Shown here: one piece after another, positions 1 to 64,000 of the stretch
Layout: the number at the start of each line of letters is the position of its first letter
How positions within the stretch are numbered: position 1 is the first letter of the stretch
DNA from: Lentisphaera marina
GTDB taxonomy: Bacteria > Verrucomicrobiota > Lentisphaeria > Lentisphaerales > Lentisphaeraceae
Assembly: GCF_028745505.1 (NCBI RefSeq)
Contig: NZ_JAQZZL010000001.1
Location: 2,229,818-2,293,817 of the forward strand
Length of the DNA: 64,000 nucleotides
Direction: 5' to 3'
Translations under genes and position numbers: made by a program
The notes under the pieces: model-generated
Databases searched by the model: none
Seen by the model: only the letters and a program-made list of their open reading frames with translations
What the model was told of the DNA's origin: nothing

Positions 1-155
1 CTTCCGGAAATACCAAGCTGTTTAAGTGTGGATTTACAAACCGCAGATCTACTCTTCCCCCTAGCACTCTTAAGAGTAGGTGCCAAAAGAGAAGCTAGAA
101 TCCCAATAATGGCCACGACAACTAAAAGTTCAATTAAACTAAATTTCTTCTGCAT
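1..155 (-). CDS. Pseudopilin, H-X9-DG type (partial, N-terminal part only)
   Basis: The first 51 codons of a type IV pilin-like protein read leftward off the window edge from the ATG at 155. The sequence shows a short basic leader (MQKK), then FSLIE with the conserved Glu after the expected prepilin-peptidase site, then a long hydrophobic helix. It is nearly identical at the N-terminus to the next two genes and shares their upstream region, so it is the third member of a tandem family. Members of this family in PVC bacteria are major/minor pseudopilins of unknown specific role, processed at the inner membrane and exposed by a type II secretion-like machine. The C-terminal H-X9-DG motif lies outside the window. 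Confidence 0.85.
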
Positions 156-187
156 AGAGCTAACCTTATGATCTACTTTTAATTAAG

Positions 188-215
188 ATTGTATTGAAAA
201 TGAAGTAAATGACAA
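188..215 (-). promoter_or_regulatory. Promoter, TTGTCA-N16-TACAAT, for the partial pseudopilin
   Basis: On the minus strand TTGTCA (210-215) and TACAAT (188-193) are separated by exactly 16 bases, 33 bases before the ATG at 155. The same arrangement precedes seven other genes in the window. Confidence 0.6.
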
Positions 216-303
216 ATTTCACAAAAAAATGATAAAAACACCCATTTAATTTATTTTATACACTTATGTATTTCATAAAAGGATAGCTTATGGAGAACTT
301 ATT

Positions 304-319
304 CCGCATTGGAATGCGG
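304..319. repeat. REP-like palindrome, module 1
   Basis: CCGCATT-GG-AATGCGG forms a 7-bp perfect stem and is followed by GGCTCCCA. The same hairpin-plus-GCTCCCA unit recurs at 1245, 2172 and 14625, and inverted near 7864. Confidence 0.65.
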
Positions 320-425
320 GGCTCCCACTTTTAAAGTTAGAAGATCGCTTCGCTGCAGATCGTTTGCAAAGCTCACTGCAGATCGCTCATTTCATTCGCT
401 GAAGACTCAAGATTATCAATTGAAC

Positions 426-1097
426 TTAGTAGTCTATTAACGTACCGGCTTCCAACCAGCCGCTTCGAAAGCGCAATTGACTGAGTGAACCAATTCTAAG
501 TGGGGCCACATGGCCATCGAGAAACCATACATTACCCGCCTCATCGTGACGGGTATGAATTCTTGAATCAGACCCTTGATTCCTTGACCTATTCCATTCA
601 AAATTATGACTTTGGACTAAATCTCCACCTGAAGCCCTTGCGGAATCCGCATAAAAGAAATGCTCTGAACTCACTTCAACTTCATTTGAATTGAGCCATT
701 TATTCTTAAGACCACCATCATCTGTATTATAATGCCCTGAACGAAGTGGAGCCTTATCCTGAACTACACCATAAACATTTAAAGCATTATCGATTTCATT
801 CCAATTGGCCAAAGGTAGTGATGGGCAGGTAAAGGATTGTTCATTTATACTCGAAACATAGCCCATAGATCTCAATGGGTACACATACCAACCACCATTT
901 AATTGAATGGTATACACGCCGTTATTATCTTCGGCATACATAACTGCGGCCATACCGAGCTGATGTAAATTTGATTTACACACAGCCGCTCGACTCTTTT
1001 CTCGAGAGCTCTTTAATGTCGGCGCCAAAAGGGAAGCAAGAATCCCAATAATGGCCACGACAACTAAAAGTTCAATTAAACTAAATTTCTTCTGCAT
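426..1097 (-). CDS. Pseudopilin, H-X9-DG type
   Basis: A 223-residue type IV pilin-like protein. It has a short basic leader MQKK, then [15 protein letters not shown], the class III cleavage and methylation region with Glu at +5 and an N-terminal hydrophobic helix that anchors it in the inner membrane. Near the C-terminus H-DEAGNVWFL-DG matches the H-X9-DG signature (DUF1559-like/TIGR04294 type) of planctomycete and lentisphaeral pseudopilins. The globular part has paired cysteines that may form disulfides. It is the middle copy of a tandem triplet; its closest relative is the gene at 1367-2038. A promoter of the TTGTCA-N16 type lies 33 bases upstream. The specific function is unknown; assembly in a type II secretion-like pseudopilus or in appendages is the family-level expectation. 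Confidence 0.9.
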   Translation of the reverse strand: MQKKFSLIELLVVVAIIGILASLLAPTLKSSREKSRAAVCKSNLHQLGMAAVMYAEDNNGVYTIQLNGGWYVYPLRSMGYVSSINEQSFTCPSLPLANWNEIDNALNVYGVVQDKAPLRSGHYNTDDGGLKNKWLNSNEVEVSSEHFFYADSARASGGDLVQSHNFEWNRSRNQGSDSRIHTRHDEAGNVWFLDGHVAPLRIGSLSQLRFRSGWLEAGTLIDY

Positions 1098-1129
1098 AGA
1101 GCTAACCTTATGATCTACTTTTAATTAAG

Positions 1130-1157
1130 ATTGTGTTGAAAATCAAGTAAATGACAA
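1130..1157 (-). promoter_or_regulatory. Promoter, TTGTCA-N16-CACAAT, for pseudopilin 426-1097
   Basis: TTGTCA at 1152-1157 and CACAAT at 1130-1135 (minus strand) with a 16-base spacer, 33 bases before the start codon. It differs from the copy at 188-215 by one base in the -10 box. Confidence 0.6.
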
Positions 1158-1244
1158 ATTTCACAAAAAAATGATAAAAACACACATTTTATTTATTTTA
1201 TACACTTATGTATTTCATAAAAGATAGCTCATGGAGAACTTATT

Positions 1245-1260
1245 CCGCATTGGAATGCGG
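1245..1260. repeat. REP-like palindrome, module 1
   Basis: CCGCATT-GG-AATGCGG followed by GGCTCCCA, identical to the unit at 304-319 because it lies in the tandem duplication. Confidence 0.65.
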
Positions 1261-1366
1261 GGCTCCCACTTTTAAAGTTAGAAGATCGCTTCGCTGCAGA
1301 TCGTTTGCAAAGCTCACTGCAGATCGCTCATTTCATTCGCTGCAGACTCAAGATTATCAATTGAAT

Positions 1367-2038
1367 TTAGTAGTCTATTAACGTACCGGCTTCCAACCAG
1401 CCGCTTTTAAAGCGCAATTGACTCAATGAACCAATTCTAAGTGGGGCCACATGACCGTCGAGAAACCATACATTACCCGCCTCATTGTGACGGGTATGAA
1501 TTCTTGCACTAGAAGCTTGACTCATTGATCTATTCCATAGAAAATTATAACTTTGTACTAAGCTTCCACCGTTAGCCCTAGCGGAATCGGCATAAAAGAA
1601 ATGCTCTGAACTCACTTTAACTTCATTTGAATCTAGCCATTTATTCTTAGGACCACCACTATTTACCTCATAATACCCTGAACGTACTGGTGCCTTGTCC
1701 TGGGCTACACCATAAACATTTAGAGCATTGTTAGTTACATTCCAATTGGCTAAAGGTAGTGATGGGCAGGTAAAGGATTTTTCATTAATACTCGAAACAT
1801 AGCCCATTGCAGTCAGTGGATACACATACCAGCCTCCATTAAATGAAATGGTATACAATCCCTCGTTATCATCAGCATACAGGCCTGCCGCCATGCCAAG
1901 CTGATGTAAATTTGATTTACACACAGCCGCTCGACTCTTTTCTCGAGAGCTCTTTAATGTCGGCGCCAAAAGAGATACCAGAATCCCAATAATGGCCACA
2001 ACAACTAAAAGCTCGATCAAACTAAATTTCTTCTGCAT
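1367..2038 (-). CDS. Pseudopilin, H-X9-DG type
   Basis: A 223-residue paralogue of the gene at 426-1097 with the same length, leader (MQKK), FSLIE cleavage region and C-terminal H-X9-DG motif. Most differences fall in the central globular segment (for example around residues 50-75 and 120-175), which suggests either diversification of an exposed surface or relaxed constraint. A TTGTCA-N16-GACAAT promoter sits 31 bases upstream. This promoter region is less like the other two, and the 941-bp repeat breaks down beyond it, so this gene marks the right (upstream) edge of the duplication. Confidence 0.9.
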   Translation of the reverse strand: MQKKFSLIELLVVVAIIGILVSLLAPTLKSSREKSRAAVCKSNLHQLGMAAGLYADDNEGLYTISFNGGWYVYPLTAMGYVSSINEKSFTCPSLPLANWNVTNNALNVYGVAQDKAPVRSGYYEVNSGGPKNKWLDSNEVKVSSEHFFYADSARANGGSLVQSYNFLWNRSMSQASSARIHTRHNEAGNVWFLDGHVAPLRIGSLSQLRFKSGWLEAGTLIDY

Positions 2039-2068
2039 AGCTTACAACTCCTAATTTTACCAGCTATG

Positions 2069-2096
2069 ATTGTCGTGAGCTGTCTTTGAATGACAA
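2069..2096 (-). promoter_or_regulatory. Promoter, TTGTCA-N16-GACAAT, for pseudopilin 1367-2038
   Basis: TTGTCA at 2091-2096 and GACAAT at 2069-2074 on the minus strand with a 16-base spacer. The -10 side CTCACGACAAT also occurs upstream of the lactonase gene (near 3414-3424), but there no TTGTCA box is visible at the right distance. Confidence 0.6.
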
Positions 2097-2132
2097 AACA
2101 TCGAAATAAACAATTAAATTCTACAATTTGAT

Positions 2133-2187
2133 GCCGATTAACAATCGGCACTCCCAGGCCTTTGCTTTATTCCGCGTCGGAACGCGG
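2133..2187. repeat. Composite REP-like unit: GCCGATT hairpin plus CCGCGT hairpin
   Basis: GCCGATT-AAC-AATCGGC (2133-2149) is followed by ACTCCCAGG, then CCGCGT-CGGA-ACGCGG (2172-2187) followed by GGCTCCCAG. The two hairpins differ in stem sequence but share the trailing CTCCCA, which shows they belong to one modular family. The unit lies between the lactonase stop and the pseudopilin promoter. Confidence 0.65.
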
Positions 2188-2263
2188 GGCTCCCAGCGAT
2201 TACAAATCTTCAAATCGCCCGTTCACCAAATCCTCAATTAGAACGTTATTTCATACATATCTT

Positions 2264-3376
2264 TTATTCTGCAAAGATGATGCACAGGGGACTTGGAACA
2301 CTGACAATATTTTTTGTATTAAAAGTCAACTCGCCCGTTTGCTGATTAATTTTAAAGACTGACACGGTGTTGGAAAATTGCCCTGCTGCGAGAATCCAGC
2401 TTGAGCTGGGATCCATATTGATATTGCGAGGCCATGACCCACGCACTGGCTCAGCTTCAACGAAGCTTAATTTGCCTGTAGCTGCGTCAAGCTTAAAAGC
2501 TGAAACGCTATCGTTACCGCGATTGGATGACCAGATGAATTTACCATTGGGATGAACGAGAATCTCGGCAGAGGAATTAAAAACTTCTTTGTCCTTCACT
2601 TCTTTAGGCAGTGCTGAGGTGACTTCCAATAATTTGGCTTCACCCTTTTTGCTATTGTAGGCAAAAGTAGAGACTGAGAGATCTAGCTCATTAAGTAGGT
2701 AAATAAACTTGCCATCAACTGAAAAACGCATGTGGCGTGGACCTCCACCGGGTATTGTTTTAGCGAGACCGTGTTTAGTAATTCCCGATAAGTCATCTTT
2801 CACTTTGTAGATGTGAATATTATCTGTGCCAAGATCTGGGACAAAGGCATATTTGCCATCAGGTGAAAAGCCAGTCCAATGAGGATGTGGATCATTCTGA
2901 CGTGTGGGATGAACTTTCGAAGCGCCCTCATGTTCAATCCTCACCCTCTCCCCTAGTTCACCGTCTTTGTTAAGGGGAAAGTAAGCAACTGATGGCCCTA
3001 GATACTGGGCTGTCAATAAAAATTTACCTGAAGGATGAACGCTGATATGTGAGCCTTTATTGCACTTAATGAGTGAGCTGGAAAACTTCTTGAGTCCTCC
3101 TTTTTTGTCAATCTTATAAGCAACAACTGCATGCCCCTCAGCTAGCTCGGCACAAGCATAAAGCTTATCTTTTTCCGGATGAAGTGCTAAGAAATTGACA
3201 TTTTTTAATTCTGCAGCCAAAGACGGATGAGACAGTTTACCCGACTTGGTATCAAATTTTGATTTGTAAATACCGAGGCTTCCTCTTCCTCCGGTCCCAA
3301 AATAAACATTTACCGTTTCGGCTAAGCAAAACGTATTTAAACTCAAAAGTGCTATAAAAACTTTTAATTTTCCCAT
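2264..3376 (-). CDS. Exported seven-bladed beta-propeller lactonase-like protein
   Basis: A 370-residue protein with a signal peptide (residues 1-19, ending CLAE) followed by repeated beta-propeller strands such as HPHWTGFSPDGKYAFVPDLG, GGGPRHMRFS and ILVHPNGKFIWSSNRG. These are hallmarks of the lactonase family (PF10282) that includes 6-phosphogluconolactonase YbhE and the muconate lactonising fold. The family's characterised members open sugar lactones; an exported member next to sugar-degrading genes may act on oxidised sugars in the periplasm, but the substrate cannot be read from sequence. The start is supported by AGGATG eight bases upstream of the ATG. It is a single-gene unit; the next gene leftward has its own promoter. 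Confidence 0.85.
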   Translation of the reverse strand: MGKLKVFIALLSLNTFCLAETVNVYFGTGGRGSLGIYKSKFDTKSGKLSHPSLAAELKNVNFLALHPEKDKLYACAELAEGHAVVAYKIDKKGGLKKFSSSLIKCNKGSHISVHPSGKFLLTAQYLGPSVAYFPLNKDGELGERVRIEHEGASKVHPTRQNDPHPHWTGFSPDGKYAFVPDLGTDNIHIYKVKDDLSGITKHGLAKTIPGGGPRHMRFSVDGKFIYLLNELDLSVSTFAYNSKKGEAKLLEVTSALPKEVKDKEVFNSSAEILVHPNGKFIWSSNRGNDSVSAFKLDAATGKLSFVEAEPVRGSWPRNINMDPSSSWILAAGQFSNTVSVFKINQQTGELTFNTKNIVSVPSPLCIIFAE

Positions 3377-3475
3377 GGCGTATCATCCTATTTATCATTT
3401 AATTTAAGTATTATTGTCGTGAGCCAGCAGGATATTACTACTGAGGATAAATAATTCTGTAATTAAGCTGAGTTA

Positions 3476-5395
3476 TTATTTATAGCTGACTTTCGTTTTA
3501 ATAAATGCATTTTCATGAACATGCTGCTCCTTGCTTACGATCAAATTCTTCGTAAATTTAAAGGAGTCCATATTCTTATGAGAGGGGAAACCTGATATGG
3601 TAGACATCTCCTCTATCTTACTATCGTGAACATCTAAGATGCTAAAACTCATGTAGGAAATACAGCGGATATCACGAAGCCCTGAATTGCCCGACAAGTC
3701 ATATTTCAATGAATTAAGCCCCCCTCGAAGCTTCCCTTTAATCTCCAACTTATTCTCCTGACTTAAAAGCCAGTTCAAATCTTGTTGAACTTCAAAGATC
3801 TTTTTTCCAGGAGTTCTCTCAGTATTGATGATAGCCCAGGCATATATCTGAGATTTAAGGGTGTAAAGCTTGTCTGTTTCTATGTGCTTTACCACCACAG
3901 GATAAACTTCCTGAATCGTCAAAACTTTATCTGATTTTAGAGCCTCCAACTCAGCAAAACAATCCTTAATGGGATCACTGTGCACATTGTGTCTTCTAAG
4001 GTTTTTTACTGTGAGAGCAATATCAATTTGCTTTAGAGCTTCGGAGTATCTCTGCTGGACGCCTAAAGATTTGACCAGCCCCATCCTAGCCTGATAAAAC
4101 TTTGGATTATGAATGATAGCTGCTTTGAAAGCATCTACAGCTTTTGAGTTATTAAAAAGATAATATTCCGAGCGTCCTTCAGAAAAATAACTTTTACTGG
4201 TTTCTATGGACATTTTTTCATTTAAATCGAGCAGCTTCTGTGATTTAATCAGGGCTTCATTTGTCCTTTCTTTTTCCTTCTTCAAACTATCGATAAAAAT
4301 GAGTGAACCTAGAACAATGACAAAAACGAGAGCCATCGCTGAAAGACAAATTTGTTTATTTCGCTTATAAAGTAAATAGAGTTGTCTAAAAAAGGATGAC
4401 TCTTCAGCAGCAGTCATATAGCCGTGTCGGTAAGAGTCAATATCTGTAATAATATCATCCACGGACTGATAGCGCTCTTTAGGGTCCAGTTTCATGGCTT
4501 TTAAACAGATAGCTTCCAGGCTGGCTGGTATATTAAGACCAGGATTCTTCCGACTGGGTGCTAGAATGTGCCCTTTTAAAGTCAAATCAATGGTCTCTTT
4601 TACATTTTCTCCATCTAGAGCATGATCCAAGCACAACAATTCGTACAAAATACTTCCCAAAGCATAAATATCGCTGCGCTCATCCTTTGCTTCATTTCCA
4701 CCTTTTGCCTGTTCTGGCGACATGTAACCCGGAGTGCCTTTTATCTCCCCACTCAGGGTATAATAGCGCTTACTGTAGTAATCCAAACTTTCAGTCAAAG
4801 TCTGATCAATCTCTTCGTTTCTACCAAGTATTGCAGCCAGCCCCCAGTCGCAGACAACAACATCCCCATAGGTACTCACGGTGATATTATCCGGTTTTAA
4901 ATCTAGGTGAGCAATAGCTCGCGAATGGGCATATGCCAGGGCATCACATATCTTTAAGAAGATGTCAATTCGCACGGGAAGAGGATAATCTGTAAAATCC
5001 TTCTCGTTATCATTTTTTAATTCTTCCAGGATATCTCTTAGAGTGCGCCCCTGAATCAGCTTCATTATAAAAAAGGGCTGTCCCTGCTCATCAAGCCCAA
5101 TATCATAAAGTGGAACAATATTAGGGTGCTGAAGCATGGCTGTGATTCTAGCTTCACGAAGAAAACTCTCAACGGTTTGTTCATCCTGAGAACTCTTGAG
5201 TACTGCCTTGGCAACAATCCTTCCGGATACATTATCGGTGGTGCGGATAATCTTTTTCATTGCACCGGAGCCAGCAAGCTGAGCGTTGGTATAACGCTTA
5301 TCTATATTTGACAAAGTATTGAGAAGGCTGTTTTCACGTCCATCTTCATCCGCTACATCATATAGACTTTCCCAACTCTCTATATCGTCATTCAT
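3476..5395 (-). CDS. Membrane Ser/Thr protein kinase with TPR-like C-terminal region
   Basis: A 639-residue eukaryotic-type kinase. Kinase domain about residues 33-320: the alphaC region FLREARITAMLQHPNI, catalytic HLDLKPDN (Asp about 165), DWG in place of DFG (about 183) and the activation-segment GTPGYMSPEQ. The glycine loop is degenerate (LAGSGAMKK). A transmembrane helix follows at about 345-367, then a TPR-like repeat (NNSKAVDAFKAAIIHNP) and a terminal region with short leucine-rich-like repeats. The kinase is expected to face the cytoplasm with the C-terminal part outside the membrane. It lies 89 bases downstream of an ECF sigma gene on the same strand, the usual PVC sigma/kinase pairing in which the kinase is thought to control the sigma factor. 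A second, damaged copy of this module lies at 47.6-50.2 kb. Confidence 0.9.
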   Translation of the reverse strand: MNDDIESWESLYDVADEDGRENSLLNTLSNIDKRYTNAQLAGSGAMKKIIRTTDNVSGRIVAKAVLKSSQDEQTVESFLREARITAMLQHPNIVPLYDIGLDEQGQPFFIMKLIQGRTLRDILEELKNDNEKDFTDYPLPVRIDIFLKICDALAYAHSRAIAHLDLKPDNITVSTYGDVVVCDWGLAAILGRNEEIDQTLTESLDYYSKRYYTLSGEIKGTPGYMSPEQAKGGNEAKDERSDIYALGSILYELLCLDHALDGENVKETIDLTLKGHILAPSRKNPGLNIPASLEAICLKAMKLDPKERYQSVDDIITDIDSYRHGYMTAAEESSFFRQLYLLYKRNKQICLSAMALVFVIVLGSLIFIDSLKKEKERTNEALIKSQKLLDLNEKMSIETSKSYFSEGRSEYYLFNNSKAVDAFKAAIIHNPKFYQARMGLVKSLGVQQRYSEALKQIDIALTVKNLRRHNVHSDPIKDCFAELEALKSDKVLTIQEVYPVVVKHIETDKLYTLKSQIYAWAIINTERTPGKKIFEVQQDLNWLLSQENKLEIKGKLRGGLNSLKYDLSGNSGLRDIRCISYMSFSILDVHDSKIEEMSTISGFPSHKNMDSFKFTKNLIVSKEQHVHENAFIKTKVSYK

Positions 5396-5484
5396 TTGGC
5401 CAAAACCACTTACTTAAGTACTCATTAATATATGAAAACGTTCTTTAAAAACCCTACAGGGAGTAAGGGTTCGATTCCTAAAAA

Positions 5485-6060
5485 TCAGCCCAACTCACGC
5501 TGAAGTCTTTGAATCTCTTTGATCATTTTCGGAGCTATTCTTTTCTTATTAACCGAAATCGTGTTTTTGGGCATGGAAAGACGTTCTGAAATACTCTCAA
5601 CCGATTCACCTTCCATGAGTGCAGAAAAACTGAGACGGGAATTTTCTGTCAGATCGTCCTTAATATTATCCCAGGCCATTTTTGAAATAAACATTTTCCA
5701 TTCACGATCAGAGATTTCTTCAATTTCTGGACTAAGAGAAGTTGGGATTTCAATTTCTTGGTCAAGTTCGGCTCGACGGCGGTATTTACGTGAATGATTA
5801 CTAACGGTGTATTTGGCGATGCGACTCAACCAATAACGAAAGCGTCCCTTGTCGGGTTCGTACTGAAATTCTGGAAGTTTTTGCCAACAGACAATCAATG
5901 TCGTTTGGACATGGTCTTCAATTTCATGGGCTTTTACACCAAAGGTTTTTATGACGTGATAGATGTAAGGACGATAAATCTCGACAAATTCATTCCATGA
6001 ATCTTCGCTATACACATCCTTAATTTTTTGTAGAAGAGTCTGTCTAGTGTAGTACTTCAT
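5485..6060 (-). CDS. ECF-type RNA polymerase sigma factor
   Basis: A protein of 191 residues with sigma region 2 (NEFVEIYRPYIYHVIK, then DHVQTTLIVCWQKLPEF and RFRYWLSRIAKYTVSNHSR) and a C-terminal region 4 helix-turn-helix (GESVESISERLSMPKNTISVNKKR). A longer reading from a TTG at 6102 is possible, but the ATG at 6060 gives the normal ECF start (MKYYTRQTLL) and has a weak GGAA upstream. It sits immediately before a membrane Ser/Thr kinase gene, the kinase-associated ECF arrangement known from Planctomycetes and relatives. There is no anti-sigma gene. The promoter at 6143-6170 is a variant of the window's common motif. Confidence 0.88.
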   Translation of the reverse strand: MKYYTRQTLLQKIKDVYSEDSWNEFVEIYRPYIYHVIKTFGVKAHEIEDHVQTTLIVCWQKLPEFQYEPDKGRFRYWLSRIAKYTVSNHSRKYRRRAELDQEIEIPTSLSPEIEEISDREWKMFISKMAWDNIKDDLTENSRLSFSALMEGESVESISERLSMPKNTISVNKKRIAPKMIKEIQRLQRELG

Positions 6061-6142
6061 AAAAGCAGCTTGTTCCAAAAAATTAAGTTTTAAAGTAATC
6101 AATAAGTGTCGATACTGATATTGTTTTCTAAGCTACACCAAA

Positions 6143-6170
6143 ATTGTAATGAAATACAAACATATTACAA
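6143..6170 (-). promoter_or_regulatory. Promoter, TTGTAA-N16-TACAAT, for the ECF sigma/kinase unit
   Basis: TTGTAA at 6165-6170 and TACAAT at 6143-6148 on the minus strand with a 16-base spacer, 83 bases before the ATG at 6060. The -35 box differs by one base from the TTGTCA of the other sites. Confidence 0.5.
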
Positions 6171-6283
6171 GTCAAATAGTTTTTTTTAAAAAAAACTAGA
6201 ATATAGGGTCAATGACTTAAGTTTTCTTCATATAAATGAGTTCCACAATTGAAAAAAATATTGCAATGCTTTGCTTCCACTTA

Positions 6284-6298
6284 TTGCCACAGAGGCAA
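6284..6298. repeat. REP-like hairpin, module 2 variant
   Basis: TTGCC-ACAGA-GGCAA, a 5-bp stem with the same arms as the ATTGCC-N5-GGCAAT hairpins near 7832 and 7901. It lies between the sulfatase stop and the sigma promoter. Confidence 0.4.
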
Positions 6299-6351
6299 GT
6301 CTATTTTCTGTTAGTTCGAGGTGTAGCCGGCTCCTCGAGCAAAGCGATCCT

Positions 6352-7716
6352 TTAAGACTTCTTTTTCTTATTTTTTTTAGCTTTTTTAAGCTTAGGCTTA
6401 GGTGCTTTAAAAAGACTTGGCTGTTGATCCATTTCGTCCAGGACTTGTTTTAAATTCATAAATGTCGCCTGGTCTCGTTCACTTGATGAGTCAAAATCCA
6501 CTTTTTCTTCTTTGAAGTGTGCGGGGAACTTTTGATAAATAACTTTGCCTTTGTCTTTCAGGACGCCATGACTGACATTGCGAGCCCACTCACCACCTTT
6601 GAAATACCAGATATAAATTTGTTTTTTATCACGACTGCCTTCACCGGAAAGTACTGGCCATAAACTCAAACCATCCTCTGGATAGTTTTCGGGCAATGGT
6701 GCCCCAGAAATCTCACAAAGCGTCGGCATGATATCGGAAAACTCCACCAATTCCTTATCCTGCACTTTTGGAGAAATCTTACCCGGCCAATTCACAATAA
6801 AAGGAACGCGAGTCCCTTCATCCAAAACCCTGCCCTTTTTGCCAACAACTTCCCTATCGTTCCATTGCGTCTTAATTGGAGAATCCGTCCCATTATCACC
6901 CGTAAAAATCACTATCGTATTATCGCGAAGACCAAGAGCTTCCAACTTAGTGATAATTTTGCCAACGATTTTATCGGCGTACTGAACCATATCACGGAAA
7001 TGAATTTTCTTTTGTTTATCATCACCCGGCCCCTTGTAGGTCTTAGACCCCGGTGATTTAGGATCCCAGGTTACGGAGTCCGGAGTTGCATCAAAAGGAC
7101 AATGAGTCAGAATCATCGGGTAATAAACAAAAAAGGGTTTCTCTTTATTTGTTTCCATAAAGTCACAAATAAAATCTGCACAGACATCTGGACCATATTC
7201 ACCATTTTTGTAGTCCACTACCTCACCATTGATCTCCAGCTGAGGATTGGGGAAACGACTATCAAAACTTGTTCCTGGTTTGACTTTTGGGCGAAAGTGC
7301 TGCCAGAGGCAAGCTTGATCAAAACCAAAATGCTGAGGGGCATCTTTTTCTTTACCTAGCTGCCATTTGCCGGCAATTGCGGTGGCATAGCCCGCCTTTT
7401 TAAGCTGGTGGGCAAAAGTCGTCTGTGAACGATCCAAGACCCCAAACCTGGTGAAATTGCGTTTGTTATACAAGCCCGTCATAATCTTCACTCGAGATGG
7501 TGTGCAAATGGGATTGGCGAAACATTGCTCAAAGCGCATGCCTTTTGCAGCTAACTTATCGAGTTCAGGTGTATTATAATCTTGGCTTCCGTTTGAACTC
7601 AAGCACTCATAGCCCATATCATCGGCCATAATTAAAACGATGTTAGGCTTTTCATCCGTGGCTAAAATCCTAAAACACAGCATTGATGTTAAGATTAAAC
7701 TGAAAACTTTGATCAT
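6352..7716 (-). CDS. Exported type I sulfatase (CTPSR), lysine-rich tail
   Basis: A 454-residue sulfatase. Signal peptide residues 1-20; KPNIVLIMADDMG carries the first metal-binding Asp pair (32-33); CTPSR at 71-75 is the formylglycine site (Cys form); GKWQLGK and TGDNGT supply further active-site residues. It hydrolyses sulfate esters, presumably on polysaccharide in the periplasm or outside the cell. The FFVYYPM segment and overall length make it most similar, among the genes here, to the sulfatase at 59290-60786. It ends in a run of lysines (KLKKAKKNKKKKS). Monocistronic: the next gene leftward has its own promoter and about 240 bp of repeat-rich DNA lie upstream. RBS GAGAGG precedes the ATG. 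Confidence 0.93.
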   Translation of the reverse strand: MIKVFSLILTSMLCFRILATDEKPNIVLIMADDMGYECLSSNGSQDYNTPELDKLAAKGMRFEQCFANPICTPSRVKIMTGLYNKRNFTRFGVLDRSQTTFAHQLKKAGYATAIAGKWQLGKEKDAPQHFGFDQACLWQHFRPKVKPGTSFDSRFPNPQLEINGEVVDYKNGEYGPDVCADFICDFMETNKEKPFFVYYPMILTHCPFDATPDSVTWDPKSPGSKTYKGPGDDKQKKIHFRDMVQYADKIVGKIITKLEALGLRDNTIVIFTGDNGTDSPIKTQWNDREVVGKKGRVLDEGTRVPFIVNWPGKISPKVQDKELVEFSDIMPTLCEISGAPLPENYPEDGLSLWPVLSGEGSRDKKQIYIWYFKGGEWARNVSHGVLKDKGKVIYQKFPAHFKEEKVDFDSSSERDQATFMNLKQVLDEMDQQPSLFKAPKPKLKKAKKNKKKKS

Positions 7717-7831
7717 ATTACCTCTCTAAATTTTATAATTAATACACCACCATTTTTATAAAATTTCTAAAACGGGCAAATAAATATAAAATTTTTAATA
7801 TTTATTTTTCACTGCAGTGAACTCGCTTGAA

Positions 7832-7942
7832 ATTGCCCGTATGGCAATACCTGAGAACTCAGCGTTCCGACGCGGAATGAAGCTAATGACAAAACCAAGC
7901 TGCCCGTATGGCAATGCCTAGGAGCGCCGATTTGTAATCGGC
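7832..7942. repeat. Cluster of REP-like composite repeats
   Basis: The gap between two genes is filled with four palindromes: ATTGCC-CGTAT-GGCAAT (7832-7848), an inverted CCGCGT/ACGCGG unit (about 7864-7876), TGCCCGTATGGCA (7901-7913) and GCCGATT-TGT-AATCGGC (7926-7942). Read on the minus strand the order is twice [module-1 hairpin]-linker ending AGG-[TTGCCATACGGGCA hairpin], so the unit is a two-hairpin composite. Confidence 0.65.
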
Positions 7943-7957
7943 ACCAACATTGTCTAT

Positions 7958-8500
7958 CTATATGCTTATAGTTTCTTTCTCTGGTTTGATTGGCTCAGTA
8001 GGATCACTTTCCTGAGCTGGCAGCTTTTCTTTTACTTTCGGCTGCTCAGCATTCTGCTGACTTTCATTGGACGTACTTAAGCCGCTATTATAAATTTCCA
8101 GATAATCTAGATTAGCTCCCCTTGTAAAGGATATTTTATTTTCACCCGGTTTTAAAGTGAGTTTTAGATCTAGGGTTTTATACCTTTGCCAATTTGAGGT
8201 ACTGGGTAATTCCACGATGGACTTTTCCTCATTGACTTTCATAAAAGTTTTCATATTTCGGTCACAGGCATAAGCCAACTTTGCGTCGAATGTTCCAGCT
8301 GAGCTGCCATGATTGATAATGAATTCCACCGAAGCACCCTTTTTTTGCAGATCTCCCACAACCTGACTTCCAGAGGCAACTTTGACGGTTTTTATAACTG
8401 CACCGTTAGTCAGAGTTCCCGCTTCAATTTCATAACGTTTTACATTTTCAGCTCCATACACAAATGAACTGAATAAGAGGATTAAAGAAAGGTATTTCAT
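7958..8500 (-). CDS. Exported CBM6/CBM35-like protein
   Basis: A 180-residue protein with a signal peptide (1-17) and one domain that looks like a carbohydrate-binding jelly roll: the opening RYEIEAGTLTNGAVI resembles the YEAE start of CBM6/CBM35 modules, and KPGENKISFTRGANLDYLEI matches the closing G-x-N-x-I...LDYLE strands. No catalytic domain is present. A low-complexity charged tail (KEKLPAQESDPTEPIKPEKE) follows. It begins 21 bases after the stop of a sulfatase gene on the same strand, so the two are probably co-transcribed and the protein may hold substrate for, or associate with, that sulfatase. Confidence 0.7.
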   Translation of the reverse strand: MKYLSLILLFSSFVYGAENVKRYEIEAGTLTNGAVIKTVKVASGSQVVGDLQKKGASVEFIINHGSSAGTFDAKLAYACDRNMKTFMKVNEEKSIVELPSTSNWQRYKTLDLKLTLKPGENKISFTRGANLDYLEIYNSGLSTSNESQQNAEQPKVKEKLPAQESDPTEPIKPEKETISI

Positions 8501-8521
8501 TTTATATTTCCCTAAATTAAA

Positions 8522-9946
8522 TTATTTATTGCTATCGAACTTACGTTCATCTAAAAGCTTCTTGAGCTCAGCACGAATTTCCGGATAATCATTAGCCTGG
8601 TTCTTACTTTCTGCTACATCCTCAGAAAGGTTGAAAACTTGCACCACTTTTGGATTGTGTTTCGGCCTCACCGGCATTGACCAATGACCAAACTCATGGC
8701 CCTGGCGGTATTTCCAATCGCCTTTGCGAACGGCACTTTTTCCATAATAAAATATTTCATAGGGTGTTTTCACAGTCGCATCACCAGTGATCAGTTCACT
8801 TATATCGTAGCCATCCGTTTTTAGGTCCTTGGGCAATTCTGCTTTTGCGATCTTCGCAAAAGTTGGCATAAAATCCATAGTGCTGGCCATTTCCTTACAT
8901 TCACTTCCAGCAGGGATTCGAGCCGGCCATCTCATAATAGTGGCCACGCGCTGCCCACCTTCATAGCTTGAGCCCTTACCATCGCGAAGTGGGTCTGCTT
9001 TTCCTCCATGATCCGCCTTAGAAAGCCAAGGACCATTATCGGACGTAAAAATAACCAAGGTATTTTTATCAACTCCGTGCTTTTTGAGGGCATCCATGAC
9101 GCGTCCAGTGTTGTGATCGATTTCTGCGATGACATCGGCGTAAAGCCCCTGCCCAGTTTTACCATCAAACTCAGGAGAGACAAAAAGTGGTACGTGGGGC
9201 ATGGGGTTCGCCAAATAGAGAAAAAATGGCTTCTTGGCTTTTGCGTTCTCCGCAATAAAGCGAATACTTTCGTCAGCGAGGCGACGCGTTATTGTCGTTT
9301 GATCCAGGGGAAACTCGATACATTCTTCATCGCGCATGAGAGGTACTTTATCTCTCATGTCAGGTTGTTTATTTTTCATGAGTTTAGTAAAGGCAAGAGC
9401 AATTTTCTCTGGCGTTACTCCCTCACGGTAAAAACAATCTTCGGCGTATTTCATGCTTTTAGAGGGGTACATGTCATTACTATAAGGAACACCGTAATAG
9501 GAATCAAAACCCTGATTCCTTGGTAAATATTTTGGCTCATCACCCAAATGCCATTTACCACAGGCAAAAGTGCTATAACCAGCCCCTTGAAGTAGCTGAG
9601 CAATGGTAAAGTGATCTGGGCTTAGGCCCTTGCTACCATCTCTCGTTACACGATTGGGAAAGAAGACTCCGTTAACGCCCACATTCTCTGGATAACGCCC
9701 CGTAAGCAGTGAGGCACGAGATGCAGAGCAAACTGGTGATGCCACATAAAAGCTTGTAAACTTCCTTCCCTCTTCCGCCATTTGATCAATTCGTGGAGTT
9801 TTATAATTCTTAGCTCCAAAACAACTCAAATCGGCATAGCCCATGTCGTCGTTCAAAACAATGATAATATTCGGCTTCTCTCCTGCTGCTTGAGCATTTG
9901 CTCCTAGGCTAAAAAGGGCTAATAAAGCAATGAAGGTATTTTTCAT
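8522..9946 (-). CDS. Exported type I sulfatase (CSASR)
   Basis: A 474-residue sulfatase with a signal peptide (about 1-21), NDDMGY metal site (33-34), formylglycine motif CSASR at 73-77 (Ala replaces the usual Pro, which is tolerated in the family), GKWHLGD and FTSDNGPW. It is the first gene of a likely two-gene unit with the CBM6-like protein downstream. The promoter at 9980-10007 lies 34 bases upstream. The substrate is unknown; arylsulfatase A-like members act on many sulfated sugars. Confidence 0.93.
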   Translation of the reverse strand: MKNTFIALLALFSLGANAQAAGEKPNIIIVLNDDMGYADLSCFGAKNYKTPRIDQMAEEGRKFTSFYVASPVCSASRASLLTGRYPENVGVNGVFFPNRVTRDGSKGLSPDHFTIAQLLQGAGYSTFACGKWHLGDEPKYLPRNQGFDSYYGVPYSNDMYPSKSMKYAEDCFYREGVTPEKIALAFTKLMKNKQPDMRDKVPLMRDEECIEFPLDQTTITRRLADESIRFIAENAKAKKPFFLYLANPMPHVPLFVSPEFDGKTGQGLYADVIAEIDHNTGRVMDALKKHGVDKNTLVIFTSDNGPWLSKADHGGKADPLRDGKGSSYEGGQRVATIMRWPARIPAGSECKEMASTMDFMPTFAKIAKAELPKDLKTDGYDISELITGDATVKTPYEIFYYGKSAVRKGDWKYRQGHEFGHWSMPVRPKHNPKVVQVFNLSEDVAESKNQANDYPEIRAELKKLLDERKFDSNK

Positions 9947-9978
9947 ATAGAGTCTCGTTTGTTAAATGATTTTAGAAC

Positions 9979-10028
9979 AATTGTCACAAGTTTATTAGTA
10001 ATGACAGGCTTTAACATGTTTTTTAACT
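9979..10028. repeat. 50-bp promoter-region repeat, copy 1
   Basis: ATTGTCACAAGTTT...AATGACAGGCTTTAACATG... matches 14498-14547 with only a few mismatches. The repeat covers the promoter and about 20 bases upstream of its -35 box. Confidence 0.7.
9980..10007 (-). promoter_or_regulatory. Promoter, CTGTCA-N16-GACAAT, for sulfatase 8522-9946
   Basis: CTGTCA at 10002-10007 and GACAAT at 9980-9985 on the minus strand, spacer 16, 34 bases before the ATG. The whole stretch 9979-10028 is nearly identical to 14498-14547. Confidence 0.6.
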
Positions 10029-10225
10029 AATCTCTCAAATTTAATTATTATAATGAATTACCCTGAAATTGTCGCAAGAAATCTAAGTATGACAATTTTT
10101 TAACATATTTTATAACTTTTATAAAAATTAAACCACCTACAAAATAGATGATATCCAATTCCGCAATAAGCTAAGAAAACTGTACCTTAAATTTAACTAT
10201 GAAGATAGCTATATATTCACTAGAC

Positions 10226-10933
10226 CTATTCTTCATCTTTAGGTTCCATTTTAATCATTCTATTAAGAATACTTGGTATAAGCTTGTTTAATGATTGAAT
10301 TTTAGCTTCATTAATAACGCGTTTTTTTTCTATAAAAAATGCTGGTCTGGTTTCGGTTGTTTTGGCTTCTTCTTCTAGAGATAAATATAAAAACTCATTT
10401 CTAACATCCCATAAATTTGCTCTACTTATATATAAGCTATCAGCAATTGTTCCTGGTATAAAAAAAGGAGTGATAATCAAACAATATGTAGCGCCTAGTA
10501 CATTATTATGTTTGTCCACAGATCCGATTCCATCAATAACCATTACAGCGTCTGCACCTAATCTTGCCGCGGCAAGCCTTATATCTTTTAAGCTAATACC
10601 GTGAACTATAGAGTTGTTGATCACAAACAGATCTGAAACTATTTTTTTATCAATTAAGTCTTTTTCTAATTCTGCAATTTTATTTTTATTCTCTAAAGTC
10701 AATGCAGTTCTATCATGGCAAAAATGGTGATAAGTGAATGAGTCTTTAAAATAAATAGCTAACTTAAATGGCTTGGGTAATTGAGCTTTTAAATTTAATA
10801 TTCTCTCAATTTCATTACATGTATTAATTTGATCTCTACTTAAACTTTCACGCATTAATCCTCTATCAAAGCCTTGACTAGATGCGCATGAAAATAAAAA
10901 TAGTCCAGCTATTAAAATTAAAATTTGTTTCAT
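10226..10933 (-). CDS. Lipoprotein, similar to rhombotarget lipoproteins
   Basis: A 235-residue lipoprotein. The chosen ATG at 10933 has AAAGGA seven bases upstream and gives a clean signal (MKQILILIAGLFLFSCASS) with the lipobox FSC; a longer reading to 11008 lacks this. The segment LAAARLGADAVMVIDG, followed by a hydrophobic stretch (CLIITPFFIPG) and NLWDVRNEFLYLS, resembles the rhombotarget-lipoprotein type family, as far as memory allows. No catalytic motif is visible. AT-rich like its neighbours up to 14.5 kb. Its transcription unit is unclear. Confidence 0.65.
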   Translation of the reverse strand: MKQILILIAGLFLFSCASSQGFDRGLMRESLSRDQINTCNEIERILNLKAQLPKPFKLAIYFKDSFTYHHFCHDRTALTLENKNKIAELEKDLIDKKIVSDLFVINNSIVHGISLKDIRLAAARLGADAVMVIDGIGSVDKHNNVLGATYCLIITPFFIPGTIADSLYISRANLWDVRNEFLYLSLEEEAKTTETRPAFFIEKKRVINEAKIQSLNKLIPSILNRMIKMEPKDEE

Positions 10934-11092
10934 TTTTTTCCTTTGTAATAATATCTGATCACTATAAAAATATGGATCGCTAAGCTGTAAACGAAATCTA
11001 GTAATCAACGATCTTTATGTAAGTGTTGAGGATGAGCTTATACCCGTGTGATGCTTAGAAGAAATTATGATAGAACAACCCTCAATGGAGTC

Positions 11093-11485
11093 TCAGTCAT
11101 ACTTTAACAATACTGTTTTCGTAAGATCTTTGCTTCCAGTGAATGGGCAGAACTTTAAATCATCGACTGAAGGTATGACAGGCAGCGCCTGAATTGCTCC
11201 AGGAAATTTAAATAGTTTTACAGTTTTTCCAATTGTGTGACTCCAAATAGAAGCCACAGGCTCAGGAGCTTTTTCGTTTCGTTTCCATGATAGATACAAA
11301 AAAGTCTTTGAGACAGGATCAAAAGCTGTGTATTTACAGGTACTAAATCCACCTCCAAACATAACCTGGTATGTCATTTCTTGCTCTTCATGTATACTCG
11401 TTATCTTGTAAAGTGTACCTGAAAAAAGTGAGCTTGAGCTAAGAAGTAAAATCACGCATAAATGGATAATTTTTTTGGCATGCAT
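11093..11485 (-). CDS. Small exported protein of unknown function
   Basis: A 130-residue protein with a signal peptide (MHAKKIIHLCVILLLSSSSLFSG) and no recognised domain. Two cysteines remain in the mature part. It starts 11 bases after the stop of the disrupted metallopeptidase, so it was probably co-transcribed with it before the IS insertion and may now have lost its promoter. AGGACC lies eight bases upstream of the start. Confidence 0.6.
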   Translation of the reverse strand: MHAKKIIHLCVILLLSSSSLFSGTLYKITSIHEEQEMTYQVMFGGGFSTCKYTAFDPVSKTFLYLSWKRNEKAPEPVASIWSHTIGKTVKLFKFPGAIQALPVIPSVDDLKFCPFTGSKDLTKTVLLKYD

Positions 11486-12026
11486 ACTTAGGTCCTCTAT
11501 AAATTAGTATAATGTGCAATTAAACGCTCTTTGATAACGGGGATAGACTCACTCGTGTTTATTAAATCATTGATAGATTTTTTTTCGACAGTTATCAAAT
11601 ATTCGATCAACTTTCTGTAGACAAAGTAATCATATGATTTTGAGTTTATATCTAAACCTTTAATGAGCGCTTCAAGTCCATCTTTTTCAGAAAAACTACT
11701 TTCTTGAGCAACAAACTCAGAATAACCTTCTTTTATCCACTTAGGAGTTTTTAAATTTTGAATTAATGACAATTCTCTATTCATCATCACATGATTAATT
11801 TCATGTGCAATTACACTTTCCAAAGATCGTAAATTATTTTTTTCTCTATAAGCTGTAGAAATATTATTTTTAAAATCAGCATTTGCGATAAAGATATTGT
11901 TTGCCAGATTAGTTGCAGCAAAAGAACCTACTGAGAGTGGTGCAAACAGGAAATATAACTTTTCATTATTACAAAGGTAAATGTCGTACTTTTTACTTTG
12001 ATCGTAATAAAAGCTTTTACTTATTT

Positions 12027-13420
12027 GGTAGTGTCCCAAATTTTCTGTAAATTCTGCTATAGCTCTACTTTAAGAGTTATGAATAGCTTCCGAGACTTCG
12101 CGAGAATGGGAACTTTCTCGTCGGAGCGAAATTGAGGAAGTTGTTTGTAACTCGGGGTAAAGAAGATGCAGAGTGGTGTTGCACCAAAACAACCCACAAG
12201 GAATTATTATGCACCACTCTACACACGAGAACAGTAGTGTCTTATTAGAAATGATCCACCAAGTCACAGAAAACGGCGAAAGCGGAATGCTTGAAGCTAT
12301 GAGAGTATTACTAAATGAAGCGATGAAAGTAGAGAGAAGTAATTCTCTTGATGCTGCTCCATATGAACGCAATGAAAATCGCTTAGGTTATGCTAATGGC
12401 TATAAAAACAAAACCGTAAACACTCGACTTGGAGCAATGAAGCTCAACATTCCTCAAGTCAGAGGTGAAATCGATTTTTATCCAAGTTCTTTAGAAAAAG
12501 GCTTACGAAGTGAGCGAGCTTTGATGACAGCTATGGCCGAGAGTTATATTCAGGGAACTTCGACAAGAAAAGTCACGAAACTTCTAGAGAAAATGTGTGG
12601 TCTTTCCGTGAGTAAATCACAGGTGTCACGAGTTGTATCTGAGCTAGATGAAAGCTTAGAAAAGTGGCGTAACCGTCCTTTAGGGAAATATCATTACCTT
12701 TTGGTGGATGCGAGATACGAAAAAGTTAGAGTAGATAAGACTGTTCGAGATTGTGCTTTGTTAATTGCTTATGGGATAGATGAATCAGGAAAACGCTCAG
12801 TTTTAGGTACAAGTGTCTCTTTAAGTGAAGCTGAGGTTCATTGGAGAAACTTTTTCCTATCATTGAATGCTCGAGGACTTCATGGTCTTAAGATGATCAC
12901 GAGCGACAGTCATTCGGGACTGAAAGCCGCTTTAACAACTGTCTTTGGGTCAATCCCATGGCAGAGGTGTCAATTTCATTTACAGCAGAATGCGGGGGCT
13001 TATGTGCCTAAGAAAGCGATGCGTTCAGAAGTTGCACAAGACATTCGAGATATCTTTAATACCCCTTCAAAACAGGACGCCGAAAGACTTTTAAAGCTTA
13101 CTTGCTTAAAGTATGAAAACAGTGCTTCTCAATTATCTGAATGGATGGAATCCGCACTTCCTGAAGGCTTTTCTGTATTTGATTTAGATCGTTCTTGTTG
13201 GACAAAACTGAGAACCACCAATATGATTGAAAGACAGAATCGAGAAATTCTAAGGCGAACTAGAACCGTGTCTATTTTCCCAAATGAAGCTTCACTGCTT
13301 AGATTAGCGTCCGCTATTCTTATGGAATTAGATGAAACCTGGATAGCTACAAAAAGAGTTTATCTGTCTGTTTAACTAAAATTGGTCAACACCAATTTAC
13401 AGAAACAACGGGACTCTATC
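12027..13420 (+). mobile_element. IS256-family insertion sequence, copy 1 (1394 bp)
   Basis: Imperfect terminal inverted repeats: GGTAGTGTCCC...TTTCTGTAAATT on the left and, inverted, GATAGAGTCCC...TTTCTGTAAATT on the right. Flanked by the 8-bp direct repeat ACTTATTT (12019-12026 and 13421-13428), a duplication length normal for IS256. The element looks identical along its length to the copy at 19502-20895, which implies recent transposition. It disrupts a metallopeptidase gene. Confidence 0.95.
12209..13375 (+). CDS. IS256-family (mutator type) transposase
   Basis: A 388-residue DDE transposase. The ATG at 12209 has AAGGAA eight bases upstream; a longer GTG reading from 12173 is possible. 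Visible landmarks: LLVDARYEKVR (first Asp), MITSDSHSGLK (second Asp), the PWQRCQFHLQQN helix region, and TTNMIERQNREIRR-like segment (Glu) typical of the mutator/IS256 catalytic core. It moves the element by cut/copy through a circular intermediate as known for IS256. Intact, hence potentially active. Confidence 0.95.
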   Translation: MHHSTHENSSVLLEMIHQVTENGESGMLEAMRVLLNEAMKVERSNSLDAAPYERNENRLGYANGYKNKTVNTRLGAMKLNIPQVRGEIDFYPSSLEKGLRSERALMTAMAESYIQGTSTRKVTKLLEKMCGLSVSKSQVSRVVSELDESLEKWRNRPLGKYHYLLVDARYEKVRVDKTVRDCALLIAYGIDESGKRSVLGTSVSLSEAEVHWRNFFLSLNARGLHGLKMITSDSHSGLKAALTTVFGSIPWQRCQFHLQQNAGAYVPKKAMRSEVAQDIRDIFNTPSKQDAERLLKLTCLKYENSASQLSEWMESALPEGFSVFDLDRSCWTKLRTTNMIERQNREILRRTRTVSIFPNEASLLRLASAILMELDETWIATKRVYLSV

Positions 13421-13762
13421 ACTTATTTTTTCATTGACCTTTTTAATATATTGATCAACCCCATCTGGGATTTCATTATTTGAATAAATTGTGATGTTTC
13501 CAAATGTTTTTTCATTAGCAAAAATAGTATTTGGAAATAATAAAAGTAACAAATAAAGTAAGCTGAGAACATTTGCCGTCTTCTCCAACCTGCGAAGTAT
13601 TAAACCACGCTTTGTTTTGGGTTTGTCTTTTCCAAAACCACATCCAAATAATGCCATAATAACTTTATAAATTTTCATTTTTCTTAATACTCTCCTTTCT
13701 TAAATAATTTTGAACATAATTGATGGTGGTAAAAATATACAGGTCTCAGCTTGATCCACTGC

Positions 13763-14188
13763 TTAGCTGTTTTTTGTTTTTGAGATAACTGAATTTTGGA
13801 TAATTTCTTCAGTTTCTTTAACTAAATTTTTTAATTTAGAGTATTCAGTTTTTGATAACTTTGTTTCAAAATATGAGAGTGTTTTTAGTTGAGGATTATA
13901 TAAAGAAATTTGTTTATTTTCTACATCATATTTTATATTATTTATTTCGATATAATTATTATCACTAATAGTTGCACTTATACCTTCATTTTTAGGGTAA
14001 ATTATCACTCCACTAAACTCTTTTATCTTAATTGAATTTTTTTCATTATGTGTAGTGAGATATAATGCTTTAAATTCTTGGTTCTTATAATCGACCCTGT
14101 ATGAGAACGACGTTGAACTTGAAGAGTGTGTCTGTTCAGTACAACTGATCATAAAAACTGTAAATATTATGGTTAAAATATTTTTCAT
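13763..14188 (-). CDS. Small lipoprotein of unknown function
   Basis: A 141-residue protein with a lipoprotein signal (MKNILTIIFTVFMISCTEQ, lipobox ISC) and a Ser-rich linker. The rest is a beta-rich, asparagine- and lysine-rich sequence without recognised motifs. It lies between a small membrane protein gene (41 bases upstream) and the metallopeptidase (84 bases downstream), all on the minus strand, so the group 14442 to 11093 reads like one former operon. AAAGGTAG precedes the start. AT-rich. Confidence 0.6.
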   Translation of the reverse strand: MKNILTIIFTVFMISCTEQTHSSSSTSFSYRVDYKNQEFKALYLTTHNEKNSIKIKEFSGVIIYPKNEGISATISDNNYIEINNIKYDVENKQISLYNPQLKTLSYFETKLSKTEYSKLKNLVKETEEIIQNSVISKTKNS

Positions 14189-14229
14189 TCTATGATTCTA
14201 CCTTTATCTAATATATTGATTATGAGTCA

Positions 14230-14442
14230 TTACAGATTGAAGTGTAAGCTAATAAAAACTGAACTAATACTAAAAAGTAATACCCCAATAATCATTAACC
14301 TAAATGCTTGCCAGTAACTGACTTTTGGCAGACTAAAAACATCCGGCATTGTCGTGTTCCACAGATATTTAAGTAGCCATGATAGTGCTAGCACAGATAA
14401 AATAGCTCCTAATATAACTCCTAATATAACTCCTAGTAACAT
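14230..14442 (-). CDS. Small membrane protein, two transmembrane helices
   Basis: A 70-residue protein: a helix (MLLGVILGVILGAILSVLAL), a short loop with WNTTMPDVFSLPKVSYWQAF, then a second helix. The pattern W-N..MP..F.LP...YWQA matches small membrane proteins common in Bacteroidota and PVC genomes, of unknown function. The ATG at 14442 is chosen over the one at 14493 because AAAGGAA stands nine bases before it and because 14493 is only six bases from a -10 box, too close for a leadered mRNA. It is the first gene of the AT-rich minus-strand unit. Confidence 0.65.
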   Translation of the reverse strand: MLLGVILGVILGAILSVLALSWLLKYLWNTTMPDVFSLPKVSYWQAFRLMIIGVLLFSISSVFISLHFNL

Positions 14443-14497
14443 TTTAAAATTTCCTTTGTTTGATCTAACGATTGTATGATTAAAAGATGACATTCTA

Positions 14498-14547
14498 AAT
14501 TGTCACAAGTTTTTCAATAATGACAGGCTTTAACATGTTTTTTAACT
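14498..14547. repeat. 50-bp promoter-region repeat, copy 2
   Basis: Near-identical to 9979-10028; see that entry. The similarity stops just past TTTTTTAAC upstream and at the -10 box downstream. Confidence 0.7.
14499..14526 (-). promoter_or_regulatory. Promoter, CTGTCA-N16-GACAAT, for the small-protein/metallopeptidase unit
   Basis: CTGTCA at 14521-14526 and GACAAT at 14499-14504 on the minus strand, spacer 16. Placed 57 bases before the ATG at 14442. Confidence 0.6.
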
Positions 14548-14624
14548 TTTTTGTCTATTACAGATGACTTAAATATAAATTGTGGTCGTCGGTATGCTGG
14601 GCTTAGAACCCTCAGTGTATCATT

Positions 14625-14640
14625 CCGTATTGGAATGCGG
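14625..14640. repeat. REP-like palindrome, module 1
   Basis: CCGTATTGGAATGCGG followed by TGCTCCCA, a slightly decayed copy of the unit at 304-319. Confidence 0.55.
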
Positions 14641-14700
14641 TGCTCCCAAACTCAGATTCAATTTTTAATTCTCGCTTAGATTTCGAAATATGCGATAAAA

Positions 14701-15309
14701 TTATTTCGCTTCCCAAATTCTGACGTAATCAAACAAGGTTTTGTCTGCTCCACGATATTTGAAAAGGATTGACTGAGCCCCATCCATATTTATCCCTTCA
14801 CCTTCAAAAACTATTTCTTTGCCATTGATGTTCAGCAGCATTTTACCTTGCTGATATTCGATAATCATATCAATCCACTGATTAGCTATGAAGCTTTTGA
14901 CCTCACTATTGGTTAATCTCTTGCCAGTCTTTCTCAAAAAGATCGAGAAAGCTTCTTCCGAACCGGATAAATGCATTTTATGATTACCTATCTGCATTGC
15001 TGCTCCAGCATTTGGATCACTTTTCATCACTTTAAAACGCAAGTGACAAACGAACTTTTTTGGAATATTATAGATATGGCAAACCGTCATATCTTTGGGC
15101 TTCCCGGATAAGGGTAAGACTTCCAAAATGCCATCGCCGACTTGTTTTATATTGTTGTTCTTTTTTGGACCATAGCGCCCCTTGTATTTGGGCTGATCAA
15201 AATCATCGGAAAAACGCAAAGTTCCTTGGGTAAAGAGCTTTGATTTAAACTCAATTTCTTCAGCACCCAAGCTCATAAAAAGCCCCAGGCATATCAATAA
15301 ATATTTCAT
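14701..15309 (-). CDS. Exported jelly-roll (DUF1080/LamG-like) protein
   Basis: A 202-residue protein with a signal peptide (1-16) and a single concanavalin-like sandwich domain: GTLRFSDDFDQP at the start, then CHLRFKVMKSDPNAGAAMQIG, WIDMIIEYQQGKMLLNINGKEI and FKYRGADKTLFDYVRIWEA at the end. This layout is that of DUF1080 (3-keto-disaccharide hydrolase-like) and LamG-type domains. No catalytic assignment is possible. It lies downstream of the PSCyt/DUF1552 pair on the same strand, with a 158-bp repeat-containing gap between. Confidence 0.65.
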   Translation of the reverse strand: MKYLLICLGLFMSLGAEEIEFKSKLFTQGTLRFSDDFDQPKYKGRYGPKKNNNIKQVGDGILEVLPLSGKPKDMTVCHIYNIPKKFVCHLRFKVMKSDPNAGAAMQIGNHKMHLSGSEEAFSIFLRKTGKRLTNSEVKSFIANQWIDMIIEYQQGKMLLNINGKEIVFEGEGINMDGAQSILFKYRGADKTLFDYVRIWEAK

Positions 15310-15353
15310 GTATTTCCTAATAATTTAAAAAATTTTAATTATGCCTTCGGCGA

Positions 15354-15465
15354 GCGGGGAGCCCCCGCGGGCGTGTGACTTTTTACTGCTTGTTGCTCAT
15401 CATTAAATGCCGATTAAAAATCGGCTTTCAAACTGTGGATAAATTATAGTCGCCCGTATGGCAAT
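15354..15465. repeat. Palindrome cluster including REP-like modules 1 and 2
   Basis: GCGGGG-AGC-CCCCGC (15354-15368), GCCGATT-AAA-AATCGGC (15409-15425) and GCCCGTATGGCAAT (15452-15465) fill the gap between two genes. The last two belong to the family seen near 2133 and 7832. Confidence 0.6.
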
Positions 15466-15467
15466 AC

Positions 15468-18101
15468 TTACTTACTCTGAAACTGTCTAGTATGAACGAT
15501 AGCTTTGACAAAAGAACTCATTTGATAATCTCTTTTCTTCACAACTGCCAATAGATTGTCCACCATTTCCTCATCAGTAAAAGCATAAGGACGACCTAGG
15601 CTGTATTCAACTAATGCCTCAGCGAATCCGCGAGCGAAAGAATCTTTTTTATCATTGAGCTGATCTCGTAATTCCATAAAGTTAGCAAAACTAGAACCTT
15701 TGTAAAAAGCTCCCGAAGCATCGATAATGCCCTGCTTGTTTTTAGCACTTCTTACATGGGGATCCGTTTTCCTCCAGCGACCGATGGCATCAAAATTTTC
15801 CAAGCCAAAGCCAATGGGGTCGATTTTGCGGTGGCAGCTAGCACATTGCGGTTCTTCTTGGTGAGCGATTAATTTTTCACGCTTGGTCATTTTACCTCCT
15901 ATCCTATTGAGCATTGGAACATTGGCCGGCGCTGGTGGAGGTGGGTCATTTAAAACGTGACGCAGAGCCCAGGCCCCGCGTTCCACTGGGCTAGATTCCA
16001 CACCATCACTGCCCATGGCATTGATAGCCACCATACCCATGAGTCCGCCGCGCGGTGAATCTTCTTTTAACTGAACTCGGCGAAACTCATCACCTTCTAC
16101 TCCCTCGATACCATATATATTTGCGAGCATCGCATTCACAACAACAAAGTCACTTTTTAGCAGCATGTTTAACTGCCCCTCTTCATTGGAACGCAGGAGG
16201 TGAAGCATGGTTTGATAAACTTCTTCTCGTGAAGCATTGCGGGCACTTTGATCAAATTCACGGTAGTACCTCAAACCGAATTGAAAGAAATCCAGCCTCT
16301 TCATATCCAGCCATTGGTGAGCTAGGCCATCCACAAAGTTACGAGCTTTGGGATCTCTGAGCATGCGCTCAACCTGCTGAGATAAGTTTTGCTTGAGCTT
16401 GCCTGCTTTTGCTAAACTGATCAAAGTAGCGTCGGGAGGTGAACTCCACAAAAAATAGGAAAGGCGGATAGCGAGTTCACGTTCATTGAGTTTTCTTGCT
16501 TCACCTTCCACACCCGGTTCACGCATATAGATAAAACGTGGCGAAGCTAAAATAATGCTCAGCGGTGTGCGTATAGCCACATCAAACTCTTTTTCTTTCT
16601 TGAGTCGATCCTGAAAGAGTTCCATTAAACCATTAATAAACTCGGGTCTTGGCTTCTTGTAGCGATAAGCGACTAAGGAAAAATCATTGATAATTTTCCT
16701 GGCTCGTTCCAGGTCATTTTTTATTGGAGCGTGCTTAGCCAGAATATAAGCCAACTTACTCTCATCTTTTTGAGCTATAGGACCCTCGATTTCGACCCAG
16801 TCCACCCAAGTCGCAGGCGGGTGTCCGTAACCATTTTTATTGCGTAGAGGGTAGTAGTAAAACTTACGCAATTCGCCCCAATCCGATTGACGTTCACGAA
16901 TGGCTAAAACTCTTTTAGAATGTGAGTGAATTTCTACAGAAGTTTCAATAATCCGTGGTTTATCCGGAGTGCCAGGAACATGTAGAGTCCTAAGAGGATA
17001 ACCGGAAAACTGCCCTCTTCCGATATCCTTTTCAGCTTGGTAACCAAGGTCTAAGAAATGACGGTAGCCGGTAGCCCCTTCCACAGCCCCTGCGCGAACC
17101 CTGACCTTGTACTTACCAACTGGCAAGGCTTTCCCTGGATTTAGTACAATTTTTGTAGAACCAAAATTCAGCTGAAAGTAAGCACCAATATCGTTATGAG
17201 GTAAACTGGCGTAATGCTTGTAATAATTTGAATCATCTTTTAAAGATTTAATTGTTTTTCCTGCCCAAGCAAAACTTTTGAAGCCAAAGTCACTAGCTTT
17301 AGGCATGCCTTTTAAGCCGGCAATTTTTCGATAAAAATTTGCCGGGTTATTTTTGTCATTTGGTCTTAACTTAGAAACATATTTTTGATTTTCTGGTGTT
17401 TGTAAAGCTTTATCAACGGCTATTTTAAAACTCGCCAGGCGCTTTTCCTTATCAGCAAAACCAGCTACACGTTTCTTTAGGGGTTCCCCAAGTACTTTCT
17501 CAGCTTCAACTCGATAAGTGAAGGGCTTTACTTTTTTGGCTTCCTGGGCCTCATAAAAATTATCCAGCGCTTGACGGCCGAGTTTGAGGTACTGCTCAAA
17601 TTTGTCCCCAGAGATAAACTGTGCCGCACCGACGGTATCAAAATCTTCGGTGTTATCATCACTTGGAAGTGTATCCTTTTGCAGAGTCACGCCGAGCAAA
17701 TCCTTGAGCGTGTTGCTATACTCACGTTTATTAAGACGACGCATAGTTATTTTGCCACCACTATCTGAAAGAACTTTGCGAGCGGTCACCATGGTATTGG
17801 AAAGCCCCTCTAAGAAGTCGGCCTTTTCATGACTTTTTGGCTGCTTTTTATCTTCAGGAGGCATATCTCCTGCATTGATTGCAGCTAATACGCCTTGCCA
17901 TTGTTCAGCTTGCTCAATGGTTTGAATATGAAAAGGCAGATCTTCTAGGTTGACTTTTCCTTCTTGCTTTTCTTCATCGTGGCAATTAAGACAATAATTC
18001 GCTAAAAAATCGAAGTGCTTCTCGGGTAAAATGGCCTGGGGCTTTTCGGCATAAAGTGAGAGCCCAAATACCAGGGGTAAAACAAACTTAATTATATTCA
18101 C
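15468..18101 (-). CDS. Planctomycete-type cytochrome protein, DUF1587/1592/1588/1585
   Basis: An 877-residue exported protein. After the signal peptide comes a cytochrome-like haem motif CLNCH (about residues 37-41) with the following MPPEDK typical of PSCyt domains; then DUF1587 ([19 protein letters not shown]), DUF1592 ([15 protein letters not shown]), DUF1588 with a second CxxCH ([22 protein letters not shown]) and DUF1585 at the end. The reaction is unknown; these proteins are abundant in PVC bacteria and are presumed redox partners in polymer catabolism. Its ATG overlaps the stop of the upstream DUF1552 gene by four bases (ATGA), so the two are translationally coupled. Confidence 0.92.
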
Positions 18102-19363
18102 GCCTGTAACTCCTTAATCACACCAGTACTGTCGCCATGGCTATCCACTTTAACACCGGAGCCCTGGAGCATGGTCAACCACACATTATTGAGTGGTGTT
18201 TCATCAGGCAAGATCATGTTGTGTCCCATCTTCAAATTGGCCCCGCCACCCATGAGAATTGTCGGACAATTTTTGAGGTAGTGAATTGAACGAATATTGG
18301 AGCCAAAGGCTAAAGTTATATTGTCGTACAAAGTTGAGCCATCGACTTCTTTAACCGATTTCAGATGAGTAATTAAACCAGCCAGCAACTTGCTCTGCAT
18401 GAGATCTCGTTCTTTAGACTTTTCTTCTGTAGTCTCACCAGGTGAGTAATGACTCATACCATGGGGATTGCCACCAATAAATCTTTTTAGAGGCTGACGA
18501 TAGGTGATGACGCGGGTGTTATCGGTCTGCAAGGCCGCAACTAAAATTTTATACATGGTTTCGATTTCTGCAGGCCCTGAGATATTGCCTGTGGGCGCTT
18601 CGAAAGGCGCCTTCGATTTGGGTACATCCATCCAACTCTCAGTTTTACTCAGGCGGGTTTCGATATCGCGAATCCCCTGAAAATACTCATCGAGTTTGTC
18701 TTTATCAGACTTACTTAACCCACGTTGCATGTCTTTGGCTTCGATCAGAACATTATCCATAATACTGCGCTTTTCTGCCAACTGTGCCTGACGCTGCGCC
18801 AAGGGTTTGTCATCTGCGTTAAATAAATTGTGATAAGCCACCAAGGGAGAATTCCAAGCTGATACAGGCTTACCTCTGTGATCCCAAGCTAATGAAAGAC
18901 CTGGACCATGGCCATCCCCTAAATCAGGTGCGCTTAACTGAATTGAGCTGAAACGTGTGTGTTTACCAAATTGAGCTGCTGCTACTTGATCGGCAGAAAT
19001 AGTATTGGAGAAGGACTGGCCAGGTGTGCCATACTGATTAGCACCCGTGAGCCAATAAGTACTTCCCCAGTGAGCCTGACGAGAAAATTTGTGTTCACAA
19101 CCCTGAACAAAGGTAAAGTCCTTTTGATACTTCTTCAGAGGTGATAATCCCTGAGGGATTTTGTAGCCTGTACCCTTTTGGTTTTTGTCGGGAAAGTAAG
19201 TCTTTTCTGTTACGCCAAAACCCATGCTCATAAAGGCCAGACGTTTGGGTGGTTTACTTGGCGACTTAGTACGCGTAAAGGCTTCTGCCCCCATAGACTC
19301 CAGAGCGGGCAAAGCAATAAAGGCTCCGGTTCCACGTAAAAAGTTTCGTCTATTTATTTTCAT
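18098..19363 (-). CDS. DUF1552 family protein, Tat-exported
   Basis: A 421-residue protein with a twin-arginine signal (NRRNFLRGTGAFIALP), then the DUF1552 body (KRLAFMSMGFGVTEKTYFP, TYWLTGANQYGTPG, NPHGMSHYSPGE). The family resembles the alkaline-phosphatase-like DUF1501 group and is always next to PSCyt proteins. It is the first gene of a two-gene operon with the cytochrome protein. AAGGA ten bases upstream supports the start. The Tat signal implies folding, perhaps with a cofactor, before export. Confidence 0.92.
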   Translation of the reverse strand: MKINRRNFLRGTGAFIALPALESMGAEAFTRTKSPSKPPKRLAFMSMGFGVTEKTYFPDKNQKGTGYKIPQGLSPLKKYQKDFTFVQGCEHKFSRQAHWGSTYWLTGANQYGTPGQSFSNTISADQVAAAQFGKHTRFSSIQLSAPDLGDGHGPGLSLAWDHRGKPVSAWNSPLVAYHNLFNADDKPLAQRQAQLAEKRSIMDNVLIEAKDMQRGLSKSDKDKLDEYFQGIRDIETRLSKTESWMDVPKSKAPFEAPTGNISGPAEIETMYKILVAALQTDNTRVITYRQPLKRFIGGNPHGMSHYSPGETTEEKSKERDLMQSKLLAGLITHLKSVKEVDGSTLYDNITLAFGSNIRSIHYLKNCPTILMGGGANLKMGHNMILPDETPLNNVWLTMLQGSGVKVDSHGDSTGVIKELQA

Positions 19364-19501
19364 TATTTATTGTCCTTGATATATAAAAAGTAAGCAAAAT
19401 TTTCCTCAATCACAAGTCTAAAAGGTCATTCCTTATGTTTTCTATGGAATTCATTGCATCGAGTTGATTTAAAGAATAGCAGAATTAATCCCTATCCCAC
19501 A

Positions 19502-20895
19502 GGTAGTGTCCCAAATTTTCTGTAAATTCTGCTATAGCTCTACTTTAAGAGTTATGAATAGCTTCCGAGACTTCGCGAGAATGGGAACTTTCTCGTCGGA
19601 GCGAAATTGAGGAAGTTGTTTGTAACTCGGGGTAAAGAAGATGCAGAGTGGTGTTGCACCAAAACAACCCACAAGGAATTATTATGCACCACTCTACACA
19701 CGAGAACAGTAGTGTCTTATTAGAAATGATCCACCAAGTCACAGAAAACGGCGAAAGCGGAATGCTTGAAGCTATGAGAGTATTACTAAATGAAGCGATG
19801 AAAGTAGAGAGAAGTAATTCTCTTGATGCTGCTCCATATGAACGCAATGAAAATCGCTTAGGTTATGCTAATGGCTATAAAAACAAAACCGTAAACACTC
19901 GACTTGGAGCAATGAAGCTCAACATTCCTCAAGTCAGAGGTGAAATCGATTTTTATCCAAGTTCTTTAGAAAAAGGCTTACGAAGTGAGCGAGCTTTGAT
20001 GACAGCTATGGCCGAGAGTTATATTCAGGGAACTTCGACAAGAAAAGTCACGAAACTTCTAGAGAAAATGTGTGGTCTTTCCGTGAGTAAATCACAGGTG
20101 TCACGAGTTGTATCTGAGCTAGATGAAAGCTTAGAAAAGTGGCGTAACCGTCCTTTAGGGAAATATCATTACCTTTTGGTGGATGCGAGATACGAAAAAG
20201 TTAGAGTAGATAAGACTGTTCGAGATTGTGCTTTGTTAATTGCTTATGGGATAGATGAATCAGGAAAACGCTCAGTTTTAGGTACAAGTGTCTCTTTAAG
20301 TGAAGCTGAGGTTCATTGGAGAAACTTTTTCCTATCATTGAATGCTCGAGGACTTCATGGTCTTAAGATGATCACGAGCGACAGTCATTCGGGACTGAAA
20401 GCCGCTTTAACAACTGTCTTTGGGTCAATCCCATGGCAGAGGTGTCAATTTCATTTACAGCAGAATGCGGGGGCTTATGTGCCTAAGAAAGCGATGCGTT
20501 CAGAAGTTGCACAAGACATTCGAGATATCTTTAATACCCCTTCAAAACAGGACGCCGAAAGACTTTTAAAGCTTACTTGCTTAAAGTATGAAAACAGTGC
20601 TTCTCAATTATCTGAATGGATGGAATCCGCACTTCCTGAAGGCTTTTCTGTATTTGATTTAGATCGTTCTTGTTGGACAAAACTGAGAACCACCAATATG
20701 ATTGAAAGACAGAATCGAGAAATTCTAAGGCGAACTAGAACCGTGTCTATTTTCCCAAATGAAGCTTCACTGCTTAGATTAGCGTCCGCTATTCTTATGG
20801 AATTAGATGAAACCTGGATAGCTACAAAAAGAGTTTATCTGTCTGTTTAACTAAAATTGGTCAACACCAATTTACAGAAACAACGGGACTCTATC
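19502..20895 (+). mobile_element. IS256-family insertion sequence, copy 2 (1394 bp)
   Basis: Same length, ends and content as the copy at 12027-13420. Flanked by the 8-bp duplication ATCCCACA (19494-19501 and 20896-20903). The insertion lies two codons before the end of a pseudopilin gene. Confidence 0.95.
19684..20850 (+). CDS. IS256-family (mutator type) transposase
   Basis: A 388-residue protein identical to the transposase at 12209-13375, with the same start region (AAGGAA then ATG at 19684) and the same catalytic landmarks. Intact. Confidence 0.95.
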   Translation: MHHSTHENSSVLLEMIHQVTENGESGMLEAMRVLLNEAMKVERSNSLDAAPYERNENRLGYANGYKNKTVNTRLGAMKLNIPQVRGEIDFYPSSLEKGLRSERALMTAMAESYIQGTSTRKVTKLLEKMCGLSVSKSQVSRVVSELDESLEKWRNRPLGKYHYLLVDARYEKVRVDKTVRDCALLIAYGIDESGKRSVLGTSVSLSEAEVHWRNFFLSLNARGLHGLKMITSDSHSGLKAALTTVFGSIPWQRCQFHLQQNAGAYVPKKAMRSEVAQDIRDIFNTPSKQDAERLLKLTCLKYENSASQLSEWMESALPEGFSVFDLDRSCWTKLRTTNMIERQNREILRRTRTVSIFPNEASLLRLASAILMELDETWIATKRVYLSV

Positions 20896-21537
20896 ATCCC
20901 ACAATGATGTATCACCGTTGATTGATTGAACTTTAGTCGGCCGATAAAAGGTTACGTGACCATCTAGCCAAAGAATATTTGCACCATTATTATCATGACG
21001 TTCCCAATAAATATTTCGGTCACCTCCAGTAGAAAGAAGCCACGACCAATAATTATCTTCAACTTTGTGACCACTATCAGCAAAAGCAACGGTTTCAGAC
21101 GGGGTAGCTACAGAATTCAATTGTTTACTAGCTAAATTCCCTGTATTATATCCATAAGAGGGTTCCCTTTTGTGGCTATTGCTACTAGCATAAGCTTCAG
21201 CATAGGGGTCACTTGGACACCAAAGTAAATCATGAGAGCTATGTACATGCAAATTATTTAAATAAGCCCCAAAAGTCTCTCCACTATTGGACCATGTTCT
21301 ATATGAAGTACCATGCAAGCCGTTGGTTGCGTACATCATTAGACCTTTATTATCATAAGTGTACATATGAAACACAACTCCCATTTGTTTGAGGTTACTG
21401 CCACATACAGTTGCTTGACTGCGTTTTCTTGCCTTGCCTAAAGATGGCAAGAGTAACGATGCCAAAATACCGATAATCGCAACGACAACCAGTATTTCTA
21501 TAAGAGAAACATATTTCTTTTTAATAACTTTTTTCAT
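20872..21537 (-). CDS. Pseudopilin, H-X9-DG type, C-terminus altered by IS insertion
   Basis: The ATG at 21537 (MKKVIKKKYVSLIEIL) is chosen because AGAGGTG stands eight bases upstream and a TTGTCA-N16-TACAAT promoter is well placed; an in-frame extension to 21591 would run into that promoter. The protein has the prepilin leader, Glu+5, hydrophobic helix and H-DNNGANILW-LDG near the C-terminus (H-X9-DG). The IS at 19502-20895 replaces the last two codons: the original end ...TSLWDRD-stop is now ...TSLWDDRVPLFL-stop, read into the IS end. The protein is otherwise complete and may still work. It is a distant relative of the tandem genes at the left edge. Confidence 0.9.
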   Translation of the reverse strand: MKKVIKKKYVSLIEILVVVAIIGILASLLLPSLGKARKRSQATVCGSNLKQMGVVFHMYTYDNKGLMMYATNGLHGTSYRTWSNSGETFGAYLNNLHVHSSHDLLWCPSDPYAEAYASSNSHKREPSYGYNTGNLASKQLNSVATPSETVAFADSGHKVEDNYWSWLLSTGGDRNIYWERHDNNGANILWLDGHVTFYRPTKVQSINGDTSLWDDRVPLFL

Positions 21538-21573
21538 GATTACTACACCTCTAATAATGATTATTAATCCATA

Positions 21574-21601
21574 ATTGTACTGAGATTTCAAGACATGACA
21601 A
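21574..21601 (-). promoter_or_regulatory. Promoter, TTGTCA-N16-TACAAT, for pseudopilin 20872-21537
   Basis: TTGTCA at 21596-21601 and TACAAT at 21574-21579 on the minus strand, spacer 16, 37 bases before the ATG. Spacing and boxes match the tandem pseudopilin promoters although the surrounding sequence does not. Confidence 0.65.
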
Positions 21602-21672
21602 AAAAGATAAAAAAAATGTTAAATTAATTTAAAAGTCTATTTTTAGGATTTGTTATTGATTTTTAGTTCAAA

Positions 21673-23112
21673 TCACTTTTTCTGTTTAAAGATGTCGTAT
21701 TCGGGGTTCTCGACTTTACCTTTTGCGTGCTTGTAAACCTTTTCCAGTTCTTCTCTAGTGGACGGAATTCTGCCTTTATCATCAGTCGTCTCCTCCCATT
21801 CTTTAAGCTGCTGACGATGCTTTTTTAGAATAGAGGCATATTCAGGATTCAAAGCCAGATTGCGAACTTGGTGGGGGTCATTTTCCAAATCATATAACTC
21901 CTCCACTTTTCTCTTTGAGCTATCGTGGTAGGAAGCCTGTAAATCTGTGAGTTGCCCTTCATCATATAATTGCCTAAGATTTTTAAAAACGGCATGTCCA
22001 TCTCTGTAGGCGGCTTGATAAAGAGGACGATCCGTCATGTAATTTTTTATGTAGACAAACTTCTCAGTTCTAAGAGCCCGTACGTGATCAATTGCAATAC
22101 CCATGCGGTCTTTAGCAGAAATCACATAATCCCGCTCTTGATAATTTTTTGCGAAAAGTTTTTTTCCCTCCATGAAATCCGGAACCTTAAGCCCAGCTAA
22201 ATCCAGCGAACTCGTTGTGATATCTATGCCACTCACTAAATCATTGCGAACTGTCCCCAATTGCTTGATTTTATCTGAACCTGCCGGCCAATGGACAATT
22301 AAAGGAACTTTTGTACCTTCATCATACAGGTGTTGTTTAGCTCTGGGCATTTGGCAACCGTGATCAGTAAAGAAGAATACGATGGTATTTTCCCAAAGCT
22401 CATAGTCTTTTAAGGCTTTAATAATGGCCCCAACCTGACTATCGCAATAAGCAATTTGCTCATAATGACGTGCCATGGCATTGCGCATCACTTTATTATC
22501 TGGATACTGTGGAGGTACACTAATTTCACTTTCTTTGACACGGCTTGATGCAGGGTACTTCCTACCTGCTTCCCCCTGATACTTGCCTCCATAAAGTTGT
22601 ATTTGACCAAAAAACTTTTTCCCTTTGAGTTGCTCGAGCCAAGTCAAATCATGGCCACGCAGGTGCCCCGAAACGATTTTTTTATTGGGGCTTTTAAATT
22701 CAGGAGAATATAAATCACTCAATTTATAAGAAAAATTATAATCCGTTTTTTGTTCATTGAATGTCAGGTAACCCGCTTGGCGAAACAACTGTGGAATTGT
22801 CGTAATACCAGCAGCAAGAGGCTTCTTAATCATAGTGCGGTGCTCATGCAGGCCATAACTTGTTTGCATCGTTCCGGTAATCAAGGCCGAGCGAGTTGTG
22901 GAACAAACTGGTGCCGGCATATAAGTCCGTTCAAACTTCACACCTTTTTCAGCCAGCATATCAATATTTGGAGTAGCAACTGTCTTATCTCCATAACAGC
23001 CTAGCCAAGCACTCATATCATCAGCGTAAATCCACAAAACATTTGGTGAATTTTGTGAATATACGGAAAAGTTTAAAGTGAAAAAAATAAGTGCTGCAAT
23101 AACTACTTTCAT
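21673..23112 (-). CDS. Exported type I sulfatase (CSTTR)
   Basis: A 479-residue sulfatase with signal peptide (1-20), SPNVLWIYADDMSAW (Asp pair 31-32), the formylglycine motif CSTTR at 70-74 in which Thr replaces the usual Pro, and FTDHGCQMPRAK instead of the common DNG segment. The heparan N-sulfatase-like (sulfamidase) subgroup has this DHG feature, so an S1_8-like role is possible but not certain. C-terminal LYDLENDPHQVRNL is the usual sulfatase sub-domain. It is the last gene of a minus-strand sulfatase series and is separated from the previous one by about 300 bp with its own duplicated upstream region. Confidence 0.92.
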   Translation of the reverse strand: MKVVIAALIFFTLNFSVYSQNSPNVLWIYADDMSAWLGCYGDKTVATPNIDMLAEKGVKFERTYMPAPVCSTTRSALITGTMQTSYGLHEHRTMIKKPLAAGITTIPQLFRQAGYLTFNEQKTDYNFSYKLSDLYSPEFKSPNKKIVSGHLRGHDLTWLEQLKGKKFFGQIQLYGGKYQGEAGRKYPASSRVKESEISVPPQYPDNKVMRNAMARHYEQIAYCDSQVGAIIKALKDYELWENTIVFFFTDHGCQMPRAKQHLYDEGTKVPLIVHWPAGSDKIKQLGTVRNDLVSGIDITTSSLDLAGLKVPDFMEGKKLFAKNYQERDYVISAKDRMGIAIDHVRALRTEKFVYIKNYMTDRPLYQAAYRDGHAVFKNLRQLYDEGQLTDLQASYHDSSKRKVEELYDLENDPHQVRNLALNPEYASILKKHRQQLKEWEETTDDKGRIPSTREELEKVYKHAKGKVENPEYDIFKQKK

Positions 23113-23120
23113 ATGATTAG

Positions 23121-23198
23121 GCCTCTATATATGTGCTTCTTACCATGAACTTGTTTCGAATCGGGCAAATGACACATGAATGGTGATGACTTTTTTAT
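23121..23198. repeat. Imperfect direct repeat, copy 1, upstream of sulfatase 21673-23112
   Basis: About 78 bp (beginning GCCTCTATATATGTG, ending TTTTTTAT) resembling 23288-23363 at roughly three bases in four. The core TCGAATCRGRYAAATGACACAT is the best conserved part and, on the minus strand, contains TGTGTCATTT, like the -35 side of the window's common promoter, but a -10 box at the right spacing is not evident. Confidence 0.55.
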
Positions 23199-23218
23199 TA
23201 ACTAACGCGCGCCAGGTC

Positions 23219-23236
23219 AAGGAATGGCAATTCCTT
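23219..23236. repeat. Palindrome AAGGAAT-GGCA-ATTCCTT
   Basis: Seven-base perfect stem between the two direct-repeat copies, followed by the GC-rich imperfect hairpin GAGGGGGACAGCGTCCCTC. Possibly a member of the REP-like set that inserted between the repeats. Confidence 0.45.
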
Positions 23237-23287
23237 GCTAGGGGAGCTCGAGGGGGACAGCGTCCCTCTCGCATGCGAAGCATCAAG

Positions 23288-23363
23288 CCCTCTACTAGAT
23301 GTGTCTTACTGTGAGCTTGTCTCGAATCAGATAAATGACACATTGATTGTGATGATTTTTTAT
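23288..23363. repeat. Imperfect direct repeat, copy 2
   Basis: Second copy of the segment at 23121-23198, in the same orientation, 165-170 bp away. The genes are on the minus strand, so this is the distal copy. Confidence 0.55.
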
Positions 23364-23411
23364 GCCTAAAGCTCTGACAACATCTAAGTTCTGCAATTAA
23401 TGCTAATTGCT

Positions 23412-25502
23412 TTACAGAGCTTTAGATTCAAGTTCTTTACGAGCTTGAGTCTGCCACTTTTTCCCATGTTTCTTTTTAAATTCTTGTAGAGCTTTGTACT
23501 CACTGGAATCCACCTTACCATCGCCATTTTTGTCCATAAAAGTAAAGACCCATTCTAAGCCCGGCCGTTCTTTATTCCATTGTGCTTGAGAAGCCCAAGT
23601 GTTTTTCCCCATCTTCACTTTTGCTTTTACTTTAGTTTTAGACTCTTTAATTTCTTCCTTGGGTACTTCGATTTCAATTTCAGTCACTTTTGCTTGATCA
23701 TCTCGAATAATACGCAGGCGATCGAACTTGAGTTGCTGTTTCGCTACATTTGAAATAAAACGAATAATTTTGAGTCCGGGCTCGTCAAAGCGAATGGCAC
23801 CAAGAGCTTGTGTTTTCATTGATTTTGACGCTTCCAATTGAGCTAATGTTTTCATGGGATAGCCTGTATCAGATTGAGCCGCATCGTTTTTCACATCATC
23901 AACCTGTACTAAAAAACTACCACTAGCGGCCATATCAGCTTCGAGGCGATAAGTCCCGGGTATTTGCACGTCTAAAACAAAATCTATATAGCTGCCCTTT
24001 CCCGCGTACAGATCCGCAAAAATCATTTTACCTCCGGAGGCATTGGCGTCCGTTCTAGAGTAATGACAATTACCACGGAGTTGATAATCAGCCGAAGTCT
24101 GCGCGGGAATAGCTTCGGCTTCAATCCAGCCGTCCTGCGGAATAAGCGGATAAGAAAATGACAGTTGTTTTTCCAATTTTTTTATAAGAGGCGCATATTC
24201 AGGATTGTTCGCCAGGTTCTTAAATTCGTGTGGATCAGAGGACAGCTTATACAATTCCGTTTCACCTGTAGCCAGTCGGGTCATGCGATAATCATTGGAG
24301 AGTATTGACTCAAAAAATACACCATCCATCTGACTGGTCATTTGAACGGGATAATCCCAGTCCATATCAGGCTTTTTGATGAGAGGCAGCAAACTCTTGC
24401 CATCGAGTTCTTGAGGAGGTTTTGGCAGCTCAAGAAGATCCAGTAATGTGGGATAAAAATCTAAAAGTGATACGGCATTATTAATCATCTGCCCCTCGGG
24501 AATTTGAGGACCGGCAATCATAAAATTGCTGCGTGAAGAATCATACCAGGGTTTAATTTTTGACCAGGCCTTCTTTTCACCAAGCATATAACCGTGATCA
24601 CTCCAAAGTATCACATAGCCAGTCTTTGCATGAGGACTAGCGTACCAGGCATCTAGTAGACGCCCGACCTGTTCATCGGCAAAAGTCACACTTGCCAAAT
24701 AGGCGCGTACAAACTGCTTATCGTAGCCCTTTTCTACCAGCTTGTCGTGGTAGCCTTTCCCGAATTTAGCCTCTAAACCAGCGACCAATTTAAAGCGCTC
24801 AGGTAGATCATCCAGATCATTGGCTCGTGATTCCGGCAGCTCTAAAGTTTCTAGCGGATATTTATCGAAATATCCCTGAGGAACAATCCACGGCGCATGG
24901 GGCCGATAAATTCCCACTGACAATAAGATCGGCTCCTTGTTTGATTGAATTTCCTTGATGCCCGCGCTGGCCGCTTTATAATCAGCCATCTCGCTCGCCG
25001 GTGCATCGGCTACATCCCAAATGGCAGAAGAATTGAGTTTTATACCGACGCCTTTAACTTTTTTAACCTTTGGGAAAGGTGGTATATATCTATCAAATTC
25101 CGGTTTATCTCCTTTGTGAAAGTTCTTGGCAATTCCAATACTTTGCCAACCGTTCTGAGAAAAGAGCTTAGGTATGGTGACCGCATTCGCCCCCACATAA
25201 AAACGCCAGGGATGCTTACCGTTATCATTTGAAATGTTCCCTGAACGCCAGGGGGCAATACCGGTGAAAAAGGCGGGCCGAGAAGGTACACAGGAAGGGG
25301 AAGCACATATTGCATTACTAAAAGTTACCCCCCGCTCTGCCAGGCGCTTAATATGGGGAGTAATGGCTTGCGGATGCCCTTTTAAGACTTCATTCCAGTC
25401 ATTCCAGTCATCTACATTGATCATTAAAACACTGGGCTTTTCTGAACCCAGCAAGGAAAATGCTGTTAAAATCAATAAAATTATTGAGTACCGTTTTTTC
25501 AT
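23412..25502 (-). CDS. Sulfatase (S1_7-like, CVPSR) with CBM-like and EF-hand C-terminal parts
   Basis: A 696-residue multidomain protein. The ATG at 25502 (MKKRYSIILL) has GGAAAG just upstream and starts the signal peptide; a reading from 25514 adds four residues. The sulfatase part (about 20-465) has NVDDWNDW, CVPSR (formylglycine, about residue 71) and WSDHGYMLGEKKAW, the iduronate-2-sulfatase-like pattern. Then comes a CBM6/35-like jelly roll beginning GWIEAEAI and ending LKFDRLRI (about 470-600). After a Lys-rich linker there is one EF-hand loop, DKNGDGKVDSSE, that should bind calcium. Such tails may tether the enzyme to polysaccharide or the surface. Part of a minus-strand series of five sulfatases. 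Confidence 0.92.
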   Translation of the reverse strand: MKKRYSIILLILTAFSLLGSEKPSVLMINVDDWNDWNEVLKGHPQAITPHIKRLAERGVTFSNAICASPSCVPSRPAFFTGIAPWRSGNISNDNGKHPWRFYVGANAVTIPKLFSQNGWQSIGIAKNFHKGDKPEFDRYIPPFPKVKKVKGVGIKLNSSAIWDVADAPASEMADYKAASAGIKEIQSNKEPILLSVGIYRPHAPWIVPQGYFDKYPLETLELPESRANDLDDLPERFKLVAGLEAKFGKGYHDKLVEKGYDKQFVRAYLASVTFADEQVGRLLDAWYASPHAKTGYVILWSDHGYMLGEKKAWSKIKPWYDSSRSNFMIAGPQIPEGQMINNAVSLLDFYPTLLDLLELPKPPQELDGKSLLPLIKKPDMDWDYPVQMTSQMDGVFFESILSNDYRMTRLATGETELYKLSSDPHEFKNLANNPEYAPLIKKLEKQLSFSYPLIPQDGWIEAEAIPAQTSADYQLRGNCHYSRTDANASGGKMIFADLYAGKGSYIDFVLDVQIPGTYRLEADMAASGSFLVQVDDVKNDAAQSDTGYPMKTLAQLEASKSMKTQALGAIRFDEPGLKIIRFISNVAKQQLKFDRLRIIRDDQAKVTEIEIEVPKEEIKESKTKVKAKVKMGKNTWASQAQWNKERPGLEWVFTFMDKNGDGKVDSSEYKALQEFKKKHGKKWQTQARKELESKAL

Positions 25503-25581
25503 TATTCTTTCCATATAAATTTTTAGCTAAAATAGAAATTCAGACTTCTCTTATAGTAAGTTTTGTAAGTTTTTCCTTTAT

Positions 25582-26982
25582 TCAAATACCTGAAGGAATT
25601 TTTCGATCACCGATTAGTTCCATCCACTTAGATAAAGAGTCTTTAAGTTCTTTGAGAATATTTGTCAGTTCCGGATTTTCTTTTGAGTTAGTCAGCTCAT
25701 AGGGATCTTTATCTTGGTTGTAAAGGAACTCCTCGTTTTTTCCTGTAAGTATGTACTTCCACTTAACGCTTCGTACCATGCGATGTCCCTCTCCTGGCTT
25801 GGCATCTACACCAACACATTCGCTAAAAACAAGATCGCGGACTTTAGCTTCCTTATCCATAAAAATGGGCAGTAGTGATTTACCCATAATATGATTTGGC
25901 AAAGGAGCTCCGGCTAAGTCTAACAGTGTTGGGTAAAGGTCTAAGCTGGAAACTAGTGAACCTGACCTTTTACCTTTAACATGAAGCTGACTCCAATTGA
26001 CAAACATTGGAACCCGAACGGATTCTTCGTGCATTGTAATTTTATTTCCTAGACCGTGATTCCCCAGGTGGTAACCGTTATCAGAAAGAAAGATGATCAT
26101 CGTATTATCTTTGAGCCCCAACTGCTCCATATTTTCTATCATTTCTCCAAGCTGATGATCCAGGTGACTAATCGTAGCATAATAGGCCTTGATAAAAGAG
26201 CGCATAGTCACTTCGTCTCGTGGAGGACCTGCAGGGAGTTTTTTCCATACTGCTTCATATTTACTATCGCGATAATAATCCTCTCCGGGTTTACCCTGAT
26301 TAAATACGCTTATGGGAAGTGGTTTTTCACGAAAATTTGGATCGAGTTTTAATTCATTTTCCTGGTAAAGTTCAAGCCATTTTTTTTCAGGGTATAATGG
26401 GAGGTGAGGTTGACGGGGTGCCACCCACAAAAAAAAGGGTTTGTTCCTTTTTGACTCTTTTTTCAAAAAAGAATTCACCCTTTTAAAGGTTTCTACATCA
26501 TCGAAGCCCTTAACTTCTTCACCTTCATCAAAGCCATAACTTTGCGGCTTACCAATGTGTGACTTGCCCCAAAATGCACAATGATAGCCCGCTTTCTTCA
26601 TCTGCATCGGCAAAGTCTGATCTGCCATTTTACCTTTAGTAAGGTACTTTCTAAAAGCCTTATGATTCAATGCAACCACACCATTTTGCTGAGGGTACAC
26701 ACCAGTCATCATTGCTGCTCGACTGGCTGCACATATTGGAGAGGCTACGTAGGCATTATCAAGAATAAGGCCCTCGGATGCCAGCTTATCGAGGTGAGGC
26801 GTCTTGATAAGCGGGTTATTATATCCAATAGCTCTGTAAACTTGGTCATCTGTGAATATGACTAAAATATTTGGTTTACTATTCTTTAGAGAACTTCCAG
26901 CAAAAGCATTGGAACTCAATGTTGTTATAAACAATATCAGCAAAAAATATTTACCCATATTATTTATACACCTAGATAACAT
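25582..26982 (-). CDS. Exported type I sulfatase (CAASR)
   Basis: A 466-residue sulfatase (458 if the second Met at 26958 is the start; both give a signal peptide ending NAFA). It has KPNILVIFTDDQ, the formylglycine motif CAASR (Cys about 84, Ala at the Pro position), KSHIGK and LSDNGYHLGNHG. The DDQ and CAASR combination fits the S1_11/S1_16-like choline-sulfatase or N-acetylglucosamine-6-sulfatase-like branch, only tentatively. It begins seven bases after the stop of the next sulfatase gene, consistent with a shared transcript. Confidence 0.92.
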   Translation of the reverse strand: MLSRCINNMGKYFLLILFITTLSSNAFAGSSLKNSKPNILVIFTDDQVYRAIGYNNPLIKTPHLDKLASEGLILDNAYVASPICAASRAAMMTGVYPQQNGVVALNHKAFRKYLTKGKMADQTLPMQMKKAGYHCAFWGKSHIGKPQSYGFDEGEEVKGFDDVETFKRVNSFLKKESKRNKPFFLWVAPRQPHLPLYPEKKWLELYQENELKLDPNFREKPLPISVFNQGKPGEDYYRDSKYEAVWKKLPAGPPRDEVTMRSFIKAYYATISHLDHQLGEMIENMEQLGLKDNTMIIFLSDNGYHLGNHGLGNKITMHEESVRVPMFVNWSQLHVKGKRSGSLVSSLDLYPTLLDLAGAPLPNHIMGKSLLPIFMDKEAKVRDLVFSECVGVDAKPGEGHRMVRSVKWKYILTGKNEEFLYNQDKDPYELTNSKENPELTNILKELKDSLSKWMELIGDRKIPSGI

Positions 26983-26989
26983 GCTCTAC

Positions 26990-28396
26990 CTATTTGGCTT
27001 CAGCAGCATTAAAGGCTTTGTGACCAGTTGAATTTTGACCGAGAATGGGAGCGCGTTCTGCGGGCACCTGCTCACGGTGTTTTGCTATCATTGAAGCGTA
27101 CTCAGGATTCTTAATCTGATTATTCCACTCGTGTGGGTCTTTGCTTCGGTCATAAAATTCTTCTGAACCATCATTGTATTGGATATAACGGTACCTTTCA
27201 GAAACAATCGCGTAATTGCCCGGTCCAAAACTCGAACGTGCATAGTGCGGCCAATCACTTTGCGGATTGCGCAAGAGCTGTACCAATGAATTACCTTCAA
27301 GTTTTGGATCAGCATTTAGACTTGTGAGTTCTAGAAGCGTTGGGTAAATATCCATAAGCTGAACCGGCTTGTGACTCACACCAGGCTTGATTCCTGGGCC
27401 AGCAATCATCATGGGAACTCTCGAGCCATCTGCCCAGATACTGCGCTTGGCGTAACGTTCCTTTTCACCGAAGTGAAAACCATGATCACTGTATAGCACG
27501 ACATAGGTATTATCTTTGTGGGGGCTAGCATCTAGAGTATCGAGAATTTTCCCAACTTGAGCATCCACAAAAGAAACACAAGCTAAATAAGATTGAACGA
27601 GCTTCTTTTCTTCTTTGTTTTCCACAACCCAATCATAAGTCGGCGCAACGTGCTTTTCTCTTGTTAGATCAATTCCGTATTGAGATATATCGGCCAGGTC
27701 GTCTTTTTTCATTTTGGGTAATTGCACTTCATCAAGCGGATACATATCAAACCATTTTTGTGGGGCAAATTGCGGAACATGAGGACGATAAAAACCTATA
27801 CCCATAAAAAAGGGCTTATCGCGTTCCAAAGCTAATTTTTTCTCACCCCATGCAGCAATTTTTGCATCAGGCATTTGATCATCACGCTCGGGGTAAACTC
27901 CCCAGTCCCAAAGTGGATGCCCCGGAAAAGAGGTGATTTTCTTTTTAGGTACGGGGCCAAAACCACCGTAGCTACCGCCGTACTCTTTAAAGTATTTTTT
28001 ATTTTCTGAGGAGTGAAATAGTTTACCTGCGGCACTCACTTCAAAACCTTCTTTTTCAAAACGCTTGGGCATCACTAAATGACCTTTTGCCTTGGGCGAA
28101 GCCGCAAAACTTGGATTCAAAAAGTAGATACCTGTGGTACTTGGGTACAGCGAAGACATCATGCTCGCCCGCGACGGATTACATACAGGAGATTGACATT
28201 GAGCATTGGTGAATAAAACGCCTCGTTTAGACAAGCGGTCCATATTGGGAGTTTGAGCCTGCGGGTGCCCACCCAAGACACCAATCCAGTCATTGAGATC
28301 ATCTACTGCAATGAGCAAAACATTAGGTTTTTGCTGGGCAAAAACTGCCGATCCCATAAATAAAAAGGATACAATAAGTCCTTTAATAATTTTCAT
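26990..28396 (-). CDS. Exported type I sulfatase (S1_7-like, CNPSR)
   Basis: A 468-residue sulfatase with signal peptide (1-20), AVDDLNDW, CNPSR at 72-76 (formylglycine), GKLFHS, and YSDHGFHFGEKERYAKR. The DDLNDW plus SDHGFHxGEK signature is that of iduronate-2-sulfatase-like enzymes (family S1_7), which remove 2-O-sulfate from uronic acids or similar positions. 73 bases downstream of a close paralogue (28470-29924), which suggests local gene duplication. Confidence 0.93.
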   Translation of the reverse strand: MKIIKGLIVSFLFMGSAVFAQQKPNVLLIAVDDLNDWIGVLGGHPQAQTPNMDRLSKRGVLFTNAQCQSPVCNPSRASMMSSLYPSTTGIYFLNPSFAASPKAKGHLVMPKRFEKEGFEVSAAGKLFHSSENKKYFKEYGGSYGGFGPVPKKKITSFPGHPLWDWGVYPERDDQMPDAKIAAWGEKKLALERDKPFFMGIGFYRPHVPQFAPQKWFDMYPLDEVQLPKMKKDDLADISQYGIDLTREKHVAPTYDWVVENKEEKKLVQSYLACVSFVDAQVGKILDTLDASPHKDNTYVVLYSDHGFHFGEKERYAKRSIWADGSRVPMMIAGPGIKPGVSHKPVQLMDIYPTLLELTSLNADPKLEGNSLVQLLRNPQSDWPHYARSSFGPGNYAIVSERYRYIQYNDGSEEFYDRSKDPHEWNNQIKNPEYASMIAKHREQVPAERAPILGQNSTGHKAFNAAEAK

Positions 28397-28469
28397 TTAT
28401 TTCTCCTAGTTTTTAAGAAAGAACTGAAGTCTTTCACTTTTATAATTTATTGATTAATGTCTAAGGCGT

Positions 28470-29924
28470 TTAAGAGGCTGCTTTTGATTTTCTTTTACTC
28501 TTTTGACTTTTTTTGCCCTTGTCACTCCTCTTGCCCTTATTGCGCTCACTCACCTCTTTCACCTCAGCTGCTGCCTGTTTCGGTAAGTACTGAGCCAATT
28601 CATCGCGAATGGCTTTATACTTAGGGTCATTGATCAAATTCTTATATTCATCCGGATCATTTTTATGATCGTAAAGCTCTCCAGCTCCGTCTTCATAAGA
28701 AATTAAGCGCCAATCACGAGTTCTAACTGCGTGATTACCATAATAAGATGATATAATTGCCGGTTGTTTACGCTCAGTGAGCGGATTTTGTAGTTGTGGA
28801 AGCAAGGAAATGCCATCCAGTTTATGAGGTGTTTCTACTCCGCACAAGTCGACTAAAGTTGGGTAAATATCGATTAAACTTGCCGGTTCAACACAGGCTT
28901 TGCCAGGTGCTATGCCTGGTCCGTACACTAACAAAGGTACTTTAGTGGATTCTTCCCACAAAGTTCGTTTAGCCCAATGCTGTTTTTCGCCCATATGAAA
29001 ACCGTGGTCACTCCACAAAACGACAATAGTATTATCTGCATATTTACTATCTTTAAGGGCATCCATTACAATGCCCACACAGGCATCAACAAAGCTAATA
29101 GAAGCCAAATAAGCATGAGTAAGTTTTCTGTCAGAATTGCTGGCTAAAACATCTGCATGAGTCGGAGCAACTGCATAGTCATTGATCGTTTGAAAATTCT
29201 TCGGTACATCATCCAGGTCGGATTTGGGTGAAGGAGCCAGAACAATTGATTCTTCATCATAAAGCTCAAACCATTTAGGTGGAACCAATAAGGGAACATG
29301 CGGTCGGTAAAATCCAACTGACATAAAAAAGGGCTTATCGAAATCTTCCTGCAGTGCTTCGGCTGCATTATGCGCCAGCTTCATATCGTGAGCATCGGCA
29401 TCAGTTAGGGGATGGTGTCCCCAGTCCCAGGCCCTACTCCAACCTTGGGGAAGGTTTAATGGCTGCTTTGGTTTTGGACCGGAATGTCCTTTAATTAGTG
29501 AGCGGTCGATATCACTAGCAACGGGGCCGCCAAATCCATGATGCAAGACCTTACCTCCAGACAAAGTGTAATAGCCCTGGTTTTTAAAATGGCGCTGAAT
29601 CGTCACCACGTCTTTGAGGGCCGGAATGGATTGATAGCTCGGCCCGATCTCGTAACTGCCATGAGTCGTTGCCGCAAGACCTGACATCACACTGACACGC
29701 GATGATGAACAGACCGGAACAGCACAATGAGCATTAGTAAAAAGACGTCCGCTACTGGCGAGTTTGTCCATATGAGGAGTCTTCACCTGTGGGTGCCCTC
29801 CTAAAAAGCCCGTCCAATCGTTTAAATCATCTATTGAGATCATTAAGACATTGGGTTTTTCTTTAGCAGCTAAGTCAATGCTTCCCGTTAAAAATGATAA
29901 AAGAATAAGTGATAAAAACCTCAT
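28470..29924 (-). CDS. Exported type I sulfatase (S1_7-like, CSSSR), lysine-rich tail
   Basis: A 484-residue paralogue of 26990-28396: signal peptide 1-20, SIDDLNDW, CSSSR at 72-76 (Ser in place of Pro), GGKVLHHG, WSDHGFHMGEKQHWAKR. The last 30 residues are strongly basic (KGKRSDKGKKSQKSKRKSK). It starts nine bases after the FG-GAP protein gene, so it is the second gene of the operon that begins at 31130. Confidence 0.93.
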   Translation of the reverse strand: MRFLSLILLSFLTGSIDLAAKEKPNVLMISIDDLNDWTGFLGGHPQVKTPHMDKLASSGRLFTNAHCAVPVCSSSRVSVMSGLAATTHGSYEIGPSYQSIPALKDVVTIQRHFKNQGYYTLSGGKVLHHGFGGPVASDIDRSLIKGHSGPKPKQPLNLPQGWSRAWDWGHHPLTDADAHDMKLAHNAAEALQEDFDKPFFMSVGFYRPHVPLLVPPKWFELYDEESIVLAPSPKSDLDDVPKNFQTINDYAVAPTHADVLASNSDRKLTHAYLASISFVDACVGIVMDALKDSKYADNTIVVLWSDHGFHMGEKQHWAKRTLWEESTKVPLLVYGPGIAPGKACVEPASLIDIYPTLVDLCGVETPHKLDGISLLPQLQNPLTERKQPAIISSYYGNHAVRTRDWRLISYEDGAGELYDHKNDPDEYKNLINDPKYKAIRDELAQYLPKQAAAEVKEVSERNKGKRSDKGKKSQKSKRKSKAAS

Positions 29925-29933
29925 AAAATAAGC

Positions 29934-31130
29934 CTATTTTTTCTTGAGGAACAAATGTGTTCCCTTCTTGTTACTCACCAGGATATCATTGAGGCCATCT
30001 TCATTAATATCTCCGGTACTAAATTGTGTTCCCACTCCTGAGTTATCATCAACTTTAATGGGCTTAAAGTAGGCTTCACCGCCTTCGCGAACAAGCTGAA
30101 AAACATATAGAACTGCAGGTGCCATAGCTTCGACATCACCTTTAGGACCGTGAGCCCAGTAGCGTTTTCCTGTGACGATATCCTTCAGGCCGTCATTATT
30201 CATATCGATAAGTTCTAATGCATGTAATTGACTGAACTTCACCCCGAATTTATTATCTTTTGTTTTGGCACCGATAACAATTTGTTTAATAAATTTTTTA
30301 TTGTCGATATTTTTAAACCAATAGAGGCCATAACCATGGGCATTGCCGGAAGTGATGACATCATTGCGGCCATCGCCATCCACATCATAGGCAAACATCT
30401 GCGCTCCACAGTGTCTTTCACCATTAGAGAACTGCTGCTGGTGATATATCCACTCCTGCCCTGGCTTAGCATCTGCAGGTTGTTCCAACCAACCGTGACC
30501 CGCCAGCATGTCCAAACGACCATCATTATTCACATCGCCCATGCCAATACCATGAGTATACTTATGCCATTTACCCTTGGCTGAAATCTTGTGAAAAGTC
30601 CATTTTTCTAGTGGCTTGTCAGGATTCATTTTTGCATAGCCAAAATAACCATCATAATTGCAAATAAGTTCCTCAGTTCCGTCGCCATCTATATCTACAA
30701 GTTGAGGTGATTCATTATCCACCACATCCCATAGAGCCACTTCACGCCATTGACCTTGTCCCTTGCCGGGATTGAGATAGGCATACAAGGGTGAGCCTGG
30801 TAAGCCCACCAGAAGTATATCATTGTGACCATCCTTATTGATGTCTCTCATCCAATTGACAAAGGAGTTGGAGTACTTAATCGGCGTATAGGCATTATTC
30901 TCGACTGGAGTATGCTTTTTACTACCATCGAGCTCACGGATTTGATGCTTTACTTTATAGTTAGGTCCTTCCCACCAAAAACTTCCTGTCACAATGTCAT
31001 TAACTCCATCGCCGTTAAGATCACCATAGGCAGCTCCCTCCGAATAAAATTGGGGACTTATAGTAATTTTTTCGTAGTCCGCCATCAAAGACGTATTCAA
31101 TAATAGTCCGAGTAATAATAGTTTTTTCAT
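29934..31130 (-). CDS. Exported FG-GAP/VCBS repeat protein
   Basis: A 398-residue protein with a signal peptide (1-17) and several FG-GAP-type repeats carrying calcium-binding D-x-D-x-D-G loops: GDLNGDGVNDIVTG, DINKDGHNDILLVG, DIDGDGTEELI, GDVNNDGRLDMLAG, DVDGDGRNDVITSG, DMNNDGLKDIVTG and GDINEDGLNDILVS. These build a beta-propeller. In PVC bacteria such proteins accompany sulfatases and may bind polysaccharide; the function is otherwise unknown. It is first in the minus-strand sulfatase operon. The RBS region GAGAGACTT precedes the ATG. Confidence 0.85.
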   Translation of the reverse strand: MKKLLLLGLLLNTSLMADYEKITISPQFYSEGAAYGDLNGDGVNDIVTGSFWWEGPNYKVKHQIRELDGSKKHTPVENNAYTPIKYSNSFVNWMRDINKDGHNDILLVGLPGSPLYAYLNPGKGQGQWREVALWDVVDNESPQLVDIDGDGTEELICNYDGYFGYAKMNPDKPLEKWTFHKISAKGKWHKYTHGIGMGDVNNDGRLDMLAGHGWLEQPADAKPGQEWIYHQQQFSNGERHCGAQMFAYDVDGDGRNDVITSGNAHGYGLYWFKNIDNKKFIKQIVIGAKTKDNKFGVKFSQLHALELIDMNNDGLKDIVTGKRYWAHGPKGDVEAMAPAVLYVFQLVREGGEAYFKPIKVDDNSGVGTQFSTGDINEDGLNDILVSNKKGTHLFLKKK

Positions 31131-31752
31131 AAGTCTCTCAATAATTTATTTAATCATCACGGGAAGCATACTTTCAATTATAATTTACTAATACACACTA
31201 GAGTTTCGTTTTATATAAATATTAGAACTTAAAATATAATAAAATCGTCATAATAAGCTTTCAAAACAAGCTCCTTTCATCGACCTTACACTGTCTTCAA
31301 ACCAAGCTACATTATAATTTTTCGATTAGCCATCAATGAGAAAATCTTTTATTGACTTGGCTAAAGCTTAGCAAATCCTTATAAGTAGAATTCGAGAGGG
31401 GCCGCACCTTTTACCGACGCGAAATGTCATGTCTTTTATTGTGTTTAATCGTAAATATTCATTACTATACTTGTCTTCGGACAATTGACTTATGACAGTA
31501 AAAGATATCCAAGAAGAATTATTTTTGCATTTCAAGTAACCTTTATGCTTTTGAGCAAAGTCTTCTATTTTTGTAATAATTGAAGCGATAGTTCTTTATA
31601 GCTTGGCTACTTGTCTGCGGATATCGCAGAAATCCCTCTCACTTTTGTGACAATCTTTTTAACTAGTCTATAGCCGCTTCCAGTTAATCATAATTTTTTG
31701 TTTTACAATTAAGTAATGTCATGGAGCTTTTCATCGTCCGTTTTAATTGGCT
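31131..31752. other. Intergenic region without an intact gene
   Basis: About 620 bp of AT-rich DNA upstream of the FG-GAP operon. Apart from a probable gene remnant (31505-31600) no ORF, tRNA or clear terminator was found. Confidence 0.6.
31505..31600 (-). pseudogene. Possible remnant of the 33581-34783 lipoprotein C-terminus
   Basis: Minus-strand translation reads SYKELSLQLLQKIEDFAQKH, which resembles the end of the lipoprotein at 33581-34783 (YLSEKKLSAQTMQKMESF, then AQKHEDRL). A stop lies just upstream in the same frame and no start is available, so only a fragment remains. Confidence 0.35.
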
Positions 31753-32094
31753 TCAGATCTTATTACTTGAAGTACCCTTAGTGTGCTTCTCTTTCTCCAA
31801 TTCTTGTTTTTGTTGTTTTTTATACTCAGAATTATAATAAACTGACATGGGCCACCAAAAACAGTCGGCGACGAGAGTAAATGGCAGGTCTACAACTTTA
31901 AAGGTGTACCACGCTATACTATCTCCAGTACTCGCTGGATGCTTTGGTGATTCGGGAACCCCCATTATAGCAATGGCTTGAGTCCCCGCAAAAGGCTCTT
32001 GTGTACCCGTCAAACCATAAGCAAGAGTGCTATGACATGAGTTCAGTACTAGACTCAACAAACAAAAAAATAAATTAAACACTGCTTTCTTCAC
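31753..32094 (-). CDS. YceK/YidQ-like lipoprotein
   Basis: A 113-residue lipoprotein: signal with lipobox NSC (residues 1-20), then AGTQAIAIMG and WYTFKVVDLPFTLVADCFWWPMSVYYN, which follows the DLPFS..AD....P.D.Y pattern of the YceK/YidQ family (DUF1375), followed by a charged Lys/Glu tail. Family function unknown. It starts with GTG whose G overlaps the TAG stop of the upstream gene (TAGTG), so it is coupled to the lipoprotein at 32094-33071. Confidence 0.7.
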   Translation of the reverse strand: MKKAVFNLFFCLLSLVLNSCHSTLAYGLTGTQEPFAGTQAIAIMGVPESPKHPASTGDSIAWYTFKVVDLPFTLVADCFWWPMSVYYNSEYKKQQKQELEKEKHTKGTSSNKI

Positions 32095-33071
32095 TATTGG
32101 TCCTTTTTGAGAACCTGAAAATCGGAACTTGCTGCAAGTGCTTTAGCCCTATCGTTAAGAACTATACTATGACTATGTGCAGCTTTGTAATAAGTCTCGG
32201 CTTTGTTAAGATCTTTACCTTGAAGTGCCACAAGGGCATGTAAAAGTTCACACACTTGTAATTGCTGAGTTTGTCTAACGTAGCGCTGACGAATAGCCTC
32301 CTGTAGAGAACTTTTCTTTTGAGTAAAATCTTTTGAGTGCATTTCTTGGTTCGATCTTTTTTGATATTTCAGAACTTTGCTTTCAACTTTCTTAAGTTCT
32401 TTAAGTGCTAGGTCAACTTTCTCAGCCCTACTGAGCGCTAAGGAATAAGCCAATTGTAAATCCCATCCATAGGGTTCGATGGGAATTCCAAAAGCGTGCA
32501 TTCTATCACTTATACGTACACCTTTTGGCGGCTCAATTAAGGTACTAAGGAAAACGGCTTTTTGTTTATTAATTTTACCAGTTGCTAAAAAAGACCATGA
32601 GAGGTCTGCTAAAGTATTTTTTTGATTAATTTCAGATTCAGTATTTTTATTGTAGCCAACATCAGCTATAGCTTGTTTGAGTTCTTCTTGAGCTTTTAAA
32701 TTTTCATTACTGCTTTCGGGTAAAATGGCCCAATATTCCAAGATAATGGGGATATACTCGCGGTAGGCAACGTCCCTTTTCTGACTTGCATCAAACCACA
32801 ATTTTGTGCGATTTTTCTTCTCATCAGCACTAAGCTTATCGCTCTTATTGCTCCAGTGATAGCGATCGTGAATTTTGTCTACTTCCTGAAAGTTTTGGCG
32901 CTTTTGTTCCAGCTTATTTTTCAAGTCCTGAAGATTTTTCTCATCCTTTAAACCGTCAATTTCTTTTGTGTGACTAATTGTGTTTTTAGCTTTACTAGTT
33001 TTTGTATTATCTTTAGCGCATGATGATACAAAAAGAAGCACTAAAGCGATCATAATAAGAGTTTTATACAT
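32094..33071 (-). CDS. Lipoprotein, helical, unknown function
   Basis: A 325-residue lipoprotein with signal and lipobox SSC (MYKTLIMIALVLLFVSSCAK). The mature part is mostly helical with charged heptad-like stretches (LKDEKNLQDLKNKLEQKRQNFQEV) and TPR-like segments (ALVALQGKDLNKAETYYKAAHSH). AGGAATG precedes the start. It is the first gene of a pair with the YceK-like protein. No enzymatic motif is visible. Confidence 0.65.
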   Translation of the reverse strand: MYKTLIMIALVLLFVSSCAKDNTKTSKAKNTISHTKEIDGLKDEKNLQDLKNKLEQKRQNFQEVDKIHDRYHWSNKSDKLSADEKKNRTKLWFDASQKRDVAYREYIPIILEYWAILPESSNENLKAQEELKQAIADVGYNKNTESEINQKNTLADLSWSFLATGKINKQKAVFLSTLIEPPKGVRISDRMHAFGIPIEPYGWDLQLAYSLALSRAEKVDLALKELKKVESKVLKYQKRSNQEMHSKDFTQKKSSLQEAIRQRYVRQTQQLQVCELLHALVALQGKDLNKAETYYKAAHSHSIVLNDRAKALAASSDFQVLKKDQ

Positions 33072-33196
33072 TTTTCATTCCTGTTAATTTTGTACGCTCT
33101 AAAAGACAAGGATAATAAGTATCTACGAAATAATAAAACAGATAGCCTGTATTGATTATATGAATAAACTATTTCTAATAGAGTGTGTTTAGGGAG

Positions 33197-33496
33197 TTAT
33201 TTACTTTTGTCTTTCAGTAAGTTGAGTACTACATCTTTTTCTACACGCTCTTTCCACGATTTTAAATTCATGAAGTAAAGCTGAGTGACTACAAGCATAC
33301 ATAAAGTTAAAACTGAGGTCATCATTATCATAATTATGAGCTTTGCATTTTGAGGGGATTTCTCCGGTAAATAAAAACAAGTACTTAGTATAAGTAATTG
33401 AATCATTATAAAAACTGGCATGAAGTTTTTCTTTTTCTTCATACTCTTCTGTTTTTCCGTCAACCTAGCTAAAAGCTCTTCATTGTGACTACCCAC
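33197..33496 (-). CDS. Small two-helix membrane protein
   Basis: A 99-residue protein that starts at GTG (33494-33496) with AGGA nine bases before it. A basic cytoplasmic N-terminal part is followed by two hydrophobic helices (PVFIMIQLLILSTCFYLPE and LIIMIMMTSVLTLCMLVV) and a charged tail. No family recognised. Its own TTGTCA-N16 promoter lies 27 bases upstream. Confidence 0.6.
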   Translation of the reverse strand: MGSHNEELLARLTEKQKSMKKKKNFMPVFIMIQLLILSTCFYLPEKSPQNAKLIIMIMMTSVLTLCMLVVTQLYFMNLKSWKERVEKDVVLNLLKDKSK

Positions 33497-33522
33497 GAAA
33501 CATCCTAAAAGTTTTAACTATT

Positions 33523-33550
33523 ACTGTCATTAAAAACTGGCATATGACAA
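33523..33550 (-). promoter_or_regulatory. Promoter, TTGTCA-N16-GACAGT, for 33197-33496
   Basis: TTGTCA at 33545-33550 and GACAGT at 33523-33528 on the minus strand, spacer 16, 27 bases before the GTG start. Confidence 0.55.
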
Positions 33551-33580
33551 GAAAATGTTAGAACGAGGAGATTTTTCATC

Positions 33581-34783
33581 TTAAAGACGATCTTCATGCT
33601 TTTGAGCGAAGCTTTCCATTTTTTGCATTGTCTGGGCAGACAGTTTTTTTTCGCTCAGGTAGTTGTACGCACGTCTCGCCGTAAAGAAATCTTTCACATC
33701 CAAAAGTTTGCTCAGGTTTGTTTCGATCTTTTCAGAATAAAGATCTTTATCTTCTATGGTCCTTAATGATAAATGAACCGCATAATAGGAAACTTCCTTA
33801 AGTTTAGCCGTAAGAGATAGGAGTATTTGATCATCCAAACTTTGCTGCTGACTTAATTGGTCGATAATGAGCGCTGCATTATAATTTCCCTGCTTTGGCA
33901 AAGTATTGATAAGGCATTCAAAATAATCGTTTTGGCTTTTACTAGCTTTTTTTAAGTACGCTAAAGCAGGTTCTATTTGATCTATACTGGCCTTTGCTAA
34001 ACTTGCACTTATGGAGTCGATGTAATCCTGAGAGTAAATTTTCTCACTATCTAAGTGATTTATAATAAATTCAATTTTAGACCAATCGCCACCATCCAAA
34101 GTTTTTTGTATGTAATACGGAGTCGCTTGAGCTAGTGTTTCGGTATGCAATATGGGAACAATTTCTGTATTAGCATAAGTCCATAAAACCCAAGTCGTCC
34201 AAGCCGCATCTTTAACAACGGCATCTTTAACTGCGGCAGGTGTGGCTATAGCTTCCCCATCTACATCTTCATCACCTTCTAATGGTGCGCCAAATGATGA
34301 TAATGGATCAATAAATGTATCTACTTCCTCTTTTTTCTTTTTAGGTTTTTCAGGTTCTTTGGCTAAGTAAGCCAGTGAATGATTCTGTAAAATCGAAGTT
34401 TTATCCTTTAAAATTGTGTCAAGCCTCAAGTAATCTTCTTTGGTAAATGGATCGTGCTCAACTTTAGTTAGTGGTTTATTTTCAGGATAGGTAAGGTGTG
34501 AATAATTACCTGCATCATCCCAATACATGGTCACTTCTACAAGTTTACATTTTTCATCCAGACAAACAGAGTTTTTTAAATACAGTGAATACTGCTCAAT
34601 ATAGCCATCCTTACCTTTGTAAATATTCAGCTCATGTTGCCTTTTGGCTTCTTCGGGATACACGGGATCAATTAATTCAATCTCTTTTAATGCTAGCTTT
34701 TCAGAAGATGCACAAGATATGAGAACCTGACATAAAAATGACAGAATCAAAAAACGATAAATAGTCGACATATTTTTCATCAT
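33581..34783 (-). CDS. ApbE-linked lipoprotein with conserved CxxxC segment
   Basis: A 400-residue lipoprotein; lipobox SC in LCQVLISCASS. The N-terminal half has CLDEKCKLVEVTMYWDDAGNY, then PLTKVEHDPFTKEDYLRLDTIL, a pattern found in proteins encoded beside ApbE in Bacteroidota and PVC genomes. A Lys/Glu-rich linker and a helical repeat region follow. Its start overlaps the stop of apbE by four bases (34780-34783), so the two are coupled. Inference: a component of an extracytoplasmic flavin-dependent electron transfer system; the CxxxC cysteines could be redox-active or bind a ligand. Confidence 0.6.
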   Translation of the reverse strand: MMKNMSTIYRFLILSFLCQVLISCASSEKLALKEIELIDPVYPEEAKRQHELNIYKGKDGYIEQYSLYLKNSVCLDEKCKLVEVTMYWDDAGNYSHLTYPENKPLTKVEHDPFTKEDYLRLDTILKDKTSILQNHSLAYLAKEPEKPKKKKEEVDTFIDPLSSFGAPLEGDEDVDGEAIATPAAVKDAVVKDAAWTTWVLWTYANTEIVPILHTETLAQATPYYIQKTLDGGDWSKIEFIINHLDSEKIYSQDYIDSISASLAKASIDQIEPALAYLKKASKSQNDYFECLINTLPKQGNYNAALIIDQLSQQQSLDDQILLSLTAKLKEVSYYAVHLSLRTIEDKDLYSEKIETNLSKLLDVKDFFTARRAYNYLSEKKLSAQTMQKMESFAQKHEDRL

Positions 34784-35778
34784 GAGAAGACTTTAAACCC
34801 CTCAGTACATTCAACATTACCAGCTTTGTCCACAAAGAGTGCATCGACCTTTGGCAGGCTTTCAATAAGCTTGCGTCCCTTTTCTAACCCTAAAACAAAG
34901 ACAGCCGTAGAGAGTGCATCGGCTTCCATAGCACTTGGAGCAAGCACCGAAACATTGGCAAGTTCAGTTGGCGATACCCCCGTGCTGGGGTCAAATAAAT
35001 GGTGATGACGATAGTCGTCTGAAAACTTCATCTGATAATCACCTGAAGTCGACAAGCAGCGATCACTTAAATTAGTTTTGCATAAATATTGTGACTTACG
35101 TGTATGCTGAATAGCAATTTTCCAGGCCTCTCTATTACTTGGAGAACCCATGGCATTGAGTTCACCTGTATCAATTAATGCGTGTTTGATCCCTCTCACT
35201 TTTAGCGCCTTATGGGCCATATCTGCAGCCAGCCCCTGTGCTATTCCATTGAGTGTTATCTGAGCACCAGGCTTGTTTAAGAGGATCATATCAGGGGTAA
35301 TCTCAAGAGACTGCCATGCTACTCGCTTCTTAACTTTAGCAATTTCATTCTGACTTGGAATCGTTCCCTTAATAGAATGTTTTCTAAAGAGCTTCCACAG
35401 TGGCTGAACCGTAATATCAAAAGCTCCATCACTTAATGCCGAAGTTTCCTGTGTCCTTTTCAAGACATCAACAAACAAGGGGTGAGGATTGCGCAAAAGG
35501 CCTTCACGATTGAGCTGACATAATTGACTCTCTGGGCGATAAAGACTCATTAAGTTTTCAACGAGTTCAATCTTTGCCATTGCCTCCTCTAGGGCCTGAT
35601 GAGCTAATTTTTCATCATTGTGAAAAAGAGTAAAAGTCATTTTAGTACCGAGGCCATGAGAATGACGCACCACTTTTTTGAGTCCAGCTTTTTCAGCATG
35701 AGCTGAAAATCCAAGAAACATCAAAGATGCACCTGAACTCAAGGACATAAACTGTCTTCTATTCAATGAATTTATCAT
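34780..35778 (-). CDS. apbE: FAD:protein FMN transferase (ApbE family)
   Basis: A 332-residue protein with a Tat-like signal (NRRQFMSLSSGASLMFLGFSAHA). ApbE landmarks: GLGTKMTFTLFH, LSDGAFDITVQPLWKLF, NGIAQGLAADMA, ALIDTGELNAMG, and the C-terminal EADALSTAVFVLG segment (metal-binding Asp and Thr). The enzyme transfers FMN from FAD to a Thr/Ser of a target protein outside the cytoplasm. No target with the D-x-x-(S/T)-G-A-T motif was found nearby, so the acceptor is elsewhere or is unusual. A CGGCAGG-N13-CAAAT motif lies about 60 bases upstream. Confidence 0.9.
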   Translation of the reverse strand: MINSLNRRQFMSLSSGASLMFLGFSAHAEKAGLKKVVRHSHGLGTKMTFTLFHNDEKLAHQALEEAMAKIELVENLMSLYRPESQLCQLNREGLLRNPHPLFVDVLKRTQETSALSDGAFDITVQPLWKLFRKHSIKGTIPSQNEIAKVKKRVAWQSLEITPDMILLNKPGAQITLNGIAQGLAADMAHKALKVRGIKHALIDTGELNAMGSPSNREAWKIAIQHTRKSQYLCKTNLSDRCLSTSGDYQMKFSDDYRHHHLFDPSTGVSPTELANVSVLAPSAMEADALSTAVFVLGLEKGRKLIESLPKVDALFVDKAGNVECTEGFKVFS

Positions 35779-35815
35779 CGTGACTCCATTAAAATATAAA
35801 TCTTATTACTTATTT

Positions 35816-35840
35816 ATTTGTCCACAAAAAAATCCTGCCG
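35816..35840 (-). promoter_or_regulatory. CGGCAGG-N13-CAAAT motif upstream of apbE
   Basis: On the minus strand CGGCAGG (35834-35840), 13 bases, then CAAAT (35816-35820). Aligns without gaps with sites upstream of 36239 and 40112. Confidence 0.55.
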
Positions 35841-35892
35841 CCCTATTTACTAATATTTTAAAAAAAATATTAAAAATCTGTTTTACCAAAAT

Positions 35893-36119
35893 CATCGTAT
35901 AGCGATGACACATAACAGCCCCATATGTGAATGTGGGGTGGAAGCATGAAAAAATGGTCATGTGCTTTTAGGTACATCACTCTGTTCCATACCTAAAGGC
36001 ATGGGGGAAGTCAGTCATACTTGGTCTTAGGGCTGTGCCCTAAGCTATTAAGTTTTATGGTGCAACCATAATACTAGAATCATAAATTTGAGTACCCACC
36101 TATATGATTATAATCATAT
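35893..36119 (+). ncRNA. Candidate structured RNA (hairpin array), strand tentative
   Basis: In order: CATCG-N5-CGATG (35893-35907); CCCCA...GTGGGG (35919-35938); a weak CATG stem (about 35944-35964); an 11-bp stem GCTTTTAGGTA/TACCTAAAGGC with one G-T pair and a 15-base loop (35964-36000); CTTAGGGC-TGT-GCCCTAAG (36026-36044); TTATGGT-GCA-ACCATAA (36055-36071); and the perfect palindrome ATATGATTATAATCATAT (36102-36119). So many perfect stems in 230 bases is far beyond the surrounding DNA. The layout is reminiscent of HEARO/omega-RNA-type elements, which also occur without a protein gene, or of an IS200/IS605 remnant. No TnpB/IscB gene is present. Confidence 0.45.
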
Positions 36120-36136
36120 CTTTTTCAAGAAAGCAA

Positions 36137-36161
36137 CGGCAGGATTTTCTGGAGCTCAAAT
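36137..36161 (+). promoter_or_regulatory. CGGCAGG-N13-CAAAT motif upstream of the PSD1 operon
   Basis: CGGCAGG at 36137-36143, 13 bases, CAAAT at 36157-36161, about 78 bases before the ATG at 36239. CGGCAGGATTTT is a perfect inverted copy of 35829-35840. Confidence 0.55.
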
Positions 36162-36238
36162 TATTAAATATAAGACTCGACGGATGGCTAAGGCCACTCC
36201 TCTATTCAAAACATTAATTTGCGTAATCCAGGGAGTTT

Positions 36239-38620
36239 ATGAAGTATCTTATCTTACTTACTGTATTTATATCTTTGAGCAATCAGGCAAAAGACATCAA
36301 TTTCAATCGCGATATCAGGCCCATCTTATCTGACCGTTGTTTTCATTGTCACGGCCCGGATAAACACGATCGCAAGAAAAAGCTTCGATTGGATATAGCT
36401 GAGGGAGACGATGGCGCTTACCGCGAACGTAGAGGCAAATTTGGTATTGTGCCGGGAAATCTTGAGAAGAGTACTGTTTGGCAGCGTATCATCACTGATG
36501 ATGAAGACGATATTATGCCCCCTTTGGACTCTCACAAAAAAGCATTGAGCCAAGAAGAAAAAGAACTCATAAAACAGTGGATTCTAGAAGGTGCTAAATA
36601 TGAAAAGTTTTGGGCGTTTGAGAAGCCAAAACTAAAGATCCCGACACAATCTAAATTAAATTGGGGAAATTCACCATTAGATAAATATGTTTTGGAGACC
36701 CTAGAGAAAAATAATTTAAAGCCATCGGAACAAGCGACAAAAAGAACATTAATCCGCCGCTTAAGTTTTGACCTTACTGGTTTGCCACCTTCACCTGAAG
36801 AGATCCGTGCCTTCGAAAATAAGCAAAGTCCCGATGCTTATGAAATGTTGGTCGACAAACTTTTAGCTAAGCCCGCTTACGGTGAACACATGACGCGTTA
36901 CTGGCTGGATTTAGTTAGAGCTGGCGATACTAATGGCCTGCATAGAGACTTGTATCGCAATACCTATACTTATCGAGATTGGATAATCAGAGCCTTTAAT
37001 AACAATCTGCCTTACAGTGATTTCCTGAAGTATCAGTTAGCTGGTGACCTTTATAAAAAACCCACAGATGACCAACTCATTGCCTCAGGTTTTAACCGAC
37101 TGCATTTGGTGATGGCCAGAGGAACTGCACCACCAGAAGAGAGTTACACTAAAAATGTGATTGACCGAGTTACCGCCGTGAGTACAGCTTTCATGGGCCT
37201 AACTATGCAGTGTGCCAGATGTCACGATCACAAGTTTGATCCAATCACTCAAAAAGATTTTTATGCCATGTTCGCATTTTTTAATAACTTCGATGGTGAT
37301 GCAGAAACAAAAAGGGAAGTAAACGGGCTGCAAGCCCCCTTTATCATTCTTGGTAGCGATAAAGAAAAGGCCAAATTTGCTGAATTACAAAAGACCTATT
37401 TAAAAGCCAAGCCTAAGATAGAGAAACTGGAAAAAAGAGTACGTCAAGAAAAAGACAAAGCAAAGAAAAAAGTTTTACAGGCTGAATTGAATGAGCTTAA
37501 AAAAGTCCCAAAATCCTATGGAGATTACCTGGCTAAGTTTGATGGAGCTATGGTGATGAAGGGGAGGGAAAAGATTCGCTCATCGTATATGCTCAATCGA
37601 GGTGAATACGACCAGAAAGGCGAAGTAGTTGAACGCGACATTCCGGAGTTCTTTGGCTCTATCAAAAAAGATGGTGAACTTACAACACGCATGGATTTAG
37701 CCAATTGGTTTCTGGCTAAAGATAACCCCTTGACGGCACGCGTAGCCGTCAATCGCTTTTGGCAACAGTTTTTTGGTGTTGGTTTAGTGAAAACCTCTGA
37801 AGACTTTGGGGCCCAAGGGGAGCCACCAAGTCATTTGGAATTATTGGATTACTTAACAATCCAATTTGTTGAATCAGGCTGGGATATCAAGAAGTTACTT
37901 AAAACTATTGTTATGTCAGAGACCTATAGGCAAACATCCATAGCAAGTGATGAGCAATTTAAAAATGACCCTGAAAATCGCTTACTCGCTCGAAGTTCAC
38001 GCTACCGTATGGCTGCCGAAATGATTCGAGATAATATCTTGGTCAGCAGCAATTTGCTGAATTCGCAAATGTACGGCAAAAGTGTAAAACCACCTCAACC
38101 TGATGGACTATGGGCTGCCGTAAGTATGACTAATGAAAGCTACAAAGCGGATAAAGGTGATTCCATCTACCGCCGCTCCCTTTATACCTTCTGGAAAAAG
38201 ATCATGCCACCTCCACAAATGACAATTCTAAATGCCCCAAGTCGGGAATTTTGCGTTGCTCGCAGAGAACGTACAAACACCCCACTCCAGGCTTTACTTC
38301 TTCTTAATGAACCTGAGTACTTAAAAGCTGCGACAAATTTAGCTACCATCATTGTTTCGGATAAGACCACAAGTGATGAAGAGAAAATCAGAGCCGCCTA
38401 TGAACGCGTCACCTGTAAACTCGCGGATCGGCATGAAGTAAGCTTACTTGTAGAGCTCTTGGGCAAAATGAGAAAGCGTTATACCGCTGATAAAAAACTT
38501 GCTCATCAAATGCTGGGTGAAGTAAATTTACTTCAGAGTCAAAACAAGATTGAGCTGGCTTCATGGACCATGTTGATCAACACACTCTATAACTTAGACA
38601 TCACCAAAAACAGGGAGTAA
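36239..38620 (+). CDS. Planctomycete-type cytochrome protein (PSCyt1/DUF1549/DUF1553)
   Basis: A 793-residue exported protein. Signal peptide 1-16; RDIRPILSDRCFHCHGPD with haem motif CFHCH (PSCyt1); then KLRLDIAEG and IMPP; DUF1549 (LIRRLSFDLTGLPPSPEEIRAF) with a second CARCH motif (MQCARCHDHKFDP); a coiled-coil-like charged stretch; DUF1553 (LTARVAVNRFWQQFFGVGLVKT) to the end. Function unknown, but the paired DUF1501 gene downstream is the constant partner. AGGGAG before the ATG is a good RBS. The stop at 38620 is three bases from the next start, so the two genes form an operon. Confidence 0.93.
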   Translation: MKYLILLTVFISLSNQAKDINFNRDIRPILSDRCFHCHGPDKHDRKKKLRLDIAEGDDGAYRERRGKFGIVPGNLEKSTVWQRIITDDEDDIMPPLDSHKKALSQEEKELIKQWILEGAKYEKFWAFEKPKLKIPTQSKLNWGNSPLDKYVLETLEKNNLKPSEQATKRTLIRRLSFDLTGLPPSPEEIRAFENKQSPDAYEMLVDKLLAKPAYGEHMTRYWLDLVRAGDTNGLHRDLYRNTYTYRDWIIRAFNNNLPYSDFLKYQLAGDLYKKPTDDQLIASGFNRLHLVMARGTAPPEESYTKNVIDRVTAVSTAFMGLTMQCARCHDHKFDPITQKDFYAMFAFFNNFDGDAETKREVNGLQAPFIILGSDKEKAKFAELQKTYLKAKPKIEKLEKRVRQEKDKAKKKVLQAELNELKKVPKSYGDYLAKFDGAMVMKGREKIRSSYMLNRGEYDQKGEVVERDIPEFFGSIKKDGELTTRMDLANWFLAKDNPLTARVAVNRFWQQFFGVGLVKTSEDFGAQGEPPSHLELLDYLTIQFVESGWDIKKLLKTIVMSETYRQTSIASDEQFKNDPENRLLARSSRYRMAAEMIRDNILVSSNLLNSQMYGKSVKPPQPDGLWAAVSMTNESYKADKGDSIYRRSLYTFWKKIMPPPQMTILNAPSREFCVARRERTNTPLQALLLLNEPEYLKAATNLATIIVSDKTTSDEEKIRAAYERVTCKLADRHEVSLLVELLGKMRKRYTADKKLAHQMLGEVNLLQSQNKIELASWTMLINTLYNLDITKNRE

Positions 38621-38623
38621 AAT

Positions 38624-40030
38624 ATGTCAGGATTAAATCTATCGCGTCGCTCCTTTCTCAGTACAGTAGGCATGGGCACAATCGGAGCCATGTTACCGCA
38701 AAATGTCTTCGCAGCTAGTCAGGGACTACACCATAAACCTAAAGCCAAGCGTCTCATTATGCTTTTTATGGCAGGTGGCCAAAGCCAACTGGATCTCTTT
38801 GATCATAAACCTGGTTTGCAGAAACTTGCCGGTCAAGAAATGCCTCCCTCTATATTAGGCAATCAACGTTTCACAGCGATGACTCAAGATCAAAAAAAGA
38901 TTGTCACCCCCTCCAAATATAACTTTAAGCGCTATGGCTCAAATGGCATCCTCATGGGCGAAAACTTACCCCACCTGGGATCGGTCATGGACGATCTTTG
39001 TCTGGTCAAATCTCTCTATACCGAATCCATCAATCACGACCCGGGAAAAACGCTGTTCTGTACTGGCCAGGAACTACCGGGAAATCCGAGCCTGGGATCC
39101 TGGTTGAGCTATGGTCTTGGCACTATGAATAAAGATTTGCCGGATTTTATTGTTCTCCCATCTGCTTTTTGGAGTGGAAAAGCCAATGTCCAGGCCCTCT
39201 TCTCCCGCCTTTGGGGTAGCGGATGCCTGCCCTCCAAGCACCAGGGCACTTCTTTTCAAAGCAAAGGAGACCCAGTCTTATTCCTTTCAAACCCAAATGG
39301 AGTGAGCCCTCAAGTTAGAAGGGAAATGCTCGACACCCTTGGTCAGCTCAATCAAAAACATTTTAATGAATTGCGCGACCCAGAAATTCAGACCACTATG
39401 GCACAACAAGAAATGGCTTACCGCATGCAAAGTTCCATTCCTGAGCTAACTGATATTACTAAAGAATCAAAAGCTAATTTAGACCTTTATGGCCCTGAAG
39501 TCATGAAGCAAGGTTCTTATGCGCGCAACTGTCTACTAGCTCGTCGAATGGCTGAACGTGACGTTCGTTGTATTCAACTTTTTCATCGTGGTTGGGATCA
39601 TCATGGGGACTTGCCAAAATACCTACCTGGCCAATGCCGTGACGTTGATCAGCCAACAGCAGGTTTAATCAAGGATCTCAAGCAACGTGGTCTATTAGAA
39701 GATACTTTAGTTGTCATGGTTGGTGAGTTCGGTCGTACTTGCTATGGTCAGGGCAAATACAATAAAAATGACTACGGTCGAGATCATCATCCACGATGCT
39801 TCTCGGCACTCCTCGCTGGCGGTGGCATACAAGGTGGCATCGAATATGGTCAAACAGATGAATTTTCATACAATATTGTGGATAAACCCGTTCATGTCCG
39901 CGATCTACATGCCACCCTGCTTTGGCAGCTCGGCTTAGATCACAATCAGCTGAGTTATCCATTCCAGGGACTAAATATTAAACTCACAGGTGTCAATCCC
40001 GCTCATCTTGTTCAGGGGATTCTTTCCTAA
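38624..40030 (+). CDS. DUF1501 family protein, Tat-exported
   Basis: A 468-residue protein with a twin-arginine signal (LSRRSFLSTVGMGTIGAM) and the DUF1501 body: KRLIMLFMAGGQSQLDLFDHKP, MGENLPHLGSVMDDLCLVKSL, HDPGKTLFCTGQ, GWDHHGDLPKY and VMVGEFGRTCYGQGK, YGRDHHP. The family belongs to the alkaline-phosphatase/sulfatase-like superfold. AGGGAG in the end of the upstream gene serves as RBS. Together with the PSCyt1 protein it is expected in the periplasm; its chemistry is not known. Confidence 0.93.
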   Translation: MSGLNLSRRSFLSTVGMGTIGAMLPQNVFAASQGLHHKPKAKRLIMLFMAGGQSQLDLFDHKPGLQKLAGQEMPPSILGNQRFTAMTQDQKKIVTPSKYNFKRYGSNGILMGENLPHLGSVMDDLCLVKSLYTESINHDPGKTLFCTGQELPGNPSLGSWLSYGLGTMNKDLPDFIVLPSAFWSGKANVQALFSRLWGSGCLPSKHQGTSFQSKGDPVLFLSNPNGVSPQVRREMLDTLGQLNQKHFNELRDPEIQTTMAQQEMAYRMQSSIPELTDITKESKANLDLYGPEVMKQGSYARNCLLARRMAERDVRCIQLFHRGWDHHGDLPKYLPGQCRDVDQPTAGLIKDLKQRGLLEDTLVVMVGEFGRTCYGQGKYNKNDYGRDHHPRCFSALLAGGGIQGGIEYGQTDEFSYNIVDKPVHVRDLHATLLWQLGLDHNQLSYPFQGLNIKLTGVNPAHLVQGILS

Positions 40031-40052
40031 CAATAAAATTTATAAAAAAAAC

Positions 40053-40077
40053 GGCAGGTTTTTCTTTCACTCAAATT
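40053..40077 (+). promoter_or_regulatory. CGGCAGG-N13-CAAAT motif upstream of the FAD oxidoreductase operon
   Basis: CGGCAGG at 40053-40059, 13 bases, CAAAT at 40073-40077, 35 bases before the ATG at 40112. Both this and the site at 36137 begin AACGGCAGG and end CAAATTA. Confidence 0.55.
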
Positions 40078-40111
40078 AGATGATATACAAATATCAAATC
40101 AGGTCATATTA

Positions 40112-43100
40112 ATGCGAATATCACATTTCCTTAAATTAGCGTTAGCTATTGCTCTCTTACCTCTCTCAGCTTATTCTATGGATAAAGTCCTGGAGTCAAA
40201 ATCCACTTTGCCACTGGCTTATGATGTGGATGTACTCGTCGCCGGCAGTTCACTAGCGGGCATTGAAGCCGCGTGTGCCGCTGCGGACAATGGAGCTTCC
40301 GTACTGGTCATTGAGTCACGCCCTTATCTTGGTTACGATATCTGTGCTAATCAAAAACTCTGGCTTGAAGATGGTGAAAAACCGCAAACTGAAATCTCAC
40401 AATGGATATTTGATAATAAACGTCAAACGACGCCTCTCAAGGTCAAGGGGCTTTTTGATAGAGTTCTCCTCAAAAGAAACATTCAGTTTTTAACGGGGAG
40501 TTTTCCTGCCGAATTGTTAGTTAACGAAAACGGTAAGCCAGCAGGCATGACCATGGTGAATCGCAGTGGACGACAGGCCATTCGCGCAAAAGTCATTATT
40601 GATGCCACTCCTTACGCTGTTTTAGTGCGTCAATTGCCCAATGCTTTAACTGATTTTCAAGCTGGTGATAAACAAGCTTCTTTCACTGTGATTGGCGGTG
40701 ACTTAAAAAAAGCCAACGAAACTATCAACGGAAAACAGGTTCCCAACCTTCAATTTTCTTCAAAATTCACCGTTAAGAAAAAGCAAAAGAATAAGAAGAG
40801 AAAAATAGAATCGGTGACTAAAAACTACCCCGTTTATCACTACGACGCCAAAGTTAATTTAAAAAATGATACTTACCGTGAGCATAGTAAAGCTATTCAT
40901 AAGATCAGATCAATGGTCTCTGATTCAAAGATGGTTGACCACTCAGAGGGGCTATTGCTTTCCCCTGAAAGAATGATCCAAACAAATGAGCCCAGTCAAG
41001 ATAGTCATGACCTAAATAACTACCTACCTAAAGGCTATAATAATATTTTCAGTTTGAATGCTTATGCGGGAATTAAAGACAATTCCGCTCGCCATCAACT
41101 TTTAAAAAGCCCTTATCAATTTGCCCCAATTGGCAAAGAGATTGGTTCAAAAGCAGCCAAAATCGTAAAAAATATTCCCACATCAAATAAAATTGATTAC
41201 TTGGCTGCTACTGCACAAAAGGGGAAAATTGTCTTATCTGAACAAGCTAATAGCTTTCGCTTTAATGATCGTCCGCAATTGCAACTCTCCGACCATGACT
41301 TACCAGTTTTAGGCCGTTGGGATGTGGTCGTCGTTGGTGCTGGTACATCAGGTGCTCCAGCCGCCTTGGGCGCTGCCAGAGCTGGAGCAAAAACTCTCGC
41401 CATCGAGTACATGGATGAGTTAGGTGGCGTTGGAACTGCTGGTATGATCTCAACTTATTGGTATGGCTTTCGCTTTGGCTACACCGCAGAAGTGGATAAA
41501 GCTCTTGGCACAAAAGAAAGCTGGAATCAAATACAAAAATCCGAGTGGCTTCGTCAGCAAATACTTAAAAGTGGTGCTGAACTTTGGTTTGCCAGCTATG
41601 GCTGTGGCGTAGTTATGAAAGGTAATAAGGTTTCCGGCGTTATCGTCGCAACTCCCTTTGGGCGAGGTGTCGTTTTAGCCGATGTCGTAGTCGATGGTAC
41701 TGGCAACTCAGATTTGGCTGCCGCTGCCAAGGCAAAAACTCAGTACAGCATATCAAAACACGGTGACCTATCTGTACAGATTTCTAATTATGCAGTACGT
41801 AAACTTGGTGCAGGCACACATAATCCTGCTCGCTACATGCTCAATGACAACGATATATTTGACCGTTGGCACCTAAAATTATCTGCTAGGCAAGAAGCTT
41901 ACAAGTCCTTAAATTCTCATGATATGGGGCAACTGATCCCTTCACGTGACCGTCGTCGCATCGTCGGAGAATACACTTTAACAACAGAAGATATCCTCAC
42001 CGAACGTACTTTCCCGGATACAATTAGTCATCACAAAAGTAACTTCGATGCCGGTGCTCATCCGGATACTGAAATGTTCCTCATCAAAGATATGAAAGGC
42101 CCTGTTTTCAACTGTGACATGCCCTACCGTTCCGTTATCCCGCAAGGGCTCGAGGGACTGCTTGTTATCGGCCTGGGAGCAAGTGCAGACCGTGATGCCA
42201 TGACTTTAGTTCGTATGCAACCCGATTTACAAAACCAGGGCTACGCCGTGGGCATGGCGGCGGCCATGGCTGTATTGACAACAGGCGGTAATGTTCGCGA
42301 TATCGATATTAAGATGTTACAAAGGGAACTGGTGAAGGTCAACTGCCTGAACAAAAGGGTTCTCACTGATCGCGATTCCTTCCCTCTTAGTCAAGATAAA
42401 ATTAAACAAGCAGTGAAAACTCTTCACAAGCTTACCATTGACGTTCACCAAAAACCAGGAAAGGACGACACTCATAGCGCTTTAGCCATAGTGATCAGTC
42501 ACCCACAAGAATCTATTCCTCTTCTAAAAACGGCTTACGCACAAAGTTCAGATGCTAAAGTGAAATTAAATTTCGCTCGTATTTTGGCTATCCTTGGAGA
42601 TGATACAGGAAAAGTCACACTTATTGATGCAGTTAAAAATTCACCTGACTGGGGGGATGGCTGGGACTATAGTAACCAACGTAAATATGCTAACACCTAT
42701 GGCCCCGTAGACCGAATAGTGTTAGCCATGGCCTTTTTGAATACCCATGATATTCACGCACCGCTACTCAAAAAGCTTGAGCAATTAAATTTAAAAAGCC
42801 CCCTTTCTCATTACAAAGCTCTATGCTTGGCTTTGAGGATGAACAAGGATAAATCACTAGCTGAGCCACTGGCTCAATTTCTTCAAAAGGTAAAAGGACA
42901 TAATGAAGTTCTGAGTTATTATGAACTTAAAGACAATGTTTATGTTCGTAAGGGAGTTGATACAAAAGGTGGAACTGTTTTGAATAATAAATTCAAAGAA
43001 CTCTTGATCGCCGCTCTTCTTTTCGAATGCGGTGATCACCAAAATGAGGGACGTAAAATTTTAGAGACCTACACCAAGGATGTTAACGGTCACTTTGCGG

Positions 43101-43150
43101 AGTACGCAAATACAGTCTTAAGCAATGGCACGGCAATAAGGAAAAAATAA
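40112..43150 (+). CDS. Exported double FAD-dependent oxidoreductase with HEAT-like tail
   Basis: A 1012-residue protein. After a signal peptide (1-22) come two nucleotide-binding folds: a degenerate one (DVDVLVAGSSLAGIEAACAAADNGASVLVIE, about 39-68) and a canonical one (WDVVVVGAGTSGAPAALGAARAGAKTLAIE, about 402-431) with GGVGTAGMIS after it and the FAD-closing segment GLLVIGLGASADRDAM near 690. This is the FAD_oxidored (PF12831) family, present twice. The last ~250 residues are helical repeats (PLLKTAYAQSSDAKVKLNFARILAILGD). The substrate is unknown; oxidation of sugars or their derivatives outside the cytoplasm is an inference. The next gene starts four bases after its stop. Confidence 0.88.
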   Translation: MRISHFLKLALAIALLPLSAYSMDKVLESKSTLPLAYDVDVLVAGSSLAGIEAACAAADNGASVLVIESRPYLGYDICANQKLWLEDGEKPQTEISQWIFDNKRQTTPLKVKGLFDRVLLKRNIQFLTGSFPAELLVNENGKPAGMTMVNRSGRQAIRAKVIIDATPYAVLVRQLPNALTDFQAGDKQASFTVIGGDLKKANETINGKQVPNLQFSSKFTVKKKQKNKKRKIESVTKNYPVYHYDAKVNLKNDTYREHSKAIHKIRSMVSDSKMVDHSEGLLLSPERMIQTNEPSQDSHDLNNYLPKGYNNIFSLNAYAGIKDNSARHQLLKSPYQFAPIGKEIGSKAAKIVKNIPTSNKIDYLAATAQKGKIVLSEQANSFRFNDRPQLQLSDHDLPVLGRWDVVVVGAGTSGAPAALGAARAGAKTLAIEYMDELGGVGTAGMISTYWYGFRFGYTAEVDKALGTKESWNQIQKSEWLRQQILKSGAELWFASYGCGVVMKGNKVSGVIVATPFGRGVVLADVVVDGTGNSDLAAAAKAKTQYSISKHGDLSVQISNYAVRKLGAGTHNPARYMLNDNDIFDRWHLKLSARQEAYKSLNSHDMGQLIPSRDRRRIVGEYTLTTEDILTERTFPDTISHHKSNFDAGAHPDTEMFLIKDMKGPVFNCDMPYRSVIPQGLEGLLVIGLGASADRDAMTLVRMQPDLQNQGYAVGMAAAMAVLTTGGNVRDIDIKMLQRELVKVNCLNKRVLTDRDSFPLSQDKIKQAVKTLHKLTIDVHQKPGKDDTHSALAIVISHPQESIPLLKTAYAQSSDAKVKLNFARILAILGDDTGKVTLIDAVKNSPDWGDGWDYSNQRKYANTYGPVDRIVLAMAFLNTHDIHAPLLKKLEQLNLKSPLSHYKALCLALRMNKDKSLAEPLAQFLQKVKGHNEVLSYYELKDNVYVRKGVDTKGGTVLNNKFKELLIAALLFECGDHQNEGRKILETYTKDVNGHFAEYANTVLSNGTAIRKK

Positions 43151-43153
43151 GCT

Positions 43154-44752
43154 ATGAAGTTTTTAGTATGTAGTCCACGATTTATCTTGCGGGATTTATT
43201 AGCTAGTAACAAAAAATTCTCTGTAAAGCTTTTTAAAATCAGCGTAATTTTTAGTGTGTTCACACTGCTTAGTACGCCTCTTCTTGGTGCTGAAAAGCCC
43301 AATATCATTGTCATCCTTGCTGATGACCTTGGCTATTCAGATCTAAGCATTTACGGAGGAGAAATAGAAACTCCCAATATAGATCAGCTGGCGCGGGAAG
43401 GAGTACGTTTTACGGGATTAAAAAATGCCTCGCGCTGTACACCTTCACGAGCTTCTTTCTTAACTGGTCGCTATTCCCATGCCGTTGGAGTTGGCGCCAT
43501 GTCCAAGGATCAGAACTTACCTGCTTATCGTGGCCAGCTTTCAGCCGATGCACCCACAATCGCTGAAATCATGAAACCACAAGGCTATGCAACGGGGATT
43601 GTCGGCAAATGGCACCAGACATATACTGGTGAATCAAAGCAAAAAGCACTGTACCCGCTCGATCGTGGTTTTGAGTATTTTTACGGCACCTGGTGGGGTG
43701 CTAAAAGTTACTTCAAACCCAAATTCATGATGAAGAATGATGAGCACATACCCGATGACACAAAATATCCTGAGGATTATTATTTAACGCATGCGCTTTC
43801 AGATTCAGCCATTGAGTTTGTCGAAAGTTCTGTTGATCAACAGAAGCCCTTCTTTCTTTACCTAGCGCATTATGCCCCTCACGCTCCAATTCAGGCTCCA
43901 AAAGATAGAGTTCAAAAATGTATTGAGCGTTATAAAGTTGGATTTACCCAATTACAACGCGAGCGACTCAAACGTCAGAAAAAACTAGGTGTAGCGCCAA
44001 AGAATGCTGTTCTTCGGGATCAAGCAAATAACTGGAATAAACTCAGTGAGAAAGATAAAGGTGAATGGGTAAATACTATGGCAACTTATGCCGCCATGAT
44101 TGAAATTATGGATGATGGCATTGGCCAACTCATCGATGTCTTAAAGAAAAAGAATCAATACGACAACACTTTGATCATCTTTCTAAGTGACAATGGTTCT
44201 ACACCTGAAAGAAAGGGAACAAAAACCCTAGCCAATTTTTGTGCAAATCTCAGCAATACACCTTACAGCGGCGTCAAGGCCCATGCTCTCGAGGGTGGTA
44301 TTTCTTCGCCACTCATTGTCAGCTGGCCAAAGCAACTTGCGGAATACGCAAGTCAAATACGCCATGGTCACTGCCACATCATTGATATCTTACCGACTTG
44401 TCTGGAAGCAAGTGGGATCAGTTTCCCGGAATCATTTAAGGGGAAAAAACCTGTTCAAGCCGATGGCCAAAGTTTGATGGCCGCAGTCAAGGGAGCTGAA
44501 CTGGAAGAAAGACCATTCTTTTGGGAGCATTATCAAAGTCGGGCGGTTTACCACGAGGGTTGGAAACTTGTCAATGATAGAAGTACTTGGAAGCTTTACG
44601 ACCTAAAAAATGATCCTGGGGAACAATACGATTTATCAAGCCAGTACCCAGAACGCGCAGACACACTTCGCGCTATGTGGACAAAATGGGCCGAAAAAAA
44701 TAAGGTCACCCCCTTCCCTTCCAGAAATAAGAAAAATAAGAAAAAGAAATAG
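43154..44752 (+). CDS. Exported type I sulfatase (CTPSR), lysine-rich tail
   Basis: A 532-residue sulfatase. The N-terminal signal is unusually long (about 46 residues, hydrophobic core FKISVIFSVFTLLSTPLLG). KPNIIVILADDLGYSD (Asp pair 57-58), CTPSR at 95-99, GKWHQTY, LSDNGSTPE, and a large insert around CIERYKVGFTQLQRERLKRQKK between the catalytic core parts. Ends SRNKKNKKKK. It lies four bases after the FAD oxidoreductase stop and 41 before an esterase, so it is the middle gene of a three-gene unit. Confidence 0.93.
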   Translation: MKFLVCSPRFILRDLLASNKKFSVKLFKISVIFSVFTLLSTPLLGAEKPNIIVILADDLGYSDLSIYGGEIETPNIDQLAREGVRFTGLKNASRCTPSRASFLTGRYSHAVGVGAMSKDQNLPAYRGQLSADAPTIAEIMKPQGYATGIVGKWHQTYTGESKQKALYPLDRGFEYFYGTWWGAKSYFKPKFMMKNDEHIPDDTKYPEDYYLTHALSDSAIEFVESSVDQQKPFFLYLAHYAPHAPIQAPKDRVQKCIERYKVGFTQLQRERLKRQKKLGVAPKNAVLRDQANNWNKLSEKDKGEWVNTMATYAAMIEIMDDGIGQLIDVLKKKNQYDNTLIIFLSDNGSTPERKGTKTLANFCANLSNTPYSGVKAHALEGGISSPLIVSWPKQLAEYASQIRHGHCHIIDILPTCLEASGISFPESFKGKKPVQADGQSLMAAVKGAELEERPFFWEHYQSRAVYHEGWKLVNDRSTWKLYDLKNDPGEQYDLSSQYPERADTLRAMWTKWAEKNKVTPFPSRNKKNKKKK

Positions 44753-44793
44753 AGGCTAGTCAATACAAAGGACTTTCTCTTGGAGCTTTAAAA

Positions 44794-45636
44794 ATGAAAA
44801 GTATGATAATCGCAATTTTCTCTTTTTTATTTTCTCTGAGTACCATCGCGAACGAGCCACAACCCCACGAAAAAATTCTTTATAAAGATGTTAAGGGTAT
44901 TAAGCTGAACCTTCATGTTTACTACCCGGATGATCATAAAAAAACAGATAAGCGACCTGTTATCATTTTCTTTCACGGAGGAGGCTGGGTTCGCGGTGCT
45001 CCTGTGACCTTTTATCGGCAGTGTAACTACCTTGCCTCGCGAGGGATGGTTGCCATTTCAGCAGAATATCGATTGAAAAGCACCCACAAAACTACGCCGA
45101 TTGAGTGCGTAAAGGATGCAAAGTCAGCAATTCGATGGGTTCGCAAAAATGCCGCTAAATTAGGGATTGACCCAGATAAACTTATCGCTGGTGGAGGTTC
45201 CGCTGGTGGGCACATCGCGGCAGCTACGGGAACGGCAACAAGCTTTGAAGAAGATACGGACGACAAAAGCATCAGCTACCGCCCACAAGCCTTGGTACTC
45301 TTTAATCCGGTGTACGATAACAGTAAAAAGGGATTCGCATATAAGCGAGTCAAAAGATACTGGAAAGAGATTTCTCCTATGCACAATTTGACCAAAGACA
45401 CACCTCCCACCATTGTCATGTTGGGGACGAAAGATAAGCTCATCCCCGTTGCGACCGCCAAAAAATATAAAAGTGAGATGGAAGCGCTGGGCATACGCTC
45501 AGATCTTTATTTGTACGAGGGACAGCAGCACGCCTTTTTTAATTATAGTATAAGCCCTGAAATGCACCAGAAAACGACCAAGGATATGGATCATTTTCTA
45601 AGTTCATTGGGATACATCAAAGCACTCGACCACTAA
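44794..45636 (+). CDS. Exported alpha/beta-hydrolase (esterase, BD-FAE/HSL-like)
   Basis: A 280-residue alpha/beta-hydrolase. Signal peptide 1-19; oxyanion-hole motif FFHGGGW; nucleophile elbow GGGSAGGH (Ser); acid MLGTKDKLIPV (Asp); histidine GQQHAFF. This is the carboxylesterase family often found with polysaccharide operons, where it removes acetyl or other acyl groups from sugars. It is last in the unit with the FAD oxidoreductase and sulfatase. A weak hairpin follows the stop. Confidence 0.9.
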   Translation: MKSMIIAIFSFLFSLSTIANEPQPHEKILYKDVKGIKLNLHVYYPDDHKKTDKRPVIIFFHGGGWVRGAPVTFYRQCNYLASRGMVAISAEYRLKSTHKTTPIECVKDAKSAIRWVRKNAAKLGIDPDKLIAGGGSAGGHIAAATGTATSFEEDTDDKSISYRPQALVLFNPVYDNSKKGFAYKRVKRYWKEISPMHNLTKDTPPTIVMLGTKDKLIPVATAKKYKSEMEALGIRSDLYLYEGQQHAFFNYSISPEMHQKTTKDMDHFLSSLGYIKALDH

Positions 45637-45658
45637 TTATATGGTCCGACACAATCTT

Positions 45659-45690
45659 TTAGGATTACAGTCCTAAGCTCTTTTATTGTT
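45659..45690 (+). terminator. Possible weak terminator after the esterase
   Basis: TTAGGA-TTACAG-TCCTAA, a 6-bp stem, followed by GCTCTTTTATTGTTG. The T-run is broken and the stem is AT-rich, so termination strength is uncertain. Confidence 0.35.
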
Positions 45691-46179
45691 GTTTATGCCT
45701 CTTTATACACTGCATGGTGTACAGCCCGTAACATTCTTTGCTTAAATAATTTTTTTCTAAACTACAAAAAAGCACAGGAAAACTGCGAAGTTCGCAATAA
45801 ATTAGGGATATAATTATTCACAAGATTTAGCAATCACCACATACTGTTTGGGGATTGGTATCGACTTAAGGAATAAAGATTTTTCATCCGATCAACTTCA
45901 CCCTTGATTCAGCAAGAAATACAAGCATTGGGCAGTGTTTAGAATAGTTATTATTACTCTATTATTTATTCGCTCTGACAAGCCCTATGATTCACTAGGC
46001 CACCGCGGATGATATATCCCATGCAGCTTGCTTTGACTATACCGAGGTGAAATCCCTCATCTCAACTGTATAAGAATCGTAAAGTATCTTTATCAGTATT
46101 AAAATTAGGAACTTCTTAATTTAGATACAAAATAACAACAAAAAATGAAGAAAATCTTCAAGATTAAAAGTTCTTAAAC
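45691..46179. other. Intergenic region between esterase and IS element
   Basis: About 490 bp with no ORF, no recognisable RNA and only small palindromes such as TGCGA-AGT-TCGCA near 45785. Nothing further could be identified. Confidence 0.5.
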
Positions 46180-46183
46180 AGCT

Positions 46184-47517
46184 GAGCCTTTTGCAAAAGT
46201 CATAAAACAAGCTGAATAAAAGTAGAAACATGTTATCTCAATAGTTACCAAAACAAAAAGAGAAAAAACATGAATCTACCCGGCTTATGGGATACCATAG
46301 AAAAGTATTTATTTCCAGGCTTAGAAGAACTTTTAGGCGGAGAATTAACTAAGAAAGAGAAAGAGTTTGTTCGCATCTGCACAATAACTGAGCTTGATCA
46401 GTTCAGCCATGAATTTGAATGGTGTGGATTTGGGCGACCTCCGAAAGATCATTTTAATATAGTGAAAGCTTACATAGCCAAATCCGTTTATAACTTCGAT
46501 ACAACAAGATCTTTTATAGACTTTCTCAAATCAAGTACAAAGATACGTCGTTTATGTGGTTGGGAATTTGCAAAACAGCTTCCTCATGAAAGTACTTTTT
46601 CTAGAGTATTTGCAGAAATCACCGCCTCTCAGCTCTGCCAAAGAATCCATGAATTCTTAGTGGTAAAACATTGTGGAGACACCTTAGTACCGCACATTAG
46701 TAGAGATTCTTCAGCAATTGAAGCTAGAGAAAAAGTCATGTCTGAACCAGGGGCTGAGCCTAAAGCCCCTAAGAAACGAGGGCGGCCTAAAAAAGGTGAG
46801 ATCCGAATTAAAGAAAAAACCGTAGTGGAAAAGCAGGTCGACCGGTCACTTGAAGAAAACTTAAAAGAGCTCCCAACGCACTGTAATAAAGGGACAAAGA
46901 AAAACAGTAATGGTTATAAAGTTTCATGGAAAGGCTACAAGCTTCACTTAGATTGTATTGATGGAGATATACCAGTCGCAGGCCTATTGAGTTCAGCGTC
47001 TTTACACGACAGCCAAGCGGCAATCCCTTTAGCACAGATTAGCGCACAACGCATAACTAATTTATATGATTTAATGGATGCAGCCTATGATTCACCTTCT
47101 ATCCATAAATTCAGCCATCTTTTAGGACATAAATCTATTATTGATCACAATCCTAGAAAAACTGGGGAGAAAAAGATTTTTGACCCGCCTGAAAAAGAAC
47201 GGTACAAACAGCGGTCATCTGTTGAAAGAGTCTTTTCGAACTTAAAAGACAACTATGGTGGTAGGATGATCAGAGTACGAGGACATGCAAAAGTCATGAC
47301 TCATCTAATGTTTGGCATTATTGCAATAACAGCAAACCAACTCTTCAAGACTATTTAGCAACTAACATAAAACTATACGTCATGATCAACTTGCGTCCAT
47401 TTTTGGCTTGTTTATACTCACATGTATCCAATTTCGAGATACATGTGAGCGAGATCTTAAGATTTATCCTGGATGAACTTTTTAATCACTCTAATTCAGG
47501 ACTTTTGCAAAAGGATC
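46184..47517 (+). mobile_element. IS5/IS1182-like insertion sequence (1334 bp)
   Basis: Terminal inverted repeats: GAGCCTTTTGCAAAAGTC on the left and, inverted, GATCCTTTTGCAAAAGTC on the right (one mismatch in 18). The core CTTTTGCAAAAG is itself a palindrome. Flanked by a 4-bp AGCT duplication (46180-46183 and 47518-47521). A single intact transposase gene lies inside. It sits just upstream of the second sigma/kinase module. Confidence 0.9.
46270..47358 (+). CDS. DDE transposase (DUF772/DDE_Tnp_1, IS4/IS5 type)
   Basis: A 362-residue transposase: an N-terminal DUF772-like domain (ELDQFSHEFEWCGFGRPP ... HESTFSRVFAEI), a basic low-complexity linker (KAPKKRGRPKKGEIRIKEK), then the catalytic core with ISRDSSAIEA (first Asp), LMDAAYDSP (second Asp) and YKQRSSVERVFSNLK, which fits the Y(2)R(3)E(6)K signature of IS4/IS5 transposases. 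Intact. Confidence 0.92.
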   Translation: MNLPGLWDTIEKYLFPGLEELLGGELTKKEKEFVRICTITELDQFSHEFEWCGFGRPPKDHFNIVKAYIAKSVYNFDTTRSFIDFLKSSTKIRRLCGWEFAKQLPHESTFSRVFAEITASQLCQRIHEFLVVKHCGDTLVPHISRDSSAIEAREKVMSEPGAEPKAPKKRGRPKKGEIRIKEKTVVEKQVDRSLEENLKELPTHCNKGTKKNSNGYKVSWKGYKLHLDCIDGDIPVAGLLSSASLHDSQAAIPLAQISAQRITNLYDLMDAAYDSPSIHKFSHLLGHKSIIDHNPRKTGEKKIFDPPEKERYKQRSSVERVFSNLKDNYGGRMIRVRGHAKVMTHLMFGIIAITANQLFKTI

Positions 47518-47640
47518 AGCTAATATATATTTAGCGTAATAAAGCTCTAAACTGTAATATCCCTTCACTGAAATATTATTTCGCTTGCTTTTCGAGTTTA
47601 ATACTTCTAATATATTCTAAATTCATCCTTTAGGAAGCCT

Positions 47641-48213
47641 TTGAATACTTACGTCACCAGCCACTCTCTACTAAACAGAGCCATAAACAACAAAGACTCT
47701 GATGCATGGGAAGTTTTTGCGGAGCGCTACCATCGCTACATTTACAAATTACTGGATAAGCTTGGGATCAAAGAAGATAAAGATGATGTAGCCCAGGAAG
47801 TTATGCTGACTATTTGGAAGAAACTGGATACCTATGACCGTGAACGCTGTAAGTTTCGTACCTGGCTTTCCTCGGTTATTCGCATCACTGTACTCAAAAG
47901 CTGGCAGCAAAAGCATAAAAAGCAAAACATCGATGGTGGTGACAGTCTGCAACATATTGCAGATGAAAAATCCTTCTTGGATTTTGCAGAAGAAGAATGG
48001 AAACACTTTATTATGCAGAAAGCTATGGAGAACATAACTAAGGACTTTAAAGGCAAAGCCATGGAAGTCTTCCAACTCAGTTTACAGGGGGTCACCGTTG
48101 ATCAGATCGGCGACAAGCTGGAACTCAGCAAAGCATCTGTCTATACCCTTAAAAAAAGAGTTAAAAAACGCCTTTTAGAGGAAGTCTACTTTTTACAAAA
48201 AGACCTGGGGTAA
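47641..48213 (+). CDS. ECF-type RNA polymerase sigma factor
   Basis: A 190-residue sigma factor starting at TTG (AGGAAG five bases upstream; no ATG is close). Region 2: DAWEVFAERYHRYIYKLLDK, DDVAQEVMLTIWKKLDTYD, FRTWLSSVIRITVLKSW; region 4: QGVTVDQIGDKLELSKASVYTLKKRVKK. It is a distant paralogue of the sigma factor at 5485-6060 and, like it, is directly followed by a Ser/Thr kinase gene (start two bases after the stop). It stays intact although the kinase is broken. Confidence 0.88.
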   Translation: MNTYVTSHSLLNRAINNKDSDAWEVFAERYHRYIYKLLDKLGIKEDKDDVAQEVMLTIWKKLDTYDRERCKFRTWLSSVIRITVLKSWQQKHKKQNIDGGDSLQHIADEKSFLDFAEEEWKHFIMQKAMENITKDFKGKAMEVFQLSLQGVTVDQIGDKLELSKASVYTLKKRVKKRLLEEVYFLQKDLG

Positions 48214-48214
48214 A

Positions 48215-50234
48215 ATGGCTGATTCCTATAAAAAAAACCTGCTGGAGCTCTTCGACATAGTAGAAGATGCTGAAGAAAACAAGATTGCCAATAATCCCGA
48301 TTGTGAAGAACTCGGAAAAATTGAATCTCGCTACGAAAAAAATGAACTCGCCGGCCAAGGGGGCATTAAAAAAGTCTGGGCGGCAAGAGATAACTTCTCT
48401 AAAAGAATTATTGCTTACGCCGAACCCCGCGACGACATTCACCCGGTATTTTACGATCGTCTTTTAAGATAAGCCTGGCTAACATCTTCTCTTCAGCACC
48501 CAAATATCATAAAAATTCATGATGTCGGCATAGATAAGGATCAAAAGCCACTTTTTACTATGGACTTCAAGCGAGGTCAAAATCTCGCCAGTTGGCGATC
48601 GGCGCAGACAATTATAGACCTGGAACAATGTCTGGATATCTTTTTAACTATCTGTGATAGCTATTGAACACGCTCATTCAAAAGGTATCATCCACCTTGA
48701 TCTCAAGCCGGAAAACATTCAACTCTATTCCTTTTCCGAAATAGTCGTCTGTGATTGGGGCATGGGTCAAAAAATATCTGCTTCAGAAATCAGTTCACTT
48801 ATAGAAATCTCTGACTTTTCAGAAGCGACTGAGAGTACTATTGGCGGCACACCCGGCTTTATGGCTCCAGAGCAAATAAGGCAGGATGAAACTCCTGCGG
48901 AAGGCGCCGATATATATGGACTTGGGGCCCTTCTTTATTATCTGGTCTGTGGAGAAAGGTGCCATGAGGGGAAATCGGCGGAGGCGCTTATAAAGTCTAC
49001 TTTGGAAAATACCCCTAGAGAATTACGTGAGCGCTTTCCCAATCTTAAAACTTCCAAAACTCTTGACCGGATCATCCAGCGCTGCTTACAGCTGAAAGTT
49101 TGTGATCGCTACCAATCAGTTAAAGCCATTATTGATGACTTGCGTTCATTTATAAAACTGCGACCAACGAGTTTAGAAAAGGAAAATAAACTCTTCTGCG
49201 CCTGGCTATTCTATAAGAGACAAAACTTACTTTGTAACCTGGCCCTTGTCATCTTGCTTACTGTAAGTCTAAGTATCAACTGGTTTTCTCAGAGGATTCA
49301 GGCCGAAACCCAGCAACGTCAACTTCAGGAAGTCAGAGCCTTAAAAGCTGAAAACAAGGCTCTTCTTGCAGAGGATGAAATTCAGCGCAAAATTAAAGAG
49401 ATTTTCAAAATTAGAGACCAAAGCCGCGAACAAAAAAAAGCCAAGGCTGACGAACTTAATGAACTTGTAGTCAGTATTAAATCCAGAACTGTGTATGTAA
49501 AAACCATGGAAGCGGTCAGTATCATGGAAGACTTATCAAGCTTGGCTTTAACACTGGATCCTGACTCTCATATGGCAAAACACCAAATTGCCGAAGTTCA
49601 TTTCATTCAGCTCAACACAGCTAAAACCAAGAAAATGCTCAAGCACTATACTCCGGATTCAGACGAGCTTCTGCAAGTCTTTCAAGACTGCCCATCGTTG
49701 AAGTTCACCAGACACAAGCGTCCATCAAAGCAACAAGTCATAGATTTCTTAAAAGCTATGAATTACAATGAGGTGGGGCACATCTTAGCACAGCGGGTCG
49801 TTTTATACGATTACGAAATACGCAGTCGATCAAGAAAATTTAAGGGTTACGAGGGTGTCATCCAAGCTTATTTTGAAGCTGGAGGCAAAGCCATACAATC
49901 TTTTGCCTATGATTACAATAAAGCTGCTCGTCATTTAACTCTTGAGGGCAACAATGAAGATAAGAATAATCCTCCACCAAGACTTTTCTTAACTCGATTC
50001 CTTGATCTGGATACTCTTGTTCTCAAGGGTGATTTTTGCAATTTAATGGGCTTAACAAACGCTAAAATCACCACGTTGGATCTTTCTCAACATATGCCGA
50101 TACCGACTATAAAAATGAATCATTGCCTCACTAACCACCCTACTCTCAAGACAATCATTTTAAAAGACGGAAGCTACCCCGAATCAGTCATCAAGCGACT
50201 AAGCAGCTTTTACGAACTTAAATTTGTCCCCTAG
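48215..50234 (+). pseudogene. Membrane Ser/Thr kinase gene with a nonsense codon and a +1 frameshift
   Basis: Counterpart of the kinase at 3476-5395. The N-terminal part reads to TAA at 48470-48472; at this place the intact paralogue has Glu (FLREARITAMLQHPNI against RLLR-stop-AWLTSSLQHPNI), so GAA became TAA, at the conserved alphaC glutamate. The frame then continues (SLQHPNIIKIHDVGIDK) until TGA at 48665; an extra A near 48659 shifts the frame, after which GIIHLDLKPEN, VVCDWGMGQ and GTPGFMAPEQ follow intact, then a membrane helix (LVILLTVSLSINWF), a coiled coil and a leucine-rich-like end. Two independent lesions favour a pseudogene over a sequencing slip. Confidence 0.85.
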
Positions 50235-50602
50235 TTACAGTCGTAATTTAGCTCAAGCTCAGCATGAAAAAAGATCATTCGCTGCCCCAAACAGTTCTTT
50301 TTCCTGTATTAAGTACTGAGACCTAGGTTTTATAAATCCAACAAAGTATTCACAAGCAGGTATCGTTTGCGAATTTCCTGATGATAGTAAATATTTTATA
50401 ATCAAAAAAAGTTTATTCAGCTGTAAAGAAATAAGTTCAGGTCTCCGTGCTTATTCACAACAGTCTTCTACAATCAAAAAAAAGTATAGAAAAAAAATTA
50501 TGAATCCACTCAAAACCCCAATAGGAAACTCGATGATAATAAGACTCAACTTTATTGCCAATCTGGCACTTTAGAAACTTTGCAAACAATGAAGATTTAA
50601 TC
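50235..50602. other. Intergenic region before the GC-rich locus
   Basis: About 370 bp of AT-rich DNA containing two short similar stretches (AATCAAAAAAAGT near 50400 and 50473). No gene or clear promoter recognised. It marks the boundary to the GC-rich segment. Confidence 0.5.
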
Positions 50603-52627
50603 ATGATCAAACAATTTATGCTATTAATGTTACTGCTGGCGGTGGGTAGTTCAGCTGACGATCGCCTCGCCCACGACGAGATCAGCCTGCTTTCCCCGGA
50701 GAACGGTGCAACCCTATACCTGCCCCACCCTCACCTTCACTGGCAAAAGGAAGCCGGCGCGAACATTGAGGACCGCTATCAGGTTCAGATATCCCAGGAC
50801 GAGGATTTTCAAAAACTGCTAATTGATGATTCACTCGAAGTGGTTTCGCGACTGGTTTGCGCAAAGCCGCTATCAATCGGGACCTATTTCTGGCGTGTTC
50901 GCAGAGAGGGGAAAAAGTCTTGGTCAAAGGTTTTTTCCTTCACTCGCGGCAAATCTAAAGAGTACCTAGTTAAGAAGGGATCCACAACTCAAGAAATTGC
51001 GGCCGTACTCAAAGAAGCCGCCGGCAACACCCCGGCCAAACTTATCTTTGAGCCGGGAGATTATCATATCACTAAGATGATTCCACTGCGTAAGGTCAAG
51101 GACCTGATCATTGACGGAAGCGGCTCTACTCTAACGATCAAAGACAGGTTTCTGGATCTCAAAAACTGCGCTGACATCACCGTGTGTAACATGGTGGTGA
51201 CGCCTGAACATGTGGCTAGCACAAACGTCGATATACTGGCGGTAGACCCGGACGCCGGCACGCTCACGGTGCAGGTCCAGCCGGGATTTCCTGAAGACTT
51301 TCGCTCTTATTTCCCAGCTGGCAAAAGCGGCAATACAATCATGCGCGTCGTTGATGAGGCCAACCAGGGTCGCGCCCTCGCCGGATGGGGATCTGCTGGC
51401 AAGCACATGGAGGAGCTGGGCGAGCGTCGTTATCGCATCCACGGTTTGAAAGCCAAGGAACTTGAAAAAATCCGTCCCGGGATGGTTGCCTATGCGAAGA
51501 CCTATAGGGGGGGCTTTGGGAAAGTGAATTACGTGACGAGGATCACGCTCAGCAAGGTCAATTTTATGGGAATGGGCGGTACCATTTGGCTTGGAGGTGG
51601 AGGTGAAACGGAAGCTAAATCCTGTCTCTCCTGCGCATTTCTACCGCTGTCTCCTGAGTACTATACCGGGGCATCAGGCGTGATCGGTGGAGGTAGGATC
51701 GGATCGTGGTACGAAGACTGCCGTTTTGAAATGGGCGCCGACGACAACACTATGGATCACATGTTTCCATTGCCCGTCGCCAACATCCAGGGCAATGTAG
51801 CCACCCTCAAGTATCCATGGCCGTGGCCGCAGGATATCCATAAAGGCGACACATTTGTTCTGTGGGACTGCATGAACGGTGAGAAGGGACGGGCTACTAA
51901 CGTTACCATCATGGAGGTCCAGGACGCCGGCGGCAAACCGATGGTGATCAAAGAGCTGAATTTCCAAGCCCCGCGACGTCTGGTGCTGTCGAAAAACGCG
52001 GCGGAGTTGAACCGCGAGTTGGGTCGGCCGGAAGATGCCTCGTTCCTTTCTCCGGGCAAGACAAATCTTGCGTTGAACAGTATGCTGCTCATACGCTTAT
52101 CACATAACAACCAGGACTTTGTCTTTCGCCGCAACAAAGTGCTCGGCGGCAGCGCCGGTATGCTCAACAACTCCACTCGCGCCTTAGTTGCCGAAAACAC
52201 TTTCAAGAACCTTCGCGGACCGGCCGTGCACGCCGGGTTTTGCTCAGGCCCCAAAGCGTTTCCGTTAGAAGGCTGTGGCTCAAGGGACTACGTCATCCGT
52301 GACAACACGATGGAGAACTGTGGACGCAACTCCATTAGCGTCAGATCCGATTCCGGCTTCGGCGGCAACATTATTATCAAGAACAATACGATACGTTACA
52401 GCGCCGACTGGGCGCCCTGGAATTCCATCGGCGTGTCGGGCGATATCAAAGGGGTCATCGTAAAGGACAATCTGTTCCAGAGCGCGAGCCCCCCCGAGCG
52501 AGGGGGGTGGATCTATTCGAATCTGAATAGTTACGCGGTTCAGCACAGCAATAACCGCTTCGATCCGCCGCACCCCAATGTGCCGATGGTTAAAAAAAGG
52601 AAGCCACCAAAGAAGAAAAAGAAGTAA
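50603..52627 (+). CDS. Exported right-handed beta-helix protein with N-terminal FN3-like domain
   Basis: A 674-residue protein from the ATG at 50603 (MIKQFMLLMLLLAVGSSA, signal peptide; the longer reading from 50555 would bury it). Residues about 25-125 form an FN3-like domain (LLSPENGATLYLPHPHLHW ... GTYFWRVRREGKKSW). The rest is a pectate-lyase-like beta helix (LIIDGSGSTLTIKDRF, CRFEMGADDNTMDHM, NNSTRALVAENTFKNL, NIIIKNNTIRYS, GVIVKDNLFQS). Such helices are found in polysaccharide lyases and glycosidases (for example PL6 or GH-type); the class is not decidable here. It ends KKRKPPKKKKK. Strikingly GC-rich. Confidence 0.78.
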   Translation: MIKQFMLLMLLLAVGSSADDRLAHDEISLLSPENGATLYLPHPHLHWQKEAGANIEDRYQVQISQDEDFQKLLIDDSLEVVSRLVCAKPLSIGTYFWRVRREGKKSWSKVFSFTRGKSKEYLVKKGSTTQEIAAVLKEAAGNTPAKLIFEPGDYHITKMIPLRKVKDLIIDGSGSTLTIKDRFLDLKNCADITVCNMVVTPEHVASTNVDILAVDPDAGTLTVQVQPGFPEDFRSYFPAGKSGNTIMRVVDEANQGRALAGWGSAGKHMEELGERRYRIHGLKAKELEKIRPGMVAYAKTYRGGFGKVNYVTRITLSKVNFMGMGGTIWLGGGGETEAKSCLSCAFLPLSPEYYTGASGVIGGGRIGSWYEDCRFEMGADDNTMDHMFPLPVANIQGNVATLKYPWPWPQDIHKGDTFVLWDCMNGEKGRATNVTIMEVQDAGGKPMVIKELNFQAPRRLVLSKNAAELNRELGRPEDASFLSPGKTNLALNSMLLIRLSHNNQDFVFRRNKVLGGSAGMLNNSTRALVAENTFKNLRGPAVHAGFCSGPKAFPLEGCGSRDYVIRDNTMENCGRNSISVRSDSGFGGNIIIKNNTIRYSADWAPWNSIGVSGDIKGVIVKDNLFQSASPPERGGWIYSNLNSYAVQHSNNRFDPPHPNVPMVKKRKPPKKKKK

Positions 52628-52795
52628 GAATAAGAAGCCTATTCAACAGTATTCGCGGGGGAACGTTGGCTTGGATTTCTCCCAAGTTGATGGTATATAG
52701 CGGCTTCCATAACATCAGATAATCAGGATTTATATCTGAATCAAAGCGCTTCTTTGTACAGTCGTTCGAAGGCCCAAGAAAAAAGGAGAAAAACT

Positions 52796-55700
52796 ATGAT
52801 AAAAATTAAAATTACAACCTTGATGGTGAGCATCCTTTTTTGTGGCGTCGTTGTATCGCAATCCCTAGCCGCCTCAGATGATGCGACCAGCACGGTCACC
52901 GCTACTAAGAACCTTGTAGATCCGGACGAGGTAATCACCGGATTCGATTCCCGTGTTGAGAGTATGTTCAAAGCTGAATCGGGAAATCCGTTGGTGCGGG
53001 CAAAAAAGAATCCGCCGCTCAAGCCTGGACGCGGCAACTATGTTCGGCACTACTCGTATTCCATGGTCGCGTACGCGGCTCGCTGCCTTTACTTGAACGA
53101 GTCCTTGGAGCCAGCGAACGCGGCTTTGGTGGAGAACGCTCAGCACTATATTGACAATCCACTGGATGTAAATGACCGCGATAGTTTTCATTGGCACGCC
53201 TCCGAGGTGATGCGGCTACTGGAGATGTACGGACCGAAGGGTACGGCGGCTCCGGGCCGGCTATCTGAGGCAACCGTGGATATTTGCCTGAAGCCCATTT
53301 TTATGTATGCGGATGAATTTTCAAACCGCTGGGAATACAAGAAATCGAAGACCTGGCACATCTATGAGTCCGAGAATCACCATGCGATGAGTTTCTCCAC
53401 CTGTTGGCAGTTCGCCCGGATTGCAAGGAACCATCCGGAATATAAGGATATAGAATACGGCAGCTTTACACCCGCCCAGCATTACGATGCCTGGAACGAA
53501 TATTTCGTTGCCTACTGCCTGGAGCGGGCACGGAAAGGGATGTTTGTTGAGATGATGTCTGGCGGCTATAACAGCACGTTGATCAAGGGCATCTACAACT
53601 TCTACGACTTCGGTGAACCCGAAGTAAAGAGAGCGGCTGGGCTGTTACTGGATCTTTATTTCGCCTATTTTGCCCAAGAGCAGATGGACGGCATTCAGGG
53701 CGGTGGCCAATCCCGAATCTATTTCCAGAAAGGTCTGCATAGCAAACCCGCACACGGAATCATAGAACTGGCGTGGTATTATTTCGGTATTGGGGAGGTT
53801 CCTGCCGTGAGCGGTCATGACCTCAACGCGGCCCTGAGCGACTACCGGCCGCCGGCGGTCGTGGTCGATCTCGCACTCGATGTTACGGGGCGCGGTCGTT
53901 ACGAAGTGAAACAATTTCCAAGAGGGCTGGGGCAGTCGGGCGACCGCAATCCGTATCGAATGATGGTGGACAATGGCGGTATTCAACGCTACAGCTATTG
54001 CGATCCAGCCTTCATTCTGGGAACTCCGATGGTTGCAGCCCGCCCGCTTGAGGACTGGGCGGCGATCAGTTCCCAGAACCGTTGGCAGGGGGTGATCTTT
54101 TCGGGTGAGACGCCATCCCGGATCGTCCCAATCCCCCGACCCATAGATAATAGGGTGGCCCTCAACGGCTTCTGGTCGGTGCAACGCAAGGGCTGTCTGA
54201 TCACGCAGAAGCTCAAGTCAAATAGACATGCAGCTGAGATGATCGTCTGGATGAGTAAAGATGGACTCAGTAAACCGGTTGAAGAAGAGGGAATTCTTTT
54301 TGTCGAAGCGCCCGGGGCTTACGCGGCGGTGCGGGTGGGTCAGAACGGATACACGCTGGACGAAAAGGATTTTTGCTGGACGGACTCTGCTGGCGCCGCA
54401 CGCACGGTCCCATCGGGATGGATCATCACGCCGAAGGACGAGTATGCGCCGGTAATCCTGGAAGTGATGGCGAAGACCGACGTCAAAAATTTCGACGACT
54501 TCAAGCAGAAGGTGAAAGGGTGCAAACCCCAAACCAACGGAACCGTATTGAGCTATCGGTCGATCTATGGCGACACGCTCACGCTGGATACATCGTACGA
54601 ACAGACCCCGACGGTGAATGGAGAATCGATCAATTACAGCAAACCCAAGATGGCTTTCGACAGTCCGTTCCTTGAATCCGAATACGACAGCGGCGTCGTG
54701 ACGATCCAAAAGGGCAAGCGGAAGCGGGTGTTGGATTTTAATAAAATCAAGAGAGAGTCTGTGACGCCTATAACGATCGGACTCATCGGCGATTCCACTG
54801 TCGCCTCCACTTACGGCTGGGGGCCCGGCTTTGCCGACCGTATGCGCAAAGAGGGAACGGTCCTCAATTTCGCTCGGAACGGAGCGACTCTTGGTTCGCT
54901 CTCCAAATCATTGGGTTCGCTCCTCAAGAAGAAGCCGAACTATGTGCTGATCCAGTTCGGGCATAATGATATGAAGCGTTATGGAACTGAGGATTACAGC
55001 AAGAAACTGCGAAACTACGTTGAACGGATTCGAAAAGCCGGCGCCCAGCCGGTCATTCTCAGTTCTGTGACCCGTCGTTCGATGGATTCCGACGGGCAGA
55101 TCGTTCATCACGCCATCAAGGGGCGGCGACTCTCGCAGTACGGCGAGGCGGCCGGAGCGCTCGCTCGTGAAATGGGGGTGCCTTTCGTGGATCTGCTCCA
55201 TCTCAGTGTCGAACAACACAACCGCGTGGGACCCGAGGTTGTTTCGACCTATAATTTTGTCGAAGGGGATCGAACCCACTTCAGCCCTGCAGGCGAAAAG
55301 GTTGTTGCCGACCTCGTCCTGAAAGAGATCGGGACGCGGATTCCAGAATTGGCTCCCTATATTCTGCAAGAGCCGGCAGGACCTCGAGTGAGAAAGCCCT
55401 TGAGCCAGAAATTCGAGACGATTCTGTTTAATGATGCAGAGAGTGGAGCGTGGCAAGAAAGCTTCTTCGATCTCTGCACCGCAGACTGGAAGAAAAAGTG
55501 GTTTCTCGATGGCCATGTCGGTACGGTCGAGACCGATAAAGACGGCATGACCCTGACAGCGGGAAAAGAATGGAAAAATGATGCGCACCACATGGTGTTG
55601 TGGAGCAGGGAGGCATTCAAAGCTGATCTGAAGATCGAATACGATTGGACCCGGCTTGAAGATGAGAATCGTGGCGTGAACATCCTTTATGTTCAGGCCA

Positions 55701-56152
55701 CTGGAAGCGGCAAGGCACCCTATACCGAAGACATCAGCCGCTGGAATGATCTGCGCCAAGTGCCAGCCATGAAGGTCTATTACAACAACATGAATACCTA
55801 CCATATCAGTTATGCCGCCTTTGGAAATGATGGAAAGCCGAGCAGCTCCTACATCCGCGGTCGGCGCTATATGCCCAACAAAACCGGTCTGAAAGGGAGC
55901 AATCTTTGGCCTGAGTATGCATCGAACACCCTTTTCGCAAAGGGAGTGCAGCATCACATCACTATTATCAAGGCGGATCGAGGGCTGTTTATGCGGATCG
56001 AGAATTCCAATGAGACCTTCTACTGTCATATGGATAACACCGATCTGCCAATCATCACCGAAGGTCGTATCGGGTTGCGCCATATGTTCACCCGCTCGTC
56101 GCGCTACAAAAACTTGCGCATCAGTACTAAAAAGGAAATGGAGGCTAAATAA
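52796..56152 (+). CDS. Trimodular exported enzyme: lyase-like toroid, SGNH (CE12-like) esterase, DUF1961-like domain
   Basis: An 1118-residue protein. The ATG at 52796 is set by a strong AAAGGAG seven bases upstream and begins the signal peptide. Module 1 (about 40-650): alpha/alpha-toroid plus beta-sandwich layout of polysaccharide lyases, with ESENHHAMSFS as a possible catalytic Asn-His region. Module 2 (about 655-845): SGNH hydrolase with GLIGDSTVASTYGWG (Ser), QFGHNDM (Asn) and GDRTHFSP (Asp, His), closest to CE12-type rhamnogalacturonan acetylesterases. Module 3 (about 880-1115): DUF1961-like jelly roll. Combined lyase, deacetylase and binding functions suit an acetylated, sulfated acidic polysaccharide. 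GC-rich. The stop overlaps the next start by one base (TAATG). Confidence 0.82.
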   Translation: MIKIKITTLMVSILFCGVVVSQSLAASDDATSTVTATKNLVDPDEVITGFDSRVESMFKAESGNPLVRAKKNPPLKPGRGNYVRHYSYSMVAYAARCLYLNESLEPANAALVENAQHYIDNPLDVNDRDSFHWHASEVMRLLEMYGPKGTAAPGRLSEATVDICLKPIFMYADEFSNRWEYKKSKTWHIYESENHHAMSFSTCWQFARIARNHPEYKDIEYGSFTPAQHYDAWNEYFVAYCLERARKGMFVEMMSGGYNSTLIKGIYNFYDFGEPEVKRAAGLLLDLYFAYFAQEQMDGIQGGGQSRIYFQKGLHSKPAHGIIELAWYYFGIGEVPAVSGHDLNAALSDYRPPAVVVDLALDVTGRGRYEVKQFPRGLGQSGDRNPYRMMVDNGGIQRYSYCDPAFILGTPMVAARPLEDWAAISSQNRWQGVIFSGETPSRIVPIPRPIDNRVALNGFWSVQRKGCLITQKLKSNRHAAEMIVWMSKDGLSKPVEEEGILFVEAPGAYAAVRVGQNGYTLDEKDFCWTDSAGAARTVPSGWIITPKDEYAPVILEVMAKTDVKNFDDFKQKVKGCKPQTNGTVLSYRSIYGDTLTLDTSYEQTPTVNGESINYSKPKMAFDSPFLESEYDSGVVTIQKGKRKRVLDFNKIKRESVTPITIGLIGDSTVASTYGWGPGFADRMRKEGTVLNFARNGATLGSLSKSLGSLLKKKPNYVLIQFGHNDMKRYGTEDYSKKLRNYVERIRKAGAQPVILSSVTRRSMDSDGQIVHHAIKGRRLSQYGEAAGALAREMGVPFVDLLHLSVEQHNRVGPEVVSTYNFVEGDRTHFSPAGEKVVADLVLKEIGTRIPELAPYILQEPAGPRVRKPLSQKFETILFNDAESGAWQESFFDLCTADWKKKWFLDGHVGTVETDKDGMTLTAGKEWKNDAHHMVLWSREAFKADLKIEYDWTRLEDENRGVNILYVQATGSGKAPYTEDISRWNDLRQVPAMKVYYNNMNTYHISYAAFGNDGKPSSSYIRGRRYMPNKTGLKGSNLWPEYASNTLFAKGVQHHITIIKADRGLFMRIENSNETFYCHMDNTDLPIITEGRIGLRHMFTRSSRYKNLRISTKKEMEAK

Positions 56153-57651
56153 TGAAAACAATTGTAGCTTTATGCATCTTCCTTGCTGGTTGTTTAACAG
56201 GCTTGGCTCAAACTGAAACCATCCAAGCAATCAGCCAGACGGATCAGCATCAACCCCGGCCTAATGTGATCGTTATTTTATGCGATGACCTGGGATACGG
56301 TGAACTGCCTGTTTACCGTAAGCTGTACAAAGGAAGCAAGGATATTCAGACGGCGATTGGTTCTTTCACCCCAAATATCGACCAGTTGGCGAAAGATGGT
56401 GTTGTCTGCACCCGGGCTTACGGTAACAACACATGCTCGCCATCAAGAATGTCTCTCTTGAGTGGAAAGTGGCCGACACGGAAGATCAGGCTGGGCGAGC
56501 ACAGCTTGATCGGGAGATATATGCGTCAGCGTGGCCTCAAGACTGCTCACTATGGGAAATATCACCATCCCGTTGAGAAGGAAATCACTATTCCCTATCA
56601 TAAGGAATTCCTCGAGTTTGATGAATTCCTTGGCTTCGAAGCAATGACCAATTATTTCCGCAAAGCTGGCGAAAAAGTAGCCCCGAGGAAGAATTCCCCG
56701 ATCACTTACCGGGTCGGAAGTAAAACGATCGACTTTCAGTTCAAGAAAGAGGGAGAGTACCTTACAGACACTCTAACCGATCTCTCCGTCGACTTCATTG
56801 AGCGCTGCGCTGAGGATAAGAAGCCCTTTTTTGTATACATCCCCTTTAACGCACCGCACGCTCCCATACAAGCAAAGCCCGAAGATCTAAAAACTCTGTT
56901 CCCGAAACGTAAGATTGGAAAAACTGGGAAAGACAATAATCGCGAACGTATTATGGCGATGGTCTATGCCGTGGACCGCGGACTTGGTAGGATTATCAAA
57001 ACACTGGAGAAAACTGGACAGCTCGATAACACCCTCATCATCTTTACCGGCGATAATGGTGGCGAACAAAACCTGTCTCTAAGCTATCCTATGCACGGCT
57101 TCAAGCACGAGCCCTTTGACGGTGGAATCCGCGTACCCTATATCGTGTGGTCAAAACCCCTGCAGAACTCCGAATCGAAACCCGACTACTATGATGGTCT
57201 CGTCTCGCTCTGTGACATTCTGCCTACGTCCTTGAAGTATGTGGATCCGTCAACGGAACTTGCTTCCCTGAAAAGCGACGGCACCGATATCATGCCTTAC
57301 CTTATGGGCAAGGAGCCACCGTTAAAGGGGCGTGCCTATATCAATTTGCGCACCCTCAACCACAGGTCCAACACCTGGAAAGGGGGTCGGGACACCAAGG
57401 GTAAAACCATCGGCTCCTGTATAGCTCTTCTCGTTGATGATTGTAAGCTTATGAGACTGGCTCAGGACGAGAAGAAACAGGAAGAATATTCGTATGCATT
57501 TCATCATCTACCGAATATGATTGGTAAGGATCGGCCCAAAGCGGAACTGAAAGAAGACTACTACGAGAGCACCGACAATAATCATCCGGAGAAGAAGAAA
57601 ACGATGATCAAACAACTTGAAAAGCTTCTTGAAGGAACAAACCTCGACTGA
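56152..57651 (+). CDS. Exported type I sulfatase (CSPSR)
   Basis: A 499-residue sulfatase with signal peptide (1-19), RPNVIVILCDDLGYGELP (Asp pair 45-46), CSPSR at 95-99, GKYHHP and FTGDNGGEQN. The stretch between the metal site and the CSPSR (KLYKGSKDIQTAIGSFTP) is longer than in its neighbours, as in S1_15/S1_16-like enzymes, without certainty. Starts one base inside the stop of the trimodular enzyme, so translation is coupled and the two should act on the same polymer. Its GC content is intermediate between the GC-rich block and the rest. Confidence 0.92.
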   Translation: MKTIVALCIFLAGCLTGLAQTETIQAISQTDQHQPRPNVIVILCDDLGYGELPVYRKLYKGSKDIQTAIGSFTPNIDQLAKDGVVCTRAYGNNTCSPSRMSLLSGKWPTRKIRLGEHSLIGRYMRQRGLKTAHYGKYHHPVEKEITIPYHKEFLEFDEFLGFEAMTNYFRKAGEKVAPRKNSPITYRVGSKTIDFQFKKEGEYLTDTLTDLSVDFIERCAEDKKPFFVYIPFNAPHAPIQAKPEDLKTLFPKRKIGKTGKDNNRERIMAMVYAVDRGLGRIIKTLEKTGQLDNTLIIFTGDNGGEQNLSLSYPMHGFKHEPFDGGIRVPYIVWSKPLQNSESKPDYYDGLVSLCDILPTSLKYVDPSTELASLKSDGTDIMPYLMGKEPPLKGRAYINLRTLNHRSNTWKGGRDTKGKTIGSCIALLVDDCKLMRLAQDEKKQEEYSYAFHHLPNMIGKDRPKAELKEDYYESTDNNHPEKKKTMIKQLEKLLEGTNLD

Positions 57652-57772
57652 TAGCGAAAGGAACAATACCGTAAACCACGCCAAGAAAAATCAGTGCCAT
57701 GGGAAAAAACTTCTACCTGCTTAAACCTACAAAACGCATATAATAGAAAATCAATATAAAACTAGGCCTTAC

Positions 57773-59290
57773 ATGAAAACAAAATCCCTACTTGTCGCTG
57801 CAACGGTAGCCCTATTCTCTCCTTTCATTTTTGCGGAGAACGCAAAACCCAACGTTATCCTCATTATGGCCGATGACCTCGGCTGGGGCGATACAGGATT
57901 TAACGGCAGTAAAGTCATCAAAACACCTCACCTCGACCAAATGGCCGCAGAAGGCCTCCAACTCGATCGCTTTTATTCGGCTTCAAGTGTCTGTTCCCCC
58001 ACGCGCGCTAGTGTCCTCACAGGTCGCAACCCCTACCGTACAGGCGTCCCCACTGCCAATCAAGGCTTCCTACGCCCAGAAGAAATCGCCCTCCCCGAAG
58101 TCCTTAAAGAACAAGGCTATGCAACAGGCCACTTCGGTAAATGGCACTTAGGAACTCTGACTCACACAGAAAAAGATTCCAATCGTGGCAAACCCGGCAA
58201 CACAAAAGAATTTAACCCACCTAAACTTCATGGTTACGAGGATGCCTTCGTAACAGAAGCTAAAGTACCCACTTACGACCCCATGATTAAACCAAAAAAC
58301 TTCGATAAAGGAGAATCTTTAAAGTTCGGTTGGGAGTATATCAAAGAAGGCGAAGAATCAGAACAATACGGAGCTTTCTACTGGGATATCGAGGGCAAGA
58401 AAGTCACTGACAATCTCAAAGGCGATGATAGCCGCGTCATTATGGATCGCGTTCTTCCCTTTATTGACCAAGCGGTCGCTGACGAAAAACCCTTCCTCTC
58501 CGTTGTTTGGTTTCACACACCTCATCTCCCTTGCGTAGCTGGTCCCCGTCACCAAGAAATGTATAAAGGTCACCCCATCCACCTCCGCAACTACGCGGGT
58601 TGTGTCACAGCCATGGATGAACAAATTGGCCGCCTCAGAAAACACCTTGCCGATAAAGGCGTCGCAGACAACACCATGATTTGGTTCTGCTCTGATAACG
58701 GACCCGAAAGTGCTAACCGCCCCGACAATGGTAGCGCCGGTCACTTCCGCGGTCGCAAGCGCGACCTCTACGAAGGTGGCGTTCGCGTTCCTGCCGTCAT
58801 GGTTTGGCCTGCGAAAGTTAAAAAAGCCCGTAAAATCTCTGAACCCTGTATTACTTCGGACTACATGCCCACAATTCTCGATGCTCTCGGCATCCCCCAC
58901 CCCCAAGCTTCTTACGCAACTGACGGCCGTTCACTCATGCCGATTATTAACAATGAAGATTTTACAAGAGACAAAGAAATCGGCATCATGTTTAACAAGC
59001 GCATTGTCTGGCACAAAGGCAACTTCAAACTTCTCTCTTATGATGGCGGTAAAAAATATAAACTCTATAACCTGGTCAATGACCCTTCGGAAAAATCGGA
59101 TCTCGCCGCTAAAAAACCCGAGCTCGTAGAAGCACTCAAAAAAGATATGCTTGCTTGGCATGAATCAGTAAAAAGCAGCTACGAGGGTTCTGAGTACGGA
59201 ACAAAGTCCCTTAAACGCCTCGGTCGTCCCTGGAGTTCTCCACTAAGCGCTAAAGCCAAAAAGAATAAATCTAAAAAGGAAAAGAAGTAA
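57773..59290 (+). CDS. Exported type I sulfatase (CSPTR), lysine-rich tail
   Basis: A 505-residue sulfatase: signal peptide 1-21, KPNVILIMADDLGWGDTGF (Asp pair 34-35), CSPTR at 74-78, GKWHLGT, CSDNGPES. Close to arylsulfatase A-like enzymes. Ends AKKNKSKKEKK. Its codon choice leans to C in third position more than the genes before 50 kb. A TATAAT stands about 30 bases before the start (CGCATATAATAG), so a promoter may begin a sub-operon here. The TAA overlaps the next ATG by one base, and the lysine codons supply AAGGA as its RBS. Confidence 0.93.
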   Translation: MKTKSLLVAATVALFSPFIFAENAKPNVILIMADDLGWGDTGFNGSKVIKTPHLDQMAAEGLQLDRFYSASSVCSPTRASVLTGRNPYRTGVPTANQGFLRPEEIALPEVLKEQGYATGHFGKWHLGTLTHTEKDSNRGKPGNTKEFNPPKLHGYEDAFVTEAKVPTYDPMIKPKNFDKGESLKFGWEYIKEGEESEQYGAFYWDIEGKKVTDNLKGDDSRVIMDRVLPFIDQAVADEKPFLSVVWFHTPHLPCVAGPRHQEMYKGHPIHLRNYAGCVTAMDEQIGRLRKHLADKGVADNTMIWFCSDNGPESANRPDNGSAGHFRGRKRDLYEGGVRVPAVMVWPAKVKKARKISEPCITSDYMPTILDALGIPHPQASYATDGRSLMPIINNEDFTRDKEIGIMFNKRIVWHKGNFKLLSYDGGKKYKLYNLVNDPSEKSDLAAKKPELVEALKKDMLAWHESVKSSYEGSEYGTKSLKRLGRPWSSPLSAKAKKNKSKKEKK

Positions 59291-60786
59291 TGATCAAATC
59301 CCTGTTCACTCTCTTCATTTTTTGTGGCTTAGCGCTCCAAGCTCGTGAAGCCACAGACAAACCCAATATCATTTTTGTCCTCTTGGATGACCTCGGCAAA
59401 GAATGGATCAACTGTTATGGAGGTGAAAACATCAAAACACCTCGCATCGATCAATTAGCTGAACAAGGTTTAAAATTTGATAATGCCTACTCCATGCCTC
59501 AGTGCACACCGAGCCGTGTCTCCTTCATGACCGGCCAATACCCCTATCGTAGTGGTTGGGTGAATCACTGGGACTCTCCACGTTGGGGCGCTGCTTACTA
59601 CGACTGGAATAAAAACCCTTCAATTGCCCGCACCATGCAATCTGTCGGCTACACAACTGCCGTCGCCGGCAAATGGCAACTCAACGATTTCCGCATTCAC
59701 CCCGATGCCATGGTTAAGCACGGTTTCGATGACTACTGCATGTGGACTGGCGGTGAAGGTTCAAAAGATAAAAAGCATAAAAACATCAGTAATCAACGCT
59801 ACTGGAATCCCTATATCCACACTAAAGAAGGCAGCAAAACCTACCCCGGTAAATTTGGTCCCGATATCTACAATCAATTCTTACTCGATTTTATCAGCGA
59901 AAACAAAGACAAACCTTTTTTCATCTATTACCCCATGGCTTTGCCTCATGGCCCTCTCGTTCACACCCCTCTGAAACCTAATGTCAAAGATAAATATGCG
60001 AAACACAAAGCTATGGTTCACTACATTGATCTGCTCACTGGAAAGCTCGTCGACCACCTCAACGATCTGAAAATTCGCGAAAACACCATCATTGTTTGGA
60101 CTTGTGATAATGGCACTTCGGGTGGCATCAATAACAATATGAATGGACGCGAAGTAAAAGGTGGCAAAACTCAAACTACTGAGAATGGCGTCAATGCCCC
60201 ATTCATCGTTAGTTGCCCGGGACTCATTCCTGAAGGAAAAACCTCCAAAGCGATTGTCGACTTCACCGATATGCACCAAACTTTTGCGGACTTCGCAGGG
60301 GCTAAACTCGATCCCAACTATACGTATGATGGTAAATCTGCCAAAGAAGTCTTTCTTGGCGCACCTAAAGGTCAACGCGAATGGATCATGGCCATGGGCT
60401 CACACCCTGCACGTATGACTGACAAGGGAGTTGAAAACGTCTATTATTTCCGCGATCGCGTCGTTCGCGATACTCGCTACAAACTCTTTATTAGCACTGA
60501 CCGCAAAGCAGAAAAACTTTACGACCTCGAGAAAGATCCTGCGGAACTCAATGACTTAATCAATAACCCAGAATATAAAGCGGTACTCGATCGCTTGAGT
60601 CAAGCCATCGAAACTTTTCCTGAGACTGATAACGATCCCACTTACACTAAACTTGATACTAATCCTTGGGGCAAGAAAGCCACTTTCCCCTCAAAGATCC
60701 ACAAGCAAGGTCACCCCGATCAGCCAGAAAAATTTAAAGTCAAAGCAATATCTAAAAAGAAAAAGCCTAAAAAGGAGAAAAAATGA
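59290..60786 (+). CDS. Exported type I sulfatase (CTPSR), lysine-rich tail
   Basis: A 498-residue sulfatase with signal peptide 1-18, KPNIIFVLLDDLGKEW (Asp pair 33-34), CTPSR at 72-76, GKWQLND, and WTCDNGTSGG. FFIYYPMALPHGP relates it to the sulfatase at 6352-7716. Ends SKKKKPKKEKK; the codons of this tail contain AAGGAG, which is placed correctly as RBS of the next gene, whose ATG overlaps the TGA by four bases. Confidence 0.93.
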   Translation: MIKSLFTLFIFCGLALQAREATDKPNIIFVLLDDLGKEWINCYGGENIKTPRIDQLAEQGLKFDNAYSMPQCTPSRVSFMTGQYPYRSGWVNHWDSPRWGAAYYDWNKNPSIARTMQSVGYTTAVAGKWQLNDFRIHPDAMVKHGFDDYCMWTGGEGSKDKKHKNISNQRYWNPYIHTKEGSKTYPGKFGPDIYNQFLLDFISENKDKPFFIYYPMALPHGPLVHTPLKPNVKDKYAKHKAMVHYIDLLTGKLVDHLNDLKIRENTIIVWTCDNGTSGGINNNMNGREVKGGKTQTTENGVNAPFIVSCPGLIPEGKTSKAIVDFTDMHQTFADFAGAKLDPNYTYDGKSAKEVFLGAPKGQREWIMAMGSHPARMTDKGVENVYYFRDRVVRDTRYKLFISTDRKAEKLYDLEKDPAELNDLINNPEYKAVLDRLSQAIETFPETDNDPTYTKLDTNPWGKKATFPSKIHKQGHPDQPEKFKVKAISKKKKPKKEKK

Positions 60787-62216
60787 AATACAATTTTTAC
60801 ATTTTAAGTGCGTTCATGTTCTTAATAGTCAGTATAAACGCTGAGCAAAAGAAGCCGAATATTATTATCTTCTTTGCCGATGATTTGGGCTATGGAGAAC
60901 TCGGTTGTCAGGGGAATGATGAAGTCCCTACACCGCATATTGACTCTATTGCAAAAAATGGCGTGCGCTTCACCGATGGTTATGTGACTGCACCAGTCTG
61001 CGCGCCATCGCGAGCCGGCTTCATGAGCGGACGTCACCAATCGCGTTTTGGCTGGAATATAAATGTTATGCCACACACCATACCGCATTCTGAATTTGGC
61101 ATTCCTTCGTCTGAAACAACGATTGCCGAACGCATGAAAGGTGCCGGCTATCGCACAGGCTTAATTGGTAAATGGCATCTGGGTTCACGCAAAGACTTCA
61201 ATCCGGTTCACCATGGCTTTGACTATTTCTTCGGCTTCGCTCATGAAGGTCGTTACTTTGTGCGTCCGCCTTACCAGGGCGCTACCAGCCTTATCCGTAA
61301 AAAGAAATTACCCATAGGGGCTCAAAATCATCGCTGGTACTCCCCGGAGAAGAAGCTTATCTATCATGACATTATGCGATCTGATGAGCCGCGGTACGAT
61401 CTCCATAATCCTATGCTTCGTGGCGAAGATATTGTTGAAGAAAAGCGCTACCTGACAGACGCTTTTACTGACGAAGCGCTTCAATTTATTGATCGTGAAA
61501 AAGAAAAACCTTTCTTTCTCTTCTTATCCTACAATGCCGTTCATAGCCCGCTACAGGGTGCCGATGCGTACATGGAAAAGATGAAGCACATCTCTGATAT
61601 TCACCGTCGTATTTTTGCTGCTATGCTATCAAATCTGGATGATAGTATTGGTACTGTTCTAGCTAAATTAAGAGAAGAAAAACTCGAGGAAAACACTCTC
61701 ATCTTTTTCCTCAGTGATAATGGCGGTCCCACTAAAGAATTGACCTCAAGCAACAGCCCTTTGAAAGGCTTTAAAGGACAGTTTTTTGAAGGTGGTATTC
61801 GCGTGCCGTTTCTGGCTCAGTGGAAAGGGACAATCCCTGCGGGACAGACTTATAAGCACCCGGTGATGTCTTTGGATATTTACGCCAGTGCCGCAGCTCA
61901 GGCAGGTCTAAAATTAACTTCAAAAGAAACCGACGGAGTGGACCTGGTGCCATTTCTTAAAGAACAAAAAACAGCTATCCCTCATAAACAATTGTTCTGG
62001 GATTTCAAAACAGATGGCGCTTTTCGTGAAGGAGATTGGAAGATCGTCAAGTTCAAAAATAAATGGTCTCTCTTCAATTTAGCTAAGGATATTTCTGAAG
62101 AAAATAATCTTTCAAAAAAAGAGCCAGAGAAGTTCAAAGACTTATTGGCAAAATGGACGGCTCTAAGAGAAACAATGCCTGTTTATAAGCCACTTAAGAG
62201 AACGAAAAAGAAATGA
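60783..62216 (+). CDS. Exported type I sulfatase (CAPSR), lysine-rich tail
   Basis: A 477-residue sulfatase with signal peptide 1-20, KPNIIIFFADDLGYGELGC (Asp pair 33-34), CAPSR at 73-77, GKWHLGSR, LSDNGGPT. Ends LKRTKKK. A canonical arylsulfatase A-like layout with LFNLAKDISEENNLS at the C-terminal sub-domain. Overlaps its upstream and downstream neighbours by four bases each (ATGA), so it is in the middle of a coupled chain of sulfatases from 57773 onward. Confidence 0.93.
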   Translation: MKYNFYILSAFMFLIVSINAEQKKPNIIIFFADDLGYGELGCQGNDEVPTPHIDSIAKNGVRFTDGYVTAPVCAPSRAGFMSGRHQSRFGWNINVMPHTIPHSEFGIPSSETTIAERMKGAGYRTGLIGKWHLGSRKDFNPVHHGFDYFFGFAHEGRYFVRPPYQGATSLIRKKKLPIGAQNHRWYSPEKKLIYHDIMRSDEPRYDLHNPMLRGEDIVEEKRYLTDAFTDEALQFIDREKEKPFFLFLSYNAVHSPLQGADAYMEKMKHISDIHRRIFAAMLSNLDDSIGTVLAKLREEKLEENTLIFFLSDNGGPTKELTSSNSPLKGFKGQFFEGGIRVPFLAQWKGTIPAGQTYKHPVMSLDIYASAAAQAGLKLTSKETDGVDLVPFLKEQKTAIPHKQLFWDFKTDGAFREGDWKIVKFKNKWSLFNLAKDISEENNLSKKEPEKFKDLLAKWTALRETMPVYKPLKRTKKK

Positions 62217-64000
62217 AAACCACTCTTCTTTTACTCTTCCTTTTCACCAGATTGCTCTCGGCAGATAACAAGAAGCCCAATATCGTCTTCTTTTTTACTG
62301 ACGACCAGACCAGCAGCAGCCTGGGCTGCTATGGAAATGAAATTGCTCAAACGCCCAATATCGATAAACTGGCAAGCCAGGGAACGCGCTTTACCAACGC
62401 CTTTGTCAGTCAATCCATCTGTTGGGCCAGCAGAACCACCATCCTCACCGGGCTTACCGGCCGCAGTTTCGGAACTCCGAAAGGGGCACGGTCGGACGCA
62501 GTAAAGGAACTGTACAGCGATATCCTTCGCAACCATGGTTACCGAACCGGCTACTATGGGAAATGGCATGCCAAGATGCCAAAGGGCTGGAAAAAGAAGG
62601 CTCACTTTGATAAGTTCGGAGAAATTTTCAGACGGCCCTTTTACAAAAAACAGCCGGATGGCAGTCTGCGGCATGAAACGGAATTGATTGTCGACCGCGG
62701 CATTTCTTTCCTCAAGAGTCAGCCCAAAGATAAACCGTTTGCCTTGAACCTGTGGTTTAACGCCTGTCACGCCGAAGACCAGGATCGCCGCCCCGGCATT
62801 GGACACTTTCCCTGGCCGCGGGCTGTTGACGGCATGTATGACGATGTGGACTTCAAAGCACCCCGCCTGAATGACCCCGCCATTTTTGAGAGCCACCCAG
62901 AGTTTTTTCAGACAACCATAAACCGGACTCGCTACTTCTGGCGCTGGAATACACCGCAAAAGTATCAGACCAACATGAGAGCCTACTACCGCATGGTGAC
63001 AGGTATTGATGTTGCCATCGGCAGGTTTATGAAGGCACTGGAAGACGCTGGTCTGGCGGACAACACCATTATCGTTTATTCCGCCGACAATGGCTACTAC
63101 CTGGGCAACCGCGGCTTTGCCGGAAAATGGTCTCACTACGAGGAGTCACTGCGCGTGCCGCTGATCATCATGGACCCAAGGGTCCCAAATAAACAAAAGG
63201 GCAAAGTCGTCGACTCCATGGCACTGAATCTTGACTTCCCGGCCACTTTTCTGGATTGGGCCGGTGCCAGGATACCTGACCGGTATCAGGGACACAGTTT
63301 AGAAGCTCTGGTGAGCACCGGGGAAGCAAAAAACTGGCGAACGGAAACCTTCCATGAGTTCTTTTCCGGACGAGCCAGGAACCCGGCATTCGAAGGCATC
63401 CGCAATGCCAATTATAAATATGCCCGCTATTTCGATAATGGGGATTATGAGTTTTTACACGACTTAAGAAAAGATCCAGATGAATTGCTTAACCTGGCAA
63501 AGGATCCGGAATATAAAAAAGTGCTGGAACAGATGCGCCAGCGTACAACAGAAAGAGTCAAAGAACTGGGTGGCCCTCTTGCTCCATTGAAAGAAAAGAA
63601 GGTCCAATCCACAGCGCCCTTTCCCAAGGCAAGCGCTTATATTTCTCACACACAAGATGCAAATGGTTTTGTATCTCTGTTCGACGGCAAAAACTTAAAA
63701 GGCTGGGCCGGAGACAGTGATTACTGGACGGTGAAAAACGGCGCCATTACTGGCACCACAGATGGATCTCTGAAGAAAAGTACCTTTCTAAGTTGGAAGG
63801 GCTCGACGATCCGCAATTTTGATCTGCGCCTGAAAGTTAAGATAAGTTCCGGCGGAAACAGTGGTATTCAATACCGCGCCTTTTCACGTCCGGACCTAGG
63901 CCTCTACGACGTCTCCGGATACCAATGTGACATCGTCCCGGACAAACCGGCATACAACGGTATGCTTTATGAAGAAAAAGGTCGCGGAATCCTTTCGCGC
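62213..64000 (+). CDS. Sulfatase (CWASR) fused to DUF1080 domain, partial at window end
   Basis: An open frame of 596 codons runs from the ATG at 62213 to the window end without a stop. Signal peptide 1-18; KPNIVFFFTDDQTSSSLGCYG; formylglycine motif CWASR at 71-75 (Trp and Ala are unusual); GKWHAKMPKGW; YSADNGYYLGNRG; LHDLRKDPDELLNLA. From about residue 485 a second domain begins: FVSLFDGKNLKGWAG, then YWTVKNGAITGTTDG and NSGIQYRAF, which is DUF1080 (3-keto-disaccharide hydrolase-like jelly roll). The fusion suggests sulfate removal plus sugar binding or hydrolysis in one exported protein. GC higher than the two preceding genes. It overlaps the upstream stop by four bases. Confidence 0.92.
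   Translation, partial: MKTTLLLLFLFTRLLSADNKKPNIVFFFTDDQTSSSLGCYGNEIAQTPNIDKLASQGTRFTNAFVSQSICWASRTTILTGLTGRSFGTPKGARSDAVKELYSDILRNHGYRTGYYGKWHAKMPKGWKKKAHFDKFGEIFRRPFYKKQPDGSLRHETELIVDRGISFLKSQPKDKPFALNLWFNACHAEDQDRRPGIGHFPWPRAVDGMYDDVDFKAPRLNDPAIFESHPEFFQTTINRTRYFWRWNTPQKYQTNMRAYYRMVTGIDVAIGRFMKALEDAGLADNTIIVYSADNGYYLGNRGFAGKWSHYEESLRVPLIIMDPRVPNKQKGKVVDSMALNLDFPATFLDWAGARIPDRYQGHSLEALVSTGEAKNWRTETFHEFFSGRARNPAFEGIRNANYKYARYFDNGDYEFLHDLRKDPDELLNLAKDPEYKKVLEQMRQRTTERVKELGGPLAPLKEKKVQSTAPFPKASAYISHTQDANGFVSLFDGKNLKGWAGDSDYWTVKNGAITGTTDGSLKKSTFLSWKGSTIRNFDLRLKVKISSGGNSGIQYRAFSRPDLGLYDVSGYQCDIVPDKPAYNGMLYEEKGRGILSR

Follow-up and report, generated by a model that had tools for sequence, protein, structure and literature searches.

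HuH-Y1 transposases are described as enzymes that cut and join single-stranded DNA beside hairpins (PMC6006769). Table 1 of their classification (Quentin 2018, PMC6006769) gives TnpAY1 subclass 1.2 the motifs DH[IV]H, WQ and YIKNQKEHH, a length of about 148 residues and the entry 'REP: no', and the subclass is placed there mostly in Cyanobacteria and Bacteroidetes (PMC6006769). TnpAY1 class 3, with the motifs Y----Q, NHVH and W[TA] and 178 residues, is listed for Planctomycetes and Acidobacteria in the same article and is described as standing between IS and REPtron, with atypical flanking structures and a high copy number in an acidobacterium (PMC6006769). The Acido-Lenti-1 family (RF01687) was built as an RNA in Rfam and is filed in its entry as 'Gene; sRNA' (Weinberg 2010). 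It has been reported as a non-coding RNA in other genomes and has been annotated in genomes with regulatory guesses (PMC13298647). In the literature, taken largely as abstracts and without subscription papers, no link between Acido-Lenti-1 and TnpAY1 subclass 1.2 was found.

The locus described here lies in a window of 64 kb, the whole stretch of DNA that was analysed. With a probability of about 0.85 we regard positions 35891-36072 of the window as one worn copy of a REPIN-like miniature DNA element that would be mobile, and its best reading is a gene-less derivative of an element made of TnpA plus hairpins.

Anatomy of the element and of its locus

The preliminary description had reported an array of hairpins in this region, three of them perfect and one of 11 bp with a G-T pair, together with an 18-nt palindrome, and a check of the sequence found all of them in place. 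The hairpins are arranged in two convergent units (Table 1). In unit A, H1 has 5 perfect bp and a 5-nt loop, with 1 further bp with a G-T pair, and H2 has 8 bp including one G-T pair and a loop of 4 nt. In unit B, H2 and H1 have 8 and 7 perfect bp, respectively, each with a loop of 3 nt. In the general unit of 48 nt, H1 (stem of 5-6 bp, loop of 3 nt) is separated by about 8 nt from a [T]AG foot, which is followed by H2 (stem of 8 bp, loop of 3-4 nt); a third hairpin, H3, lies inward of H2. H3 and H3' of the window pair together to give the 11-bp stem with its one G-T pair (35964-35974 with 35990-36000 in the RNA fold). By eye, inner hairpins were also seen in other REPINs and at the ends of transposase genes.

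Table 1. Positions of the hairpin units and neighbouring features in the window
Feature	Position	Strand	Remarks
Putative REPIN-like element, two convergent double-hairpin units	35891-36072	.	starts 135 nt apart
Unit A	35891-35938	+	H1 35893-35907, linker, foot CAG 35916-35918, H2 35919-35938
Unit B	36026-36072	-	H2 36026-36044, foot 36045-36047 (CTA on + strand), linker, H1 36055-36071
Inner hairpin H3 of unit A (GTGCTTTTAGGTAC)	35962-35975	+	from sequence; counterpart in L002
Inner hairpin H3' of unit B (CATACCTAAAGGCATG)	35988-36003	-	from sequence
18-nt perfect palindrome ATATGATTATAATCATAT	36102-36119	.	judged outside element
ApbE-family gene	34780-35778	-	PF02424, 238 bits
PSCyt1-PSCyt2-PSD1 gene	36239-38620	+	PF07587, PF07583, PF07635

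Two covariance models were used for the search of such units. R1, trained on the window's own genome only, matched unit A with 48.7 bits (E 7.5e-12; unit A is a training member) and unit B, which is outside the training set, with 25.8 bits (E 1.6e-5). R2, built from other genomes as described below, matched them with 30.7 bits (E 2.2e-6) and 24.7 bits (E 8.9e-5). In the whole window the two units were the sole matches of R1 and likewise of R2. A partial copy of the element with 71% DNA identity over 180 nt was found elsewhere in the genome at G000:C1:675482-675676 (L002). The palindrome was judged foreign to the element because it lies outside the matches of R1 and R2 and outside the stretch aligned with L002, so that of the array first delimited the hairpins were kept and the palindrome was not. 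Its core, GATTATAATC, was found again near L078, a locus of the same genome.

The hairpins lie between two divergent genes, as had been described, and the single listed ORF of at least 60 amino acids that reaches into the region is an 81-residue frame with a TTG start at 36088, which overlaps the PSD1 gene. No ORF of at least 60 amino acids was found between units A and B, and a transposase gene is therefore absent from the inside of the element. When 227-nt stretches were sampled each 20 nt through the window, three or more perfect stems of at least 7 bp occurred only in stretches overlapping the hairpins; elsewhere the maximum was two. The claim that perfect stems are denser here than anywhere else in the window is borne out by this count. 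The region 35880-36130 also folded better than dinucleotide shuffles, with z = -3.64 for RNA of the + strand (1/200 shuffles equally good), z = -4.06 for single-stranded DNA of the + strand (0/200) and z = -2.92 for RNA of the - strand (0/200). The randomised control proposed with the preliminary description thus does not speak against a structured element.

The corresponding place was compared in congeners, where the compared loci of G001, G002 and G005 do not include the PSD1 gene itself. In G001, the ApbE orthologue (70% identical) is followed by an intergenic region that could be aligned to both window flanks with scores of 40 and 38, against shuffle maxima of 35 and 30 (0/300 shuffles as high). 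The element itself was not alignable there (236/300 shuffles as good), and G001 appears to have an empty site. In G002 the right flank aligned (3/300 shuffles as good) and the element did not. In G001 and G002 the next gene after ApbE encodes an FAD oxidoreductase and not PSD1, so that the evidence for the empty site is good towards ApbE, whereas at the opposite end it depends on a promoter-like stretch.

Several side observations were made at this locus. The intergenic region of G002 (L117 2561-2800) is filled by a different repeat of the CTCTGCGTCTCTGCGTCTCCGCG type with an inverted partner. The gene pair of PSD1 and DUF1501 (window 36239-40030) is missing at the same place in two congeners (L115, L117), where the FAD-oxidoreductase gene directly follows ApbE. 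A motif of CGGCAGG, about 12 nt and TCAAATTA occurs at 36137-36163 (+) and 40052-40080 (+), ahead of the PSD1 and FAD-oxidoreductase genes, and also ahead of genes in relatives (L115, L116, L117); the CGGCAGG part alone, at 35834-35840 (-), faces the ApbE gene. The motif resembles a promoter common to these genes and may depend on an ECF sigma factor.

A cis-acting leader, attenuator or bidirectional terminator of the ApbE and PSD1 genes, such as the riboswitch-like PSD1 leader named as the alternative in the preliminary description, would suit the position between two divergent genes, and REP-type hairpins are reported to affect transcripts (PMC6006769). However, the likely promoter motifs of both genes (35834-35840 and 36137-36163) lie outside the element, which would place it upstream of both transcripts. 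In addition, no riboswitch or leader of Rfam matched in the window, and the element is not conserved at the orthologous place in G001, as a leader should be, while G002 has a different repeat there. Among the explanations weighed here we give this one the least credit.

Copies in the genome and covariation of the units

The genome to which the window belongs (G000, 5.3 Mb, 3 contigs) contains at least 104 units at E<=0.01 with R1, for which 150 of the 769 first-look candidates were scored and unit B of the window is not among the units listed. RF01687 gave at least 68 matches at E<=10 in this genome and at least 12 over the gathering threshold (150 of 711 candidates scored). These copy numbers are lower bounds, because only part of the first-look candidates was scored. 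The PSCyt, PSD1 and DUF1501 genes, together with the range given for the Rfam family, suggest that the genome is that of a PVC bacterium, probably of the Lentisphaerota. The search for further copies, suggested together with the preliminary description, was therefore positive, and the label 'orphan' given to the array does not hold.

Among the units listed, the copies form 52 clusters, 20 of which hold two units. In 16 of these 20 clusters the units are convergent with starts 134-191 nt apart, and in 11 of the 16 the distance is 139-145 nt. The spacing of 135 nt in the window fits this recurrent distance, and the window pair resembles in this respect the inverted pairs of REPINs. Of 30 units examined, none had most of its length within an ORF of 120 or more amino acids, whereas 67% of positions drawn at random from their loci fell within such an ORF. 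The copies are thus dispersed and mainly intergenic, as REPINs are.

The covariation of the two hairpins was analysed in an ungapped alignment of 21 rows, all paralogues of one genome: unit A and 20 of 30 own-genome loci with identical geometry. Left out were the near-duplicates L028 and L029, L039 (a duplicate of L038), seven loci whose H2 loop has 3 nt or whose length differs (L032, L034, L037, L038, L042, L045 and L049), unit B and both units of L002. In this alignment 92.2% of the cells were paired, and the covariation score was 0.855 compared with 0.261 in shuffles, with none of 500 shuffles as high. Changes on both sides were found in 13 of the 14 stem pairs (8/500 shuffles as high), and further pair types showed no excess over shuffles (208/500 as high). 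Structures slid along the alignment were 27-43% paired, and none reached the true covariation score. Covariation, whose absence had been named as a refuting result, is thus present in the family. The foot was TAG in 17 of the 21 rows, CAG in 3 and TAT in 1. In the cross-phylum rows that have a letter at these positions, the A was found in 70/70 and the G in 67/70.

At the gathering threshold no Rfam family matched in the window. A relaxed scan matched unit A (35893-35938) to Acido-Lenti-1 on the opposite (-) strand with 28.2 bits, below the gathering threshold of 37, and gave besides this two chance-level eukaryotic families, snR34 and mir-3121. Unit A aligns over the full length of RF01687 and belongs to the covarying rows, so that it has the two-hairpin structure of the family. 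With 85 candidates scored per genome, RF01687 matches at E<=1e-4 were found in 30 of 59 genomes, the own genome included, at listed numbers from 1 to 84, which are lower bounds, and in none of 14 control genomes. One genome, G011 (L162, L147), has at least 69 matches, many of them longer (about 65 nt), and represents a diverged subfamily; near L162 its H2 contains a nested hairpin.

The HEARO or omega-RNA reading of the preliminary description found no support, as no such family of Rfam matched in the window at either the gathering or the relaxed threshold. A search of the genome for TnpB-type genes with PF07282 gave no match with controls that were matched, and a search for IscB-type genes with PF14239 also gave none, but there the controls were likewise unmatched. 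Group II introns that target the units were considered and dropped as a general explanation, since by eye 1 of 7 introns was found at such a hairpin. At L078 (G000:C1:701097-701173) a group II intron ends right before a TAG-H2-like hairpin and is seemingly inserted within a unit of the family.

Y1 transposases beside the units

Seven Y1_Tnp matches in the own genome correspond to six genes. Two of these are of the Y---Q--HH type; one is intact, and the other is interrupted by an in-frame stop close to its beginning. The intact gene encodes P0001, a Y1 transposase that has units on both sides of its gene (L051), both of which face one way (-) and are not mirrored. P0001 matched the NCBIfam model of the IS200/IS605 transposase with 65.6 bits (cut-off 55), the RAYT model with 36.7 bits, below the cut-off of 80, and ISHp608 TnpA with E 3.5e-5. 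The units beside the two Y---Q--HH genes belong to sequence subfamilies different from that of the window copy, and no gene flanked by the window's own subfamily was found in this genome. A cognate Y1 gene flanked by the same units, as in REPIN systems, is therefore seen for the family and, in this genome, not for the subfamily of the window.

The own genome and its relatives gave 56 Y1 loci, of which L166 duplicates L163 and six (L054, L055, L134, L143, L153, L174) are without a classable frame; L174 has a unit match of 25.8 bits. The remaining 49 distinct loci comprise 35 of the Y---Q--HH type, 9 of the canonical IS200 type and 5 of the RAYT type. Units were found at 29 of the 35 Y---Q--HH loci, but at 0/9 IS200-type and 0/5 RAYT-type loci (Fisher p 5.7e-8). 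Of the 29 loci, 17 were counted by an R1 match that reached 20 bits and 12 more by an R2 match at E<=0.01; the 6 loci without a unit include L150 and L157, whose weaker matches were counted as misses, and L152, where no such motif was recognised, was kept among the 35. The fraction leans upward, because three loci of the 20 added regions (L164, L165 and L166) had been chosen after units near the gene were noticed, while the scan of GTDB genomes described below is independent of this choice. Loci of one genome were counted one by one, so the p-values given here are too small. The canonical RAYT P0002 (97.8 bits for NF047646) was rejected as partner of the units, since none of the 5 class-2-type loci carries one.

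As a control, R1 was applied to 38 loci not picked for Y1 genes, of which 19 are the relatives' ApbE loci. Apart from L114, the window's own locus, which was excluded from the count, two weak matches were obtained (16.1 and 12.5 bits). R2 gave two matches in the 19 ApbE loci, 25.6 bits in L131 and 18.2 bits in L126, both from unit-rich genomes.

H53, H55, Y113 and Q117 were invariant in 18 aligned transposases, and WQ was not, being WA in L148 and L159. In a quick tree the Y---Q--HH group stands apart from the 1.1-type and class 2 proteins (SH-aLRT 99). By their motifs (Y---Q--HH, WQ), their length of about 148 residues and this tree, these transposases appear to fall into subclass 1.2. One transposase region of the own genome (L059 1763-2413) is about 90% identical over 659 positions to that of L168 (1506-2160) in G002, while the ApbE proteins of the two genomes have 66% identical residues only, which suggests a recent gene transfer.

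The association was then followed into other phyla. GTDB genomes were scanned with a profile of the closer transposase set and two conserved peptide patterns, and the best 80 of 582 relatives were taken. By their record titles, many of which are metagenome bins whose labels may err, the 80 loci belong to Bacteroidota, Planctomycetota, Acidobacteria, Verrucomicrobia, Delta- and Gammaproteobacteria and others. Among these best 80 the Y---Q--HH motif was present in 79. Of the 102 rows obtained with R1, the 68 strongest (E up to about 0.005) were counted: 56 lay no more than 300 nt from the gene and 12 at larger distances, a 24-fold enrichment (p 3e-33). The signal near the gene came from 29 of the 80 loci, and the far DNA was five times longer than the near DNA.

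The 71 rows of R2 are matches from named GTDB loci, and none of them comes from the window's genome. Since the rows were picked with R1, which holds unit A, the independence of R2 extends to the sequences but not to their selection; 5 of the 71 rows (L221) come from a locus whose transposase DNA is the same as that of L142 of a same-class relative. In the 48 loci outside its training, R2 gave 83 matches at up to 300 nt from the gene and 15 beyond that distance (29-fold, p 2e-50), counted on 98 rows at E<=0.01 with single-hairpin partial matches included. A unit or part of one was found within 300 nt of the gene in 34 of these 48 loci, and R2 detected none in the other 14. The nearest full unit, with matches shorter than 34 nt excluded, was on the + strand upstream in 23 of 26 cases and on the - strand downstream in 21 of 26. 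Inspected by eye, eight chosen loci have the H1-H2-H3 series at the gene ends, with a mirrored order in the seven of which both ends were shown.

In 16 of the 80 loci RF01687 itself matched at or above its gathering score, with 33 matches in total. They make up 33 of the 36 matches of all Rfam families in the 80 loci, and a few of them, for example the three in L219, are farther than 300 nt from the gene. Of 24 genomes reached via the 80 loci (150 candidates scored per genome; L202 left out), 15 had at least one R1 unit at E<=0.001 and nine had no match at this threshold. One of the nine is Bacteroides xylanisolvens, whose transposase gene is nonetheless accompanied by a match on either side, of 24.2 and 25.6 bits. 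In G066, the genome of L201 labelled Planctomycetaceae, there are eight convergent pairs with a start-to-start distance of 140-143 nt, which nearly equals the spacing in the window's genome.

A decayed IS200/IS605 insertion sequence that lost its transposase gene at this very site could be suspected from the resemblance of the ends to those of gene-bearing elements and from the IS200-type transposase in the genome. However, the pair spacing recurs at many sites of the genome and in the eight pairs of G066, and such a recurrence points to a multiplying gene-less unit rather than to repeated independent decay. Moreover, none of the nine canonical IS200-type loci carries such units. Decay at this site is very improbable. 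The term 'IS200/IS605 relic' in the preliminary description came close, because the hairpin family flanks IS200-like Y1 transposase genes; its decayed insertion sequence is better replaced by a gene-less REPIN-like derivative.

It is also improbable that the units are a structured small RNA with many paralogues that acts in trans and for which the link to the transposase is hitch-hiking. The covariation is RNA-like, the Rfam entry was built as an RNA (Weinberg 2010), and the family is on record as a non-coding RNA in other genomes. Covariation is, however, expected too for hairpin DNA that is recognised by HuH enzymes. Both strands folded better than shuffles, the units are mainly inverted pairs at a recurrent spacing, and they lie at both ends of one kind of transposase in several phyla, mostly mirrored.

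The REPIN-like reading is illustrated by the fuller versions of the element, which have the arrangement H1-H2-H3 - tnpA - H3'-H2'-H1' with a Y---Q--HH Y1 gene (HuH-tyrosine, IS200-like) between H3 and H3'. A REPIN would be this arrangement minus the gene, and would have originated by gene loss. The transposase would bind the hairpins in single-stranded DNA, for example in the lagging-strand template, cut near the foot and join the ends. The gene-less copies would be moved in trans and settle in intergenic DNA. From the repeated unit with its covariation, pair geometry and intergenic placement, the transposase association in several phyla and the apparent empty site, we infer such binding, cleavage and transposition of the hairpins by the Y---Q--HH transposase.

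We think it likely that Acido-Lenti-1, rather than being an RNA gene family, is the DNA element recognised by a second REP system. In this system, HuH transposases of subclass 1.2 with H1-H2-H3 triplets at both ends would spawn gene-less pairs, with about 140 nt between the unit starts and recurrent across phyla, whose ends would have been fused by the loss of tnpA between H3 and H3'. If the REPIN-like reading is true, the label 'sRNA' in Rfam misinterprets what is a DNA element, although transcription of the hairpins may still occur.

Comparison with known systems

The copy in the window alone is ordinary repeat DNA. The finding lies in the link of an Rfam 'sRNA' with a transposase group that is listed as REP-less. 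The presence of Acido-Lenti-1 beside one overlooked transposase class in several phyla suggests roles for both. If this is true, an 'sRNA' without known function becomes a transposition signal, and a transposase group reported without IS ends and REPs gains its substrate. A direct test is feasible with one small protein and one 48-nt single strand, and the system offers a non-RAYT case for asking how gene-less repeats persist. The feature picked out in the preliminary description is real, and the guess of IS200/IS605 hit its neighbourhood but not its nature.

Like RF01687, the element has the two hairpins of Acido-Lenti-1, read on the opposite strand. It differs in that the family is filed as an sRNA and the window copy scores below the gathering threshold. 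With IS200/IS605 elements (IS608) it shares the HuH-Y1 transposase and the subterminal hairpins; in contrast to them, the genome is without a TnpB-type match and has two Y---Q--HH genes for at least 104 units.

The REPIN/RAYT systems (TnpAREP, class 2 TnpAY1) are described with short intergenic hairpin units, often in inverted pairs, that are dispersed and flank a Y1 gene (Bertels and Rainey 2011, PMC3116915; PMC6006769), and the units here are alike in all of this. The unit here, however, is a double hairpin with an inner hairpin, its foot is [T]AG and not GT[AG]G, and the transposase motif is Y---Q--HH and not Y---NP, as given for REPIN/RAYT (PMC6006769). Neither the GT[AG]G foot 5' of the hairpin nor the Y---NP transposase of class 2 was found among the units and their transposases here. 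The TIRYTs (Di Nocera 2013, PMC3733652) are similar as Y1 genes flanked by inverted repeats, with one group in Acidobacteria; 20 of the 26 TIRYTs are placed in subclass 2.1 (class 2, Y---NP) by Quentin 2018 (PMC6006769).

TnpAY1 class 3 is similar, as far as its structures can be compared by description, in its atypical flanking structures and its occurrence in Planctomycetes and Acidobacteria. Class 3 proteins were not recognised among the transposases examined here, and a share of Acido-Lenti-1 could belong to this class. The closest match is with subclass 1.2: P0001 has 147 residues compared with about 148, the WQ motif and YIKNQQEHH compared with YIKNQKEHH. Unlike the entries in the published table, P0001 has EHIH instead of DH[IV]H, and units flank its gene despite 'REP: no'. 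The distribution is also wider than listed there and includes records named Planctomycetota, Acidobacteria, Verrucomicrobia and Proteobacteria.
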